From Pseudomonadota bacterium (GTDB lineage Bacteria > Desulfobacterota > Desulfobulbia > Desulfobulbales > Desulfocapsaceae): a DNA stretch of 52,823 bases. The DNA lies in contig JAEYNP010000046.1 in assembly GCA_023412495.1 (NCBI GenBank), positions 1 to 52,823 on the forward strand. The letters run 5' to 3'. Under the pieces are notes generated by a model, which ran no database searches, was not told the DNA's origin, and was given only the letters and a program-made list of their open reading frames with translations. Below, piece after piece: positions 1 through 52,823 of the stretch (positions within the stretch are counted from its first letter, which is position 1; each line of letters starts with the position of its first letter). The position numbers and the translations under genes are program-made.

Positions 1-152
1 TGCTCATGCCCCACGTAGAGCGAATGCACGCCCGCCGCCACGCCCATAAGGCTCAAAAGGGCCAGAATCCCCATGGCCGCGTTGTATCTGCCTGATCCGG
101 TCGCCGCCAAGCCGCCTTCCTGCGGGAGTATTCCTGTCAATAGATTGTTCAT
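1..152 (-). CDS. NrfD-like polysulfide reductase membrane subunit, N-terminal fragment
   Basis: Only the first 50 codons lie in the window; the gene continues past the left edge. NrfD-type proteins are multi-pass membrane subunits that exchange electrons between quinone and periplasmic Fe-S or molybdenum partners. The visible part has a short polar N-terminus, then a hydrophobic segment (about residues 28-43) that runs into HSLYVGHEH, a pattern I associate with the first helix of NrfD/HmcC-type subunits. The ATG at 152 is preferred because AAGGAG lies nine bases upstream; an in-frame ATG at 170 has no such site. The assignment rests on a short stretch and is moderate. Confidence 0.6.
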   Translation of the reverse strand, partial: MNNLLTGILPQEGGLAATGSGRYNAAMGILALLSLMGVAAGVHSLYVGHE

Positions 153-523
153 TGTTCCGTGCTCCTTCATGCTGAAAAGTATATCATCGCGCCAAAACCC
201 TTTCGGCGTATCCGCAAGGCACAATTCGCACTTCACCGTGAACTCACAGTGGAGAATTGCGACCGGCGGCTGTTCTAAATTATCAAGAAACTCCGATGCG
301 TGGAGCCAAGGTATTTTCGCAGTGGAATCCGGCCCTGTCTATAACCCCTTTTCCCTCCGGATGTCCCTCATTAATGGGACAAACAGAGAGAAAAAACAAC
401 TAAAAAAGGCATTCCTGATACCGATGATGTTGAAATAAATTACGCAACATCGAGTAGATACCACAAAAGAGTACTTACGGTCATATGCTCATAAGTTTTT
501 AATTATATTCTTTAATTCCGTGC

Positions 524-552
524 AAGTTACCTCTCACAAAGACCCTTGTCAA
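524..552 (-). promoter_or_regulatory. Possible sigma-70 promoter upstream of the nrfD-like gene
   Basis: On the minus strand TTGACA is followed after 17 bases by TAACTT. The -35 box is perfect and the -10 box is poor (three of six). The 370-base distance to the start codon is long, so this is a weak call. Confidence 0.3.
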
Positions 553-869
553 GCCTTTTGCGAAGAGTGCTGATTTTGTCCACTTTGCCCAACCTGACCG
601 CCCTCCACCTTCGGGAACATTTCCGTTCGGCGATACAGTCAGACTACGCATCTGTCCCGTGATTCAATGGGAAAAATGAAGAAGGTGACCTCCTGACACA
701 GCACTGATTGCACATTTAGCACAAATTCGCAAAGAGTCTTTGTTAATGTTAGGCCAGTAACCGTTTTCGGCGCAGGCCGCAGAGAGCTAGCTGCCGGCAC
801 AGCCGTCCTGTACGACTTTTGTACTTGACAGGGAAAATGACAAACCGGACTATAAGGAAATGATAAGTG

Positions 870-974
870 CCCTTAGAAATTCATTACTTGTTTTTTAAGA
901 ATGAATTTCGTGAAGGTACTTACCCCCTCTGCTGTGGGATCGACCCTTTGGTTGCGTGCGTCAGCCCGCATTAG
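870..974 (+). repeat. Multi-hairpin dispersed repeat, copy A
   Basis: Homologous to sequences at 19050-19160 (inverted) and 31647-31716. It contains a 10-bp stem (876-885 with 900-909, GAAATTCATT/AATGAATTTC), a decayed second hairpin around TTACCCCCTC, and a third near-palindrome at 953-970 ending GCCCGCA. It sits upstream of the exporter operon. Stem arms differ from the other copies by paired changes, so the fold seems to be maintained. Confidence 0.7.
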
Positions 975-1092
975 AACACAGATTGTTTCCGCGAGAAATG
1001 TGTCTAAAGGTATTTATGCCCATTACGAGGTTTAAGATAGGATAATGGCTCTTTAGACTGAGTGACGTTGCGGAATGACAAGGAATGGGAGC

Positions 1093-3618
1093 ATGAAGCA
1101 AGATAAGGCGCCCGGTTCGGTGACGGGAAAACCACTGCTGTATTGGGCCTTCAGCGGCAATCTCAAGCTGCAGCTCATGCTTCTCCTGGTCATTGTCCTC
1201 ATCGTTGCCGCGAGGGTCGTGCCCCTGGAAATGCAGAAGCGGATCATTAACGACGCGATCGCCCTCCAGAACCTGAACGCGCTCTTTGTCTACTGCGCCA
1301 TTTATATAGTGGCAATAACCGTGGCCAGCGCTCTCAAACTGGCGATCAATTATCTGCAGACGGTCATCGGCGAGCGGGCCATGACGGCGATGCGCAAGAG
1401 CCTGTACGACCACATCCTGACTTTGCCATTGAGTTTTTTTCGCACCACCCAGCCCGGCACAGTGGTTTCCTCTCTTATGACCGAACTCAGCACTGCCGGC
1501 AGTTTTGCCGGCATGGCCTTCGCCGTCCCGGTCAGCAATATCCTGACGCTGCTGGCCTTCACCGGCTATCTGGTCTGGCTGAACACCAAACTGGCCCTGG
1601 CGACCCTGATCATCTATCCTGTGGTCGTACTCGTCATCCCGGTCCTGCAGAAGAAAACCAACAAGGCCAACAAGAAGAGGGTCGATCTGGCCCGGGCCAC
1701 ATCAAGCCAGATTGCCGAGTCGATCGCCGGGATCAATGAGGTCCAGGTGCACGGAGCGTACCACCAGGAGAGCGGGAAATTTGCGCAGCTGGCCGAACGC
1801 CTGAAGAAGATCAGGATACGCTGGTCATTGTTCCGCTTCGGGATAAAGACGGCGAACAACTATTTCGTCGGTCTCGGTCCCTTCGTGGTCTTCATTTACG
1901 GCGGTTATCTGATCATGCACGGCCAGCTCGAACTGGGAGCGATGGTCGCTTTCCTCTCCGCCCAGGAAAAGCTCTACGACCCCTGGAAGGAACTCATCGA
2001 ATTCTACCAGGCCTACCAGGACGCCTCGGTCAGCTACAACCGGACCATGAGCAGCTTCGACATGGAGCCGGAGTTTGCAATCGATGCCGCCGACACCCCC
2101 ACCCCCTGCCTGACCGGTCGGCTCGATATCCAGGATCTGGTCTACGATACCCCGGAGGGCCTCAGGCTGCTGAACGGCGTCTCCTTTTCCCTGGCGGCAG
2201 GCGAACACCTGGCCATCGTCGGCTTCTCCGGGGGAGGCAAAACCACCTTGTTCCAATGTCTCGGCAAGATGTTCAACTACACCTCGGGCAGCATCAGGCT
2301 CGACGGCATCGAACTCTCGAACCTGTCGAAACGTACCGCCATCGAGGCTATCGGCTACATATCGCAGAATCCCTTCATCTTCACCGGCACTATCGAGGAG
2401 AACCTGCTGTACGCGCGGAAGGCCGTTGAAGGCAACGAAACAGCCGCGGGCGAGGGAAAGGTCCAGGTCGACCTGGACAGGATGATCCTGGTGCTCCAGC
2501 AGGTCGGGCTGTTCGTCGATGTCATGCGCTTCGGCCTTGACAGCCAGATAGCCTTCGACGACAGGCAGACCATCGAGAAAATCATCCGCATCCGCCGGCG
2601 CTTCCATGAAAATTTCGGAGAAAGGCTGGCCGATTACGTGGAGTTCTACCAGCGCGACACCTACCACGTCAATTCCAGCGTCGCGGAGAATATCCTGTTC
2701 GGCACGAGCAACCGGCCGGAGTTCGACTACCATCTGCTCCCGGACAACAACAGTTTTAGATCCTTCCTCCATTCGGTGGGACTACTGGATCCGCTCCTGA
2801 CACTCAGCGTCGAACTGGCCGGGCAGGCCGTCGATCTTCTGGCCGGTGTCGAAAGGGTCGATATTTTTTTCAAGAACAGCCCGGTGCCGGCCGACCGGCT
2901 CGAGCACTGCGAATTCATCCTCAACCGACTGAAGAGGCATTCACTGTCGACCCTGCCAAGCGGCCAGCAATCCTTTCTCCTGTCGCTGGCCTTGAATTTC
3001 ACCCCGGCTATCCACACCATGGCCAGGATGCCGGTGGACCTCGAGCAGAAGATCCTCGCCGCCCGGCAGGCCTTCCCCGCCTGGGCCGATTCGATCGCCG
3101 CCGACCTCTTCACCTTTTACAGCGATTCCAGCTACATTCACGGTCAATCCATCCTCAACAACATCTTTTTCGGCAGGATCCGGCCGGCTCTCCCCCATGC
3201 CCAGGAAATGATGAATCAAGCCATCATGCACCTGCTGGTGGAGGAAGATTTTCTCGAAGAGGTGGCGGCCATCGGCATGGCATCCCCCGTCGGCAACATG
3301 GGGGATCGGCTGTCGGGAGGTCAGCGGCAGAAGCTGGCCATTGCCAGAGTGCTCCTGAAATCCCCGAAAATAATTCTGATGGACGAGGCCACGTCGGCGC
3401 TGGACAACGCCTCCCAGGCGAGGATTCAGAGGCTGATGACCACCCGCTGGAAGGGCAGGAGAACCGTGGTCGCCGCGGTGCATCGCCTCGACATCATCGA
3501 GGGGTTCGACAAGGTTGCGGTAATGAAGGCGGGAAAACTGGTCGAGTTCGGCACCTACCGGGAACTGTTAGAAAAAAGAGGTACACTCCATGAGCTCATC
3601 TACGGAAGGAAAAAATAA
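1093..3618 (+). CDS. ABC exporter (permease-ATPase fusion) with about 260-residue insertion in the ATPase
   Basis: Membrane exporter half-transporter of 841 residues; typical relatives are 570-620. An N-terminal ABC-exporter membrane domain (about residues 15-310) is followed by an ATPase domain with Walker A GFSGGGKT (377-384), Q-loop Gln425, signature LSGGQ (740-744), Walker B IILMDE (760-765) and switch His797. Between Q-loop and signature there are about 315 residues instead of about 55. The extra segment repeats degenerate echoes of the post-Q-loop motif (AENILFG at 531-537, NNIFFG at 689-694) and of the signature (LPSGQ near 622-626). Start chosen at the second Met because AAGGA precedes it; an ATG at 1075 is the alternative. 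The 3' end overlaps the next gene by 29 bases. The substrate cannot be told; all catalytic motifs are present. Confidence 0.88.
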   Translation: MKQDKAPGSVTGKPLLYWAFSGNLKLQLMLLLVIVLIVAARVVPLEMQKRIINDAIALQNLNALFVYCAIYIVAITVASALKLAINYLQTVIGERAMTAMRKSLYDHILTLPLSFFRTTQPGTVVSSLMTELSTAGSFAGMAFAVPVSNILTLLAFTGYLVWLNTKLALATLIIYPVVVLVIPVLQKKTNKANKKRVDLARATSSQIAESIAGINEVQVHGAYHQESGKFAQLAERLKKIRIRWSLFRFGIKTANNYFVGLGPFVVFIYGGYLIMHGQLELGAMVAFLSAQEKLYDPWKELIEFYQAYQDASVSYNRTMSSFDMEPEFAIDAADTPTPCLTGRLDIQDLVYDTPEGLRLLNGVSFSLAAGEHLAIVGFSGGGKTTLFQCLGKMFNYTSGSIRLDGIELSNLSKRTAIEAIGYISQNPFIFTGTIEENLLYARKAVEGNETAAGEGKVQVDLDRMILVLQQVGLFVDVMRFGLDSQIAFDDRQTIEKIIRIRRRFHENFGERLADYVEFYQRDTYHVNSSVAENILFGTSNRPEFDYHLLPDNNSFRSFLHSVGLLDPLLTLSVELAGQAVDLLAGVERVDIFFKNSPVPADRLEHCEFILNRLKRHSLSTLPSGQQSFLLSLALNFTPAIHTMARMPVDLEQKILAARQAFPAWADSIAADLFTFYSDSSYIHGQSILNNIFFGRIRPALPHAQEMMNQAIMHLLVEEDFLEEVAAIGMASPVGNMGDRLSGGQRQKLAIARVLLKSPKIILMDEATSALDNASQARIQRLMTTRWKGRRTVVAAVHRLDIIEGFDKVAVMKAGKLVEFGTYRELLEKRGTLHELIYGRKK

Positions 3619-4111
3619 CCGAAATCAGGTTCCGGTCATGCAGCAGAACCTGGAACTCTTGAAGGAGCTGAGATTCTTTCAGTACTTCCCGGACAAGTCA
3701 TTGAAGCTGCTTGCATTTCTTGCGAAAAGATCAAAATTGGCGGCGGGCGACCAGCTCTTTGACGAGGGAGAGGACTTCGGCCAGGCATGCCTGCTCCTGT
3801 CAGGCGAGTTGACACTTCAGAAAAGGATCGGCGAAGAGACCAGGATCTTACATCGCTACTATCCAGGGGACTTTCTCGGCTCCTTCTCACTGCTCGGCAC
3901 CCTGCCCTCGCTGTTCACCCTGCGGGCGAGCGCCGACTCCACCGTCCTGACCATCGGGCGCGAACAGTTTTCAAAAATACTTGAACAATTTCCAGAAACG
4001 GGCAAACTGGCGTTGAAGGCTCTGCTCAAGGAGCTGCATCAGTGGGAAAGAAAGAACCTGGCCGAGGCGGACGCCCCCTGCCTCAATCAAGCCGGAGCGA
4101 CGATGTTGTAG
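3590..4111 (+). CDS. Cyclic-nucleotide-binding-domain protein (Crp-like sensor fold, no DNA-binding domain)
   Basis: A 173-residue protein with a single cNMP-binding-like beta-roll (about residues 28-135): a GDQLFDEGEDFGQACLLLSG stretch, then YPGDFLGSFSLLG and TLRASADSTVLTI. In cAMP-binding members the phosphate cassette carries a Glu after FG and an Arg a few residues later; here that part reads LGSFSLLGTLPSLF, so the Glu and Arg are missing and cAMP binding is doubtful. No helix-turn-helix follows. Second gene of the exporter operon, overlapping the exporter by 29 bases and three bases from the RsbW-like gene. Probably a small regulatory or scaffold domain for the exporter or the kinase; that role is inference. 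Confidence 0.8.
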   Translation: MSSSTEGKNNRNQVPVMQQNLELLKELRFFQYFPDKSLKLLAFLAKRSKLAAGDQLFDEGEDFGQACLLLSGELTLQKRIGEETRILHRYYPGDFLGSFSLLGTLPSLFTLRASADSTVLTIGREQFSKILEQFPETGKLALKALLKELHQWERKNLAEADAPCLNQAGATML

Positions 4112-4114
4112 CGT

Positions 4115-4534
4115 ATGGATGTCTCCTTCCAGATAACGAACGATCTGACCGAGCTGAACACCCTGCAGGCGCGACTGCAGCCCCTGCAGAACCACTGGCA
4201 TTTGACCCCGAAAACCCTCGCGGAGATAAATCTGGTCCTGGAGGAGATCGTCGTCAATATCATCGCCCACGGTGATCGTTCCAGGAAAAGCCCGATCACC
4301 ATCACCCTGGCCAAGGAGGGACAGGTACTGACCATGACCGTCATCGACGAGGGCCCCTCCTTCGACCCGACGATCTGTGCTTCCCCGGATATCACCCTTC
4401 CCCTGGAGCACCGAAAGTGCGGAGGACTCGGCCTCCATCTCGTTCGCACCTTCTGTCAGGGATGCAGCTACACGAGGGAAAAAGACAGGAATATTCTTGT
4501 CGTTAAAAGAACATTACCCAAGGAGTGCAGGTAG
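4115..4534 (+). CDS. RsbW/SpoIIAB-like anti-sigma factor serine kinase (HATPase_c)
   Basis: GHKL-type ATPase of 139 residues. The N-box is EINLVLEEIVVNIIAHG (37-53), followed by a G1-type DEGPSFDP (78-85) and a G2-type GGLGLHLV (103-110). Members of this family phosphorylate a STAS-domain antagonist on serine and may sequester a sigma factor or another target. It lies between the cNMP-like protein and the STAS protein, the classic pairing of a partner switch, but no sigma factor or PP2C phosphatase gene is in the window. The target of the switch may therefore be the exporter or an unlinked protein. The family call is secure; the role here is inference. Confidence 0.88.
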   Translation: MDVSFQITNDLTELNTLQARLQPLQNHWHLTPKTLAEINLVLEEIVVNIIAHGDRSRKSPITITLAKEGQVLTMTVIDEGPSFDPTICASPDITLPLEHRKCGGLGLHLVRTFCQGCSYTREKDRNILVVKRTLPKECR

Positions 4535-4548
4535 CCCTGCAAACGACC

Positions 4549-4890
4549 ATGGAAGTAAATATAAACAAGGCGAAGGATGCCGTTATTTTCACCCTGAAGG
4601 GGCGCCTGGATTCGAACACCGCTCCCCAATTCGAAAAACAGCTGCATGACTTTCTTCACAAACCCGGCAGCCACCTCATCTTCGACTTCGAAAACCTCGA
4701 TTATATCTCCAGCGCCGGCCTGCGGGTGATTCTGAATACCGCCAAGGCGTACAACACCGGACCCTACCGTTTCGCCGCCTGCGCCATGCAGGAACATGTC
4801 CAGGAAGTATTCGAAATCTCGGGTTTCGACACCTTTATTGCCATTTACCGTTCGGTGGACGAGTCGCTGGCATCCCTTGCAAAGGCGTGA
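4549..4890 (+). CDS. STAS-domain anti-anti-sigma factor
   Basis: A 113-residue STAS protein and probable substrate of the adjacent RsbW-like kinase. After the first strands (MEVNINKAKDAVIFTLKGRL) comes LDYISSAGLRVIL, where Ser54 or Ser55 is at the position that SpoIIAB/RsbW kinases phosphorylate. The C-terminal half ends in the usual helix around EVFEISGF. ATG 4549 matches the family N-terminus; a GTG at 4525 would overlap the kinase gene by 10 bases and add eight residues, with AAGGAG too close to it. Last gene of the four-gene operon, followed by a GC-rich hairpin. Confidence 0.88.
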   Translation: MEVNINKAKDAVIFTLKGRLDSNTAPQFEKQLHDFLHKPGSHLIFDFENLDYISSAGLRVILNTAKAYNTGPYRFAACAMQEHVQEVFEISGFDTFIAIYRSVDESLASLAKA

Positions 4891-4925
4891 AGGGGGGGCC
4901 ACCGTTTCCTGAAACCGGTTTGATA

Positions 4926-4962
4926 AGGCCGCCGGGGACAAGGCACTCCCCGGGACTGGCCT
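4926..4962. terminator. GC-rich stem-loop between convergent operon end and selD
   Basis: CCGGGGA (4932-4938) pairs with TCCCCGG (4947-4953), and flanking AGGCC/GGCCT extends the stem. No clear T run follows on either strand, so it may be a bidirectional but non-canonical terminator between two genes that converge here. Confidence 0.35.
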
Positions 4963-5051
4963 GAAACCCACTGGTTCTTTAGTATCCAAAGCTGCAACAA
5001 GATGCCGATCACCTCCGTCGGGAAAAAGAAGTGATACGACCTCCCGCAAGG

Positions 5052-6104
<1,053 letters not shown>

Positions 6105-6440
6105 CCTTCAATTCTCCGATATGACACCGAATACGCTCCCGATTGTCGTTCTCCGGCAAGGGTCTTCCGGGGCCGTCCCTCTGCCCGATTTCACAATAAC
6201 CAGATATGACGGCCGGGCAAGGGAAAAGCGCGCAAGCTGTCCTAAAAAAACGATATGAACAACTCCTAACGAGCCGTAAAGAAATTGAAAAGAAGCCCTG
6301 GTTATTCCATATCCCCTCGCCGAGGTTTCAAACCGTGCGCCAGTATGGCTGGTTGACAAAACGGCCCGGGACTTTTAAAGAATAGCCGGTTCAACACCAA
6401 GAGCAGGCAGGAAAACCTTTTAGTCAAACGAAGGCAAATC
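6105..6440. other. Divergent intergenic region between selD and the reductase gene
   Basis: It holds the selD leader and the promoter region of the plus-strand gene. No protein-like frame or strong hairpin is apparent. Confidence 0.5.
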
Positions 6441-7397
6441 ATGAAATTTCTTGTATACGGAGCCGGCGCGCTCGGCCAGGCGATCGGCTGCATGCTGGCG
6501 GCGAAAGGCGGCCATCAAGTCGATTTCATTCTCCGCGAGCGCTTCATCGAAAGCATCGTTGAAAGCGGCCTGCGGGTAACCGGCATTCTCGGCAATTTTC
6601 TCGCCCCACCGGAGAACTGCTCCTTCCTCTCGGGCATCGACGGGGCCTTCGGCAGCTACGATTACGTCCTCCTCACCACCAAGGCCTACGACACCGAAGC
6701 CGCCGTCCGGGACATCACAAAGCTCGGGGACCGCGTCCTCCGGGTGGTTTCCCTGCAGAACGGCTGCGGTAACCTGGAATTGATCGAACAGCAGTTCGGT
6801 CCGGACAGGAGCCTGGGAGGCCGGGTGATCACCGGTTTCGAGATCGTCCGGCCGGGGGTGATCGACATCACCGTCACAGCCGACGCCATCCACGTGGGCG
6901 GCAGCCGCCGCGGCGTCATCCCCGATGCGGCGAAACACCTGGCCGCCATGATAACCCAAGCGGGACACCCGGCCCTTGCGGTACCGGATATTCATCAGTC
7001 ACTCTTCGCGAAACTCCTCTACAACTGCAGCCTCAACCCCCTGGGTGCCATCCTCGGCGTCCATTACGGGGCGCTCGCCGAACGGTCGGAGACGAGAGAA
7101 CTGATGAACCGGGTGATCGACGAGACCTTCGCCGTCATCACCGCCCTCGGCGGCGCCACTCCCTGGCCGGACGCCGAGACCTACCGCCGGGCTTTCTACG
7201 ATAAGCTCGTTCCCGCCACCTACAACCACCGGCCGTCGATGCTCCAAGACCTGGAAAACGGCAAGCGAACCGAGGTCGACGCTCTGGTCGGCTACGTGAG
7301 CAGGCAGGGTCGGCAGCTGAGTCTTGCGACAGGCACCTGCGACATGCTGGCGGCCCTGGTGAAGTTCAAGGAGGCCCATGGAAGTGCGGGCAAATAG
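6441..7397 (+). CDS. Ketopantoate reductase family protein (ApbA/PanE-like)
   Basis: Predicted NADPH-dependent 2-dehydropantoate 2-reductase of 318 residues, the pantothenate-pathway step from ketopantoate to pantoate. The N-terminus has the Rossmann GAGALGQAIG (7-16). The family's functional residues can be matched: Asn107 in SLQNGCG, catalytic Lys191 with Asn195 and Asn199 in AKLLYNCSLNPLG, and Glu278 in ENGKRTEVD. Length is close to the usual 290-320. It stands alone, with no panB or panC near, so a paralogue acting on another 2-keto acid is possible. A hairpin repeat follows 30 bases downstream. Confidence 0.85.
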   Translation: MKFLVYGAGALGQAIGCMLAAKGGHQVDFILRERFIESIVESGLRVTGILGNFLAPPENCSFLSGIDGAFGSYDYVLLTTKAYDTEAAVRDITKLGDRVLRVVSLQNGCGNLELIEQQFGPDRSLGGRVITGFEIVRPGVIDITVTADAIHVGGSRRGVIPDAAKHLAAMITQAGHPALAVPDIHQSLFAKLLYNCSLNPLGAILGVHYGALAERSETRELMNRVIDETFAVITALGGATPWPDAETYRRAFYDKLVPATYNHRPSMLQDLENGKRTEVDALVGYVSRQGRQLSLATGTCDMLAALVKFKEAHGSAGK

Positions 7398-7429
7398 CCG
7401 TTACGTTCCTTGAGCTTTCTAAAAAGAAG

Positions 7430-7556
7430 ATGGACTCGTAAAAAGTCCGATCTACTTCGTTGTAGGTCTGAAACGGCGCTTCGCTGTACCATATGTACTA
7501 CCAAAGCACCGTTTCAGACACTATGCCTCGTATATCGAACTTTTTCCAGAGTCCAT
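7430..7556. repeat. Near-palindromic mobile-like repeat element (about 127 bp)
   Basis: Outer arms TGGACTC (7431-7437) and GAGTCCA (7549-7555) continue inward through AAAAAGT.CGAT and ATCG.ACTTTTT. The centre is a second strong hairpin with CTGAAACGG and CCGTTTCAG arms. It codes for nothing and looks like a MITE or REP-type element. The sequence just after it (TTGGAGCACTTTTT, then TATCAAA) recurs in shortened form at 8662-8686 after the next gene. Confidence 0.65.
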
Positions 7557-7756
7557 TTCCACGGGTTGGAGCACTTTTTACGGCTTTATCAAAAGAAGGC
7601 AAGAGGAAGAAAATAACGCATAAGAAATGAAGAAGAGATGGCTCGCATTTGCACTCGTCGCCGGAATACCGTATCCTTCATCATCGCAAAAGGGAATCCG
7701 GATTCGGCTGAGATTTGGGCCGAAGCACCTCGACTCCCACCTCAACAAAGATTTTG

Positions 7757-8656
7757 ATGTCAGATTTTTCAACGCCTGCAGTACCCATCCCCATCGAGAA
7801 GCAGCTAGAGTCCCTGCCGCCGCTGCCCGTCACCGTCGCCCAGGTGCTCTCCGTGGTCAATAATCCCGAAAGTTCGGCCAACGATCTGGTCAAGGCCATC
7901 CTCCCCGACCAGTCCATGTGTCTGGCTATCCTGAAGATCGCCAACTCCGCCCTCTACGGTCACCAGAAAAAGGTGAGTTCCCTGGAGACCGCCGTCATGG
8001 TGCTGGGATTCAACGAGGTGCAGAATATCGTCCTGGCCAAGGCCGCAGTGCAGGCCATCAAACCAGCGCTCAAGGCCTGGGAGGAGGAGCTTAAACCTTT
8101 CTGGGAACACGCCTTCACCTGCGGCCTTGCGGCGCGGATCATCGGCGAGTCGATCAACCTGCCATCCGGTCCGTTTTTTGTCGCCGGCCTATTTCACGAT
8201 ATCGGCAAGCTGGCCATGCTGCTCGGGCTGAAGGAAAGATACGATATCGCCAGGCACATCGGGGGCTTCACCACGAGCGAAAAACTCGAAGCGGAACAGA
8301 AGACCTTTTCCTTCAGCCACGACCAGATTGGCAGCCGTCTCTTTCAGCGCTGGCAGTTCCCCGACAGCCTCGCCATCGCCCTGCTCTATCATCACTGCCC
8401 GGAGAAGACCCAGAAGATGGCCGGTTATCCCCTGGTCGTCCAGCTCGCCGACTTTCTCGCCCACATGTACGCGCGCCCGGAGTCGCCCGACGAAGAGACG
8501 CTGAAGAGCTGTCTGAAGGACTGGCTGCCGGGTTTCGAGGCGCAATGGCGAAAAATGAACCTGCCCTGGGAGGAAATCACTCTGGAATCGTGGTTCGCCT
8601 GGCTGAAGGTCGACCGGGCCAACGGCAGCGCCGTCCTGGACATCCTGGCCATGTGA
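7757..8656 (+). CDS. HDOD-domain signalling protein
   Basis: A 299-residue protein, almost wholly an HDOD domain, the HD-like helical fold used in bacterial signal transduction. Family landmarks are the opening LPPLPVTVAQVLSVVNNPESS, the IANSALYG stretch, LETAVMVLGFNEVQNIVL and AGLFHDIGKLAML, followed by HDQIGSRLFQRW. The HD pair in the last segment is kept. Catalysis is not established for most HDOD proteins. The ATG at 7757 is used; upstream in-frame options are TTG codons without ribosome sites. No output domain is fused. It is followed after about 100 bases by the YkgJ-like gene in the same direction. Confidence 0.85.
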   Translation: MSDFSTPAVPIPIEKQLESLPPLPVTVAQVLSVVNNPESSANDLVKAILPDQSMCLAILKIANSALYGHQKKVSSLETAVMVLGFNEVQNIVLAKAAVQAIKPALKAWEEELKPFWEHAFTCGLAARIIGESINLPSGPFFVAGLFHDIGKLAMLLGLKERYDIARHIGGFTTSEKLEAEQKTFSFSHDQIGSRLFQRWQFPDSLAIALLYHHCPEKTQKMAGYPLVVQLADFLAHMYARPESPDEETLKSCLKDWLPGFEAQWRKMNLPWEEITLESWFAWLKVDRANGSAVLDILAM

Positions 8657-8757
8657 TTGCGTTGGAGCACTTTTTTTTTATCAAAGATGGATTTCTGTTG
8701 TATGGTATGCTTACGTACGAAAAATTTTATCGTTAACAATCTCACCCTGAGCGCAAG

Positions 8758-9291
8758 ATGCTGCCCCCTCTTCTCTTTCGCCGAATTTACAGCGGCTCGC
8801 TGCGGAGGCGACTGGAATTCAGCAGATCCCTCCACGCCGTCCTGGGGCCGCAGCTGATACCGGACAAGTTTTTTACCCAGACCTTCGACGACCTGCGGCA
8901 AGCGGCCGACAAGCTTGCCGGGTACATGGCGACACTGGGCATGGGCCGTCGATGCGCCGCCTGTTCGGCCGACAATCCCGGCGGCTGCTGCAGCCTGGAG
9001 ATGGCCGAGGAAACCGACGCCATCCAGATTCTGCTGAATCTGCACGCGGGCGTCGAGGTCGAGATCGCGGACAATGGCCCGGCATGCTGCTTTCTCGGCA
9101 AGAAGGGCTGCATTTTCATCTTCAAGCCTATGTTCTGCCTCAATTACAACTGCGACAGAATCATCTCCGAAGTAGGACTCAGCCGCGGCGAACTGGAAGT
9201 GCTGACCGGCCGGCTGCTGTGCAAACAGTACGAAGTGGAGAAGATATTGCTCGAGAGGATTAAAAACCTGCCGGGCCTCGCGGCAGGATAG
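8758..9291 (+). CDS. YkgJ-like cysteine cluster protein
   Basis: A 177-residue protein with the cysteine pattern of the YkgJ (zinc/iron-chelating) family: CAAC (residues about 67-70), GGCC (about 76-79), CCFLGKKGCIF, then FCLNYNC. Eight or more Cys are arranged to bind a metal or Fe-S centre. Function is unknown for the family. The 3' end overlaps the end of the convergent CoA-transferase gene by 32 bases, so the two stop regions interlock. The start lacks a good ribosome site, and slightly different starts are possible. Confidence 0.75.
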   Translation: MLPPLLFRRIYSGSLRRRLEFSRSLHAVLGPQLIPDKFFTQTFDDLRQAADKLAGYMATLGMGRRCAACSADNPGGCCSLEMAEETDAIQILLNLHAGVEVEIADNGPACCFLGKKGCIFIFKPMFCLNYNCDRIISEVGLSRGELEVLTGRLLCKQYEVEKILLERIKNLPGLAAG

Positions 9292-11167
9292 AAGCGGGAG
9301 CCTCTGTCCCCTCCTGCCCCGTAAACTTCATCCACGCCTCGATCTCGTCTTGCTTCCTTTCGATCCTGACGGCAGGGAAGCTTTTCCGGCAGACGGCCAG
9401 CATCGCTGTGTTCTCCGGCAGCATGGTGGCGAAAAAGCCTTTGAAGCCGTTGGCCGAGGCCACCTTGGCCAGCTGTTTCATGAGATAGCCGCCGATGCCC
9501 TGGCCGTGGAAATCCTCCCGGACCACGAAGGCCACTTCCGCCCAATCGTCGTCCATCCTGGCATAGGTGCCAATGGCCACGATCTCCTGATTGCCCTTAT
9601 CCTGGACGATGCCGATGAGGGAGATGATCTTCCGGTAGTCCATCGAGGCCCAGTGATCCTGGGCCATCTTGCGGGAAAAGATGGCCACCGTGTGGAAAAA
9701 GCGCATGTAGATCGTCTCCCGCTGCAGCGAGTAGAAGAAATTGCGGTAGGCGATCTCATCGCTCGGGAGAAGCGGGCGGACCAGCATGTTCTTACCGTTC
9801 TTGAGGATGATCCGGCTCTTATACTCCTCGATGAAGATGAGATCCTCGGCGATCGGCGGCAACTGGTCGGGGAAGATGTAATGGTTCTCCTTGGCGGCGT
9901 CGATGAGGCTTTCCCGGAAATCGGGGTGGGCGATCTGGCAGAGTTCGATGACCCTCTGGCTGACGCTCTTGCCTTTAAGCTGGGCGATGCCGTATTCGGT
10001 CACCACGAAATTGACGTCGGTGCGGAGCGTCGCCACCCCGGCACCTGCGCTGAGATTGGCGACGATGCGGGAGACCTTGCCGCCGCGGGCGGTGGAGGGC
10101 AGCGCGATGATCGAGAGCCCGCCCTTGGAGAGCGTTGCGCCGCGGATGAAGTTGGCCTGGTCGCCGGTGCCGCTGAAGAATTGCCGGCCCACGGAATCCG
10201 AGCACACCTGCCCGGTCAGGTCCACCTCCAGGGCCGAGCTAATCGAGCGGAAGTTGTCGTTTCTGCCGATGATGCCGGGAGTGTTGACGAAATCGGCCGT
10301 GCCGAAATAAAACTGGATGTTGTTGTCGATATAGTCGTAGGCGAGCCGCGAGCCCATGCAGAAGGTGGCCACCGCCCGATCGGTCATGAAGTTCTTGCGC
10401 TTGTTGGTGATGATCCCCTTCTGCATGAGGGGGATAAAAGCGTCGGAGATCATGTGGGTATGGATGCCGAGGTCGTTCTTGTCGTCGAAGTACTTCAAAA
10501 GGGCGTAGGGCATGTGCCCGTAGCCGACCTGGAGGGTGCAGCCGTCGTCGATCAGTTCCCCCACGTACTGGGCGATGCGTGCCGCCACCTGTTCGTCGAC
10601 GGTTTCCTGGTCGATGAAGATCAATTCCTCCTCGAAGGGCACCAGATAGTCGATATCCTGTACATGGAGAAAGCCGTCGCCGTGGGTGCGGGGCATGCGG
10701 GGGTTGATCTGGGCGATGACCGTCTTCGCGCTTTTCACGGCTTCCAGCGTCACATCAACCGAGACGCCGAGGCTCGCCACACCGAACCGGTCAGGAGGAC
10801 TGATCTGGATCAGCACCGTGTCGATCATGATCTGCTTGTTCCTAAACAGCTGGGGGAGCTGGGAGAGATAGGTGGGGATGAAGTCCACCTTGCCCTCAAA
10901 GGCCGCCTGCTGCATCTTGATCGGCACAAAAAAGAGGGTCACGGCGATGCGCTCCAGAAAGTCGGGATCGTCAAGATATTCGGCGAGGGTATGGGCAAGC
11001 ATCTGGAAAACCATGACATCGTGAACCCGGCTTTCGGCCAGAGTGCGGATGAGATGCCGAGGTTCGCCGCAGCCCGAACCGACAAAGACGCGGCTGCCGT
11101 TCCTGATGGTCGAAATCGCCTCCTCGGCGCTCACCACCTTGCCTTTGAACCCGATTTCCTTTGCCAT
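9260..11167 (-). CDS. Acyl-CoA hydrolase/CoA-transferase fused to a C-terminal GNAT acetyltransferase domain
   Basis: A 635-residue two-domain protein. Residues 1 to about 430 are an acetyl-CoA hydrolase/transferase (4-hydroxybutyrate CoA-transferase type), with GSGCGEPRHL near the start and SSALEVDLTGQ holding the likely catalytic Glu, then the TEYGIAQLKGKS segment of the C-terminal half. Residues about 470-620 are a GNAT domain with the acetyl-CoA-binding loop EDFHGQGIGGYLM. Such fusions link carboxylate activation to acyl-CoA sensing or protein acetylation. ATG 11167 follows GGAGGGTAAGCA, a good ribosome site. It is monocistronic, and the true substrate acid cannot be read from the sequence. 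Confidence 0.88.
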   Translation of the reverse strand: MAKEIGFKGKVVSAEEAISTIRNGSRVFVGSGCGEPRHLIRTLAESRVHDVMVFQMLAHTLAEYLDDPDFLERIAVTLFFVPIKMQQAAFEGKVDFIPTYLSQLPQLFRNKQIMIDTVLIQISPPDRFGVASLGVSVDVTLEAVKSAKTVIAQINPRMPRTHGDGFLHVQDIDYLVPFEEELIFIDQETVDEQVAARIAQYVGELIDDGCTLQVGYGHMPYALLKYFDDKNDLGIHTHMISDAFIPLMQKGIITNKRKNFMTDRAVATFCMGSRLAYDYIDNNIQFYFGTADFVNTPGIIGRNDNFRSISSALEVDLTGQVCSDSVGRQFFSGTGDQANFIRGATLSKGGLSIIALPSTARGGKVSRIVANLSAGAGVATLRTDVNFVVTEYGIAQLKGKSVSQRVIELCQIAHPDFRESLIDAAKENHYIFPDQLPPIAEDLIFIEEYKSRIILKNGKNMLVRPLLPSDEIAYRNFFYSLQRETIYMRFFHTVAIFSRKMAQDHWASMDYRKIISLIGIVQDKGNQEIVAIGTYARMDDDWAEVAFVVREDFHGQGIGGYLMKQLAKVASANGFKGFFATMLPENTAMLAVCRKSFPAVRIERKQDEIEAWMKFTGQEGTEAPASILPRGPAGF

Positions 11168-11384
11168 TGCTTACCCTCCTGTGGTCTTTTCGTTACGGCT
11201 TCGTAAGGTTGAGAGCAACATACTGCGGCGCTCAGGGCCAAGGTGCCGGGTATTGGGCGCAAGGCGCCCTGCTGTTCCTGTCACCTGTCTCCTGTCTCCT
11301 GTTTCCCGGCTCGGATTGTATTGACCATTGGCGATCATTTCACTACATTATAGGTTCTTTTGCCATTCTTCCCGCAGAAAACCG

Positions 11385-12818
11385 ATGACTAACCCAACCA
11401 TTCTTTTAACTCTCCTCTCCCTTGTGCAGCTTCTCCTTGGCTGTGCCAAAGTGGGTCCCGATCACCTCGAGCCAACCATGGATCTGCCCTCTTCCTGGCA
11501 GTCAGGCATTGGTGGGGGGCTGACCACCCGGCAGCCGGACCCGGAACTCCTGGCCGAATGGTGGACTACCCTGGGCGATCCGCTGCTGGCCGAACTCGTC
11601 CTGCAGGCCGTGGCCGGAAATCTCGACCTGCAGCAGGCCAGGGCCCGCCTGGCGGAAGCCCGGGCGGGGCGGGACCTCACTTCGGCCGCGCTCTTTCCAA
11701 CAATAGATTTCAGCGGATCGGTGACCAGGGCGAGGAGCGGCGGCAGCGATGCCACCCGCTACTCCACGGGCTTTGATGCCGTATGGGAGCTGGATCTTTT
11801 CGGCGGCATCCGGCGTTCGGTGGAGGCGGCGGAGGCTGCTGCTGCGGCCGGCCGGGAAGACCTGCGCGACGTCCTGGTGACGCTTGCGGCGGAAGTTGCC
11901 CTCAATTACATCGATTTCAGAACCTTTCAGGCGAGGCTGGCGATTGCCTACCAGAATCTCGACGCCCAGGAGCAAACCTACGCCCTGACCGAGGCCCGCT
12001 ACCGGAGCGGCCTCACCTCGGAGCTCGCCCTCCAGCAGGCCAGATACCTGGTCTACGGCACCCGCGCCCAAATCCCCAACCTGGAGACGGGACTTGCCCG
12101 CACGGCGAACCTCCTGGCCGTTCTCCTCGGCCGTCCGCCGGGTTCGCTGGACGGCAAGCTCGAGGCTCTCGAGCCGCTGCCCGAGCTGCCAGCCTCGGTT
12201 GCCGTGGGCATTCCGGCGGACATCCTGCGCCGCCGCCCCGACATCCGCCGGGCGGAACGAGATCTGGCAGCCCAGACCGCCAGGGTGGGCGCGGCGGAAG
12301 CGGAGCTCTATCCGTCTTTTACCCTCGGCGGCTCGATCGGCCTCGACGCCCTTTCGGCCGGTAACCTCTTTTCTTCCGACAGCAGGAGTTCCTCCTTCGG
12401 CCCGCGGATCAACCTGCCGATCTTCACCGGCGGCGCCATCCGGTCCAATATCAGGATCCAGTCCGCCAGGCAGGAGTCGGCCCTCATCGAGTATCGGTCC
12501 ACCGTCCTCACCGCCCTCCAGGAAGTGGAAGACGTCCTCACCGCCTATGCCCGGGAGCAGGAGAGGAACCTGTCCCTGCGCCAGTCGCTGGAAGCCGCCC
12601 GGGAGGCCTCGATTCTGGCGGAAATCCAGTTTCAGGCGGGGCTCGTGAATTTCACCGAGGTACTCATCGCCAGGGGCTCCCTGCTCTCCTTCGAGGATCA
12701 GCTGGCCCAGTCCACCGGCACCATGACCCTCAATCTCATCCGTCTCTATAAAGCTCTGGGCGGCGGCTGGGCAAGCATCTTTCCGGAGCAGGTGACGATA
12801 AACGAGGAAAAACAATAA
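11385..12818 (+). CDS. Outer-membrane efflux lipoprotein (TolC/OprM/NodT family)
   Basis: Outer-membrane channel of a tripartite efflux pump, 477 residues. The signal peptide ends in a lipobox LLLGC (Cys19), typical of OprM/NodT lipoproteins. The mature part has the duplicated outer-membrane-efflux helices: LQQARARLAEARAGRD in the first half and a VGAAEAELYPSFTLGGSIG segment in the second, with PADILRRRPDIRRAERDL between them. First gene of a four-gene operon; its stop shares a base with the next start (TAATG). The 217 bases upstream contain a GGCGC palindrome and a short CTGTCTC-type tandem repeat. Confidence 0.9.
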   Translation: MTNPTILLTLLSLVQLLLGCAKVGPDHLEPTMDLPSSWQSGIGGGLTTRQPDPELLAEWWTTLGDPLLAELVLQAVAGNLDLQQARARLAEARAGRDLTSAALFPTIDFSGSVTRARSGGSDATRYSTGFDAVWELDLFGGIRRSVEAAEAAAAAGREDLRDVLVTLAAEVALNYIDFRTFQARLAIAYQNLDAQEQTYALTEARYRSGLTSELALQQARYLVYGTRAQIPNLETGLARTANLLAVLLGRPPGSLDGKLEALEPLPELPASVAVGIPADILRRRPDIRRAERDLAAQTARVGAAEAELYPSFTLGGSIGLDALSAGNLFSSDSRSSSFGPRINLPIFTGGAIRSNIRIQSARQESALIEYRSTVLTALQEVEDVLTAYAREQERNLSLRQSLEAAREASILAEIQFQAGLVNFTEVLIARGSLLSFEDQLAQSTGTMTLNLIRLYKALGGGWASIFPEQVTINEEKQ

Positions 12819-14131
12819 TGACACCACACACCGCGCAGGCGGAAAAGCACACCGCGCAGGCGGAACGGGAAAACGGCTTGCCCAACCTGAAGATGCCCGC
12901 CCCCCAACCTTCAGGAAAATGGCGAAAAATCCTCATCCGGGTGGTCCTTCTGGCGATCGTCATCATCGGCATCGGCCTCTGGGCAGCCGCGGACAAGTCC
13001 CCGAAAGTCAGCTATCGCACTCAGCCGGCCTTTATCGGTGATATCACCGTCACGGTCAGCGCCACCGGCAATCTGCAGCCCACCAACAAGGTGGATGTGA
13101 GCAGCGAGCTCTCCGGCATCGTCAAATCCGTCGAGGTCGATTTCAACGATCAGGTGAGAATCGGCCAGGTGCTGGCCAGGCTGGATACTTCGAAGCTCTC
13201 GGCCCAGATAAGCCAGTCGCAGGCGACCCTCGACTCCGCCCGCGCGAGAGTCCTGCAGGCCGAGGCGACGATCAAGGAAACCCGCGCCGCCCTCGACCGG
13301 CTGCTTGAGGTGGGACGGCTCAGCAACAACCGTGCGGTCGCCAAAGGCGATCTCGAAACCGCCCAGGCCGCCCTGGACCGGGCCATGGCCGATCTGGCCG
13401 GGGCCCGCGCGGCCGTCTCCCAGGCCGAGGCGACGCTCCAGCTCAACCGGACCGATCTCGCCAAGACCGAGATCAAGTCGCCCATCAACGGCATCGTCCT
13501 GACCCGGGCGGTGTCGCCTGGCCAGACCGTCGCATCCTCGCTGCAGGCGCCGGTACTCTTCACGCTCGCCGAGAATCTAGCCCAGATGGAGCTGCATGTC
13601 GATGTCGACGAGGCTGATGTCGGCCAGGTACGGGAAGGCCAGGCCGCCGCCTTCACCGTCGATGCCTATCCGGATCGAAGCTATCCCGCCGAGATTACCC
13701 AGATCCGCTTCGGCGCCAAAACCACCAACAACGTGGTAACTTACGAGACGATCCTCAAGGTCGACAATTCCGACCTCTCACTGCGGCCGGGGATGACCGC
13801 TACAGCCGAGATCACGGTCACGAGCCTCACGGAGTCCCTGCTCGTCCCCAATGCGGCCCTGCGTTTCGATCCGCAGCTGCAGGGGGAAAGACAGCGCAGC
13901 GGCGGCACGGTCCTCAGCAAGCTCATGCCCCGGCCCAGGTGGCGTCCGGAGAGGCCGAAAGAAGGCGGGAAACCCGGCAAATTCCAGCAGGTCTGGATCC
14001 TCGCCGACGGGCGGCCGGCGGCCGTGCCGGTCAAGGTGGGGATGACGGACGGCTTCTCCACTCAGATCGTCGAGGGCGAGGTCAAGCCCGGTCTCGAACT
14101 CATCATCGACAGGGAGGGTCAGGCAAAATGA
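12818..14131 (+). CDS. Periplasmic membrane-fusion protein (MacA/HlyD type)
   Basis: Adaptor that links the inner-membrane transporter to the outer-membrane channel; 437 residues. One N-terminal membrane anchor (about residues 36-54), then a lipoyl half (PTNKVDVSSELSGIVKSVEV), a long coiled-coil hairpin rich in Ala and Gln (about residues 125-215), the second lipoyl half (KTEIKSPINGIVLTRAVSPG) and a beta-barrel domain ending near the MTATAEITV stretch. The first residues contain a duplicated HTAQAE-like heptad (coded by near-identical 21-base units). Start overlaps the previous stop by one base, and the stop overlaps the ATPase start (ATGA). Confidence 0.92.
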   Translation: MTPHTAQAEKHTAQAERENGLPNLKMPAPQPSGKWRKILIRVVLLAIVIIGIGLWAAADKSPKVSYRTQPAFIGDITVTVSATGNLQPTNKVDVSSELSGIVKSVEVDFNDQVRIGQVLARLDTSKLSAQISQSQATLDSARARVLQAEATIKETRAALDRLLEVGRLSNNRAVAKGDLETAQAALDRAMADLAGARAAVSQAEATLQLNRTDLAKTEIKSPINGIVLTRAVSPGQTVASSLQAPVLFTLAENLAQMELHVDVDEADVGQVREGQAAAFTVDAYPDRSYPAEITQIRFGAKTTNNVVTYETILKVDNSDLSLRPGMTATAEITVTSLTESLLVPNAALRFDPQLQGERQRSGGTVLSKLMPRPRWRPERPKEGGKPGKFQQVWILADGRPAAVPVKVGMTDGFSTQIVEGEVKPGLELIIDREGQAK

Positions 14132-14856
14132 ACCGAGGGGGCGGCAGCCCAACCATCATCGAGCTGCGGGCCATCACCAAGGTTTACGGCAGCGGTGTTG
14201 CTTCGATGCAGGCCCTGCGCGGCATCGATCTTACCATCCGGGCCGGCGAATTCGTCGCGGTGATGGGGCCGAGCGGCTCCGGTAAATCCACCTGCATGAA
14301 CATCCTCGGCTGCCTCGACACCCCGAGTTCCGGCGCCTACCTGTTCGAGGGGCACGATGTCGCGAGCCTCTCCCGAAATCAGCTGGCGCTCATCCGCCGG
14401 CATTATCTCGGCTTCATCTTCCAGGGCTTCAACCTCTTACACCGCACCTCTGCCCTGGAAAATGTCGAACTGCCCCTCATCTACCGCGGCATCCCCGCTG
14501 CCGAACGGCACCGCCGGGCCCGGGCGGCGCTGGCCGCCGTGGGTCTCGGGGACAGGGAGCGCCACACGCCGGGCGAACTGTCGGGCGGCCAGCAGCAGCG
14601 GGTGGCCATCGCCCGGGCCATCGTCACCGAACCCAAGGTGCTCTTGGCCGACGAGCCCACCGGCAATCTCGACACGGCCCGCAGCGTCGAAGTCATGGAA
14701 CTGCTCACCGGCTTCAACCGCGAGCGCGGCCTCACCGTCATCATGGTCACCCACGAACCTGATATGGCCGCCTATGCCGAACGACGGATCCATTTCCGCG
14801 ACGGCGTTATCGACGATAGCGACACCGCCGTCATATCCGCCGGGGGGACCGCCTGA
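14128..14856 (+). CDS. MacB/LolD-type ABC transporter ATPase subunit
   Basis: Cytoplasmic ATPase of 242 residues. Walker A is GPSGSGKST (47-55), the Q-loop reads FIFQGFNLL, the signature is LSGGQQQR and Walker B is VLLADEPTGNLD, the last as in the MacB/LolD family. ATG 14128 overlaps the upstream stop by four bases and is preceded by GGAGGG. The permease follows with a TGATG overlap. Unlike E. coli MacB, where ATPase and permease are one chain, here they are two genes. Works with the adaptor and the outer-membrane channel to expel peptides, macrolides or lipidic substrates; the substrate cannot be seen. Confidence 0.93.
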   Translation: MNRGGGSPTIIELRAITKVYGSGVASMQALRGIDLTIRAGEFVAVMGPSGSGKSTCMNILGCLDTPSSGAYLFEGHDVASLSRNQLALIRRHYLGFIFQGFNLLHRTSALENVELPLIYRGIPAAERHRRARAALAAVGLGDRERHTPGELSGGQQQRVAIARAIVTEPKVLLADEPTGNLDTARSVEVMELLTGFNRERGLTVIMVTHEPDMAAYAERRIHFRDGVIDDSDTAVISAGGTA

Positions 14857-16067
14857 TGCTTTGGGAAACCGTTATCCTCGCCTTCCGCGAAATCCGCAGA
14901 AACGTCATGCGCTCCTCGCTCACCGTCCTCGGCATCGTCATCGGGGTCGCCGCCGTCATCACCCTGGTGACCCTCGGCCGCGGGGCCACCGCCCAGGTGA
15001 CCGCCGAGATCGCGAGCCTCGGCAGCAACATGCTGCAGATCAGGCCGGGCCAGGGATTCCGGAGTCCCGGCGGGGCGAGCGAGGCCGCCAAGCCTTTCAA
15101 GGAGAGGGACGCCGAGGCCATCGCCCGGCAGGTTCAGGGCATCGCGGCGGTGGCCCCGCTCACCACGCGCAACGGTCAGGTCGTCGCCGGCAATGTCAAC
15201 TGGTCGACCACCATCGCCGGCAGCACCGGGGAATACCTTTTCGTCCGCAACTGGTCGCTGGCAGAGGGACGGCCCTTCACTGAAGGAGAGATCCGCGCCG
15301 GCAAGTCGGTATGCATCCTGGGGACGACCGTCAAAAAGGAACTGTTCGGGGATCAGGACCCGCTCGGCGCGTCGATCCGGGTGAGCGGCATCACCTGCCG
15401 GGTCATCGGCATTTTCGCCTCCAAAGGCCAGTCGAGCGGCGGCAACGACCAGGACGACTTCCTCCTCATGCCGCTCGCCACCGTGCAGCGGCGGATCGCC
15501 GGCAACAACGATGTCGGCGCCATCTTCGTCTCGGCGGCGGACGGCATTTCCACCGCCAAGGTCAAGGACGACATCGAGCGCCTGCTGCGGGAACGGCGGC
15601 GCATCGGCGACAGCAAGGCTGACGACTTTTTCGTCCGGGACATGCAGGAGATCATGAGCACGCTGACCGGCACCACGAAGATCCTCACTACCCTGCTCGG
15701 GGCGGTGGCCGCGGTGAGCCTGCTCGTCGGCGGCATCGGCATCATGAATATCATGCTGGTCTCGGTGACGGAGCGGACCCGGGAAATCGGCATCCGCCTG
15801 GCCATCGGTGCCATGGAAAAGGATGTCCTGCTGCAGTTCCTGGTGGAATCGGTGGTACTGTCCTCCTTCGGTGGCCTGTTCGGCATCGCCTTCGGTCTTA
15901 CGGCCGCGGCCCTGGGCGCCAGGGCGATGGAGATGCCCTTCATCTTCAGTCCCGGGATCGTCGCAGTGGCATTTCTCTTCTCCGGCGCGGTCGGAATCGT
16001 CTTCGGCTTCTTTCCCGCCAGGAAGGCCGCCCGCCTCGATCCCATAGAGGCCCTGCGCCACGAGTGA
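14856..16067 (+). CDS. MacB/FtsX-type ABC transporter permease
   Basis: Inner-membrane permease of 403 residues with the MacB topology. One N-terminal helix (SSLTVLGIVIGVAAVITLV) is followed by a large periplasmic domain (about residues 50-270) and three C-terminal helices in the FtsX region, including LLVGGIGIMNIMLVSVTERTR, EIGIRLAIGA and the last helix near GAVGIVFGFFPARKAA. The terminal RLDPIEALRHE is a family hallmark. Last gene of the efflux operon. Confidence 0.93.
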   Translation: MLWETVILAFREIRRNVMRSSLTVLGIVIGVAAVITLVTLGRGATAQVTAEIASLGSNMLQIRPGQGFRSPGGASEAAKPFKERDAEAIARQVQGIAAVAPLTTRNGQVVAGNVNWSTTIAGSTGEYLFVRNWSLAEGRPFTEGEIRAGKSVCILGTTVKKELFGDQDPLGASIRVSGITCRVIGIFASKGQSSGGNDQDDFLLMPLATVQRRIAGNNDVGAIFVSAADGISTAKVKDDIERLLRERRRIGDSKADDFFVRDMQEIMSTLTGTTKILTTLLGAVAAVSLLVGGIGIMNIMLVSVTERTREIGIRLAIGAMEKDVLLQFLVESVVLSSFGGLFGIAFGLTAAALGARAMEMPFIFSPGIVAVAFLFSGAVGIVFGFFPARKAARLDPIEALRHE

Positions 16068-16138
16068 GCCCCCTTCCCGGGATTCCCGAAAAAACTGCAT
16101 CTTTCTCGGAGCTGATCCTTGCCTTTTCCGGAATCCCC

Positions 16139-16167
16139 TTGCATGATGGAAAGAGTTCTGCTATCTG
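16139..16167 (+). promoter_or_regulatory. Candidate promoter of the HU gene
   Basis: TTGCAT and TATCTG are separated by exactly 17 bases, 51 bases before the HU start codon. Both boxes are partial matches to the sigma-70 consensus. Confidence 0.35.
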
Positions 16168-16218
16168 AGCAGGAAGATGTTCCAACCATTTACTTCAAAC
16201 GAATAATAAGGGGAAAAC

Positions 16219-16491
16219 ATGCATAAGAGCGATTTGTTGGAAAAGGTGGCCAAAGAGTGCGAAATCTCCAAGACCAAGGCCGATCAGGTGTTATCCAGCA
16301 TCATCGGGGCGATTACCGGCGCCGTTTCCGCAGGCGACAAGGTAACCCTGCTGGATCTCGGAACTTTTTCCGTGGCCGAACGGGCCGCCCGTTCGGGGCG
16401 CAACCCCAAAACCGGTGAAGCGATCACCATTCCTGCAAGAAAGATCGCCAAATTCAAGCCCGGCAAGAAATTCGCCGATGCCGTCAAATAA
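16219..16491 (+). CDS. hup: HU/IHF-family DNA-binding protein
   Basis: Histone-like nucleoid protein of 90 residues, the normal HU length. It has the helical dimerisation part (MHKSDLLEKVAKECEISKTK), the GTFSVAERAAR strand and the DNA-minor-groove arm RSGRNPKTGEAITIPA, which holds the intercalating Pro. The C-terminus FKPGKKFADAV is typical. A ribosome site (AAGGGG) precedes ATG 16219. It is a single gene with its own promoter candidate and a strong terminator. Confidence 0.95.
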   Translation: MHKSDLLEKVAKECEISKTKADQVLSSIIGAITGAVSAGDKVTLLDLGTFSVAERAARSGRNPKTGEAITIPARKIAKFKPGKKFADAVK

Positions 16492-16548
16492 TCTGCTGTT
16501 TTCCTACCAGTTGCGATAGAGGCCAGGCAGCAGCTTGCCCTTGCTCTC

Positions 16549-16583
16549 GAGGATACCATCCCAACAGGATGGTATCCTCTTTT
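16549..16583 (+). terminator. Rho-independent terminator after HU
   Basis: A perfect 13-bp stem, GAGGATACCATCC (16549-16561) with GGATGGTATCCTC (16567-16579), a five-base loop CAACA, then TTTT. It lies 58 bases past the HU stop. The opposite strand has fewer T after the stem, so it mainly serves HU. Confidence 0.9.
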
Positions 16584-16647
16584 GCTTCTTCCACTCCGAA
16601 GCACGTTTCTTTTTCCCCTTCGCCCCTTCGCGTGAGACTATCCGCTC

Positions 16648-17097
16648 TCACGTATGCGGGGCGAAATAGAGCTTCTCGAATTCCTGCAGAAGCCTTTTCA
16701 ATTCCGTTACCTGATTCAAGTCGACCGTCTGTTTGGCCTTCATGGCGGCAATGAGCATCTGGTGCAGCAGGGTCAGCATTTCCTGGTAATTCTTCTGGTC
16801 CGGTTTGATCCGTTGGGTGAGGAAGTACTGCGCGACCACATCCTGCAGCTGATTGGCATGGTCCTCCTTGTTCATGACCCAGCGAACCTGTTGATTGGTG
16901 TTGCGTTGTTCGACCTGTTCGAGGTCCTTGATCATGTTCATCGATTTTTCGATGGTGGCGATATGCTCGGCAAGCAGTTTGATACGCATGGCATCGTCAT
17001 AGATGCCGCAGGGGATTTCACAGTGGCCAGCCGCCTTACCGACCACGAAAAGCAGCGTCAGAAACGCGAGGGCCGTCTGAACAATACGGATTTTCAT
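16648..17097 (-). CDS. sodN: Nickel superoxide dismutase with Sec signal peptide
   Basis: Dismutates superoxide at a mononuclear nickel site. Residues 25-34 read HCEIPCGIYD, which is the nickel hook HCxxPCGxYD of NiSOD: His25, Cys26 and Cys30 would be His1, Cys2 and Cys6 of the mature enzyme. Residues 1-24 form a signal peptide (MKIRIV, hydrophobic core, KAAG), so cleavage after Gly24 would expose His1 directly. The remaining 115 residues are helical with the NiSOD-like MNKEDHANQLQDVVAQYF segment. ATG 17097 follows AAGGAGG; total length is 149. No sodX-type protease gene is adjacent, which fits maturation by signal peptidase in the periplasm. Confidence 0.88.
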   Translation of the reverse strand: MKIRIVQTALAFLTLLFVVGKAAGHCEIPCGIYDDAMRIKLLAEHIATIEKSMNMIKDLEQVEQRNTNQQVRWVMNKEDHANQLQDVVAQYFLTQRIKPDQKNYQEMLTLLHQMLIAAMKAKQTVDLNQVTELKRLLQEFEKLYFAPHT

Positions 17098-17279
17098 AAA
17101 CAACCTCCTTGGGGATTATGGATGAAAAAACCTGGTACTGCCGCCTTATGCCGTGCAACGTGCCATCTGATACACCGATGGTGTTAACGATACATAGTAT
17201 TTGCGGTTAAACATTAAAGCAAGGGCGCTTCAAAGGGAGACGGAGGGAGGTCGCCCGCCGGAGAAATCGGCGGAGGAAT

Positions 17280-17756
17280 TCATCTGCGCGAGGAGATCTT
17301 CCGTTCCAGGGCCGAGGCCGTATGCAGGATGATGACGGCGAGGAGCGTGACCCCGGCCACCAGGATATACTGAGACAAGGCCACGGCAATGCCGATGACA
17401 CAGCAGATGAGGATGGAAGCGGCCGTGGTCAGGCCTTCGATGGCGTCATCCTTGCCCGAGCGGAAGATTGTCCCGGCACCGAGAAAACTGATGCCGGTAA
17501 TGATGGCTTCGACCAGTCGCACCGGATCGGCACGAAGATTTTCGTCGTAGGGCTGGGAGGAGAAATGTTCGATCAGCGTGTCGCCGAGTCCGACCAGCAT
17601 GGAGGAGGCGCCGGCGACCAGCATGAGGGTACGGAGTCCTGCGGGCTTCCTCGCCAGTTCACGTTCCAGTCCGATCAGGCCCCCGAAGATCATGGCTATG
17701 AAGACATTGAGAAGAATAGCGAGCTGAGGATTGCCCTGCAGGAAGGGTGTTTCCAT
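17280..17756 (-). CDS. MgtC/SapB-family membrane protein
   Basis: A 158-residue integral membrane protein. It has the MgtC hallmark LIGLERELARKPAGLRTLMLV (about 27-47) followed by GISFLGAGTIFRS (about 90-102) and GLTTAASI (about 111-118). Four to five hydrophobic helices are evident. Family members are linked to Mg2+ limitation and acid tolerance, partly through control of the F-ATPase; the cytoplasmic ACT-like tail of Salmonella MgtC is absent here. No obvious ribosome site precedes ATG 17756. It stands alone between the stress genes sodN and csbD, about 180 bases upstream of the sodN promoter region. Confidence 0.88.
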   Translation of the reverse strand: METPFLQGNPQLAILLNVFIAMIFGGLIGLERELARKPAGLRTLMLVAGASSMLVGLGDTLIEHFSSQPYDENLRADPVRLVEAIITGISFLGAGTIFRSGKDDAIEGLTTAASILICCVIGIAVALSQYILVAGVTLLAVIILHTASALERKISSRR

Positions 17757-17903
17757 AGAGTTGGAAGAGAATGGTTTTCTTATGAAAACGAAAGTTTCGA
17801 TATTGCACTTGGGGGGGGACGAACAGGACAGCCGGAAATTCCCACCGGCTCCACCTGCCGTCCCCTCATGCTAATGATAAGAGATCAGGACAATGTAGAG
17901 CGA

Positions 17904-18104
17904 TCATTCATGCCTGGTGAAGAATTCATCCGCTTCCTTTTCCGCCCTGTCTCTTTCATATCCGTATTTTTCCTGCAACTTTCCGACGATCTTATCGTAG
18001 TTGCCGTTGATTTCATCCAGTTCGTCATCGGTGAGCTTTCCCCATTGGATTTTAACATCACCTTTAAGCTGATTCCATTTGCCTTTAATTATATCCCTGT
18101 TCAT
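17904..18104 (-). CDS. CsbD-like general stress protein
   Basis: A small hydrophilic protein of 66 residues with the CsbD pattern: MNRDIIKGKWNQLKGDVK, WGKLTDDELDEINGN and LQEKYGYERDRAEKE. Members accumulate under stress in many bacteria, but their molecular role is unknown. AAGGAG seven bases before ATG 18104 fixes the start. It is followed on the same strand by the mgtC-like gene after about 150 bases. Confidence 0.9.
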   Translation of the reverse strand: MNRDIIKGKWNQLKGDVKIQWGKLTDDELDEINGNYDKIVGKLQEKYGYERDRAEKEADEFFTRHE

Positions 18105-18171
18105 ACCAACGCTCCTTTAGTGCTTAAGAGATTCGTTCTTATTTGTTGAAGAGAATTTCAAAAGAAATTCG

Positions 18172-18828
18172 TCATTGCTGCCAGCCGTGCTCACCGCGAA
18201 GGGGAACGAACTGGCATTTCAGCAATTGTTCCTCCCAAAAGCCGTCCGGCCGGCGCACGATCTTCTTCAGCGCCTGCGAGAGGCTGTCCCCCACGGGAAT
18301 AACCAGCCTGCCGCCCTCGGCAAGCTGCTCAAGGAGAGGACGGGGAAGATGCGGCGCCCCGGCGGTGACAATGATCGCATCGTAGGGTTCATGCTCGGGC
18401 CAGCCCAGGGTGCCGTCGGCAGTCTTGGCCGAAACATTCCGATAACCGAGCCTCGCCAGCAGCTCGCTTGCCGATTCCATGAGTTCAGGCAGTAATTCCA
18501 GGGTATGCACGCCGTGGCAGAGTTCGGCCAGGACCGCCGTCTGATAACCGCTTCCGGTCCCTATCTCCAGAACTTTGTCGTTCGGGTCAAGTTCGAGCGA
18601 TTCCGTCATCAACGCCACGATATACGGTTGCGAGATCGTCTGCTGCATGTCGATGGGCAGCGGGCGATCTGCGTAGGCCATTGCCTCCCACCTGGAGGGG
18701 ACGAAGAGATGCCTCGGGATCTGACGCATTGCCGTCAGAACCTTCTTATTACGTATACCTCGACCGACGAGTTGTTCATTCACCATTTTTTCCCGTTCGA
18801 GGGACCAGTCTATTGTCATTATCGTCAT
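18172..18828 (-). CDS. pcm: Protein-L-isoaspartate O-methyltransferase
   Basis: Methylates L-isoaspartyl residues with S-adenosylmethionine to start repair of aged proteins. The protein has 218 residues, the normal length. Motifs: VPSRWEAMAYADRPLPI, QTISQPYIVALM, then SAM-binding VLEIGTGSGYQTAVLAEL and the post-I VHTLELLPEL, and a motif-II-like YDAIIVTAGAPHLP. AAGGAG nine bases before ATG 18828 decides the start over further upstream Met codons. It is upstream of csbD on the same strand, with 67 bases between them. Confidence 0.93.
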   Translation of the reverse strand: MTIMTIDWSLEREKMVNEQLVGRGIRNKKVLTAMRQIPRHLFVPSRWEAMAYADRPLPIDMQQTISQPYIVALMTESLELDPNDKVLEIGTGSGYQTAVLAELCHGVHTLELLPELMESASELLARLGYRNVSAKTADGTLGWPEHEPYDAIIVTAGAPHLPRPLLEQLAEGGRLVIPVGDSLSQALKKIVRRPDGFWEEQLLKCQFVPLRGEHGWQQ

Positions 18829-19049
18829 ATTACCTATCTCCTTGCAGGCCATGATTCCATCTATTTTCTGAAGGAGGTTATTCAAAGTCCATGCCAACAG
18901 CCGCCTCATCAAATTTAATAGGCAATGATGAAGAGTTACTTCATTGCGCACTTCAACGCCTGACTACCATACCCCCCCGAACAGACCGCCGGGGGGCATT
19001 ATCCGATACGGCAAGATTGTTATCCTCAAAAACAGGACTGATTATCACA

Positions 19050-19160
19050 GTGCGGGCTGACGCCCGCAGCCCAAGGTTTGTTATCCCCTCCAACAGCAGA
19101 GGGGATAAGTACCTTCACGAAATTCGTTCTTAAAAAGCAAGAAACGAATTTCTAAGGTAC
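19050..19160 (-). repeat. Multi-hairpin dispersed repeat, copy B (best preserved)
   Basis: Inverted relative to copy A. Three hairpins are intact: GAAATTCGTT (19119-19128) with AACGAATTTC (19143-19152); TTATCCCCTC (19081-19090) with GAGGGGATAA (19099-19108); TGCGGGC (19051-19057) with GCCCGCA (19062-19068). It lies between pcm (minus strand, transcribed away) and the end of opgH. Confidence 0.75.
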
Positions 19161-19174
19161 TAAAGAGAGGGGCA

Positions 19175-21262
19175 TCATGAATCCAGGGGCCATTGCCGGG
19201 CCTTTATGCCGCCTTCGAGTTCCCAGACCAGGGCATGCAGCTGCTCGAGAGACTCGGGATCGGAGAGCAGGGTCAGTTTTTCCCTGCGTGCCAGGCCCTC
19301 GGGCCCTTGCGCCAGCGCCTTCGCCACCAGTTGCCGCCGGGACTCGGCGATTGCCCCTGTGACCCGTCGCCGTCGCCGTCTGAAGGCCAGATGGAGGGCA
19401 TTGACATATGGGTCGACCACCGCCGTCACGAAACCGCCCTCCTCTATCAACGGGGCCGGCCGGGCGCCACGGGCCTCTCCGGGATCGCCTGCTGCTGCTA
19501 TTTCCGCGGGAGGCACAAGCTCTTCCGGGATCAGGAACAGCCCTGCCCTTCTTGCCAGCCGTCCGAGACTCACCTTGCTCGTCCAGACCGATAGCGGAGC
19601 GGCGATGATGAGGGGGAGGAGGACGGGGACCATCCACCAGAAAAAAGGCCGATTAACGAGAAAGAGGACCGCCCCCCAGAGCAGGGCCAGGGCCATGCCC
19701 CAGCCGTGGAACCTGAGGGCCACGCTCCAGGGCGTGTCCTGGTCTTCGCGGGGCGGCGGCATCCAGGAGATTGTCCGGCCCATAAGCGTCACAAAGACGA
19801 ACTTGCTGTGGGAGAGCATGCGCGGCGGGGCAAGAAGCATCGACGCGATCACCTCGGCGCCGATGCTGAGGAGCAGCCGGACCGCTCCGCCGAAATCACC
19901 GGCCCGTTCCTCCCTGAGGATGATGAGAATCGCGCTGAGCAACTTCGGCAGCAGCAGGATGATGAAGGTGGAGGTCAACAGGATCAGCGCCCACCACAGG
20001 TTCCAGATCGGCCAGTCCGGAAACAGCCCCCCCTGCACCGGAAAATAATCGGGACCGATAAGGGCCTGGGAAACGGCTTTGATGCTGCTGACATTCAGGA
20101 ACAGGAACCAGAGCAGCGCCGAGACATACGACATGGCGCCATTGAGAAAGAGTACGCGATGGGTGGGGAAGATTCTCTTGGCCAGAAGCAGGCGCATGTG
20201 CTGGAGGTTGCCTTGGCACCACCGCCGATCCCGGACCAGTTCGTCGACCAGGGTCGGCGGCGGCTCTTCCCAACTGCCGGGCAGATCGTAGGCCAGCCAC
20301 ACCTCGAAGCCCGCACCCCGCATCAGGGCCGCCTCAACGAAATCGTGGCTCAAGATCTCGCCGCCAAGCGGGGGCCTGCCGGAAAGTCGGGGCAGGCCGC
20401 AGTGTTCCATGAAGGGGGCGACGCGAATCACGGCGTTGTGACCCCAGTACTGGGCGTCGCCGATCTGCCAGTAATGCAGCCCGGCCGCGAACATGGGTCC
20501 GTAGGCATGGCTGGCGAATTGCTGAATCCGGGCAAGCAGCGACTGTTTGCCAACGGCCAGCGGTACAGCCTGGAGAATGCCGATACGCGGGTTGCGATCC
20601 ATCAGCCGAACCATGCGAAGGATCGTGCCGCCGGTCATCATGCTGTCCGCGTCGAAGACGACCATATAGCGGTAGTTCCGGCCCCACCGCTTGCAGAAAT
20701 CGGCGATATTGCCGCTTTTGCGCTTGATGTTCGGCCGGCGGTGGCGATAAAAGATGCGCCCGAAGCCCTCCAGGTCGAGACAAAGGTTTGCCCAGGCGAC
20801 CTCTTCCCGGACCCAGATGTCGGGGTCGGTGGTATCGCTCAGGACATAAAAATCGAAGTTCTCCAAACGGTCTGTGGCAGCAAGCGACAGATAGGCGGTC
20901 TTGAGACCGGCTGTGATCCTTTCCGGATTTTCGTTGTAGACTGGAATAAGGATCGCCACCCGGTCTTCGACCTCAAAACGGTTTTCATCGCGGATCGACC
21001 TGGATATGGCGAAGCGGTCGAAACGCCGCCAGAGGATGACAAAGCCGAGGACGGCGGTCCAGAAACCGATGGAGATCCAAGAAAAAAGGAGGGCAAAGAA
21101 GGTCACCAGCGTCATCTCCAGGCCGGTCCGGCCCTTGTAGGGCAGGATATCGGCCATGAATCCTCCGGCGACGAAAGTGGTGACGGCAATGAGAACGAAC
21201 AGCAGCAGCCGTCGACGCCTGGCTGCCGTGTCCCAGGTTTTTTGCGGAAAGAAATCTGCCAT
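19175..21262 (-). CDS. opgH: Glucans biosynthesis glucosyltransferase H (OpgH/MdoH)
   Basis: Inner-membrane GT2 glucosyltransferase that makes the beta-1,2-linked backbone of osmoregulated periplasmic glucans from UDP-glucose. It has 695 residues from this start. Two N-terminal helices precede the catalytic domain with AILIPVYNENPERI, FDADSMM (DxD-type) and DFVEAALMRGAGFEVW, followed by the RRWCQGNLQHMRLL motif of processive GT2 enzymes. Several C-terminal helices follow, then a basic cytoplasmic tail. An in-frame ATG at 21295 would add eleven residues; neither start has a clear ribosome site. It forms an operon with opgG, with a small unknown gene between. Confidence 0.93.
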   Translation of the reverse strand: MADFFPQKTWDTAARRRRLLLFVLIAVTTFVAGGFMADILPYKGRTGLEMTLVTFFALLFSWISIGFWTAVLGFVILWRRFDRFAISRSIRDENRFEVEDRVAILIPVYNENPERITAGLKTAYLSLAATDRLENFDFYVLSDTTDPDIWVREEVAWANLCLDLEGFGRIFYRHRRPNIKRKSGNIADFCKRWGRNYRYMVVFDADSMMTGGTILRMVRLMDRNPRIGILQAVPLAVGKQSLLARIQQFASHAYGPMFAAGLHYWQIGDAQYWGHNAVIRVAPFMEHCGLPRLSGRPPLGGEILSHDFVEAALMRGAGFEVWLAYDLPGSWEEPPPTLVDELVRDRRWCQGNLQHMRLLLAKRIFPTHRVLFLNGAMSYVSALLWFLFLNVSSIKAVSQALIGPDYFPVQGGLFPDWPIWNLWWALILLTSTFIILLLPKLLSAILIILREERAGDFGGAVRLLLSIGAEVIASMLLAPPRMLSHSKFVFVTLMGRTISWMPPPREDQDTPWSVALRFHGWGMALALLWGAVLFLVNRPFFWWMVPVLLPLIIAAPLSVWTSKVSLGRLARRAGLFLIPEELVPPAEIAAAGDPGEARGARPAPLIEEGGFVTAVVDPYVNALHLAFRRRRRRVTGAIAESRRQLVAKALAQGPEGLARREKLTLLSDPESLEQLHALVWELEGGIKARQWPLDS

Positions 21263-21315
21263 GTTTTCTCGTCTTGAAACTTCCGCTAGCCTCATATTGC
21301 TAAAAAAAAACTCGG

Positions 21316-21735
21316 TCAGAGTTTTCTTATGTTCATGGAGCCGCGGTCAATCGGCGGCAGAACCCCCGATTGCAGACCGGAATCGGGACCGGGCACCTCG
21401 CAGGAGAAAGGCTCAGCCGAATCGTCCGCCTGCCACCGCCGGAAAAGAATCCTGTATTTGCGATGAGGCGTGCTGTCAAGCAACTCAGGTTTTTCAACAA
21501 GGATCCTGTGCAGGGCGCGCATCGCCGATTGGGTGACACTGGCACGGCCCTCCGCGGCGGGTGCTTCCTCAGCCGCATTGGCGAGGGCCTGATGAGCAAC
21601 CTCAAGACTCAAGAGCGCTGGAATGCCCAGCTTCTTCAAGTACAGCAGAACCCTTTCCTGAGCCTCCTGCCAGCGGGGGAGATCATCCGGAGTCAGCATC
21701 GGCCCGGGAAATTGTCGTTTATGGCCATATTGCAT
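21316..21735 (-). CDS. Hypothetical protein between opgG and opgH
   Basis: A 139-residue protein that I do not recognise. The first half is helical and hydrophilic (LTPDDLPRWQEAQERVLLYLKKLG, then Ala/Glu-rich), the second half basic with RKYRILFRRW; the C-terminus is Pro/Gly-rich. No signal peptide or membrane segment. ATG 21735 overlaps the end of opgG (stop at 21719) by 17 bases, and its stop lies 53 bases before the opgH start, so translation is probably coupled to both. Its position suggests a role in glucan synthesis or its control, but nothing in the sequence proves this. Later Met (21699) is an alternative start. Confidence 0.65.
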   Translation of the reverse strand: MQYGHKRQFPGPMLTPDDLPRWQEAQERVLLYLKKLGIPALLSLEVAHQALANAAEEAPAAEGRASVTQSAMRALHRILVEKPELLDSTPHRKYRILFRRWQADDSAEPFSCEVPGPDSGLQSGVLPPIDRGSMNIRKL

Positions 21736-23338
21736 AACTCCACGTCTCCGTGAGAGTCTCCTCACCCTGGGTAAGGTAGGCCCGCACTTCCAGAGGAGGG
21801 CGGTGCATAGGGAGGGTCAGGGAATCGGCCAGGGTCCCGCCGTTTCGCCTTACCCGGAACACCAGACGCCAAGCACCGGTAGGCTTGACTCGGAACAGCT
21901 GGTGGTCGATGATTTCACCGCCATCGCTGATGCTGATCTCGGCCGCAAGCGGAAACTCGCTGGGCAGTTGCGCCGGCAGCCGATCCAGTTTGCCGCCCTT
22001 GAAATCTACGAGAATCTGGCGGGAATTGGCTTCTTTCCTCGAAGCGGTCCGGGTGGAGATCACCTGACCCAGGCCATCCGATTCCCCTGTCGGAGAAAAC
22101 CAGCTCAACACATAACTGAAGCTCAGGGGTTCCCCCTTTTCTGGCAGTTGGTCCGGCACCCAGTAAGCCACTATATTGTCGTTGGTTTCGTTTTCGGTGG
22201 GAATCTGAACCAGTTCCACATGACCGGGGCCCCAGTTGCCGTTCGGAACCATCATCGCGCTGGGACGCAGATCGTAGCGGGTTTCCGGGTCCTGATAATG
22301 GTCAAAATCGATATCGCGCTGCAGGATGCCGAAGCCTCCAAGATCGCTCAATTGGAAGGAATTTATGAACAGATGCTGCGGATTGATGATCGGGCGCCAG
22401 AGGATTTCCCTGGAGCTTTTAATCAGCAGGCCGTCCGAATCGTGGACCTCCGGGCGAAAATCGTCAACCGGCCGCCGGCTGGTGTTCTCGCCGTAGAAAA
22501 ACATGCTGGTGAGCGGCGCGACGCCGATCTTTTTTATATCCTCCCGGCGAAAGAGTGTAGCTTCTATCAGCATATCGGTTTTCCCGCCTGGACGAATCGT
22601 AAAGGAATACGCACCGGTTATCCTCTTGCTGTCGAGAAGGGCGTAGACAATGAGTTCCCGATCCTCCGCGCCCGGCTCCTGAAGCCAAAATTCCTTGAAA
22701 TACGGAAATTCCTCGCCGGAGTCGAGGCCGGTGTCGATTGCCAGGCCCCTTGCCGAGAGTCCATAGACCTGGTTGCGACAGACCGCCCGGAAATAGCTGG
22801 CCCCGAGAAAGGTCGCGACCTCATCCAGGTGAGCATTGTTGTTCAGGGAATACAGCAACCGAAATCCGGCAAAGCCAAAGTCTTCCGGGATCTGGTCGGC
22901 GATGAGGTTCGTCCCGTAATCGAAGGAACCGGTGGAAAACGGCACCTGCCTCACTCCCTCCGGCCCGATGGTATTGATTGCGACGAGGCGATTGTAATAG
23001 AGCCCGGAATGGAAGAACTGCACCTCGAAAGGAAGTTTTTTCTCCCGCCAGAGCGTCGCCTCCTCCTTAAACCGGATGTCTCGCCACTGGTCGTACGTCA
23101 GGCGAAGCAGAAACTCCGGTACGCGGCCCTCCGGGTCGGCAAAGGGCCGGGAGGCCTCATCCCTGGCTCTGGCGATCACCTCCTGAAAGGAGAAGGTGCT
23201 CTCGGCCCGCGCCATAGCCCGGTGACTGCGGATCATGTCGAAAAAGACCGCAGACGCAGACCAGATGATCAACGCCAACAGGAAAAACCGGCAGGTTCTG
23301 CGATCATACCCGCCACTGGGGAATCGGTACGTGCCCAT
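21719..23338 (-). CDS. opgG: Periplasmic glucans biosynthesis protein (OpgG/OpgD, MdoG family)
   Basis: Periplasmic protein of 539 residues needed to build or branch osmoregulated periplasmic glucans. An N-terminal signal/anchor (about residues 16-33) is followed by the MdoG beta-sandwich domain. Landmarks: FSFQEVIARARDEASRPF, LTYDQWRDIRF, QVFFHSG-type LPFEVQFFHSGLYY, FLGASYFRAV, YGLSARGLAIDT, and MFFYGENTSRRPVDDFRPEVHDSDGL in the catalytic-fold region, ending with a C-terminal Ig-like domain. GAGGAG right before ATG 23338 supports the start. First gene of the opgG-orf-opgH operon. Confidence 0.93.
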   Translation of the reverse strand: MGTYRFPSGGYDRRTCRFFLLALIIWSASAVFFDMIRSHRAMARAESTFSFQEVIARARDEASRPFADPEGRVPEFLLRLTYDQWRDIRFKEEATLWREKKLPFEVQFFHSGLYYNRLVAINTIGPEGVRQVPFSTGSFDYGTNLIADQIPEDFGFAGFRLLYSLNNNAHLDEVATFLGASYFRAVCRNQVYGLSARGLAIDTGLDSGEEFPYFKEFWLQEPGAEDRELIVYALLDSKRITGAYSFTIRPGGKTDMLIEATLFRREDIKKIGVAPLTSMFFYGENTSRRPVDDFRPEVHDSDGLLIKSSREILWRPIINPQHLFINSFQLSDLGGFGILQRDIDFDHYQDPETRYDLRPSAMMVPNGNWGPGHVELVQIPTENETNDNIVAYWVPDQLPEKGEPLSFSYVLSWFSPTGESDGLGQVISTRTASRKEANSRQILVDFKGGKLDRLPAQLPSEFPLAAEISISDGGEIIDHQLFRVKPTGAWRLVFRVRRNGGTLADSLTLPMHRPPLEVRAYLTQGEETLTETWSYAIWP

Positions 23339-23652
23339 GGCTCCTCACGATGCAAAATACTCAATTTCGTGTCAGGGTACAAAGTCGAAGCCCTTTTTGC
23401 AATTGTTTTGCCCGGCTGACCTATCCAACTCTCCGGAAAATTGCGGAGACATCGTTGGATATTTCGTGCCGTGCGGCATGTGCGGCAAAGCTGCAGGCGC
23501 TGCTTGACGAGGAACAATTCGAGCCAATTGTTTCTTTCACCACCGGCCTACGGCATCCAAGGCGGAGAGGATCTCTCGAAACGATAATATACGCCGTCAA
23601 TCGGAGTGTCACAGACACTATCGGCAAACGGCGTTGCAAAAGGAAAAAAACA
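23339..23652. other. Divergent intergenic region between opgG and the CBS gene
   Basis: About 310 bases. A weak open frame continuous with the CBS gene exists on the plus strand but lacks a ribosome site and family similarity, so it is taken as non-coding. No strong hairpin or clear promoter was recognised. Confidence 0.45.
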
Positions 23653-24192
23653 ATGAGTACGCAAAACCAGAAGGTGGGTGATATCATGATACCCATTTCC
23701 GACTTTCCCTGCATGAGGGAGAGCGGGACGGTCCTGCACGCCCTGAAAAAACTGAGGTCGTTCTGTCCGCTCAATTCCTCGGCTCCCTGCGGCTTCAGCG
23801 AACTGATGGTGGTCGACGGAGAAGGGGAACTCGTCGGGCGCGTCACCCAACAGGGAATCCTGCGAGTGCTCTTTTCCTCGCTGCTCGATTCCGTAAACAT
23901 CAGGCCTTTTGAAGGCAGGGTCGTGGATTACAGCGATCTGGCGATCCTGCTCGACGAGGTGCTGACCAAAGAAGGGATCGACCACCTGAATTCCTCCGTC
24001 GACAGGGTCATCGAGAGGGATATCCGGATCCTGCCGCCTTCCACGGAACTCATGCATGCCATGGCGATCATGGTCCTCGGCAAGGAAACTGTGCTGCCCG
24101 TCGTGAGGAACGGCAAACTGGTCGGTGTGGTGAAACTCGTCCAGATATTGGGATTGCTTGGCGACAAGCTCATCTCGCTGGGCTTGAGATAG
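23653..24192 (+). CDS. CBS-domain pair protein
   Basis: A 179-residue protein made of two CBS motifs, a fold that binds adenine nucleotides or SAM and regulates partner proteins. CBS1 opens VGDIMIPISDFPCM and ends FSELMVVDGEGELVGRVTQQGILR; CBS2 spans VDRVIERDIRILPPSTELMHAMAIM to VLPVVRNGKLVGVVKLVQIL. A linker of about 50 residues lies between them. AAAGG precedes ATG 23653. No catalytic or membrane domain is attached, so it is probably a free-standing regulator. Its partner is unknown. Confidence 0.85.
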   Translation: MSTQNQKVGDIMIPISDFPCMRESGTVLHALKKLRSFCPLNSSAPCGFSELMVVDGEGELVGRVTQQGILRVLFSSLLDSVNIRPFEGRVVDYSDLAILLDEVLTKEGIDHLNSSVDRVIERDIRILPPSTELMHAMAIMVLGKETVLPVVRNGKLVGVVKLVQILGLLGDKLISLGLR

Positions 24193-24488
24193 CACCACCC
24201 GCCGCAAGTATCGCAAAAATGCCTCCCCCAATGGTACGCCCTCCTGCCCAAGTCCGGAATAGCATCCTGGACTTGCCCCCCTTGTTTGATTCGAGTTTTG
24301 ATAAACAGCTATTTCTATCCCTTGACAAAAAGATCCGTTTCCTGATAGGAATTTCTTATTTCAGCGCCGGGGACCCGTCGTGCAACCTGCCGATACTCCC
24401 ACACGAACGGCTGAATGAAGCAGTGGTTGATTGTGAGAGAAAATCTCATACCGAGATGCATAAAAAAAAATCTGCAGGAGGAAACACC

Positions 24489-24839
24489 ATGAAAAAAAAG
24501 GTACTTGTTCTGTTTCTGGGAATGATCTATGCGGGACTCGCGGCAGCCGGCGTGCAGGATTTTACTATTGTGAACAAAACCGGCCTGGAGATAGACAAAT
24601 TGTATATCAGCCCTGCCTTCGAGGACAACTGGGGCAAGGATATCCTTTCGGTGGACACCCTGTCAGTCGGCGACGAATGCGACCTCCTGGTATCCCGGAA
24701 TGAAAATGCCGAGGTATGGGACCTGATGGTCGTCGCCCACAACGGCACCTCGATCAAATGGCCGGGATTGAGACTCAACGACTTCACCAAGATAACCCTG
24801 GCAATCGAAAAAGGCAGTCCCGTGGCCTATTACGAATAG
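24489..24839 (+). CDS. Small secreted protein of unknown function
   Basis: A 116-residue protein with a clear Sec signal peptide (MKKKVLVLFLGMIYAGLAAA, cleavage likely near residue 20). The mature part reads FTIVNKTGLEIDKLYISPAFEDNWGKDI and then a WDLMVVAHNGT stretch and a C-terminal FTKITLAIEK. The N-[KR]-T-G..I..LY.SP..WG pattern recurs in small periplasmic proteins of Deltaproteobacteria, in my recollection, with no established role. AGGAGG eight bases before ATG 24489 fixes the start. One possible disulfide is excluded because only one Cys remains in the mature protein. Confidence 0.7.
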   Translation: MKKKVLVLFLGMIYAGLAAAGVQDFTIVNKTGLEIDKLYISPAFEDNWGKDILSVDTLSVGDECDLLVSRNENAEVWDLMVVAHNGTSIKWPGLRLNDFTKITLAIEKGSPVAYYE

Positions 24840-24965
24840 ATAGGACTCGTTGCCGGTCCGCCTCCAGTTCGCTTTCATGGAGACTCTCGGGAAACTGTGC
24901 CGAAGGTGCGGTTTCCGGAAATTGCCATCCGCACCCGTTCCGAGCATCCGGGAAGGGAGGAACTC

Positions 24966-25403
24966 ATGAATATGCTGATCGTATCCTGTTCGTCATGCGG
25001 CAAGAAAAACAGAATTCCGGCGGGCAAACAGCACCTCCTGCCAAAATGCGGGCATTGCAGGACCCCAATCGAGATGAGAGGCCAAGCAGTGCCGGTCGAA
25101 CTCGGGGACGGCGACTTCCAAGATTTTGTGCGACAGGCCTCCCTGCCGGTCATGGTGGATTTCTTCTCCCCCACCTGCGGTCCATGCCAGACGATGATGC
25201 CTGTTGTCGAGAGCATGGCCAGAGATCATGTCAACAAATTCATCATCGCCAAGGTGGATACCAGCAGAAATCAGCATATCCCCGCCTTCTTCAACATCCG
25301 TGGGGTGCCCACCTTCATGTTCTTCAAGGGCGGAAGGCTCATCGAGCAGCTTTCGGGGGCAGTCCCCAGAAACGTTCTGGAGAAGAAGCTGGCCGGTATA
25401 TGA
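24966..25403 (+). CDS. trxC: Thioredoxin with N-terminal zinc ribbon (Trx2/TrxC type)
   Basis: Thiol-disulfide reductase of 145 residues. An N-terminal zinc-ribbon (CSSC at about 9-12, CGHC at about 29-32) precedes a thioredoxin domain with active site PTCGPCQ and the cis-Pro loop GVPTFMFFKGG. This layout is that of E. coli thioredoxin 2. AAGGAGG nine bases before ATG 24966 decides the start. Rubredoxin follows about 170 bases downstream in the same direction; both are redox proteins useful against oxidative stress in an anaerobe. Confidence 0.92.
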   Translation: MNMLIVSCSSCGKKNRIPAGKQHLLPKCGHCRTPIEMRGQAVPVELGDGDFQDFVRQASLPVMVDFFSPTCGPCQTMMPVVESMARDHVNKFIIAKVDTSRNQHIPAFFNIRGVPTFMFFKGGRLIEQLSGAVPRNVLEKKLAGI

Positions 25404-25571
25404 ACGGCATTTCTATCTTTGGGAAATAACCCTTACCAATATTTTCTCCCGCACCTTGAAATACCTGACTCTTTTTTGTACTTTGCCTTCTGCGTCGCCT
25501 CGGACGGGTGCCGGGACGGCAATAGACCAGATTCATCAACAATTGAAAATCAGATGTAAGGAGTGGATCTC

Positions 25572-25730
25572 ATGGAAAAATGGGTATGTTCGATATGCGG
25601 ATATGTTTACGATCCGGCCGAAGGCGATCCGGCTAACGGCGTAGCTCCCGGCACAGCGTGGGAAGATGTGCCGGAAGACTGGCTCTGTCCGATCTGCGGA
25701 GCGCCGAAAGAGAATTTTGAAAAGGAGTGA
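25572..25730 (+). CDS. Rubredoxin
   Basis: One-iron electron carrier of 52 residues. The two iron-binding knuckles are [10 protein letters not shown] (Cys6, Cys9) and [11 protein letters not shown] (Cys39, Cys42), with the usual [15 protein letters not shown] between them. AAGGAG precedes ATG 25572. It may reduce superoxide reductase, rubrerythrin or oxygen-reducing partners; none of these is in the window. No operon partner downstream: the next gene is on the other strand, 48 bases away. Confidence 0.97.
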
Positions 25731-25778
25731 TCGTCCGCTCCCGTGTCCCGCGCGAAGGCTGGGAGTCTGTCGGTAACA

Positions 25779-26822
25779 CTAACGAACCTGAAAGGTAATG
25801 CCGTGTTCCCTGACCCCGTTATTGCCGTAGCCCAGCACGTTCCAGGCAGCCTCCATCGGCTGCCTGATGCCGTCGCTGTCCGTGGCGCGGGAGAGGATTG
25901 AATAAGTCCCCGGCTGCGCGGCCCTGTACAGGTACTGCCATTGCCGCCACGCATACGGCTCGTCCGGACCGATGAAGGTGGCGGATTGCCAAGTCATTCC
26001 GTTATCCACTGAGATCTCGACACCTTCCACATGTCTCTCGCCCGCATACGCCGATCCCAGGATGACAATGTCGCCGACGGGCAGGATCTCCTCCGCCTCG
26101 GGCTGGGTGATGATCGACTTGAGGCCGATGGCGGTGACGGTTTTGCCGGTCTTCGGCTCCTGGCCTTCACCGAATATCCGGTACACCTCATCCATGAAAA
26201 AGCCCTGAAACGGCTCCTTCATAACGGTAATCCTGTTTAACCATTTTACGCAGTTGGCGCCTGTCCAGCCCAGCGCCAGCGCCCTGAGCGGAAAACCGTG
26301 CTTCAGCGGCAGCGGCTCACCGTTCATCTCGTAGGCGAGCAGGGTTGAGGACATGGCCTTCTCCAGGGGAATGCTGCGGATGAACTGGATCCCGGCCTTG
26401 CCCAGGGGCTTGTCAAATCCGGCGAAAGCAACGTGCCCGGCCTCCTGGGTGACTGCCGCCCGCTCCAGCAGGTCCCTGAGCCAGACGCCGCCCCAGATGG
26501 CATTTCCCACGCCGCCGACCGTCCAGGGGTTGCCCGAGGCTTTTCTCGTCAGCAGGGAACGGCTATTGCCCGAGCATTCCAGAGTGTTGGCGACGATAAT
26601 TTTCGGCATACGGAGCAGGGTCTCGAAATCGACTGTCAGGGTGTCCTGCACTTCTCCCTCGACGATCAGCCGCCACTCCGTCAAATCGATTTCCTTCTCC
26701 GGAATGTCACCCTGATTCCTGTCGAAGAATACCTTGTTTGCGGTGATCCAGGATCTCAGCCAGGCCCTTGGCGTCTCGGCGTTTCGGGGCCTTTCGTTCA
26801 TCACACGCATAGTTTCGTTCAT
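25779..26822 (-). CDS. Sulfite-oxidase-family molybdopterin oxidoreductase
   Basis: A 347-residue molybdenum-cofactor enzyme of the sulfite oxidase/nitrate reductase fold. The cofactor domain contains VANTLECSGNSRS, where the Cys is the molybdenum ligand, then GGVWLRDLLE and HGFPLRALALGW; the C-terminal part is a dimerisation Ig-like domain (GSAYAGERHVEGVEISVDNG). There is no signal peptide, heme domain or Tat motif, so it seems cytoplasmic, unlike most SorA/YedY proteins. GGAGGG before ATG 26822 supports the start. A molybdate carrier and a TunR-like regulator lie 4-5 kb away, which fits a need for Mo, though they are not co-transcribed. Confidence 0.87.
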   Translation of the reverse strand: MNETMRVMNERPRNAETPRAWLRSWITANKVFFDRNQGDIPEKEIDLTEWRLIVEGEVQDTLTVDFETLLRMPKIIVANTLECSGNSRSLLTRKASGNPWTVGGVGNAIWGGVWLRDLLERAAVTQEAGHVAFAGFDKPLGKAGIQFIRSIPLEKAMSSTLLAYEMNGEPLPLKHGFPLRALALGWTGANCVKWLNRITVMKEPFQGFFMDEVYRIFGEGQEPKTGKTVTAIGLKSIITQPEAEEILPVGDIVILGSAYAGERHVEGVEISVDNGMTWQSATFIGPDEPYAWRQWQYLYRAAQPGTYSILSRATDSDGIRQPMEAAWNVLGYGNNGVREHGITFQVR

Positions 26823-26872
26823 TTTGCCCTCCGCACTTGGTTTAAAAAGTGAGGCAGCTTGCGGGCAAGAGC

Positions 26873-27343
26873 CTATTTGAGCTCAATAAGCTGGGGTTCG
26901 ATCATTGCATCCCGCACATGAAGCAAGACCAAACAGACCGGCAGGTTGAACCTCCGCGGCCCGGCACTGCCCGGATTGAGCAGTAGGACGCCATTTCGAT
27001 ACCGAATCGAGGGCCGGTGGGAATGCCCGCTGATGACTGCTTTATATCCCACGGCCGCAGGATCGAGGTCAAGTTCCTGGAGGTTGTGGAGGAGATAAAA
27101 GGAGATTCCTGCGACTTCGATAACCTCCCTCTCCGGCAGTGCCTGCGCCCATTGCTCCAGATCAGTATTCCCTCGAACGGCGAAAACCGGCGCCAGCCTT
27201 CGCAATTCTTCCAGTATCGCCAGGCTGCCGATGTCCCCCGCATGGATGATCAGTTCGGAGCCCCGCAGGGCATCCAGCGCCTCCGGGCGCAGGAGACCGT
27301 GGGTATCCGATATCACGCCGATTCTATGCTTCTCCATGGACAT
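26873..27343 (-). CDS. YfcE/MJ0936-type metallophosphoesterase
   Basis: Calcineurin-like phosphodiesterase of 156 residues. Metal-binding motifs: ISDTHG (about 9-14), HAGDIG (about 33-38), VRGNTD (about 55-60, the GNxD variant of YfcE), ISGHSHRP and the final LNPGSAG. This is the full set of a small cytosolic phosphodiesterase. The Met at 27343 is taken as start because it lies just before the first strand; Met 27337 and an upstream extension to 27391 are possible. Substrate unknown. Confidence 0.87.
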   Translation of the reverse strand: MSMEKHRIGVISDTHGLLRPEALDALRGSELIIHAGDIGSLAILEELRRLAPVFAVRGNTDLEQWAQALPEREVIEVAGISFYLLHNLQELDLDPAAVGYKAVISGHSHRPSIRYRNGVLLLNPGSAGPRRFNLPVCLVLLHVRDAMIEPQLIELK

Positions 27344-27566
27344 ACCAGTAACGTGCGAAGCCGGAATCTCCAGCACAGGTTGGTGCCTCAATTCTCTCTT
27401 AATATTTGAAAGTGAAGGAACTTATCCAGCTCAGGTGGATAGACTATGGTCACAATCCATCACTTTGCAAGGAAGATCCTTCGCCCCGGCGTCAGGGGTA
27501 CCGCCGAGGCCCTGGGAGGAGTCGGTCCGGACATCTCGCCAGGGGCTCTAAAGTAATAAACCTCTG

Positions 27567-27611
27567 ATAGCACCTTCGGCGGGGACCCGATCTTGAGCCC
27601 CCGCCTGCTAT
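27567..27611. terminator. GC-rich stem-loop downstream of the vWA-OmpA gene
   Basis: ATAGCA and GGCGGGG on one side pair with CCCCGCC and TGCTAT on the other. On the minus strand, downstream of the lipoprotein gene, it is followed by a moderately T-rich stretch, so it may terminate that gene. Confidence 0.4.
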
Positions 27612-27619
27612 GTTCCACC

Positions 27620-28705
27620 CTATGGCATGGGCTTCAGTTCGACCCGCCTGTTGTTGCTCCTGCCTTTTTCCGTATCGTTGGTGTCGATCGGCCTCGACTC
27701 GCCGTAGCCCCTGGCGGTCATCCGGGAGGAGGCGATGCCCTTGCTCTGCAAATACTTCATCACGGTCCGGGCGCGACGCTGGGAGAGATCCATGTTGTAG
27801 GCATCCGAGGCAGTGCTGTCGGTGTGCCCCTGGATCTCCACCTTGATATCGGGGTGATCCTGCAGGATCTTCACGATATCGTTCAGCCGGGGAAAGGAGC
27901 TCTTCATCAAGACTGCCCTGTCGAGTTCGAACTTGATGTCCTTGAAGACCCAGGTGCCGGCCTTGCTCATCTCCGGCAACCCGGTTTCCACCTTCCTGAG
28001 CAGGACATCGGCGACGAAATCGGCCATCGCCGACCCGGTGGAGATGTCCATGGCATTCACGGCCATCCCGCAGCCGGTGATCTGACTGATCCTGGAGAGC
28101 AGGTCCCGGCCATCCCCGTCGTACCCGACCAGGACCGTGTAGATGCACAGCCTGTCGCCGTACCGGGCTTTCAATTCCTCGGCCGCCTTCAGGGGCGAGT
28201 CCTCGATTTCCTTGCCGTCACTCACCAGGACCATGGCAATCTCCCCCTCCGAGTCCCTGAGGTCGTCCGCGACCGCCTTGAGCGATGCCTTCATCGGGCT
28301 GGGACCTCCCGCCGGCACGATCGCGGCCAACGCACCGGCCAGACCCGGACGCGAATATTCGCTCAGGCCGTAATTGAGCACTGTGGCCTCATCGGAGAAG
28401 GCTGGCGAATGGCCGAAACTGCGCAACGCGGCCTGCAGCGGCAGATCGGGGACGGTTTTATTGAAGTTGAGAAGAAAGTCGCGGCCGATGGCGAACTTTT
28501 CCGCGCCGTGAAAAGTCTCAGTCATCGAAGAAGAGGCATCCAGGACAAAGACCAGGTTGTGGGCCTTCTGCCGCCACGTGTTCATGGCGAGCGGCTGAAC
28601 CTCGAATGAGGCCGGCCGGCGCGCAATCTGTTTTTCGGCACAACCGCCGGATAAAAGCATGAAAACCAGGATGGCCGATAGCCAATAAGTAATTTTTCCG
28701 TTCAT
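27620..28705 (-). CDS. Lipoprotein with vWA domain and C-terminal OmpA peptidoglycan-binding domain
   Basis: A 361-residue cell-envelope protein. The signal peptide ends in a lipobox (LLSGGC). Residues about 47-240 form a von Willebrand A domain whose metal-site motif DASSSM (DxSxS) is intact. A C-terminal OmpA/MotB domain follows: FELDRAVLMKSSFPRLNDIV, then VEIQGHTDSTASDAYN and LSQRRARTVMKYL, ending SNNRRVEL. It should be lipid-anchored, hold peptidoglycan and bind a protein ligand through vWA. ATG 28705 is preferred with GAGGGG upstream; the longer frame beyond lacks a start signal. Confidence 0.87.
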   Translation of the reverse strand: MNGKITYWLSAILVFMLLSGGCAEKQIARRPASFEVQPLAMNTWRQKAHNLVFVLDASSSMTETFHGAEKFAIGRDFLLNFNKTVPDLPLQAALRSFGHSPAFSDEATVLNYGLSEYSRPGLAGALAAIVPAGGPSPMKASLKAVADDLRDSEGEIAMVLVSDGKEIEDSPLKAAEELKARYGDRLCIYTVLVGYDGDGRDLLSRISQITGCGMAVNAMDISTGSAMADFVADVLLRKVETGLPEMSKAGTWVFKDIKFELDRAVLMKSSFPRLNDIVKILQDHPDIKVEIQGHTDSTASDAYNMDLSQRRARTVMKYLQSKGIASSRMTARGYGESRPIDTNDTEKGRSNNRRVELKPMP

Positions 28706-28971
28706 AGACCCCTCGTGTATTAACTCATCGCTCGACGAGAACCTTCGCAACGCTATATAAGCGCGAAGATCCACGCCACCGTTGCCCTGTGCGGCACTAA
28801 AAGAGTCCATTGCGTGCCAAAAGGAAAGGGGATTTTGGGAAACGGCGGAAAAATCCCTCCAGCCCGACCATGGTGTGCTGAAACGCGCGACAAAATGTGA
28901 GCGTAACGGCCTGATGACGTGGGGTAGCCGATTGACAAAAACCCATAAAAACCTAACTTGTAAACAGATAA

Positions 28972-29083
28972 TCATGAAGAGCGACGTGAGGGAACTGGCC
29001 CGATGACCGTCCGGCAACCTTAACCGTAAGGTGCCAACTCCAGCCAGGCAGGGAACATGAGATCATAGCGATCATGGTGCAGA
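28972..29083 (+). ncRNA. SAM-I (S-box) riboswitch aptamer
   Basis: The core signature is all present: AAGAG, GAGGGA.CTGGCCC.ATGA, CCGGCAACC, then GGTGCCAA..CC. P2 pairs GACG (28983-28986) with CGTC. P3 is ACCTTA with TAAGGT around ACCG. P1 can form TCATG (28972-28976) with CATGA (29056-29060). A second TCATG at 29072-29076 could compete for the same CATGA, giving an alternative fold. A T-tailed hairpin follows. The next gene is a phosphoribosyltransferase, not a methionine gene. Confidence 0.88.
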
Positions 29084-29107
29084 ACCTCCGCAGCCGGAGG
29101 TTTTTTT
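29084..29107 (+). terminator. Riboswitch expression-platform terminator
   Basis: ACCTCCG (29084-29090) pairs with CGGAGGT (29095-29101) around CAGC and runs into seven T. It follows the aptamer by 24 bases. An antiterminator pairing with the P1 3' strand is not obvious by eye, so the switch mechanism is open. Confidence 0.85.
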
Positions 29108-29162
29108 ATTGCCGGCAAGAGTCCCTTCTCGCTCCTTCAGTACCTTGGAGGCGTTGCGATCG

Positions 29163-29804
29163 ATGTTTAAGAATAGAAAGGAAGCCGGGCGGCTTCTTGC
29201 AGAAGCGCTTCGGCAGTATCGACAACAGAAAAATGCTCTGGTTCTCGGCATACCCCGCGGCGGCGTGGTGGTGGCCTGGGAGGTCGCGCAGGCGCTTGAA
29301 TTGCCTGTGGATGTGATAGTTATCAAGAAAATCGGCTTTCCGGGACAGGAAGAGTTTGCCGTGGGGGCCGTCGGACTGGATGATTTCATCATCAACGAGG
29401 ATGTCATGAGGCGTCACGATATTCCCGAACGGTACATCCACAGCCAAATCGATCTCAAACAACGCGAGGCCCGCCGGCGCCATACGCTGCTGCGCGGCGA
29501 CAAACCACCGGTCGGCCTGCGGGAAAAGACCGTCCTCCTGGTCGATGACGGCCTCGCCACCGGGACAACCATGGCCATGGCCGTGCGCATGGTCGCCAGA
29601 CAAAACCCCCGGGAAGTGGTCGTTGCCATCCCCGTGGCGCCGCCCGATGTCGTTTCGAACATGAAGGGGCTGGCCGATAGCGTGGTATGCCTGCGGCAGC
29701 CCCCCGATTTTCGGGCGGTCGGCCAGTTCTTCGGGGATTTCCGGGAAGTCACCGACGAGGAAGTGCAAATTCTTTTGCGGTCTACACAGAGTGCTCAGCG
29801 ATGA
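29163..29804 (+). CDS. Phosphoribosyltransferase-family protein
   Basis: A 213-residue type-I PRTase-fold protein of the group often found near dienelactone or erythromycin-esterase genes. It shows FKNRKEAGRLLAEAL at the N-terminus, ALVLGIPRGGVVVAWEVA, VIVIKKIGFPGQEEFAVGA, and the PRPP-loop-like VLLVDDGLATGTTM (about 125-138). The acceptor substrate is unknown. ATG 29163 follows GGAGG; the leader contains the SAM-I riboswitch and terminator 56 bases upstream, so transcription is predicted to fall when SAM is plentiful. The pairing of this gene with SAM sensing is unusual. Single gene: a minus-strand gene follows. Confidence 0.85.
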   Translation: MFKNRKEAGRLLAEALRQYRQQKNALVLGIPRGGVVVAWEVAQALELPVDVIVIKKIGFPGQEEFAVGAVGLDDFIINEDVMRRHDIPERYIHSQIDLKQREARRRHTLLRGDKPPVGLREKTVLLVDDGLATGTTMAMAVRMVARQNPREVVVAIPVAPPDVVSNMKGLADSVVCLRQPPDFRAVGQFFGDFREVTDEEVQILLRSTQSAQR

Positions 29805-29937
29805 TTTGGCTCCATCCTGCAGCTGTGTCATTTTCAAAGGACAATTCCGCTAATTGTCAACGTCGAGTTCACTATGCGTCCACAGGTGAATAAGGTTTGG
29901 TAATCTCTGCACGATTACCCGGATAAAACATGAAGCT

Positions 29938-30087
29938 TCAGCAGCTACATGACACCTCCCCGTCTACCGGTCTCTCCTGGCAGATCCGGCAGTTGATCAA
30001 TTGTTCAAGTATTCTCTTTTTCTCTTCATGATCGAGGCAGTTCTGGAGTTGCACCAGAATGGCGTCGATGTCATTGGCTAAACACAT
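29938..30087 (-). CDS. Small cysteine-rich protein (49 residues)
   Basis: Encodes 49 residues with a perfect ribosome site (AAGGAG seven bases before ATG 30087). A helical middle (LVQLQNCLDHEEKKRILEQL) is followed by CRIC and a terminal CSC, giving six or more Cys that could bind zinc or an Fe-S centre. I recognise no family. It lies between the end of the phosphoribosyltransferase gene and the molybdate transporter; being on the transporter strand but 109 bases after its end, it could be part of that transcript. Function unknown. Confidence 0.55.
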   Translation of the reverse strand: MCLANDIDAILVQLQNCLDHEEKKRILEQLINCRICQERPVDGEVSCSC

Positions 30088-30196
30088 GGGCACTCTCCTT
30101 CCTGAAAGGGGAAGAAACTGACATACCTTCAGGACAGCATCGCCATCCCGAAGGTAATGTCATGCACATTGGCGAGGTCACTGCGCCCCTCCACCC

Positions 30197-31459
30197 TCAG
30201 ATCTTGACCTTGAATTTGCGGATGAACAGATCGACAGCGATACCGGCGCCGAAGGCCCATCCCATGTTGGGCACAGCAAGGGCGATGCCGGCGATCAACA
30301 AGGCGACGAAGTATTCTTCATTCGTTTTCAGGCTTCTCAGCAGCGGGCACAGCTCCAACCCGGCGAAGACAAGGAGCACACCCAGCACGGACTGGGGAAT
30401 GATGGAGAGCAGGGTGAAGCCGAATTCCCCGAGCACCAGGGCGATAACCACAAAGAGGGCGCCGATCATGATGGGTGCCCCACCGGTTCTTGCGCCGAAA
30501 CGGAAATGAGCCGCCAGGCCGCCGGTGCCGTGGCACATGGGCACCGCCCCGAGCAACCCGGCAGGGAGGTTCATTAACCCCATAGAGAAGGCGAACTTGC
30601 CCGCCTTGGCCTTGCGCAGTTCGGGGTGGCCGTTGAAGAGGGTGCAGCACGTGTCGGCCGTGCCGACGCAGGCGTTGCCGATGGTCAGTGGAATCTGCGG
30701 GATAATCAGCATGATGGCGGCGGTCCAGAAATCCGCAAGGCTGGGGCTAACAAAATGCATTTCGGTCGGGCCGAGGGAGAATTTCAGACCAGAGAAACCG
30801 CCAAGGGCAATTCCCGAAACGATACCGACCGCCAGGGCCATCAGGGCCGCGGGGAAGCGCTTGTTGTCCAGGAGGAGCAGCACGAGCGCGAAGACCACGA
30901 CACCGATGATCAGGTTGACCGGGATACCTGCGAAGCTGCTCTGTATGCCTGACATGAAAACATCTTTATGAATGATGAGTTCGATGCCCTTCTTGAGAAA
31001 AATGAGGCCCAGGGTCAGCTGGATGCCGCGAACAACGGCCTGGGAAAAGAGCTTGGCCAGCTGGTCGATGATGCCGGTCAGAGAGGCCACCAAGAGGAAA
31101 GTTGCGAAAATGATGCCCGAGGCGCCGATCACCGATTCGGTGATGACGGCCGGATAGGCGATGGCGATGGCTCCTACAGCCTTCAATGGCTGCACGGGTA
31201 CCGGCAGGCGATAATAGTAACCGGTAACCAGATAAAAGAGCCCGAAGGTCAAAAAGACCGAGGACGGACTGAGCTTGTTGATGAAGATCATACCCACCAC
31301 GATGGGCAGGAGGGTGCCAAGGTCGCCGAAGGCGCCGGCCAATTCCACTCGGTCAAACTTCAAAGCCCGTACAGACGCCATGATGTTAGTGTCTTCCGCT
31401 GATGAAGATGTGCCCAACCCCTCAGCGGACAGGACCTCCTCATTGAGTTGTTTATTCAT
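30197..31459 (-). CDS. MOT1-like molybdate/sulfate transporter
   Basis: A 420-residue membrane protein of the SulP-related MOT1 type, which imports molybdate (some members sulfate). The first motif is AGAFGDLGTLLPIVVGM, followed by FYLVTGYYYRLPVPVQPLKAVGA, the signature of this family, and IPLTIGNACVGTADTCC in the second half. About eleven hydrophobic helices. ATG 31459 is preceded by GAGGTGG. It is divergent from the TunR-like regulator, and a palindrome lies between them, so tungstate or molybdate control is likely. The 3' end is close to the small Cys-rich gene. Confidence 0.86.
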   Translation of the reverse strand: MNKQLNEEVLSAEGLGTSSSAEDTNIMASVRALKFDRVELAGAFGDLGTLLPIVVGMIFINKLSPSSVFLTFGLFYLVTGYYYRLPVPVQPLKAVGAIAIAYPAVITESVIGASGIIFATFLLVASLTGIIDQLAKLFSQAVVRGIQLTLGLIFLKKGIELIIHKDVFMSGIQSSFAGIPVNLIIGVVVFALVLLLLDNKRFPAALMALAVGIVSGIALGGFSGLKFSLGPTEMHFVSPSLADFWTAAIMLIIPQIPLTIGNACVGTADTCCTLFNGHPELRKAKAGKFAFSMGLMNLPAGLLGAVPMCHGTGGLAAHFRFGARTGGAPIMIGALFVVIALVLGEFGFTLLSIIPQSVLGVLLVFAGLELCPLLRSLKTNEEYFVALLIAGIALAVPNMGWAFGAGIAVDLFIRKFKVKI

Positions 31460-31519
31460 CTTAGCCACCTCGCTTTTCCTTGAAGGATTTGCCACAGCGC
31501 CTTTTGCATGTCTTATTGA

Positions 31520-31541
31520 CACGATATTAATTGTAATCGTG
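31520..31541. promoter_or_regulatory. Palindromic operator candidate between transporter and TunR-like gene
   Basis: CACGAT (31520-31525) and ATCGTG (31536-31541) are perfect inverted arms with ten AT-rich bases between. It lies 61 bases upstream of the MOT1-like start and 197 bases upstream of the regulator, where a shared operator would be expected. No comparison with known TunR or ModE sites was possible. Confidence 0.4.
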
Positions 31542-31646
31542 CCAGTTGATCTATTTAACCTTCAATTGCCGTTCTTGTCAAGTCTCATGGCGCGGTTGCC
31601 AAAGATGCTTGAGGTGGTTACACTCAGACGATATTTATTCTCATTA

Positions 31647-31716
31647 GTACCCTTAGAATTTCATTTCCATTTTTTAGGACTGAAATTCGTGAAGGTATTT
31701 ATCCCCTTGAGGGGGT
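31647..31716 (+). repeat. Multi-hairpin dispersed repeat, copy C
   Basis: Matches copies A and B over the first two hairpins: GAATTTCA (31656-31663) with TGAAATTC (31681-31688), and ATCCCC (31701-31706) with GGGGGT (31711-31716). The third hairpin is absent. It sits 20 bases before the TunR-like start codon, so it may be transcribed as part of that leader. Confidence 0.7.
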
Positions 31717-31737
31717 TAACCTCTTTTCAAAGAACCC

Positions 31738-32814
31738 ATGCAAGAAACTCCCGATATCTCGACAACACCAGGACAGGGACGACTCCTGCCGATTGTGGAT
31801 TCCGAACGGAGTCTGGATACGCAACAGCTCCACGACCTGGAACAGGCCTTCCGTCGCTGGGTGGCCACCTCCAGGAGACCGGATCATCGCCTCTCACGGG
31901 AGCGCATCCTCCTCATTTTCCTGATCATCAGGTACACGGGTGCGCGGGTAAATGAGGTGCTGAGCCTCGACCCTACCAAGGATTTTGACCTTGACCACCA
32001 GACGATCCGCTTCGGCAAAAGAAATGGCGGCCGAGATCTGTCCGGCAGGGAGGTCCAGATCCCGGAGTCCATCGCGGCTGATATCCGTGCCATGACCATT
32101 GATGCAGAAGCGAAGTGGCCTGCCGGCACGGTTTTCCGTATCGATCCGGCCCATGTCCGCCGTAAATTCTATGAACAGGCGACAGCGATCGGGATTCCCC
32201 CGTCACTCGGTACTCCTGAGACCATCCGCAAATCCCGAGCGGTGGAACTCATGCGAAGCAACATGCCCCTGCCGGTCATCCAGAAGATCCTTGGCCACTC
32301 GACCCCCAACCTCGCGGCCTCCTACGTGGAGTTTTCTGCAGATGAAATCAGCAGGGTGGCCAGATTGTTCGCCGAACGGGAAAACCGACGCAAGACCAGC
32401 GCCCGCAATTCCTTCTTCGGCAAAATCGGCGCCATTCGTCAGGGTGATATACAGACCGTTGTCGAAGTAGTGTCCTTTAGCGGGGATGTCGTTACCTCGG
32501 TCATCACCACCGACAGCCTCACTCGGCTGGGTCTCAAGATCGGCATGCTTGTCACAGCAGAGGTGAAAGCTCCCTGGATTCAGCTGTGCAAAGACCTCAC
32601 CCCGCCCAACTGCTCGGCGGAAAACCTGTTTCAAGGTAAAGTTTCCCGGATCGCGAGCAACCCCACTACGGCCGAGGTGGTGGTAAGCCTTGCCGACGGC
32701 ACGGAGCTGTGCACCATAATCACCGAAGAAAGTCGAAGGCAGATGGCCATCGCCAAGGACGACCTGCTGTGGGCTTTCTTCGACGCTTTCACCGTGGTGC
32801 TCCATATCGACTGA
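31738..32814 (+). CDS. tunR: TunR-like tungstate/molybdate-responsive regulator (integrase-like DNA-binding domain plus two Mop domains)
   Basis: A 358-residue protein with the domain plan of TunR of sulfate reducers. Residues about 25-210 are a tyrosine-recombinase fold: Arg70 in YTGARVNEVLSL, Lys94, Arg164 in ETIRKSRAVELM, His187 in ILGHSTPN and Tyr196. The His of the usual HxxR box is not seen (Glu in its place), so it may bind DNA without recombining. Residues about 223-290 and 295-358 are two TOBE/Mop domains (NSFFGKIGAIRQG, then NLFQGKVSRIASN) that bind molybdate or tungstate. The divergent neighbour is a MOT1-like transporter. No ribosome site precedes the ATG clearly. A tuned repressor role is inferred from TunR. 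Confidence 0.85.
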   Translation: MQETPDISTTPGQGRLLPIVDSERSLDTQQLHDLEQAFRRWVATSRRPDHRLSRERILLIFLIIRYTGARVNEVLSLDPTKDFDLDHQTIRFGKRNGGRDLSGREVQIPESIAADIRAMTIDAEAKWPAGTVFRIDPAHVRRKFYEQATAIGIPPSLGTPETIRKSRAVELMRSNMPLPVIQKILGHSTPNLAASYVEFSADEISRVARLFAERENRRKTSARNSFFGKIGAIRQGDIQTVVEVVSFSGDVVTSVITTDSLTRLGLKIGMLVTAEVKAPWIQLCKDLTPPNCSAENLFQGKVSRIASNPTTAEVVVSLADGTELCTIITEESRRQMAIAKDDLLWAFFDAFTVVLHID

Positions 32815-33321
32815 GTTGTCCATGGCCACAAACGCAATTGGTCTCCGAATCGCCTACGATACCATTCAGACGCTGCAGAGCGGGGACGAAGGAAGTGTGG
32901 AATTCCCTCAGAGACAGAGAGACCCCGGAAAGGATATATCCACTGGCTAAACCTGACCCCAGCAGTATCCAAGAGAGGATCCAAATCATCCAGAATCCGA
33001 TAGGGTCGAGCCGAGGTGGTGGATATAGAACCTACGCCCCAGGATTTTCGGCGGCACCTGCGCCCTATGCCTCAAGATCACCCTCGGGAACCTATGCCGC
33101 GACGGCTGCTACAGTTTATCACCACTGCCAGGGTTACCCACACGGCTTCATGCTTCGACAAAAAACCCTCTTGGCAAAAGCAGGGCTCCGGAATTCATGG
33201 CGAGGGGAGCGGGATTATGCAATCTACTTCCTCTCTTGTATTTTATAACATTATTCTGTTACCATCTAACAAGGAAAAGTATCATATCCCCAGGCCACTG
33301 AAGAGGAGGATTTTGTGCGGC
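32815..33321. other. 507-base region without a secure gene
   Basis: A 42-codon frame starts at ATG 32823 without a ribosome site, and another frame rich in Ser, Ala and Tyr runs to 33248. Neither resembles a known protein. The end of the region contains AGGAGG at 33304-33309 for the next gene. It may hold the decayed part of an older gene. Confidence 0.4.
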
Positions 33322-33762
33322 ATGAGTCCATCAATAAAACGAGTCTCAAAAAATTTCCTCAGCGCAGCCAGCCCCTTGGAGAATACTTCATCCTCTCCGC
33401 CCCAGTATCTTGTCGAACGCGAGGAACGGACATTCCTCCTCGAACGACACGGAACATGCGAGTACGAACGGTGCAAGGCCATCTGTTGCCGCATGTTATG
33501 CCTCAACCTTCAGTGGAATGAATATTTGGCCGGTTTTGCGGAAATGGGCATCCGCGCTCCCCTCATATACCGGACGTGCAGGTACCTGGCTCGAGATTTG
33601 ACGTGCCTGCGCTGGAACTCGCAGCACTTTCCCCGCGCCTGTGCAAATTTCCCCGTTCCAGGCGATGCCATGTATCTGGAAGTGATGGACGTGTGCTCCT
33701 TCTTCTTTGTCTTTATACGGGAAGTGAAGTTAGACGGTCCCATGGACCGTCTAACAGAATAA
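33322..33762 (+). CDS. Cysteine-rich protein with YkgJ-like spacing
   Basis: A 146-residue protein. A central and C-terminal part carries about ten Cys: RHGTCEYERCKAICCRMLCL (about 50-69), YRTCRYLARDLTCLRW and CANFPVPGDAMYLEVMDVC. The arrangement recalls the YkgJ and related metal-binding clusters but is not a close match. ATG 33322 lies 12 bases after AGGAGG, somewhat far; a GTG between would be out of frame. The last codons are part of a perfect 12-bp hairpin (33729-33755). AT-richer than its neighbours upstream and downstream. Function unknown. Confidence 0.55.
   Translation: MSPSIKRVSKNFLSAASPLENTSSSPPQYLVEREERTFLLERHGTCEYERCKAICCRMLCLNLQWNEYLAGFAEMGIRAPLIYRTCRYLARDLTCLRWNSQHFPRACANFPVPGDAMYLEVMDVCSFFFVFIREVKLDGPMDRLTE
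33729..33755 (+). repeat. Perfect 12-bp hairpin across the last codons of the Cys-rich gene
   Basis: GTTAGACGGTCC (33729-33740) and GGACCGTCTAAC (33744-33755) with the loop CAT. It covers the codons for KLDGPMDRLT, so the coded sequence is constrained by the palindrome. No T run follows, so it is not a standard terminator. Confidence 0.7.
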
Positions 33763-34081
33763 TGCCTCACTGATTCAGCACCACATCCTTAAGCAGGATG
33801 ACCCGGATTGAGAAAATTTTAACCGTCCAGTCGTCCACCACATCCATGCATACCATCACTGCTCCTTGGTAATCTCACCTGCAAAACATGGTTTTCCCGC
33901 CGAGTATATTATTCAGGTCGAACACGATGATCTTCTGGCATTCCGTCGATCTTCACGCACTTGCTCCTGGGCTGGCTATCCGTAAAAATACCAACCTTAT
34001 TTTTAGTATTTATCCCATTCACCTTTCGATTTGCATCAGCTATACTTTTACAACACCTAACCTTTTCCTAGAGGATAATAC
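33763..34081. other. AT-richer intergenic stretch
   Basis: About 320 bases with no protein-like frame. A partial inverted repeat of AAAATAC and GTATTTA types occurs near 33985-34015. It leads into the small gene at 34082. Confidence 0.4.
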
Positions 34082-34282
34082 ATGAAGAACTATGACTTCG
34101 AGATAGATGATGTGGTTTTTGACGATCCATCCCTGAAGGGCTTCAATGATGCATGGAGTCAATATAACTGTCTAGAAAATAGGAAAGAATCTGTGAGGCC
34201 ATCCATCAGCGATCTAGTGGAGCTCTTTATTGAATACCGGAAGCGAGTTGGAAAGGGTTCCCGACGACAAGAAAGGGGGTAG
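34082..34282 (+). CDS. Small hypothetical protein (66 residues)
   Basis: A 66-residue acidic-to-basic protein: an acidic N-terminus (YDFEIDDVVFDDPS), then a helical and basic C-terminus (DLVELFIEYRKRVGKGSRRQERG). GAGG seven bases before the ATG makes translation plausible. No family recognised and no secretion signal. It stands alone with AT-rich surroundings, as many horizontally gained small genes do. Confidence 0.45.
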   Translation: MKNYDFEIDDVVFDDPSLKGFNDAWSQYNCLENRKESVRPSISDLVELFIEYRKRVGKGSRRQERG

Positions 34283-34492
34283 ACGCTTGGCACCGCCAGC
34301 GTGTCGTTGACGACAACAGCCTCGTCTTCCATGGTCATGAAATGGGTGAGGGCCTACTATTTCAGAGCTCTCCACGGGTGGCCATATCCGCTGGCAGCTA
34401 CGGCCACCGTTGGGAAGCATTACAAAAAGGGGGGCCGGCTTGATGTGACTTTCTGTCCCCTCCTGTCAAGTTATACTTGTATCAGGGCATGC

Positions 34493-36034
34493 CTATTCTT
34501 TTTTGCGCAGGACCGGTGCATATTCATCCCGCATCTTCCGCTTGAGCATCTTGCCGGCGACATTGCAGGGGAAAGAACTCATCGGCACCACATCGTGGAC
34601 TCGTTGAAATTTCGCATGAACCCTGCTGTTGGTCCACTCGAGCAGTTGCTGTGGCGTCACCTCCGCATCCGGATGCAATATTACCGCCGCAACAGGGACT
34701 TCCCCCCACTTCGCGTCGGGAACGCCGATTACCGCGACGTCACGCACACCCGGATGCTGGATAACCACCTCTTCGATATCCTTGGGGTAAACATTCACCC
34801 CGCCCGAGATGATCATGTCCTTGATGCGGTCCACCAGGAATAGGAAGCCATCCTCGTCGACGTACCCGGCATCCCCGGTGTGCAGCCATCCGTCGACAAT
34901 CGCTTTTTTTGTAAGATCGGGTTGCTTGTAATAGCCGAGCATCATCATGGGGCTCTTGCCGCAGATCTCGCCGATTTTCCCCGGTGCGCATTCGTTGCCG
35001 TACGCATCCATGATGCGCAGTTCCATAAATGGAGCGGGAACGCCGACGGAGCCGACCTTGCGGACGGCATCGTGTTTATCGAGCACCGTCATGAACCCTT
35101 CCGTCAATCCGTACAGTTCGTAAAAGCGACCGGGCAGAGTCTCGTTCAGCCGATGTTTGTATTCCAGCAGCAGAGGCGCCCCCACATTATGGATCATTTC
35201 CAGGGATGCGAGTTTCGCCGGGTCGAAGGCGGGGCTGTTCAGGATGGCGATAATCTGCGCCGGCACCATGACGACATGGGTCACTTTCTCCCTCTCGATG
35301 TCGGCGATGACGGCCTCGGCGTTGAAAGTTTTATGGAGGATGTACTTGGCGCCCAGGAACATCCACGGCATCAGGTCCAACATGGCGCCGTTGAAGACGA
35401 TGGCCCCAGCGTGCAACACGACACTCTCGGGCGTCATCCGCCAGGAGGAGGAAAAAATGGTGCAGTACATGGCCCGCACATAATGGGTGTGGATAATCCC
35501 TTTAGGCGCGCCGGTGGTGCCGCTGGAGTACATGATATTGTACATGTCATGGTCGTTTATGGGTATCTCCGGCGGATTCCCCTCGCCTGCCGGACCGACG
35601 AACTCCCTGTAATCGCAAAAACCTTCCGATTGTCCATCCATGCCCACCAGAATATAACGATCATCGGCAATGGCCGGTATCTCCCGACGCAGGGATCGCA
35701 GCACCCCGGCAAAGGAGGCATCGGCAATCACCAAAGTGGTATCCGAGTTCTTCAGCAAGGTGAGCAGGCCGCTCTCATTGAGCATGGTGCTGCAGGGCAC
35801 GATGACCAGACCGGTCTTGGCGGCCGCCCAATAGGCGGCCATCAGCTGCGTGCAATTCGGCAGTATGGTGGCAAACTTGTCCCCTTTCTCCAGACCCGCC
35901 GCAAGCAGAGCATTGGCCAGCTTGTTGACGTAAGCGTTAAATGCCTTGTAGGTGTATCGTTCCCCGCCACAGACGAAACACGGATGATTGGGACGATAAC
36001 GAGCATGGTGCGGTAACAGGCTGCCGATATTCAT
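34493..36034 (-). CDS. Acyl-CoA synthetase (AMP-binding family)
   Basis: A 513-residue adenylate-forming enzyme that activates a fatty or aromatic acid with ATP and CoA. The phosphate-binding motif is YSSGTTGAPKGIIHTH (about 171-186), the A5 motif YELYGLTEG, A7 DGWLHTGDAGY and A8 FLVDRIKDMIISGGVNVYP, with the catalytic Lys in the A10 GKMLKRKMRD. All motifs are intact. It is monocistronic, next to an MFS carrier gene on the same strand 155 bases away, which may import its acid. Chain length cannot be read. Confidence 0.9.
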   Translation of the reverse strand: MNIGSLLPHHARYRPNHPCFVCGGERYTYKAFNAYVNKLANALLAAGLEKGDKFATILPNCTQLMAAYWAAAKTGLVIVPCSTMLNESGLLTLLKNSDTTLVIADASFAGVLRSLRREIPAIADDRYILVGMDGQSEGFCDYREFVGPAGEGNPPEIPINDHDMYNIMYSSGTTGAPKGIIHTHYVRAMYCTIFSSSWRMTPESVVLHAGAIVFNGAMLDLMPWMFLGAKYILHKTFNAEAVIADIEREKVTHVVMVPAQIIAILNSPAFDPAKLASLEMIHNVGAPLLLEYKHRLNETLPGRFYELYGLTEGFMTVLDKHDAVRKVGSVGVPAPFMELRIMDAYGNECAPGKIGEICGKSPMMMLGYYKQPDLTKKAIVDGWLHTGDAGYVDEDGFLFLVDRIKDMIISGGVNVYPKDIEEVVIQHPGVRDVAVIGVPDAKWGEVPVAAVILHPDAEVTPQQLLEWTNSRVHAKFQRVHDVVPMSSFPCNVAGKMLKRKMRDEYAPVLRKKE

Positions 36035-36189
36035 CGCTTTCTCCTTAACGTTGACGACCGATCAATAACAATACCTCCCAATGATTCCCGGCTTTGATAC
36101 TAAACCAATTGGCTTGGAAATTCCTATCAAAATATGAGCGCGTCAATATGTTCCTTGCCCGCCCCCCTCCACTTGAGCGCCCAACTGTC

Positions 36190-37467
36190 CTACTCATCTC
36201 TCATCCTGCAGAAAGATTCCCTCGTAAACAACACCATAAAGACGGATACCAGTGAACACGCCAGAAACCAGACAAAGGCCGATCCGTAGGCCTGCGCTCC
36301 GTAGATCCTGGCGCCGTTGACCAGCGCCCCGTCCCAATGTGCATCGAGGATTTTTCCAAGCAACGGCTGCATGATCGCGGCCACCCCCAGAACCGACATG
36401 TTCACGACACCCCCGACCGCTCCCGATGCTCCCGGATGATTGGCCTCCCTGGCAAAAGCAAACCCGATGATAAGGGCGCCGGAAGAAAAGCCGATGGCGG
36501 CAAGCAGCGGATACAACAAGACATAGGGCAACTCCACGAACAGGAAGACCGCCCAAAGACTGGTAGAGAGGATCGTGCCGACAAGATAGGGCAGTTTGCG
36601 CCTGCCGATCCGGTCGGACAGAGCACCCAGTGTCGGCCCGCCGATGGCCCAAGCTATCAGCATGGTGGAGGTTATGGTGGCGGCCTGGGCGCGTTCGAGC
36701 CCATAAACCTGCATGAGATACGGCACGCCCCAGAGGCCTGCGAACACAAGGACGGGTGAGGCTGAAAGCCCTCCTGCAAAAAATAGCAGCCAAGTATCAT
36801 TCCTGCTTACCACCGACTTGAGAGCCTGCCCCGCGGGCAGATTCCCGTTTTCGAGGACAGAGGCGTGGGCATGGCTTTTATAACCATATTCGCTCGGATC
36901 ATCTCGTACCGCCAGCCAGGTAATGATCGCGATCACGAAGGTAATAGCCCCGCTCACCGCCATCGCCGTCCTCCACCCCACTCCGGCAACCGCTTCAGAA
37001 AGAGGAACGCCGGCCAGCACACCGCCCAGGTTGCCCAGGAGAAGCGCCACACCGGTGACCATCGCGAATCTGTTGGTCGCAAACCAATGACCGGCGAGTT
37101 TCATGCATGTCACAAAGGCGACAGCCACCGAGGCCCCGACGATGAACCGGCCGGCATACACGAACCAGAGGCTCGGCCCCCAGGCAAAAGTAAGTATCCC
37201 GACAGTTGCGCCGATACAGGCAAAGCTGCTGAGCCGGCGGGGGCCGATGCGATCGACCAGCAAACCGCTGGGGATCTGCATGGCCGCATAGGCATAAAAA
37301 TATGCCGCGGAAAGGTTGCCGATCATGGCGCCGCTGATCTGGAAATCCCGCATCAGCTGATCGACCATGACCGCCGGTGCCATCCTCTGAAAAAACCCAA
37401 TGAGATACAGAGCCCCCACCAGACCCCACATCAACCAGGCCAGCCACATTGATGGATATTGTTTCAT
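36190..37467 (-). CDS. MFS transporter
   Basis: A 425-residue, 12-helix major facilitator transporter. The motif-A loop between helices 2 and 3 reads IPSGLLVDRIGPRRLSS, and its degenerate repeat in the second half is LGALSDRIGRRKLPYLVG. The first helix is typical (MWLAWLMWGLVGALYLIGFF). ATG 37467 sits at the usual distance from helix 1; a longer frame upstream is not supported. The GLARTE or DHA subtype cannot be decided. Possible partner of the acyl-CoA synthetase downstream in the same direction. Confidence 0.87.
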   Translation of the reverse strand: MKQYPSMWLAWLMWGLVGALYLIGFFQRMAPAVMVDQLMRDFQISGAMIGNLSAAYFYAYAAMQIPSGLLVDRIGPRRLSSFACIGATVGILTFAWGPSLWFVYAGRFIVGASVAVAFVTCMKLAGHWFATNRFAMVTGVALLLGNLGGVLAGVPLSEAVAGVGWRTAMAVSGAITFVIAIITWLAVRDDPSEYGYKSHAHASVLENGNLPAGQALKSVVSRNDTWLLFFAGGLSASPVLVFAGLWGVPYLMQVYGLERAQAATITSTMLIAWAIGGPTLGALSDRIGRRKLPYLVGTILSTSLWAVFLFVELPYVLLYPLLAAIGFSSGALIIGFAFAREANHPGASGAVGGVVNMSVLGVAAIMQPLLGKILDAHWDGALVNGARIYGAQAYGSAFVWFLACSLVSVFMVLFTRESFCRMRDE

Positions 37468-38012
37468 GTACGTAGACGTATGAGGTTTGAGGGTTGGATT
37501 CCACCGCTCTCGGCCCTGCCTATATACTCCATGAGAGACGGAACAAGAAGATGAATATGCCTCAATTGTATATCTCCCGCACCCTTTCACACCAATGGCT
37601 GAAGGCTTTGTTATCTGCCAAAGTTGTCGACCAGCCGGCCCAACGTCCTTGCCTGCTATGCTGCAGACGTGGTAAAATCAGCGGCAGCTTAAGATCATTA
37701 TTGGTGATTTCAAATAACTACAAGACAATCCGGCTCGAACGATGAAGACCAATACCGAAATCGACACGACGCATGGAAGAAATGCGGTTTCAAGTCGTCC
37801 CAAATCGGGTAGGGTTCAGCCACTTTGCCGGGTCGTGACACAATACCTTCATGAGTGCACTAAAGGTTGTGCCATTTATAACCGTGGGCCTGAGTGAAAC
37901 ATCGAGCTCCTCTTTTTCTTGAAAAGATTTTCGTGCCGCTCATCTGCCGCAGACCGATGAGGAATCGTGGGATGATGACGCGCTTGTTTTAACGAATTGG
38001 ATCGAAGTGGTA
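37468..38012. other. 545-base gap between the MFS and FtsK-like genes
   Basis: It holds the leaders of two divergent genes. Several short frames exist but none has a ribosome site plus protein-like content. No repeat or strong hairpin was seen. Confidence 0.4.
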
Positions 38013-40655
38013 ATGAAATGTGGTAGGGAGTACGGAAGGCGATGGGTGGCTTTGGTGCCGGTCTGCGCGATTGCGGCAGTCTTGACGCTCCCGCTGTCCT
38101 GGAGGGTAGCTTTGATTTTCGCCGCACTCGGCCTTGGGCTGAGCGTGCCACATTGGCTGGGGCGATCGAGGCGGAATCCTGTCGATGGGAAGATTGCACG
38201 GCTGGAATCTGCCGGTTTGCGGTGGTCGCGTGGAGGACGCAGGCCGACGAATGGCACACGACCACCTGACGCAAAGAAGAGCTTTGCAGATACACGTGTT
38301 GGAACGTGTGGGCTGAAAAACGGGGCGTGCGCGAGAGGGAATTCGGCGCCCGTCGTCACAGCGTCAGGCATGTTTGGAATCGGCGTTCTCTCGCAACCGC
38401 TGGGGAAGATCGAGCCTCCCTCACCACCGGAGAAACCGGAGAGAGTAGATCATGTTACACCGTCTGTCGGCGGTCGAGCCGGATCAGAGCTGACTTCCAG
38501 GACGCCGGCGGTCTTGATGGACGCCCAAGAGATCCGCCAACGGCTGACAGCGAACAATGAGGCACCAGTGCCGGACGCAACGGACTGGATCCGGCCGGAT
38601 GTGCCTGAGGAGAAGGTTCGCGGGTATAGACTCGTCAGCGGACCGAGCGGCGATTTGACGGTAATCACCGATGCCGCCCATTGCGGTTGCGATCCGTTTA
38701 CGGACTGCTCGACGGGAGAGGAAATCACACCCCCCGAGGCCCCCTCGCTGTTTTCTCCATCATCCACCCCACTCTACGTGGAAGGAATTTCGACGGCTGG
38801 TTCTGAAACCGTATCCGAACCCCCGCCACATGAGGAAGTAATGCCGGATGAAGTGGACATTGTGGAGGTGGACATTGCCGAAGTGGATATCCCCGAGGTC
38901 GATATCGAGGATGTGGAAATCGAGAATGTGGAGGATTTCGCCGATGTCCGGGCAGGCACACCCGGCGCCACACCGAACGGAGAGCTGCCCCCGAAACCGG
39001 TGATCGGGGTGGTGATGCTTCCGGCTCGAATGTCGCCAGAGAAGCGAATGCCGATGACACACCCGCCTCAGCCACCCGAGCCGCTTTGCCACGACCCTGG
39101 AACCCCTGATCCTGCCGAGCCGGAAGAGAAGTGGATGCCTGCCGGACCGGCCTGCCAGGAAGACGATGTCGGCAAAAGCAGCCCGTTCCAACCGCGAGCC
39201 TATCCTGGGGAGTTGCCGCCGATCGACCTGCTGTATCCTGCCGATACCCAGTCAGTTTCGATGAGCCCGGAGGATCTGATCGACTGCGGTATCCTCATCG
39301 AGGAAAAGCTCGCGGAATTCCGCGTCAAGGTCAATGTCCAGGATGCCTGCGCCGGACCGGTGATCACCCGCTATGAAGTGCAGCCGGCGGTCGGCGTCCG
39401 GGGCGGCCAGATCGTCAATCTGATGAAGGATTTGGCCCGGGCCCTGGGTGTGGCTGCCATCCGGGTGGTCGAAACTATTCCCGGCAAGACCTGTATGGGC
39501 CTGGAACTGCCCAATCCGCGCCGCCAGATGATTCGTCTTTCCGAGGTGCTGTCTTCCGAGGCCTTCCAGGCCCATGATTCCAAACTGGCCCTGGTGCTCG
39601 GCAAGGACATCACGGGAGGCCCTGTGGTAGCGGATCTGGCCAGGGCGCCGCACATGCTGGTGGCCGGGACGACCGGCTCGGGAAAATCGGTGGGCGTGAA
39701 CGCCATGATCCTGTCACTGTTGTACCGGACGACTCCGGCTGAGGTCCGCCTGGTCATGATCGACCCGAAAATGCTGGAACTGTCTATCTATGACGGCATT
39801 CCTCATCTGCTCGCACCGGTGGTGACGGACATGAAGCACGCAGCCAATGCCCTGGCGTGGTGCGTGCGGGAGATGGAGCGGCGCTACCGGCTGATGAGCG
39901 CGCTCAGGGTGCGCAATCTGGCGGGCTACAACCAGAAGGCGCGCGAGGCCATAAACGCGGGGGAGCTGCTTGTACCGGGAACTTTCGAGCCGCTTTCGCC
40001 GCTCCCCTACATAGTGGTAGTGGTCGACGAGTTTGCCGACCTTATGATGGTGGCCGGCAAAAAGATCGAGGAACTGATCGCCCGCCTGGCGCAGAAAGCG
40101 CGGGCGGCCGGCATTCACCTGATACTCGCCACCCAGCGTCCGTCGGTCGATGTCATTACCGGGCTGATCAAGGCCAACATCCCGACCCGCATCGCCTTTC
40201 AGGTGTCGTCCAAGATCGACAGCCGCACCATCCTCGACCAGATGGGCGCGGAATGCCTGCTGGGCCAGGGCGATATGCTGTACCTCCCGCCCGGGACCGG
40301 CTACCCGCAGCGGGTGCACGGGGCCTTTGTCGCCGACGAGGAGGTGCAGGCCGTTGCCGAGTATCTCAAGCAGTTCGGCGAACCCGATTATATGGAGGGC
40401 GTGCTCGGGGGAGTGGAAGACCCGGAGGGTGTGGGAGCGGGAGAAGAGCGGACCGCCGAGGAGATCGATCCCCTGTACGACGAGGCGGTGGAATTCGTGA
40501 TCAGTTCCCGGCGCGCCTCGGTTTCGGCGATTCAACGCCAACTGCGGGTGGGCTATAACCGGGCCGCCAGAATGGTCGAGCAGATGGAGGCATCCGGCCT
40601 GGTGAGCCCGATGGAGAACAACGGCAACCGGGCGGTCCTGGTGCCCGCACCGTAG
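38013..40655 (+). CDS. ftsK: FtsK/SpoIIIE-type DNA translocase with reduced membrane domain
   Basis: An 880-residue DNA-pumping ATPase. Only one or two membrane helices are visible (about residues 11-46) instead of the usual four. A long linker (about 50-400) follows, rich in Pro and Glu, with a run of acidic pentapeptides (EVDI-type, about 280-308). The motor is complete: [24 protein letters not shown], Walker [11 protein letters not shown] (551-560), [19 protein letters not shown], Walker [25 protein letters not shown] and the [14 protein letters not shown] loop. The gamma domain ([20 protein letters not shown] to the end) should read KOPS-like sites. No ribosome site is clear at ATG 38013. 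Either the cell's main FtsK with an unusual N-terminus or a paralogue. Confidence 0.87.
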
Positions 40656-40677
40656 GAGCGGTGGACAGGCTCGTAGC

Positions 40678-40827
40678 CGCATTCCTCACCCTATCGAGGC
40701 CGACATCTATGTGATGGTGGACGGCGACGCTAACTACAACGCCGCCGCAGCCCGCATTCTCTTCGTTAGTGGCTTATTTGGCATTATCGGCACAATGTTG
40801 GGAAGAAAAAATAGTAATATTTCATGA
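40678..40827 (+). pseudogene. Remnant of a GT2 glycosyltransferase
   Basis: A short frame reads IEADIYVMVDGDANYNAAAAR, close to the DxD-containing VDGD segment of dolichyl-phosphate-mannose-synthase-like glycosyltransferases. It lacks start, the remaining catalytic domain and any ribosome site, and diverges into AT-rich sequence after about 25 codons. Probably the scar of a deleted gene directly after ftsK. Confidence 0.4.
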
Positions 40828-40962
40828 GATAATAGCTCCATTTTGCCGTAGTCGATCATTGATACTACTTTTCTATCAAGCGTTGATATTGTGGCATGAG
40901 GTACTTGAAAATCCTTTTTGCCTTGCAACGATCCGCCAGGCCAAAGCTGCCAGAGTAAATAT

Positions 40963-41769
40963 TCAGTTGACCTTGAGCCTGCCACCGCGGCCAAGCCCGC
41001 CTTTTACTTCCTGAGCCTTGTAGTTACGGAGCGATATAACCATCTTGTTATAAGCATCTATAAACGCAGCAACTGTAGCCTTGCCCTCTGGTGTTTTGGA
41101 AAAGCCGCTCAGGTGGCCCGCAGCACCACCACCAAAAGCAGCTAGTGCAGTTCCATAGTTAGTGGATGTGGAACTGCCCTCGGCGGCGGAGATCTGCACA
41201 GCCGACCGAATGTCGAAAAGGGATAGGGTGACAACGGATGCTTTTGCTTCCATACTTCCCGCTACCCTTCCTATTGCGTGGTGGACCAGGCCGCCAAGTG
41301 CTGCGCCTATCTTGCCCACAGGAGAATCGTTGATTGCGATGTGGGGCTCAAGATAATAATCCGCGGCAACCCGCTGGCCTTTTTGCTGCTTTGAACCAGC
41401 ACGGTATTCTCCTGAATTGCGCTGTATGTCAGTGATCCGGGCAAGGTGGCTATCCGTCCGCAAGTTTCCGACCGAGGTAATCACGAAACAATTCGACTGC
41501 TGTACGGCTAATCGCAGAAGGGGCTCGATGCTGGTTACTTGAGTGGTACTGCCGAAGTGGCCGTACCAAGCGGAAGCCCGACCGTCATCAATCGCAAGGG
41601 TCCCCAGCGTCTCTTGGCAGCGCTCCAGAGTGTCATCGGCATCAACACTTGTCCCGCCACCGGCAGACCCCGAAACAGCCGTCTTTTGTGTGCCTGTTGT
41701 TACACAACTGGAAGCCAAGCCGAGCAGAATTATCATTGCCGTAATCTTTGGTCCGATCCTTCTTTTCAT
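40963..41769 (-). CDS. CsgG/HfaB-like lipoprotein
   Basis: A 268-residue outer-membrane lipoprotein candidate. The signal peptide ends in lipobox LASSC (Cys22). The mature part resembles the CsgG/HfaB fold: LLRLAVQQSNCFVITSV, ADYYLEPHIAIND, KASVVTLSLFDIRSAVQISAAEG and a final DAYNKMVISLRN. CsgG forms the curli secretion pore; distant members of the family have other roles. ATG 41769 follows GAGGAG. It is downstream of a Sel1-like lipoprotein on the same strand with a small hairpin between, so a shared transcript is likely. Confidence 0.7.
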   Translation of the reverse strand: MKRRIGPKITAMIILLGLASSCVTTGTQKTAVSGSAGGGTSVDADDTLERCQETLGTLAIDDGRASAWYGHFGSTTQVTSIEPLLRLAVQQSNCFVITSVGNLRTDSHLARITDIQRNSGEYRAGSKQQKGQRVAADYYLEPHIAINDSPVGKIGAALGGLVHHAIGRVAGSMEAKASVVTLSLFDIRSAVQISAAEGSSTSTNYGTALAAFGGGAAGHLSGFSKTPEGKATVAAFIDAYNKMVISLRNYKAQEVKGGLGRGGRLKVN

Positions 41770-41785
41770 TGTCAATATTCTCCTC

Positions 41786-41809
41786 TAATGCGGGCATCAG
41801 CCCGCATTA
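41786..41809 (-). repeat. Hairpin related to the third stem of the dispersed repeat
   Basis: TAATGCGGGC and GCCCGCATTA around ATCA form a 10-bp stem. It matches the TGCGGGC...GCCCGCA hairpin of copies A and B. It overlaps the stop codon of the Sel1-like gene and precedes the ribosome site of the CsgG-like gene. Confidence 0.6.
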
Positions 41810-42385
41810 ATAGAAGTACCAGTATCCACGGCGCCAATACGATCTGTACGGATATCCGGCATGCCAATACCCATAGAAGACGCCCCGCCAGCTGTTCTGC
41901 CAACGCCAATAGGCTTCATCAGATTTCTTTGCCGCGCTGGCTTCAAGCAGCAGCTTTTTCGCCGTGTTGTCACCGCGGCCGGCGGCTATGGTCAACCACT
42001 TCTCAGCTTCTCGTGGATCTGAGCCCATTTCTTCAAACCCCGTGAGGTAAAGGCAACCTAATGCCCTCTGTGCATCGAGATCACCGCCTTCCGCTGCCTT
42101 ACGCATCCAGACCAAGGCTTGATAGCCATCCTGAGGGACGCCATCGCCCCGGAAAAAACGGAGTCCGAGGTCGTATGCTGCGCGAACATCTTTTTCGCCA
42201 AGAGACTTTAAAGCCGCAATTCGCCCATCTGGATCTTCGTCAGGAAATTCCCTGGATGAATCGTAACTAGAGTAGTTTCGGCTTCTATCAGTACATCCAC
42301 TATCGTCGCAAATTCGTATGGTTTTCTCTGCGGCGGTCTGGGTACAGGAAGCCAAGACAAAGCAAAGCAGAAACGCTAACTTCAT
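41807..42385 (-). CDS. Sel1-repeat lipoprotein
   Basis: A 192-residue protein with a lipobox (VLASC, Cys14). Two to three Sel1-like repeats follow in the middle: DVRAAYDLGLRFFRGDGVPQ, ALVWMRKAAEGGDLDAQRALG and AEKWLTIAAGRGD. The C-terminus is rich in Tyr, Trp and Arg (YGYWHAGYPYRSYWRRGYW). Sel1 repeats mediate protein contacts at the envelope. ATG 42385 follows a GAGGAG ribosome site at rather long spacing. First gene of a two-gene unit with the CsgG-like protein. Confidence 0.8.
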   Translation of the reverse strand: MKLAFLLCFVLASCTQTAAEKTIRICDDSGCTDRSRNYSSYDSSREFPDEDPDGRIAALKSLGEKDVRAAYDLGLRFFRGDGVPQDGYQALVWMRKAAEGGDLDAQRALGCLYLTGFEEMGSDPREAEKWLTIAAGRGDNTAKKLLLEASAAKKSDEAYWRWQNSWRGVFYGYWHAGYPYRSYWRRGYWYFY

Positions 42386-42623
42386 GGGAAAACACTCCTC
42401 ATCCATTTGCGAAATATGCTTCCATTCCATTCGGCAGAATCATGATCAGCGACAGTAGTCGTCAACTACGATTACCCTAAAGAAATAGCTATAGAGTTGA
42501 AGTAATCGTTCACCAGGAAAAGTTTTATCCTATCGGTATCGCGATCGGGATCGACACCGAACTTCAGAGCCTTGTATCCAACAGGGATTTGAACGGTCAC
42601 CTCGCATTCACGCGAATTTCTTT

Positions 42624-42664
42624 CGATACCGATACCGATCCTGATCCTGATCCTGATTTCGATC
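42624..42664. repeat. Tandem hexamer run (GATACC, GATCCT)
   Basis: The sequence is two GATACC units then three GATCCT units, then GATTTC and GATCCG. Its complement starts the region near 42531, so a long-range stem is possible. Confidence 0.6.
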
Positions 42665-42749
42665 CGGCTATTGTTCAGGTATACCGATGAAAGATTACGA
42701 GTTGAAATATATTCAATGCAACAGCATAAAACTACTTCAAATGGTTAGG

Positions 42750-42771
42750 ATATGCAACATGTTTTGCATAT
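42750..42771. repeat. Hairpin ATATGCAA...TTGCATAT
   Basis: Perfect 8-bp arms with loop CATGTT, in an AT-rich island. Confidence 0.6.
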
Positions 42772-42852
42772 TGTTTTTTGCAGCAAAACATGCAAGCTAT
42801 ATTGAGAAAAATGAGCCAAATATGACAATGCATGCAATTATTAAACTTACAT

Positions 42853-42874
42853 TTGCAACTTATGAAAGTTGCAA
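42853..42874. repeat. Hairpin TTGCAACTT...AAGTTGCAA
   Basis: Perfect 9-bp arms with loop ATGA, 80 bases from the previous hairpin. The arms share TTGCA with it. Confidence 0.6.
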
Positions 42875-43098
42875 GTAAACTTTTTAAGATAGCAGAAAGC
42901 TGTCTGACATCAGCTTTAACATCTTGCTGTATTGCACAGTAATTTCGGCTTCCTGAGAGGCACGATTGAGGGAGCATAGCTATGTGACCGAAAGAGTAAC
43001 GAAACCAGGAAGCCAAAAGGACAAGCAAGATACAACAGACGATGCTTGACAGGACACTAGGCTATCGGAAAAATAATTAGGAATAAACAGGTGCGCGC

Positions 43099-43534
43099 AT
43101 GACCATTCAACTGCCCATTGTCGACTTCTCCGAAGAACAACGCAAATTATGGAAACGCGTGTCGGATCTTTGGGCATTATCGAAGGGAAGAAATGAGGGC
43201 CAGATACGCGCCACTCTGCATCCTGACTATGTCGGCTGGGACATGACCGCCCGGCTACCACACGACCGAGATGCTGCGGTTCTCTCTGTGTCGGGCGACT
43301 CTCCAGAACTGCGTGAGTATGAACTCCATCCTCTGAGTGTTCAGGTTTATGAGAAGAAAGTTGGGGTCTCATTACTCCTACTCCGCGATGGTCGTCCCTA
43401 AGGGCGCGGTGCCTGTCAATGTAACTGGCAGATGGAGTGAGGTTTACCTGAAGCAGGGCGAGGCATGGATTATGATTTCTGTCAGCGGCAGGCCTGATGT
43501 GTCAATAGAAGATGATCATGCGAGATCTGCATAA
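43099..43534 (+). pseudogene. SnoaL/DUF4440-like (NTF2-fold) gene, frameshifted
   Basis: Two overlapping frames join into one family-like protein. The first (from ATG 43099) reads DFSEEQRKLWKRVSDLWAL, LHPDYVGWDMTARLPHDRDA and VYEKKVG; the second continues SHYSYSAMVVPK, GRWSEVYLKQGEAWIMISVSG to 43534. The switch falls at GGGG (43363-43366): taking out one G restores a 145-residue NTF2-fold protein. Either a real +1 frameshift in a homopolymer or an assembly error. Members of the fold are small binding or catalytic domains of unknown use here. Confidence 0.65.
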
Positions 43535-43701
43535 CCACAACGTCAATTCGAACGCCCTACTGCGCTGCATTCCGTCGGCCGCCGGCCACACCGATCGTCA
43601 GGCGTTTCTCTTCCCGGTTCAAGGGGAATCTCAACCCAACTCTCGGTAGAACGCGTCTGGATCGCCGCTTCCGAAGAAAAATAGGGACGCTCCAAAAGAG
43701 T

Positions 43702-44433
43702 TTACTGCTTCAGCAAAGCACGGCTGGTAACGGTCAGGGTGATGGCGGCCTTGCCTGGCTGGGCCACCGGAGGCGCCATCGCCTTGGCCTGCATTCCGGT
43801 GTCGAGATAGTCGGACCTCATCATCTCCGGATGAGGAATACTTTCCCCCTGGACATTCACTTCGCGCAGCTCGGCCTTGGATTTGCCCAGGGCACTGGCG
43901 GCCCGGTCGGCCCGGGCCTGCAATCGTTTGAGGGCGCTCTCCATCAGGCTGTCCTGGACGGTTATCGCCGTTTCCGGATCCACGGTGTAGTTCAGACTGT
44001 TCATCGTCAGGTCGAGTTCCTGGAGGGTGCCGGCCAGCTGGAGCAGGGCATGGGCCTCCTTGGACTTCAAGGTCAGTGACTGGCTCCCCTGCCATTTTCT
44101 CTCCTTGGTGCGCGGGTCTGTGGTGGGGTAGACCGAGTAGGAGCCTGTGGCGGTTTTGACCTCCGGGACTTTGGCCGCCAGGTCCAGGGCCTGGCGCATG
44201 GTGGTGTTGATGGCATTCTGCAGCTCAATGGGGTCGGTGTTCACCCGCTGACAGCTGAGGGTGGCGACCAGCAGGTCCTCGGTTATCTCCCGCCGCTCGG
44301 TGGCGGAGATATCGAGGATTACCTGACCCTGGGGCAGGGAAAGAATCGTTGGCTCCTGATCGGCGACCACCGGGCGAGTGGCGCCGATCAGGAAGAGAGT
44401 GATTGTCAGGAGAGCGATGGTGAGCGTTTTCAT
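43702..44433 (-). CDS. SIMPL-domain (DUF541) exported protein
   Basis: A 243-residue periplasmic protein with a Sec signal peptide (MKTLTIALLTITLFLIGATRP, cleavage near Ala25). The mature part has the SIMPL pattern: VILDISATERREI, ATLSCQRVNTDP, TATGSYSVYP, and a C-terminal ALKRLQARADRAASALGKSKAELREVNV ending in a beta strand ITLTVTSRALL. Family roles range from oxidative stress to kinase signalling and are mostly unproven. A GGGCCC hairpin lies just upstream of the start. Confidence 0.85.
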   Translation of the reverse strand: MKTLTIALLTITLFLIGATRPVVADQEPTILSLPQGQVILDISATERREITEDLLVATLSCQRVNTDPIELQNAINTTMRQALDLAAKVPEVKTATGSYSVYPTTDPRTKERKWQGSQSLTLKSKEAHALLQLAGTLQELDLTMNSLNYTVDPETAITVQDSLMESALKRLQARADRAASALGKSKAELREVNVQGESIPHPEMMRSDYLDTGMQAKAMAPPVAQPGKAAITLTVTSRALLKQ

Positions 44434-44505
44434 TAGGAGGTGTATGGTTGAGGCAGGTGAAATGGGGCCCGCCGGGCCCTAACTCTTTGTCAGTGCACAC
44501 CCATG

Positions 44506-44790
44506 CTAGCCGATCAAGTCCTGTACAGCAACTACATTTCTACATCCGGCCGGTTTCTTAAATTTTTCGGCACTTTCTACCGGGTAATCGATAGCGGAGC
44601 ATGATGAAACGATTACGTCTTCTTTAGGACCATGGTAAACCGCCGTCCAAGCCCCCGTAAAACGGATCGCCGCCCGCCCTTTCCTTGCCTTTCTTTCTTT
44701 GCCGAGCGGGATATACTGTTCGGAATGGACTGCAATGAGCATATTGCTATCAACAATGTCCGGAAAGGCTCCAGTATTTATTGAAACCAT
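44506..44790 (-). CDS. Possible small hypothetical protein
   Basis: A 94-codon frame with no recognised family: the middle is RAAIRFTGAWTAVYHGPKED, the C-terminus contains VVAVQDLIG. It starts within the leader of the divergent fusion gene; the only support is length and an imperfect GGGA before the ATG. It may not be real. Confidence 0.3.
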   Translation of the reverse strand: MVSINTGAFPDIVDSNMLIAVHSEQYIPLGKERKARKGRAAIRFTGAWTAVYHGPKEDVIVSSCSAIDYPVESAEKFKKPAGCRNVVAVQDLIG

Positions 44791-44822
44791 CCCGATCCCG
44801 ATTCGACCTTCTACCGACCCTT

Positions 44823-46904
44823 ATGGCCGACCCTCTCAAGAAAATCCTCGAACCGATAAAGGACCTGCAGAATATCCGGGGCGTCGAACTGCCGATCGGC
44901 CTGGAGTTCCTGCAGCTTGTGGTGACCGGGCCGCCTGGCGCTGGGAAATCCCATCTTATCGAACAGATACGCGGATGGCCGAACGAGGGGTACCTCGATC
45001 TGACCCAAAAGGGCTGGTGGAAAGATCAATCTCTCATTTTTCGTCCCAGGGAAGTGCACCTGGGCCTGCCCTTCCGCGGCATCAGGGAGGCAATTACCGT
45101 ATTCGACAAGGAATGGCTGCACGACCCCGTTCCACCGGAACTGGAGCTTTCCAGAATCAGGATCCCGCCTGTAAGAAAATATTTCTTCCAAACGGACTGG
45201 CGCGCCAGATACATCTTCGAATTTCTCATCCCAAGCCCCACGACGATCTACGAACAGCGTCTCGCCCGGCAGGGCAAAGGATATTTCCCGGTCGACGAAA
45301 ATCTCAGCCTTGAGACGGTGCGCAATCAGGTCGCGGTCTATCGGGAAGTGGCCCTCTACCTGCATCGAGCCGGCCTCAACGTCTATATCCGCAAGAGCCT
45401 CGACAAGCCACCGATGGTCATCTCTGAAAAGGGCATAGCCACGGTGCCGCCATGGACGCTGGGCGGCAAGCCGCGGCGGCCGAGCCTCAGGACCGCCGCC
45501 GGCTGGAAATGGCTGTTCCACAAGCATTACCCGATCCAGTGGGTCACCCTGAGCGATCAGCCGCAAAAGCTGGAGCGCGCCGGACGCATCGCCCACGACG
45601 GCAGAAGTTTCGATCTGATCCTCTCGGACAGCCGTCTCCGCTTCCAGCCGGAGATACCGATCGGCACAAAAAGGAGCGCATCCCAGAAAGACTGGATCGT
45701 CCTTACCGAACAGGGCTGCTCGACCAGAAACATGAAGGGGTTCATCCGCATCCGGGCCGGCGAAACCATCGTCATCGGCCAGGTCCACAAGGAGTTCCGG
45801 GAAATCTTCCAGTTCAGCGAACAGGTCGCGAAAAGACATGTCAGCATCGCCAACCACAAGGGCGATCTCATCATCACCCCCCTCGTCTCCGACCGCCCGA
45901 CCCAGGTCATCCGCCATGACGACCTCGACCATCGCAGACAGATGGAAAGAGGAAAGTACAAGACGCTGCTGGAAATCAAGAGGATCTACGGCGGGGAGAT
46001 CGCGCCGCTTTCTCCCTCGATCGCGCTGCAGGTTCTGAGAGAGGTCAACGAGACGCTGAGAAAAGAGCCCTTCCGACCCCTCGACAGGCTGGGATTGCCA
46101 GGCGGCCTGGTGGATCTTCCGCCCGGCACCACCCCCGTCATCGTCGGGGATCTGCATGCCCAGGTGAACAACCTGCTGGGGATCGTCAGCGAGAACTGCC
46201 TGCTCGACTGCCTGCGCATGAAGACGGCGACGCTCATCATCCTCGGCGATGCAGTCCATTCGGAAATGGCGGGCGAGATGGACAAGTTCGAGACCTCGAT
46301 ACTGATCATGGACATCATTTTCCGGCTGAAGATCACCTTCCCCGCCAATGTCTTCTATATCAGGGGAAACCATGACGGTTTCGACCCGGAAATCAACAAG
46401 CAGGGCATCCTGCAGGGAGAACTGTGCAGGGAAGAGCTCGAAAAGACCCGCGGCAGCGAGTATGTCCGGGAAATGCAGAACTTCTACGACCTGCTGCCCT
46501 ATCTCATCCTCTCCGACAGCTTCGTGGCCTGCCATGCCGGACCGCCACGGACCGAGGTCAGCCGCGAGAACCTCATCAATATCCGCGACAACGAGGGGCT
46601 GGCCACCGAACTGACAACTAACCGCCTGCATCGGCCGCATTATCTTGCCGGATACTCGAAGACCGATGTAAAAAGGCTGCGCATATCCCTCGGTCTTCCC
46701 CCGAAAGCGCGTTGCATCGTCGGCCATACGCCGATGGACCCCTTCGGCAGATTCTGGCTGCATGCCGGAAATATTAAAAATCACCATGTCATCTACAGCG
46801 CCCACGCCGAAGGCCCGAGTCTCATTATCCGCACGGGAGAAAGCTTTACCCCGATATCTTTCCCCGCGGAACCTCTTGTCGAGGTGATCAATGGTCTTTC
46901 CTGA
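44823..46904 (+). CDS. P-loop kinase-like, FHA-like and PPP metallophosphatase fusion protein
   Basis: A 693-residue protein of three parts. N-terminal P-loop domain: GPPGAGKSH (36-44), followed by a helical region to about 230. Central region (about 290-365) with an FHA-like strand set: ETIVIGQ and VAKRHVSIANHKGDLIITPL, where the SxxH-type core is RHVSI. C-terminal PPP phosphatase: GDLHAQ (442-447), GDAVHSE (475-481), RGNHDG (514-519), CHAGPP (570-575), VGHTPMD (633-639). The second metal motif has His-Ser where GDxVDRG has Asp-Arg. No DNA ligase or kinase partner gene is near. Kinase plus phosphopeptide reader plus phosphatase in one chain suggests a signalling or end-repair enzyme. No ribosome site at ATG 44823; an ATG at 44781 is possible. 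Confidence 0.8.
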   Translation: MADPLKKILEPIKDLQNIRGVELPIGLEFLQLVVTGPPGAGKSHLIEQIRGWPNEGYLDLTQKGWWKDQSLIFRPREVHLGLPFRGIREAITVFDKEWLHDPVPPELELSRIRIPPVRKYFFQTDWRARYIFEFLIPSPTTIYEQRLARQGKGYFPVDENLSLETVRNQVAVYREVALYLHRAGLNVYIRKSLDKPPMVISEKGIATVPPWTLGGKPRRPSLRTAAGWKWLFHKHYPIQWVTLSDQPQKLERAGRIAHDGRSFDLILSDSRLRFQPEIPIGTKRSASQKDWIVLTEQGCSTRNMKGFIRIRAGETIVIGQVHKEFREIFQFSEQVAKRHVSIANHKGDLIITPLVSDRPTQVIRHDDLDHRRQMERGKYKTLLEIKRIYGGEIAPLSPSIALQVLREVNETLRKEPFRPLDRLGLPGGLVDLPPGTTPVIVGDLHAQVNNLLGIVSENCLLDCLRMKTATLIILGDAVHSEMAGEMDKFETSILIMDIIFRLKITFPANVFYIRGNHDGFDPEINKQGILQGELCREELEKTRGSEYVREMQNFYDLLPYLILSDSFVACHAGPPRTEVSRENLINIRDNEGLATELTTNRLHRPHYLAGYSKTDVKRLRISLGLPPKARCIVGHTPMDPFGRFWLHAGNIKNHHVIYSAHAEGPSLIIRTGESFTPISFPAEPLVEVINGLS

Positions 46905-46991
46905 GCCTTTGTACCGGGCGACGATACTCCGGTCCCTGCCGAAACGCCTGCGCTGCCATGGAAAAGCCGGTATTGCCGCATAAAAAACATG

Positions 46992-47020
46992 TTGACTTGC
47001 TCTCGCAAAATTAATAATGA
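46992..47020 (+). promoter_or_regulatory. Candidate sigma-70 promoter of the phosphate operon
   Basis: TTGACT and TAATGA are separated by 17 bases, 110 bases before the PhoU-like start codon. Confidence 0.4.
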
Positions 47021-47129
47021 CTCCGTCACGTCTGCCGACGGGCCGCGCCCGAGAACTCACTTTTCAGCGCAGTGCGCTCCAGATGTGGCCATCCACTCAA
47101 AATGAACAGTACGTTCAGGGGGTAACACC

Positions 47130-47813
47130 ATGCCAAAATCGCACCGTTCCCTTTCCGGACTCCTCCGGGGGTCCCCTTTCAAGCCCATCCAGGAGCATAT
47201 GCGGGTCGTTTTTTCCTGCGTCTGCCTGATCCCTCCTCTTTTTGACGCCGTCTATCGCCAGGATCGCGAACAGGTGCACGAGTTCGCAAAACAGATCGAC
47301 GAACTGGAATCCCAGGCCGACCAGCAGAAGGCGACATTCCGGCTGAACATGCCGAAATCCCTGTTTTTACCGGTCGATCGGAAGGACCTTCTCAGCCTCA
47401 TCAACGATCAGGATCACATGGCCGATACCGCCGAGGATATCGGCAAGATCTTCCTGTTCAGGGAAATGGCGGTGCCGGAAGACCTGAAAGATCTGCTGGA
47501 TGAGCTGCTGGAAGGGACGATGGAGATCAGCGCCGCGGCCAGGCAGATGATCGAGCAGCTGGATGAATTGCTGGAAGTGGGCTTCACCGGCCGCGAACTC
47601 GACAAAGTGACCGGGATGATCGCCGGGGTCCGTCGCAGCGAGCACAATATCGATGAGATCGTCCACCGGATTCGCCGGCAGCTCTTCACCATCGAGAGTC
47701 AACTCGATCCTGTCTCGGTCATGTTCTGGTACCGGATAATCGACCTCGTTGCCCGTATCTCCGATCAATCGGAGAATCTGGCGGATCGTCTCCTGCTTTT
47801 TCTTTCCCGGTAA
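47130..47813 (+). CDS. PhoU-like TIGR00153/DUF47 protein
   Basis: A 227-residue, all-helical protein of the DUF47 group found beside Pit phosphate carriers. It has ELESQADQQKATFRLNMPKSLFLP, DRKDLLSLINDQDHMADTAEDIG and, in the second half, RRSEHNIDEIVHRIRRQL and IIDLVARISDQSENLADRLL, which match the PhoU-like ExxxD helices. It is thought to control the adjacent carrier. ATG 47130 is preceded by GGGGG. Spacing to the carrier gene is 17 bases: an operon. Confidence 0.9.
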   Translation: MPKSHRSLSGLLRGSPFKPIQEHMRVVFSCVCLIPPLFDAVYRQDREQVHEFAKQIDELESQADQQKATFRLNMPKSLFLPVDRKDLLSLINDQDHMADTAEDIGKIFLFREMAVPEDLKDLLDELLEGTMEISAAARQMIEQLDELLEVGFTGRELDKVTGMIAGVRRSEHNIDEIVHRIRRQLFTIESQLDPVSVMFWYRIIDLVARISDQSENLADRLLLFLSR

Positions 47814-47830
47814 CCCCGAAGAGGAGTCCA

Positions 47831-49096
47831 ATGGAAATTATTGCATCATACGGCACGATATTCATTATCTTGGCTATTATCTTCGGCCTCTATATGACCT
47901 GGGGCGTGGGAGCGAACGATCTTGCCAATGCCATGGGCACCTCGGTCGGCGCCGGAGCGGTTACGGTGAAACAGGCCATCTGCATTGCTATCATCTTTGA
48001 ATTTCTCGGCGCAGTGGTGGCCGGAGGCCATGTGACGGATACCATCAGAAAAGGTATCATTGATCCGAGCACCATTACCGGTACGCCGGAGATCCTCGTC
48101 TTCGGCATGCTTGCCTCCCTACTCGCCTCGGGCATATTCCTGATGGTCGCCTCGGCGAAGGGGTGGCCGGTCTCCACCACCCACTCCATCATCGGCGCCA
48201 TCATCGGCTTCGCCGTGGTGGCGATTGGTCCCGATTCGGTGAAATGGGGCAAGATAACAGGGGTCGCGATGAGTTGGCTGGTATCTCCGATGGTCGGCGG
48301 CACCATCTCGTTTCTCCTGGTGATGAGCACCAGAAAACTCATCTTCGACACTGATAATCCCTTAAAAAACGCCAAAAGGTTCGCCCCCGGCTATATTTTT
48401 CTCGTGGGTTTCGTTATCTCGCTGGTCACTCTGTTCAAGGGTCTCGAGCATCTCAAACTCAATCTCACCGTGCCCCAGAGCTTTATGGTGGCCACAGCCT
48501 TCGGCTGCCTGACCGCTTTTCTCGGCTGGCTCTTCATCCGGAACATCAAGGACGATCCGGCCGCCAACAAGTCCTTCGGGTTTGCCAGCGTGGAAAAAGT
48601 TTTTACGCCGATGATGCTCTTCACCGCCTGCTCGATGGCCTTTGCCCACGGCTCGAACGACGTGGCCAACGGTATCGGCCCCCTGGCCGCCGTCTACAGC
48701 ATCGTCAGTTCCGGCGGCGAAGTGATGCAGAAGGCGGCCCTGCCCCCATGGATCCTCCTGCTGGGCGGCGGCGGTATCGTCCTCGGACTGGTGACCTTCG
48801 GCTACCAGGTGATGAAGACCATCGGCAGAAGAATTACCGAACTGACGCCCTCCCGCGGCTTCTGCGCGGAACTGGCGGCCGCAATGACCGTGGTTATCGC
48901 CTCACGGACCGGTCTGCCGGTATCGACGACCCATATTCTGGTGGGGGCGGTGCTGGGCGTGGGTCTTGCCCGGGGAATCGGCGCAGTCGATATGCGCGTC
49001 GTCATGAACATCGTGATGTCATGGCTCATCACCCTGCCCGCCGCCGCAGCCATGTCCATCATCATCTATTTCACACTGAAAGGTATCTTCGGCTGA
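47831..49096 (+). CDS. pit: Low-affinity inorganic phosphate transporter (Pit family)
   Basis: A 421-residue, 10-12 helix transporter that moves metal-phosphate with protons. The two repeated family motifs are GANDLANAMGTSVGAGAVTVKQA in the first half and AFAHGSNDVANGIGPLAAV in the second, with GWPVSTTHSIIGAIIGFA and GLPVSTTHILVGAVLGVGLA as their conserved partners. AGAGGAG lies just before ATG 47831. Directly downstream of the DUF47 gene; followed by a GC-rich terminator-like hairpin. Confidence 0.94.
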   Translation: MEIIASYGTIFIILAIIFGLYMTWGVGANDLANAMGTSVGAGAVTVKQAICIAIIFEFLGAVVAGGHVTDTIRKGIIDPSTITGTPEILVFGMLASLLASGIFLMVASAKGWPVSTTHSIIGAIIGFAVVAIGPDSVKWGKITGVAMSWLVSPMVGGTISFLLVMSTRKLIFDTDNPLKNAKRFAPGYIFLVGFVISLVTLFKGLEHLKLNLTVPQSFMVATAFGCLTAFLGWLFIRNIKDDPAANKSFGFASVEKVFTPMMLFTACSMAFAHGSNDVANGIGPLAAVYSIVSSGGEVMQKAALPPWILLLGGGGIVLGLVTFGYQVMKTIGRRITELTPSRGFCAELAAAMTVVIASRTGLPVSTTHILVGAVLGVGLARGIGAVDMRVVMNIVMSWLITLPAAAAMSIIIYFTLKGIFG

Positions 49097-49116
49097 TCCT
49101 CCCCCCGCCTTTGACG

Positions 49117-49150
49117 AGCCCCCCGCCGCCGCGCATCGGGGGGCTGTCAC
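49117..49150 (+). terminator. GC-rich hairpin after the phosphate carrier gene
   Basis: AGCCCCCC (49117-49124) pairs with GGGGGGCT (49138-49145). It lies 20 bases past the stop codon; the following bases are not T-rich, so strength is uncertain. Confidence 0.45.
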
Positions 49151-49310
49151 TTCCATAGTATATCCCTATACTTCAGTCCCCATTCATTGAAATAACCAGT
49201 TGGACTCTTCCATCGCCATCTTTTACCTATTGGATAGTAAAGTCGTGCGACAACTCCGCCTGGCCCTGAAAGAGCTGTGCCTCCATCACTTCTTGCCAAC
49301 ATTCCACATC

Positions 49311-50006
49311 ATGTCGAAAACCCTGAAGAAACTGCCCCCCTTACTGGTTTTGACTGCCATCTGTATTTCCGTCACCCCGTTGCGCTTGGGCATCGAACAG
49401 CTTATAACTCTTTTTGCTCAATGCGAGGTCGATTCGGTCAAGTCCTATATCCTCGGTTTCGGCATATGGGCTCCCATTGTCTCTTTCGGCCTCATGCTGT
49501 TTCAGTCGATTTTGGCCCCGCTTCCGGCATTTCTCATAACATTCTCCAACGCCGCGCTGTTCGGCTGGGTTTGGGGCGCCGCGCTGTCCTGGACCAGCGC
49601 CATGGCCGGTGCCGCCCTCTGTTTCTGGATCGCCCGTCTGCTGGGTCGGGAAATTACGGAAAAACTCACCAGCAGGCCGGCACTGGAAAATCTGGACACC
49701 TTCTTTCGGCAATACGGCAAACACACCATTCTCATCGCCAGGCTGCTGCCTTTCTTGTCGTTTGACATCGTCAGCTATGCCGCCGGTCTCACCTCCATGA
49801 ATTTTTGGTCGTTCTTCTGGGCAACAGGCCTCGGGCAGCTTCCGGCAACGCTCATCTATTCCTATGCCGGCGAGATGCTCACCGGGGGCGCCCGGACGTT
49901 CGTCATCGGCTTGCTCATTCTGTTCGCCTGCTCGGTTCTGGCCGTGCTCTTGAAATCAATCCGGTCGCAGCAACCACGGGATGCAGAATGCGCGGGAGCA
50001 GAGTAA
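49311..50006 (+). CDS. TVP38/TMEM64 (VTT-domain) membrane protein
   Basis: A 231-residue inner-membrane protein. The VTT/DedA-like core is visible: SILAPLPAFLITFSNAALFG WVWG-type loop (written here as two parts), then CFWIARLLGRE, and the TLIARLLPFLSFDIVSYAAGL stretch, ending with a last helix. These proteins move lipids or undecaprenyl carriers across the membrane. The start is uncertain: the longer open frame from 49200 begins with TTG and no ribosome site is clear at 49311. The next gene overlaps its end by 19 bases. Confidence 0.85.
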   Translation: MSKTLKKLPPLLVLTAICISVTPLRLGIEQLITLFAQCEVDSVKSYILGFGIWAPIVSFGLMLFQSILAPLPAFLITFSNAALFGWVWGAALSWTSAMAGAALCFWIARLLGREITEKLTSRPALENLDTFFRQYGKHTILIARLLPFLSFDIVSYAAGLTSMNFWSFFWATGLGQLPATLIYSYAGEMLTGGARTFVIGLLILFACSVLAVLLKSIRSQQPRDAECAGAE

Positions 50007-51124
50007 ACCGCACGATGGACGTCATGGATAAGGTGACCACCGTCACGGAAGGTTGTGTCCACTGCAACGTTTGCGTGAAGGAATGCGCTTTTTTGCAGAA
50101 GTACGGCACACCGGGGAAGGTATGCAGGCAATTTACCGCCGCACCGCCTTCGTCGTCTGTTTTCGAGTGCAATCTCTGTGGACTGTGCGGGTCGGTCTGC
50201 CCAAAAGATCTCGATGTCGCCGGCGCGTTTCTTGAAATTCGTCATGCAATTCAACAGCGGGGCCGCCACACGCCCGCGACAGCTCCGGTGGACAGGCGCC
50301 ATGGGCGGATCTGCAACTATGAACGATATGGCAGCTCGCCGCTGCTGTCCCTCCACCAGTTTCCCGAAGGGGGAAGGACAATCTTCTTCCCCGGATGCAC
50401 CCTTGCCGCCACCCGGTCTGCAGTCGTCCTGAAGACCTACCAATACCTCCGGACCATAGACCCAAACTGCGGCATCGTGCTCGACTGCTGCCGCAAACCC
50501 TCACGTGATCTCGGACTCACAGGCAGTTTTCAGCAATCCTTTGCCCGCCTTGCCGAAAAACTGAAAAAAGGCGGCGTCCGGACAATAATTACCGCCTGCC
50601 CGAGCTGTTACGTCACCTTCAGGCAGTATCTGCCGGAGTGTGCGACACGCACCGTCTACGAAGAGCTTGCAAAGAATCCCCCGCCGTTGACCGGGAAGTT
50701 CGCCGAAGCCGTGGCCATCCATGATCCCTGCGCCACCCGCGGCCTACCCTGGATCCATGAGGCCGTGCGCGCGCTCGTCGCCCTGACCGGGGCACGGCCC
50801 CTGGAGATGAGCCACAATCGCCATACGACACTGTGCTGCGGGGAAGGTGCGGCGGCAGCCTTTATCGCCCCGGAGCTGACCGGAACATGGAAAAGGATCC
50901 GCCACGACGAAGCCGGCGGCAGCCGCATAATCACCTATTGCGCCGGCTGTTCCAGCACACTCGGCACCTCGCTCCGGACCACCCATCTGCTGGATCTGCT
51001 GTTCGACCATGACAGGGCATTGACCGGGGACGAGCAGAAGACCCGCCCACCGTTCACTTACCTCAACAGATTACACCTGAAGTGGCGGATGAAACGAAGC
51101 GTTGCGCCAAAGGTGCGGTATTGA
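49988..51124 (+). CDS. HdrD-like (Fe-S)-binding protein with two 4Fe-4S sites and two CCG domains
   Basis: A 378-residue iron-sulfur protein. Two ferredoxin clusters, CVHCNVCVKEC (about 23-33) and CNLCGLCGSVC (about 63-73), are followed by two cysteine-rich CCG domains: DCCRKPSRDLG with ACPSCY, and DPCATRG with CCGEGAAAAF and CAGC. This is the layout of heterodisulfide-reductase HdrD and GlcF/LldE-type subunits. No flavin partner gene is adjacent. ATG 49988 overlaps the VTT gene and has GGGA six bases upstream; ATG 50015 is an alternative. The role in electron transfer is inferred from family. Confidence 0.87.
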   Translation: MRGSRVNRTMDVMDKVTTVTEGCVHCNVCVKECAFLQKYGTPGKVCRQFTAAPPSSSVFECNLCGLCGSVCPKDLDVAGAFLEIRHAIQQRGRHTPATAPVDRRHGRICNYERYGSSPLLSLHQFPEGGRTIFFPGCTLAATRSAVVLKTYQYLRTIDPNCGIVLDCCRKPSRDLGLTGSFQQSFARLAEKLKKGGVRTIITACPSCYVTFRQYLPECATRTVYEELAKNPPPLTGKFAEAVAIHDPCATRGLPWIHEAVRALVALTGARPLEMSHNRHTTLCCGEGAAAAFIAPELTGTWKRIRHDEAGGSRIITYCAGCSSTLGTSLRTTHLLDLLFDHDRALTGDEQKTRPPFTYLNRLHLKWRMKRSVAPKVRY

Positions 51125-51179
51125 GAGAAGCGCTTTCTTCATTTCGCCCGAACCGGTATAGACGGCGACCGATGACCTC

Positions 51180-51707
51180 TCAGGCATGCGAGGTCGCCTG
51201 CCGTATTTCGGCATCGGCATCTTCCACCTCGGCCCGCATCCGCTCCCTGTACGCCTTGAGCTCCCCGCGCAGGCGGGCGTCGGACAAGGCCAGGATGGCG
51301 ACCGCCAGCAGGGCGGCGTTCTTGGCGCCGGCCTTGCCGATGGCCGTGGTACCCACCGGGATGCCTGCGGGCATCTGGACCATGGAAAGCAGGGAATCCA
51401 GGCCGCCCAGATCCGAGGTGGTCATAGGCACGCCGAGGACCGGAAGGGTAGTCAGCGCCGCCAGGACGCCCGCCAGATGGGCCGCCTTGCCAGCCGCCGC
51501 GATGATCACCCCGACACCCTGCTCTTCGGCGCCGGTTGCGAATTCGTGGGCGCGGTCCGGTGTGCGGTGTGCGGAAATAACCCGCACCTCGTGGGGCACA
51601 TTGAACTCGGCCAGCACCTTGGCGCTTTCCTTCATCACTTCGTAATCGGACTTGCTGCCCATGACCACGGCCACTCGGGGAAGCGTCCCGGTTGCTGTCT
51701 GATTCAT
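51180..51707 (-). CDS. purE: N5-carboxyaminoimidazole ribonucleotide mutase (PurE)
   Basis: Purine biosynthesis enzyme of 175 residues that turns N5-CAIR into CAIR. The class-I signature is VAVVMGSKSDYEVM (about 12-25), with the catalytic His in VISAHRTPDRAHEF, then IIAAAGKAAHLAGVLAALT and VLGVPMTTSDLGGLDSLLSMVQMP and GIPVGTTAIGKAGAKNAALLA. ATG 51707 is used; it follows the gamma-carbonic-anhydrase stop by two bases on the same strand, so the pair is an operon. No purK gene is seen in the window. Confidence 0.96.
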   Translation of the reverse strand: MNQTATGTLPRVAVVMGSKSDYEVMKESAKVLAEFNVPHEVRVISAHRTPDRAHEFATGAEEQGVGVIIAAAGKAAHLAGVLAALTTLPVLGVPMTTSDLGGLDSLLSMVQMPAGIPVGTTAIGKAGAKNAALLAVAILALSDARLRGELKAYRERMRAEVEDADAEIRQATSHA

Positions 51708-51709
51708 AA

Positions 51710-52249
51710 TCAAGAAACCTCCGCCAAAAAGATATTCGTACGCCTGACCTTCTCTGCAAAAGCCGTCAGTTCCGCCGACGCCGGGCGAAGCCCGCGCACA
51801 TCTGCCTCGTTGCGCACGGCGGTCATGGACGGCACATGCATGCCTGCGTTGATGGTCACCCCCTCCACCAACGATTGATGCAGGACAACGACCCCGTCGT
51901 GCAGGGTCGATTTGAACACCACGCTGTTGAAACCGATGAAACAGCCCTCTCCCACATCGCACGGCCCGTGGACCACTGCCCCGTGCGCCACCGAGGCGCC
52001 CCTGCCGATCCGGACCCCTGAGCCGCCCAGGGAATGGATTATCACACCGTCCTGGATATTGACCTCAGGTTCGATGACGATCGCCTCAACTTTCCCTTCC
52101 GCACATGTCTCATCTGCCCGAATGACGGCATTTGGACCGACAAAGACATTTTCACCGATCCGGACATTGCCGATTATGACGGCCGACGGATGAATAAAAG
52201 CGGTGGGGTCCACCCGGGGCTTGTCCCCGGCGTGATTTCTCTGGATCAC
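51710..52249 (-). CDS. Gamma-class carbonic anhydrase-like hexapeptide-repeat protein
   Basis: A 179-residue left-handed beta-helix protein (YrdA/PaaY/CaiE group). Hexapeptide repeats run AVIIGNVRIGENVFVGPNAV, IQDGVIIHS, VAHGAVVHGPCDVGEGCFIG and FNSVVF. The HGAVVHG segment supplies two of the zinc-binding His; the third may be the His of IIHS. It may be a carbonic anhydrase or a CoA-ester carrier protein. The GTG at 52249 is chosen because AAGGAGG lies seven bases upstream; a longer frame has no such site. It is co-transcribed with purE, which uses bicarbonate-derived carboxylate. Confidence 0.88.
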   Translation of the reverse strand: MIQRNHAGDKPRVDPTAFIHPSAVIIGNVRIGENVFVGPNAVIRADETCAEGKVEAIVIEPEVNIQDGVIIHSLGGSGVRIGRGASVAHGAVVHGPCDVGEGCFIGFNSVVFKSTLHDGVVVLHQSLVEGVTINAGMHVPSMTAVRNEADVRGLRPASAELTAFAEKVRRTNIFLAEVS

Positions 52250-52359
52250 TTCATTACCTCCTTCTCGTTGTTGTCGATGACGCAAGGCCTCTGATAATTT
52301 TGCCGTCTGGACTCGATCCCCCCACGACACCGGAACAGGATTCTCCTTCGGCACAAAAA

Positions 52360-52403
52360 AAGGCCGCTGCTCGTCGATAAACGAGCAGCGGCCTTATATT
52401 TTT
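52360..52403. terminator. Bidirectional-type terminator right of the gamma-CA gene
   Basis: A 15-bp stem, AAGGCCGCTGCTCGT (52360-52374) with ACGAGCAGCGGCCTT (52381-52395), loop CGATAA, then ATATTTTT on the plus strand and AAAAAA before it. It lies upstream of the minus-strand operon, so it would stop plus-strand transcription or that of an adjacent minus-strand gene beyond the window. Confidence 0.8.
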
Positions 52404-52591
52404 CGCGCACCCTTCAGAAAGGGTCCGTTCCAACTCTAAGCCACTTCTTTCTTGATCCTCGATCCCCCGGGGAAACTGCGCCTTGCACCCCTTCCCCAAG
52501 AGATCGGCGTAAAATTATCCATCTGAGCTTCTTGCAAAATGAAGTGCGATAACAAAAACAAGGAGTATTTATTTAACACTTTGAAATAATT
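52404..52591. other. Right-edge intergenic region and probable insertion-sequence left end
   Basis: Composition turns AT-rich after about 52510, where the mobile element seems to begin. No terminal inverted repeat can be confirmed because the other end is not in the window. Confidence 0.4.
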
Positions 52592-52662
52592 GAGCTTCAT
52601 GGCATTTCTTGGTATAGTTTTGTATCCAGCAAAACCAAAACAAGGAGAATGCCATGAAGCTC
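52592..52662 (+). promoter_or_regulatory. Start-codon-sequestering hairpin of the insertion sequence
   Basis: GAGCTTCATGGCATT (52592-52606) is perfectly complementary to AATGCCATGAAGCTC (52648-52662). The second arm contains the transposase ATG (52654-52656), with the ribosome site AAGGAG (52642-52647) just before it. Read-through transcripts from outside would fold up and hide the start; transcripts from within the loop would not. Confidence 0.65.
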
Positions 52663-52823
52663 ATTGACACAATATCATGGTTGATGGGGCGTGTCCAAAG
52701 AAGTCTGTTTCCTCATCTGAACCAATGCTTGCCAACACCGTTAACTGAACAGGAGCAACGGCTGGTATCAATTCTGGAGGTTGTCCAAGTAGAACGATAT
52801 GTGCCTAGAAACACAGTTAATTT
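52654..52823 (+). CDS. Transposase, N-terminal fragment (IS5/IS4-like DDE type)
   Basis: The window ends inside this gene; 56 codons are visible. The start reads MKLIDTISWLMGRVQRSLFP, then TPLTEQEQRLVSILEVVQ and a YVPRN segment, similar to the N-terminal helical part of DDE transposases of the IS5/IS4 superfamily. AAGGAG lies six bases before ATG 52654. The left end of the element is probably in 52530-52560 (GAGCTTCTTGCAAAATG), judged only by the low-GC switch there. Family is tentative because the catalytic DDE region is outside the window. Confidence 0.65.
   Translation, partial: MKLIDTISWLMGRVQRSLFPHLNQCLPTPLTEQEQRLVSILEVVQVERYVPRNTVN

Follow-up and report, generated by a model that had tools for sequence, protein, structure and literature searches.

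Four adjacent genes in the window (the whole 52,823-nucleotide stretch of DNA that was analysed) encode an ABC exporter, a cNMP-binding-like protein, an RsbW/SpoIIAB-type serine kinase, and a STAS-only protein, and we propose that they belong to a partner-switching module that has the exporter complex as its output. We give this reading a probability of about one half: the linkage of the genes and the conservation of the functional residues are seen in many relatives, and contact of the module with the exporter is what we infer from sequence.

The four genes and the enlarged ATPase domain

All four open reading frames lie on the plus strand of the 52.8 kb window, and each protein scores above the curated cut-off of its own Pfam family or families (Table 1). 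The exporter, with its stop at 3618, overlaps the ATG of the cNMP-like gene at 3590; 3 bases separate the cNMP stop (4111) from the kinase ATG (4115), and 14 bases separate the kinase stop (4534) from the STAS ATG (4549). The coordinates and Pfam matches thus bear out the original prediction of a four-gene cluster with overlaps or gaps of 3-14 bases. Alternative start codons exist for the exporter (1075) and for STAS (a GTG at 4525, which would overlap the kinase). Since the alignment of the STAS relatives starts at the residue encoded at 4549, the Ser54/Ser55 numbering proposed earlier holds. A six-frame profile search of the 52.8 kb found no PP2C domain in the window, as had been claimed. 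Promoter and terminator scans of the window gave no more than in shuffled sequence.

Table 1. Features of the four-gene cluster (positions in the window)
Feature	Position	Strand	Basis
ABC exporter, MsbA/P-gp-like half transporter, 841 aa, expanded nucleotide-binding domain	1093..3618	+	PF00664, PF00005
Walker A, residues 377-384 of 841	2221..2244	+	Sequence; GxxGxGK[ST] in 141/142 aligned family members
Helical-subdomain element copy 1, with Q-loop Gln425	2335..2541	+	89% probability in profile-profile comparison with copy 2
Helical-subdomain element copy 2, Arg aligned with Gln425	2623..2814	+	96% probability (nominal E 3.7e-9) in profile-profile comparison with copy 3
Helical-subdomain element copy 3, extending into signature motif, Asp aligned with Gln425	3097..3282	+	Profile-profile match, AlphaFold2 model
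ABC signature LSGGQ	3310..3324	+	Sequence; 142/142 members
cNMP-binding-like accessory protein, 173 aa, without phosphate-binding-cassette glutamate	3590..4111	+	PF00027, 51 bits; cassette alignment
RsbW/SpoIIAB-type serine kinase, HATPase_c_2, 139 aa	4115..4534	+	PF13581, 80.5 bits; N, G1, G2 boxes
STAS-only protein, anti-anti-sigma type, 113 aa; Ser55 codon 4711-4713	4549..4890	+	PF01740, 66 bits; TIGR00377 over cut-off

The exporter has the fused TMD-NBD architecture, with PF00664 and PF00005 in one protein, and a pattern search found the Walker A, signature, Walker B, and H-loop motifs in 141, 142, 136, and 141 of 142 aligned family members, respectively. The stretch from the Q-loop to the signature is longer than usual: aligned to P-glycoprotein, the exporter has 281 residues vs 22, that is, about 260 extra residues within the ATPase domain. 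Where MsbA-like exporters have a single helical subdomain between the Q-loop and the signature, this element is present three times. The Q-loop glutamine of the first copy is kept in all 142 aligned members, and glutamine occupies the aligned position in 29 of them in copy 2 and in 12 in copy 3. The expanded region was matched over 99-100% of its length by the 120 homologues listed, out of 492 at E <= 1e-3. The AlphaFold2 model of the exporter has a mean pLDDT of 82.8; with the whole protein as the query, the 50 Foldseek matches listed of 1,431 were ordinary ABC exporters. A single-sequence query, able to detect close relatives only, found no relative of the exporter in viral contigs.

Linkage and conservation among relatives

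We collected 112 loci (42, 40 of 81 matched genomes, 14, and 16 stretches), of which 107 remained once redundancy was removed at 95% identity; without L040, a fragment of 190 aa, 106 loci were placed in a tree with the window. Of 86 non-redundant related loci picked by the exporter alone, 63 had at least 4.5 kb on both flanks. Among these full-flank loci, all of clade I, 57 have a STAS gene and 53 a kinase gene no more than 4.5 kb from the exporter, and at least one part of the module is present at that distance in 57, vs none of the 16 loci of sister clade II. The 567 kb lying within 4.5 kb of the exporter at the 63 loci contain 57 STAS, 54 kinase, and 39 PP2C genes, whereas the 339 kb farther out at the same loci contain no STAS gene, no kinase gene, and one PP2C gene. 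Six full-flank loci that form one clade (L143, L145, L146, L147, L150, and L172) have the exporter and the cNMP-like gene and no module part within 4.5 kb. The linkage holds in two classes, which we take under their GTDB names, and down to approximately 40% exporter identity; this wider sampling refuted the idea that the arrangement is local to Desulfobulbales. Exporter and switch occur together in many sulfate-reducing bacteria and related organisms.

The layout of the linked genes is variable. Where STAS and kinase genes occur together (53 of 63 loci), they are divergent and upstream of the exporter in 33, downstream and co-directional in 18, upstream and co-directional in one, and split in one. 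On the tree, their placement relative to the exporter (side or strand) changed at least three times with adjacency kept, and the full arrangement changed at least 22 times over 79 loci, at least 21 of them in clade I, where the changes are mostly gains, losses, and fusions, as well as relocations of PP2C. The expectation that the gene order would recur elsewhere therefore stands strongly for the linkage of the parts and much less so for the order itself: exporter, cNMP-like protein, kinase, and STAS without a PP2C within 4.5 kb were found in 10 of the 63 loci besides the window.

A similar distinction applies to the claim that no phosphatase belongs to the system, which is true of the window but not of the family: 36 of the 63 loci have a SpoIIE-type PP2C gene within 4.5 kb of the exporter, where fewer than one would be expected by chance (72 PP2C genes in 13 genomes, approximately 67 Mb). 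The SpoIIE domain was present in all 15 PP2C proteins tested. In 10 of the 63 loci, PP2C and kinase are fused into one protein beside STAS and the exporter, with the layout sensor-HAMP-PP2C-kinase; Pfam confirmed the fusion in both of two proteins tested. The original prediction had overlooked these PP2C genes in relatives, as well as the roughly 260 extra residues of the ATPase domain.

The catalytic residues of the kinase and the acceptor residue of STAS are conserved. The N, G1, and G2 boxes of the kinase are intact in the window, and among relatives Glu44, Asn48, and Gly103/104/106 are present in 69/69 and Asp78 in 68/69. Ser55 of STAS is present in 74/74 relatives and aligns with a serine of solved SpoIIAA that we take to be its phospho-site, presumably one of the phospho-serines of SpoIIAA/RsbV. 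In 5 of 13 genomes, PF13581 has no match below E 1e-8 other than the kinase of the module.

The cNMP-like protein has a different history. By alignment, the window protein lacks the cassette glutamate, which is kept in 4/4 distant relatives and in 16/17 clade II proteins and is found in 0/59 non-redundant clade I proteins (a count that leaves out L034, L084, and three duplicates or fragments). The switch clade, clade I, has lost the ligand glutamate and the switch-less sister clade has retained it; the loss tracks the clade and not the presence of the module case by case. In the distant relatives P0290 and P0291, the cNMP domain is fused C-terminally to the exporter. A PP2C gene lies within 4.5 kb in 18/18 full-flank loci that lack the cNMP-like gene vs 18/45 that have it, an association that looks striking in the raw counts but loses significance when shared descent is accounted for by a test on independent pairs.

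Candidate targets of the module

The kinase and STAS protein next to the pump, often joined by a sensor-phosphatase, are of types that mostly regulate sigma factors, and their position suggests that the exporter may be phosphorylation-switched. A PP2C, usually membrane-bound and in many relatives a neighbour of the exporter (in this organism encoded elsewhere or absent), would set the phosphorylation state of Ser55 on STAS together with the RsbW-type kinase. Transport would be turned on or off as the STAS/kinase pair acts on the exporter and its cNMP-like subunit, with the enlarged ATPase domain as the probable site. The control could run in either direction, with STAS as the effector, as MlaB is on MlaF, or with the kinase as an inhibitor relieved by STAS. 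Phosphorylation, exporter contact, the direction of control, and the substrate are the parts that we infer. The earlier interpretation is partly supported: the linkage of the parts recurs in other genomes, and the switch may set transporter activity as it proposed. A bolder version is tentative and somewhat doubtful: STAS docked on the triplicated helical subdomain, its phosphorylation set by a sensor PP2C and a GHKL kinase, might gate export directly, this route having replaced an older cyclic-nucleotide input of the cNMP-like subunit, which would have lost its ligand residue and then been dropped in lineages keeping a PP2C within 4.5 kb. Co-evolution did not place STAS on the insert: a partial-distance test found no STAS-insert coupling (-0.13) and weak signals for STAS-TMD (0.26) and kinase-ATPase-core (0.37).

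The last of these signals, in which the kinase tracks the ATPase core more than the remaining exporter accounts for, is in line with a variant in which the kinase binds the ATPase core as the exporter inhibitor and the role of STAS is limited to relieving this inhibition; such is also the canonical logic of SpoIIAB and RsbW, where the kinase is the inhibitor. We consider this variant rather improbable, because 4/63 loci have STAS but no kinase near the exporter and 0/63 have the kinase but no STAS (in one of the former, G008, kinase and PP2C genes lie approximately 16 kb off on the same contig), and because in the Mla precedent, in the accessible text of its source, the contact is made by STAS (PMC7367683).

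The module could also serve targets other than the exporter. The best-scoring solved relatives by sequence are SpoIIAB and SpoIIAA, and the relatives' genomes carry 3-10 Sigma70_r2 genes each, so trans targets are available to a kinase acting as an anti-sigma factor, with the exporter merely co-transcribed or a target gene. Yet among the 13 relatives' genomes searched, a set apart from the window's own genome, none has a Sigma70_r2 gene at the locus of the exporter or a SigB/F/G sigma that passes the cut-off, and the association with a single exporter family in two classes further makes this explanation quite unlikely. A non-sigma target, for example in secretion, biofilm, or envelope functions, with the exporter handling the signal or product and the coupling physiological rather than physical, is unlikely too, if a little less so. 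Some known STAS-only proteins have targets that are unknown or are not sigma factors, such as SypA and BtrV in the available portion of PMC8256260, and a PilZ gene lies in the L031 cluster; against this, no non-module protein family recurs in more than 12 of the initial set of 43 neighbourhoods, made up of the window and 42 loci. PilZ was rejected as a system part, as it belongs to L031/L032 (one of the two tested), and so were PqqD, DUF6785, and MacB-like neighbours, which are mostly in sister clade II. That the genes stay together through descent only might be suggested by the close relatives L001 and L002, which share the gene order, and by the only about three changes in STAS/kinase placement. 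However, the linkage outlasted those moves and the divergence of the exporter in two classes, and hardly any such genes lie farther out at these loci, which makes a neutral neighbourhood very improbable.

Known systems and significance

The closest known regulatory contact is that of MlaB in the MlaFEDB system of E. coli, a single-domain STAS protein acting on the ABC ATPase MlaF, in the accessible text of the MlaFB paper (PMC7367683). There, as in 57/63 of our full-flank loci, a STAS-only gene is encoded with an ABC protein, and the acceptor-site position is near the centre of the contact. The phosphomimetic T52E reduced MlaF binding, whereas T52A was non-functional with low ATPase activity and still bound, which the authors see as a poor fit to simple phosphoregulation (PMC7367683, same text). 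Mla differs in being a lipid transporter that has a separate permease and an MCE protein and for which neither a cognate kinase nor a cognate phosphatase is known; our exporter is a fused PF00664-PF00005 protein, not a separate MlaF-type ATPase of an MCE system, and has a linked kinase and, in many relatives, PP2C. The Rsb and SpoIIA modules (RsbW-RsbV-RsbU and SpoIIAB-SpoIIAA-SpoIIE) are built from the same kinase, STAS, and PP2C families, whose functional residues are conserved, but here one ABC exporter family is linked and, in 13 genomes, no sigma factor. Other partner-switching systems with non-sigma or unknown outputs are SypE-SypA of Vibrio fischeri, in which SypE is a dual kinase/phosphatase, and BtrU/V/W of Bordetella; the accessible part of their source mentions no ABC exporter with them (PMC8256260), and the fusion found here has a layout of its own. 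MsbA, Sav1866, and P-glycoprotein share the TMD and ATPase motifs (among NCBIfam models MsbA scores best, without reaching its cut-off) and lack the extra residues with the threefold element. HetC likewise combines a cNMP-type domain with an ABC exporter, but according to the available text it is a peptidase-containing exporter (PMC10986499), whereas the window's cNMP-like protein is separate and without the ligand glutamate. Our literature search, with most subscription papers and all bioRxiv preprints outside its scope, recognised no description of a partner-switching module linked to an ABC exporter.

How active MlaB is controlled is treated as an open question in the accessible text of the MlaFB paper, where phosphorylation is raised and qualified (PMC7367683). 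Here kinase, STAS, transporter, and often phosphatase come as one set, and therefore an MlaB-type question becomes testable with purified parts. If our reading is true, a transporter would join the known outputs of partner switching, and a widespread and apparently unexamined exporter family would come to attention.

Gene cluster and the enlarged exporter ATPase domain

The original prediction of four tightly packed genes is borne out by ORF coordinates and profile matches (see table); all four are on the forward strand, with a SelD gene following on the opposite strand. The cluster had also been said to lack a phosphatase; indeed, a six-frame profile search of the 52.8-kb window gave no PP2C domain. 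In our tree, the window's exporter is closest to that of locus L001, a metagenome bin of the Desulfobacterales, with 88% identity.

Genes of the exporter cluster
Feature	Coordinates	Strand	Evidence
ABC exporter	1093-3618	+	ORF and profile matches
cNMP-binding-like protein	3590-4111	+	ORF and profile matches
RsbW/SpoIIAB-like kinase	4115-4534	+	ORF and profile matches
STAS-only protein	4549-4890	+	ORF and profile matches

The best NCBIfam match of the exporter is MsbA, under that model's cut-off. Its ordinary ATPase-domain match stops past the Q-loop and restarts ahead of the signature; because this stretch aligns 281 exporter residues with 22 in P-glycoprotein, the exporter has approximately 260 extra residues (the expanded region). 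At the sequence level this region is conserved: it was matched over 99-100% of its length in the best 120 of 492 proteins (E <= 1e-3), and a distant member used as the query was matched over the whole region in the best 120 of 430. A model built from 142 aligned members (mean pLDDT 82.8; by 10-residue blocks, 82-94 at residues 461-740 and 58-74 at 441-460) suggests, from its secondary structure, that a helical unit is present three times in the expanded domain. In agreement with this, profile-profile comparison of the helical elements gave probabilities of 96% for copies 2 and 3, 89% for copies 1 and 2, and 43% for copies 1 and 3. Gln425 in copy 1 is present in 142/142 members (glutamine at the aligned site in 29/142 for copy 2 and 12/142 for copy 3), and LSGGQ follows copy 3 in all 142. 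Patterns for Walker A (141/142), Walker B (136/142), and the H-loop (141/142) are retained across the family. The exporter thus appears to be an active ATPase carrying two extra helical-subdomain elements. By eye, Walker A is degenerate and Walker B altered in three distant relatives with a three-element domain (P0286, P0290, and P0291). The exporter of L171 reads as overlapping ORFs of 672 and 163 aa in different frames, owing to a frameshift or sequencing error, and one metagenome bin has the expanded region on two of its contigs (L002 and L015), as a duplication or assembly artefact.

Linkage of the switch genes to the exporter

Scanning genome contigs with the expanded region yielded 42 loci; the region was present in 77/257 genomes from the class of the Desulfosediminicola locus (a count spanning both clades) and in 81/199 genomes sampled from the class containing the Halodesulfovibrio locus. 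The 112 loci picked by the exporter alone were reduced to 106, and a FastTree tree of the exporters (27 of 104 inner branches open) resolves two groups, clade I with 86 loci plus the window and clade II with 20 loci. Full flanks, meaning 4.5 kb or more to each side of the exporter, are available for 63 clade I and 16 clade II loci. Of the 63 clade I loci, 57 have STAS within 4.5 kb of the exporter, 53 have the kinase, 36 have PP2C, and 45 have the cNMP-like protein; all three switch parts occur in 36 and at least one in 57. In clade II, the cNMP-like protein is found in 14/16 loci and STAS, kinase, and PP2C in 0/16 each. Gene counts in the 63 clade I loci were 57 STAS, 54 kinase, and 39 PP2C in the 567 kb within 4.5 kb of the exporter, and 0, 0, and 1 in the 339 kb beyond it. 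Genomes contain 2-8 PP2C genes (72 over 13 genomes).

The expectation that the four-gene order would recur held for the linkage of its parts (STAS 57/63, kinase 53/63) but only in part for their arrangement, which is of 18 types in the full-flank clade I loci, 17 of them including a switch part. On the tree, clade I underwent 21 or more changes of arrangement, and the 79 full-flank loci of clades I and II together 22 or more; most of these changes gain, lose, fuse, or relocate a single part. Where STAS and kinase are both present (53 loci), the pair is upstream and divergent in 33 loci, downstream and co-directional in 18, upstream and co-directional in one, and split in one, with at least three changes of placement on the tree. 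Genome G008 has three expanded exporters, on contigs C33, C12, and C5; at the C33 copy (L024), whose neighborhood was read, STAS is near the exporter, and a kinase gene and a PP2C gene lie on that contig at a distance of ~16 kb. One clade (L143, L145, L146, L147, L150, and L172) keeps exporter and cNMP-like protein with no switch part within 4.5 kb; its six genomes have 3-4 PF13581 genes each (E <= 1e-9), none beside the exporter. A small expanded-exporter group (L095, L096, and L097) has no nearby cNMP or switch gene.

Phosphatase, key residues, and the cNMP-like protein

The PP2C gene adjoins or overlaps the exporter ORF in several loci and elsewhere is divergent with kinase and STAS. All 13 candidates scanned have a SpoIIE domain and 11 have HAMP; Pfam assigns a Cache-type sensor domain to 4, MASE10 to 2, GAF to 1, and none of these to the other 6. 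PP2C and kinase form a single ORF in 10/63 full-flank loci, all in the class of the Halodesulfovibrio locus, with the order sensor-HAMP-SpoIIE-HATPase_c_2 (Pfam, 2/2 tested). Key residues are retained: Ser55 of STAS in 74/74, kinase boxes in 68-69 of 69, and conserved PP2C aspartates in 44-47 of 47. The cNMP cassette glutamate occurs in 0/59 non-redundant clade I proteins, 16/17 from clade II, and 4/4 more distant ones, namely neighbors of rhizobial-plasmid exporters (L173 and L174) and domains, with intact cassettes, fused to exporters P0290 and P0291. This fusion supports the cNMP-like protein being an exporter subunit. As exporter queries, P0291 and P0286 returned 251 and 262 plasmid records, respectively, of which two neighborhoods were read. 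Adenylate/guanylate cyclase genes (1-1452 and 16883-18223) flank the Mesorhizobium exporter-cNMP pair in L174, which is compatible with cyclic-nucleotide input there. In L031, a PilZ-domain gene (997-1329) between STAS and exporter suggests c-di-GMP input; L032 has a like-sized ORF there.

Target of the switch

We consider it marginally better than an even bet (approximately 0.52) that the exporter complex is controlled post-translationally by partner switching. Alternatively, the switch could target a sigma factor in trans. This is less likely, because among 13 genomes other than the window's own none has a Sigma70_r2 match in the exporter locus or a SigB/F/G member over cut-off (1/14 control genomes has one), and in five (G004, G005, G006, G007, and G011) the kinase is the sole PF13581 match below E 1e-8.

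Under control of the exporter itself, STAS would be the favored part to touch it, both by analogy with MlaB, a STAS protein acting on the ABC ATPase MlaF, and because STAS occurs near the exporter without kinase in 4/63 full-flank loci and kinase without STAS in 0/63. In MlaB, T52E at the acceptor-site position lowered MlaF binding (PMC7367683). On the other hand, T52A abolished function while MlaB still bound (PMC7367683), and in our distance test STAS did not track the expanded region (-0.13) and the kinase tracked the ATPase core (0.37), all of which count against STAS contact.

Many clade II operons (L086-L102) encode cNMP, MacB/FtsX-like, DUF6785/DUF6784, 652-aa membrane, periplasmic, ~290-aa, and PqqD proteins, and none of these loci has the switch module. 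Glycosyltransferases lie near both rhizobial copies; together with the clade II MacB/FtsX-like, DUF6785, and PqqD proteins, they hint at an envelope component as candidate substrate. We recognized no description of the exporter-switch linkage in the literature searched. The individual components all belong to familiar types; as far as we have seen, the recurrent combination, the adjoining fused phosphatase-kinase, and the triplicated helical element are new.
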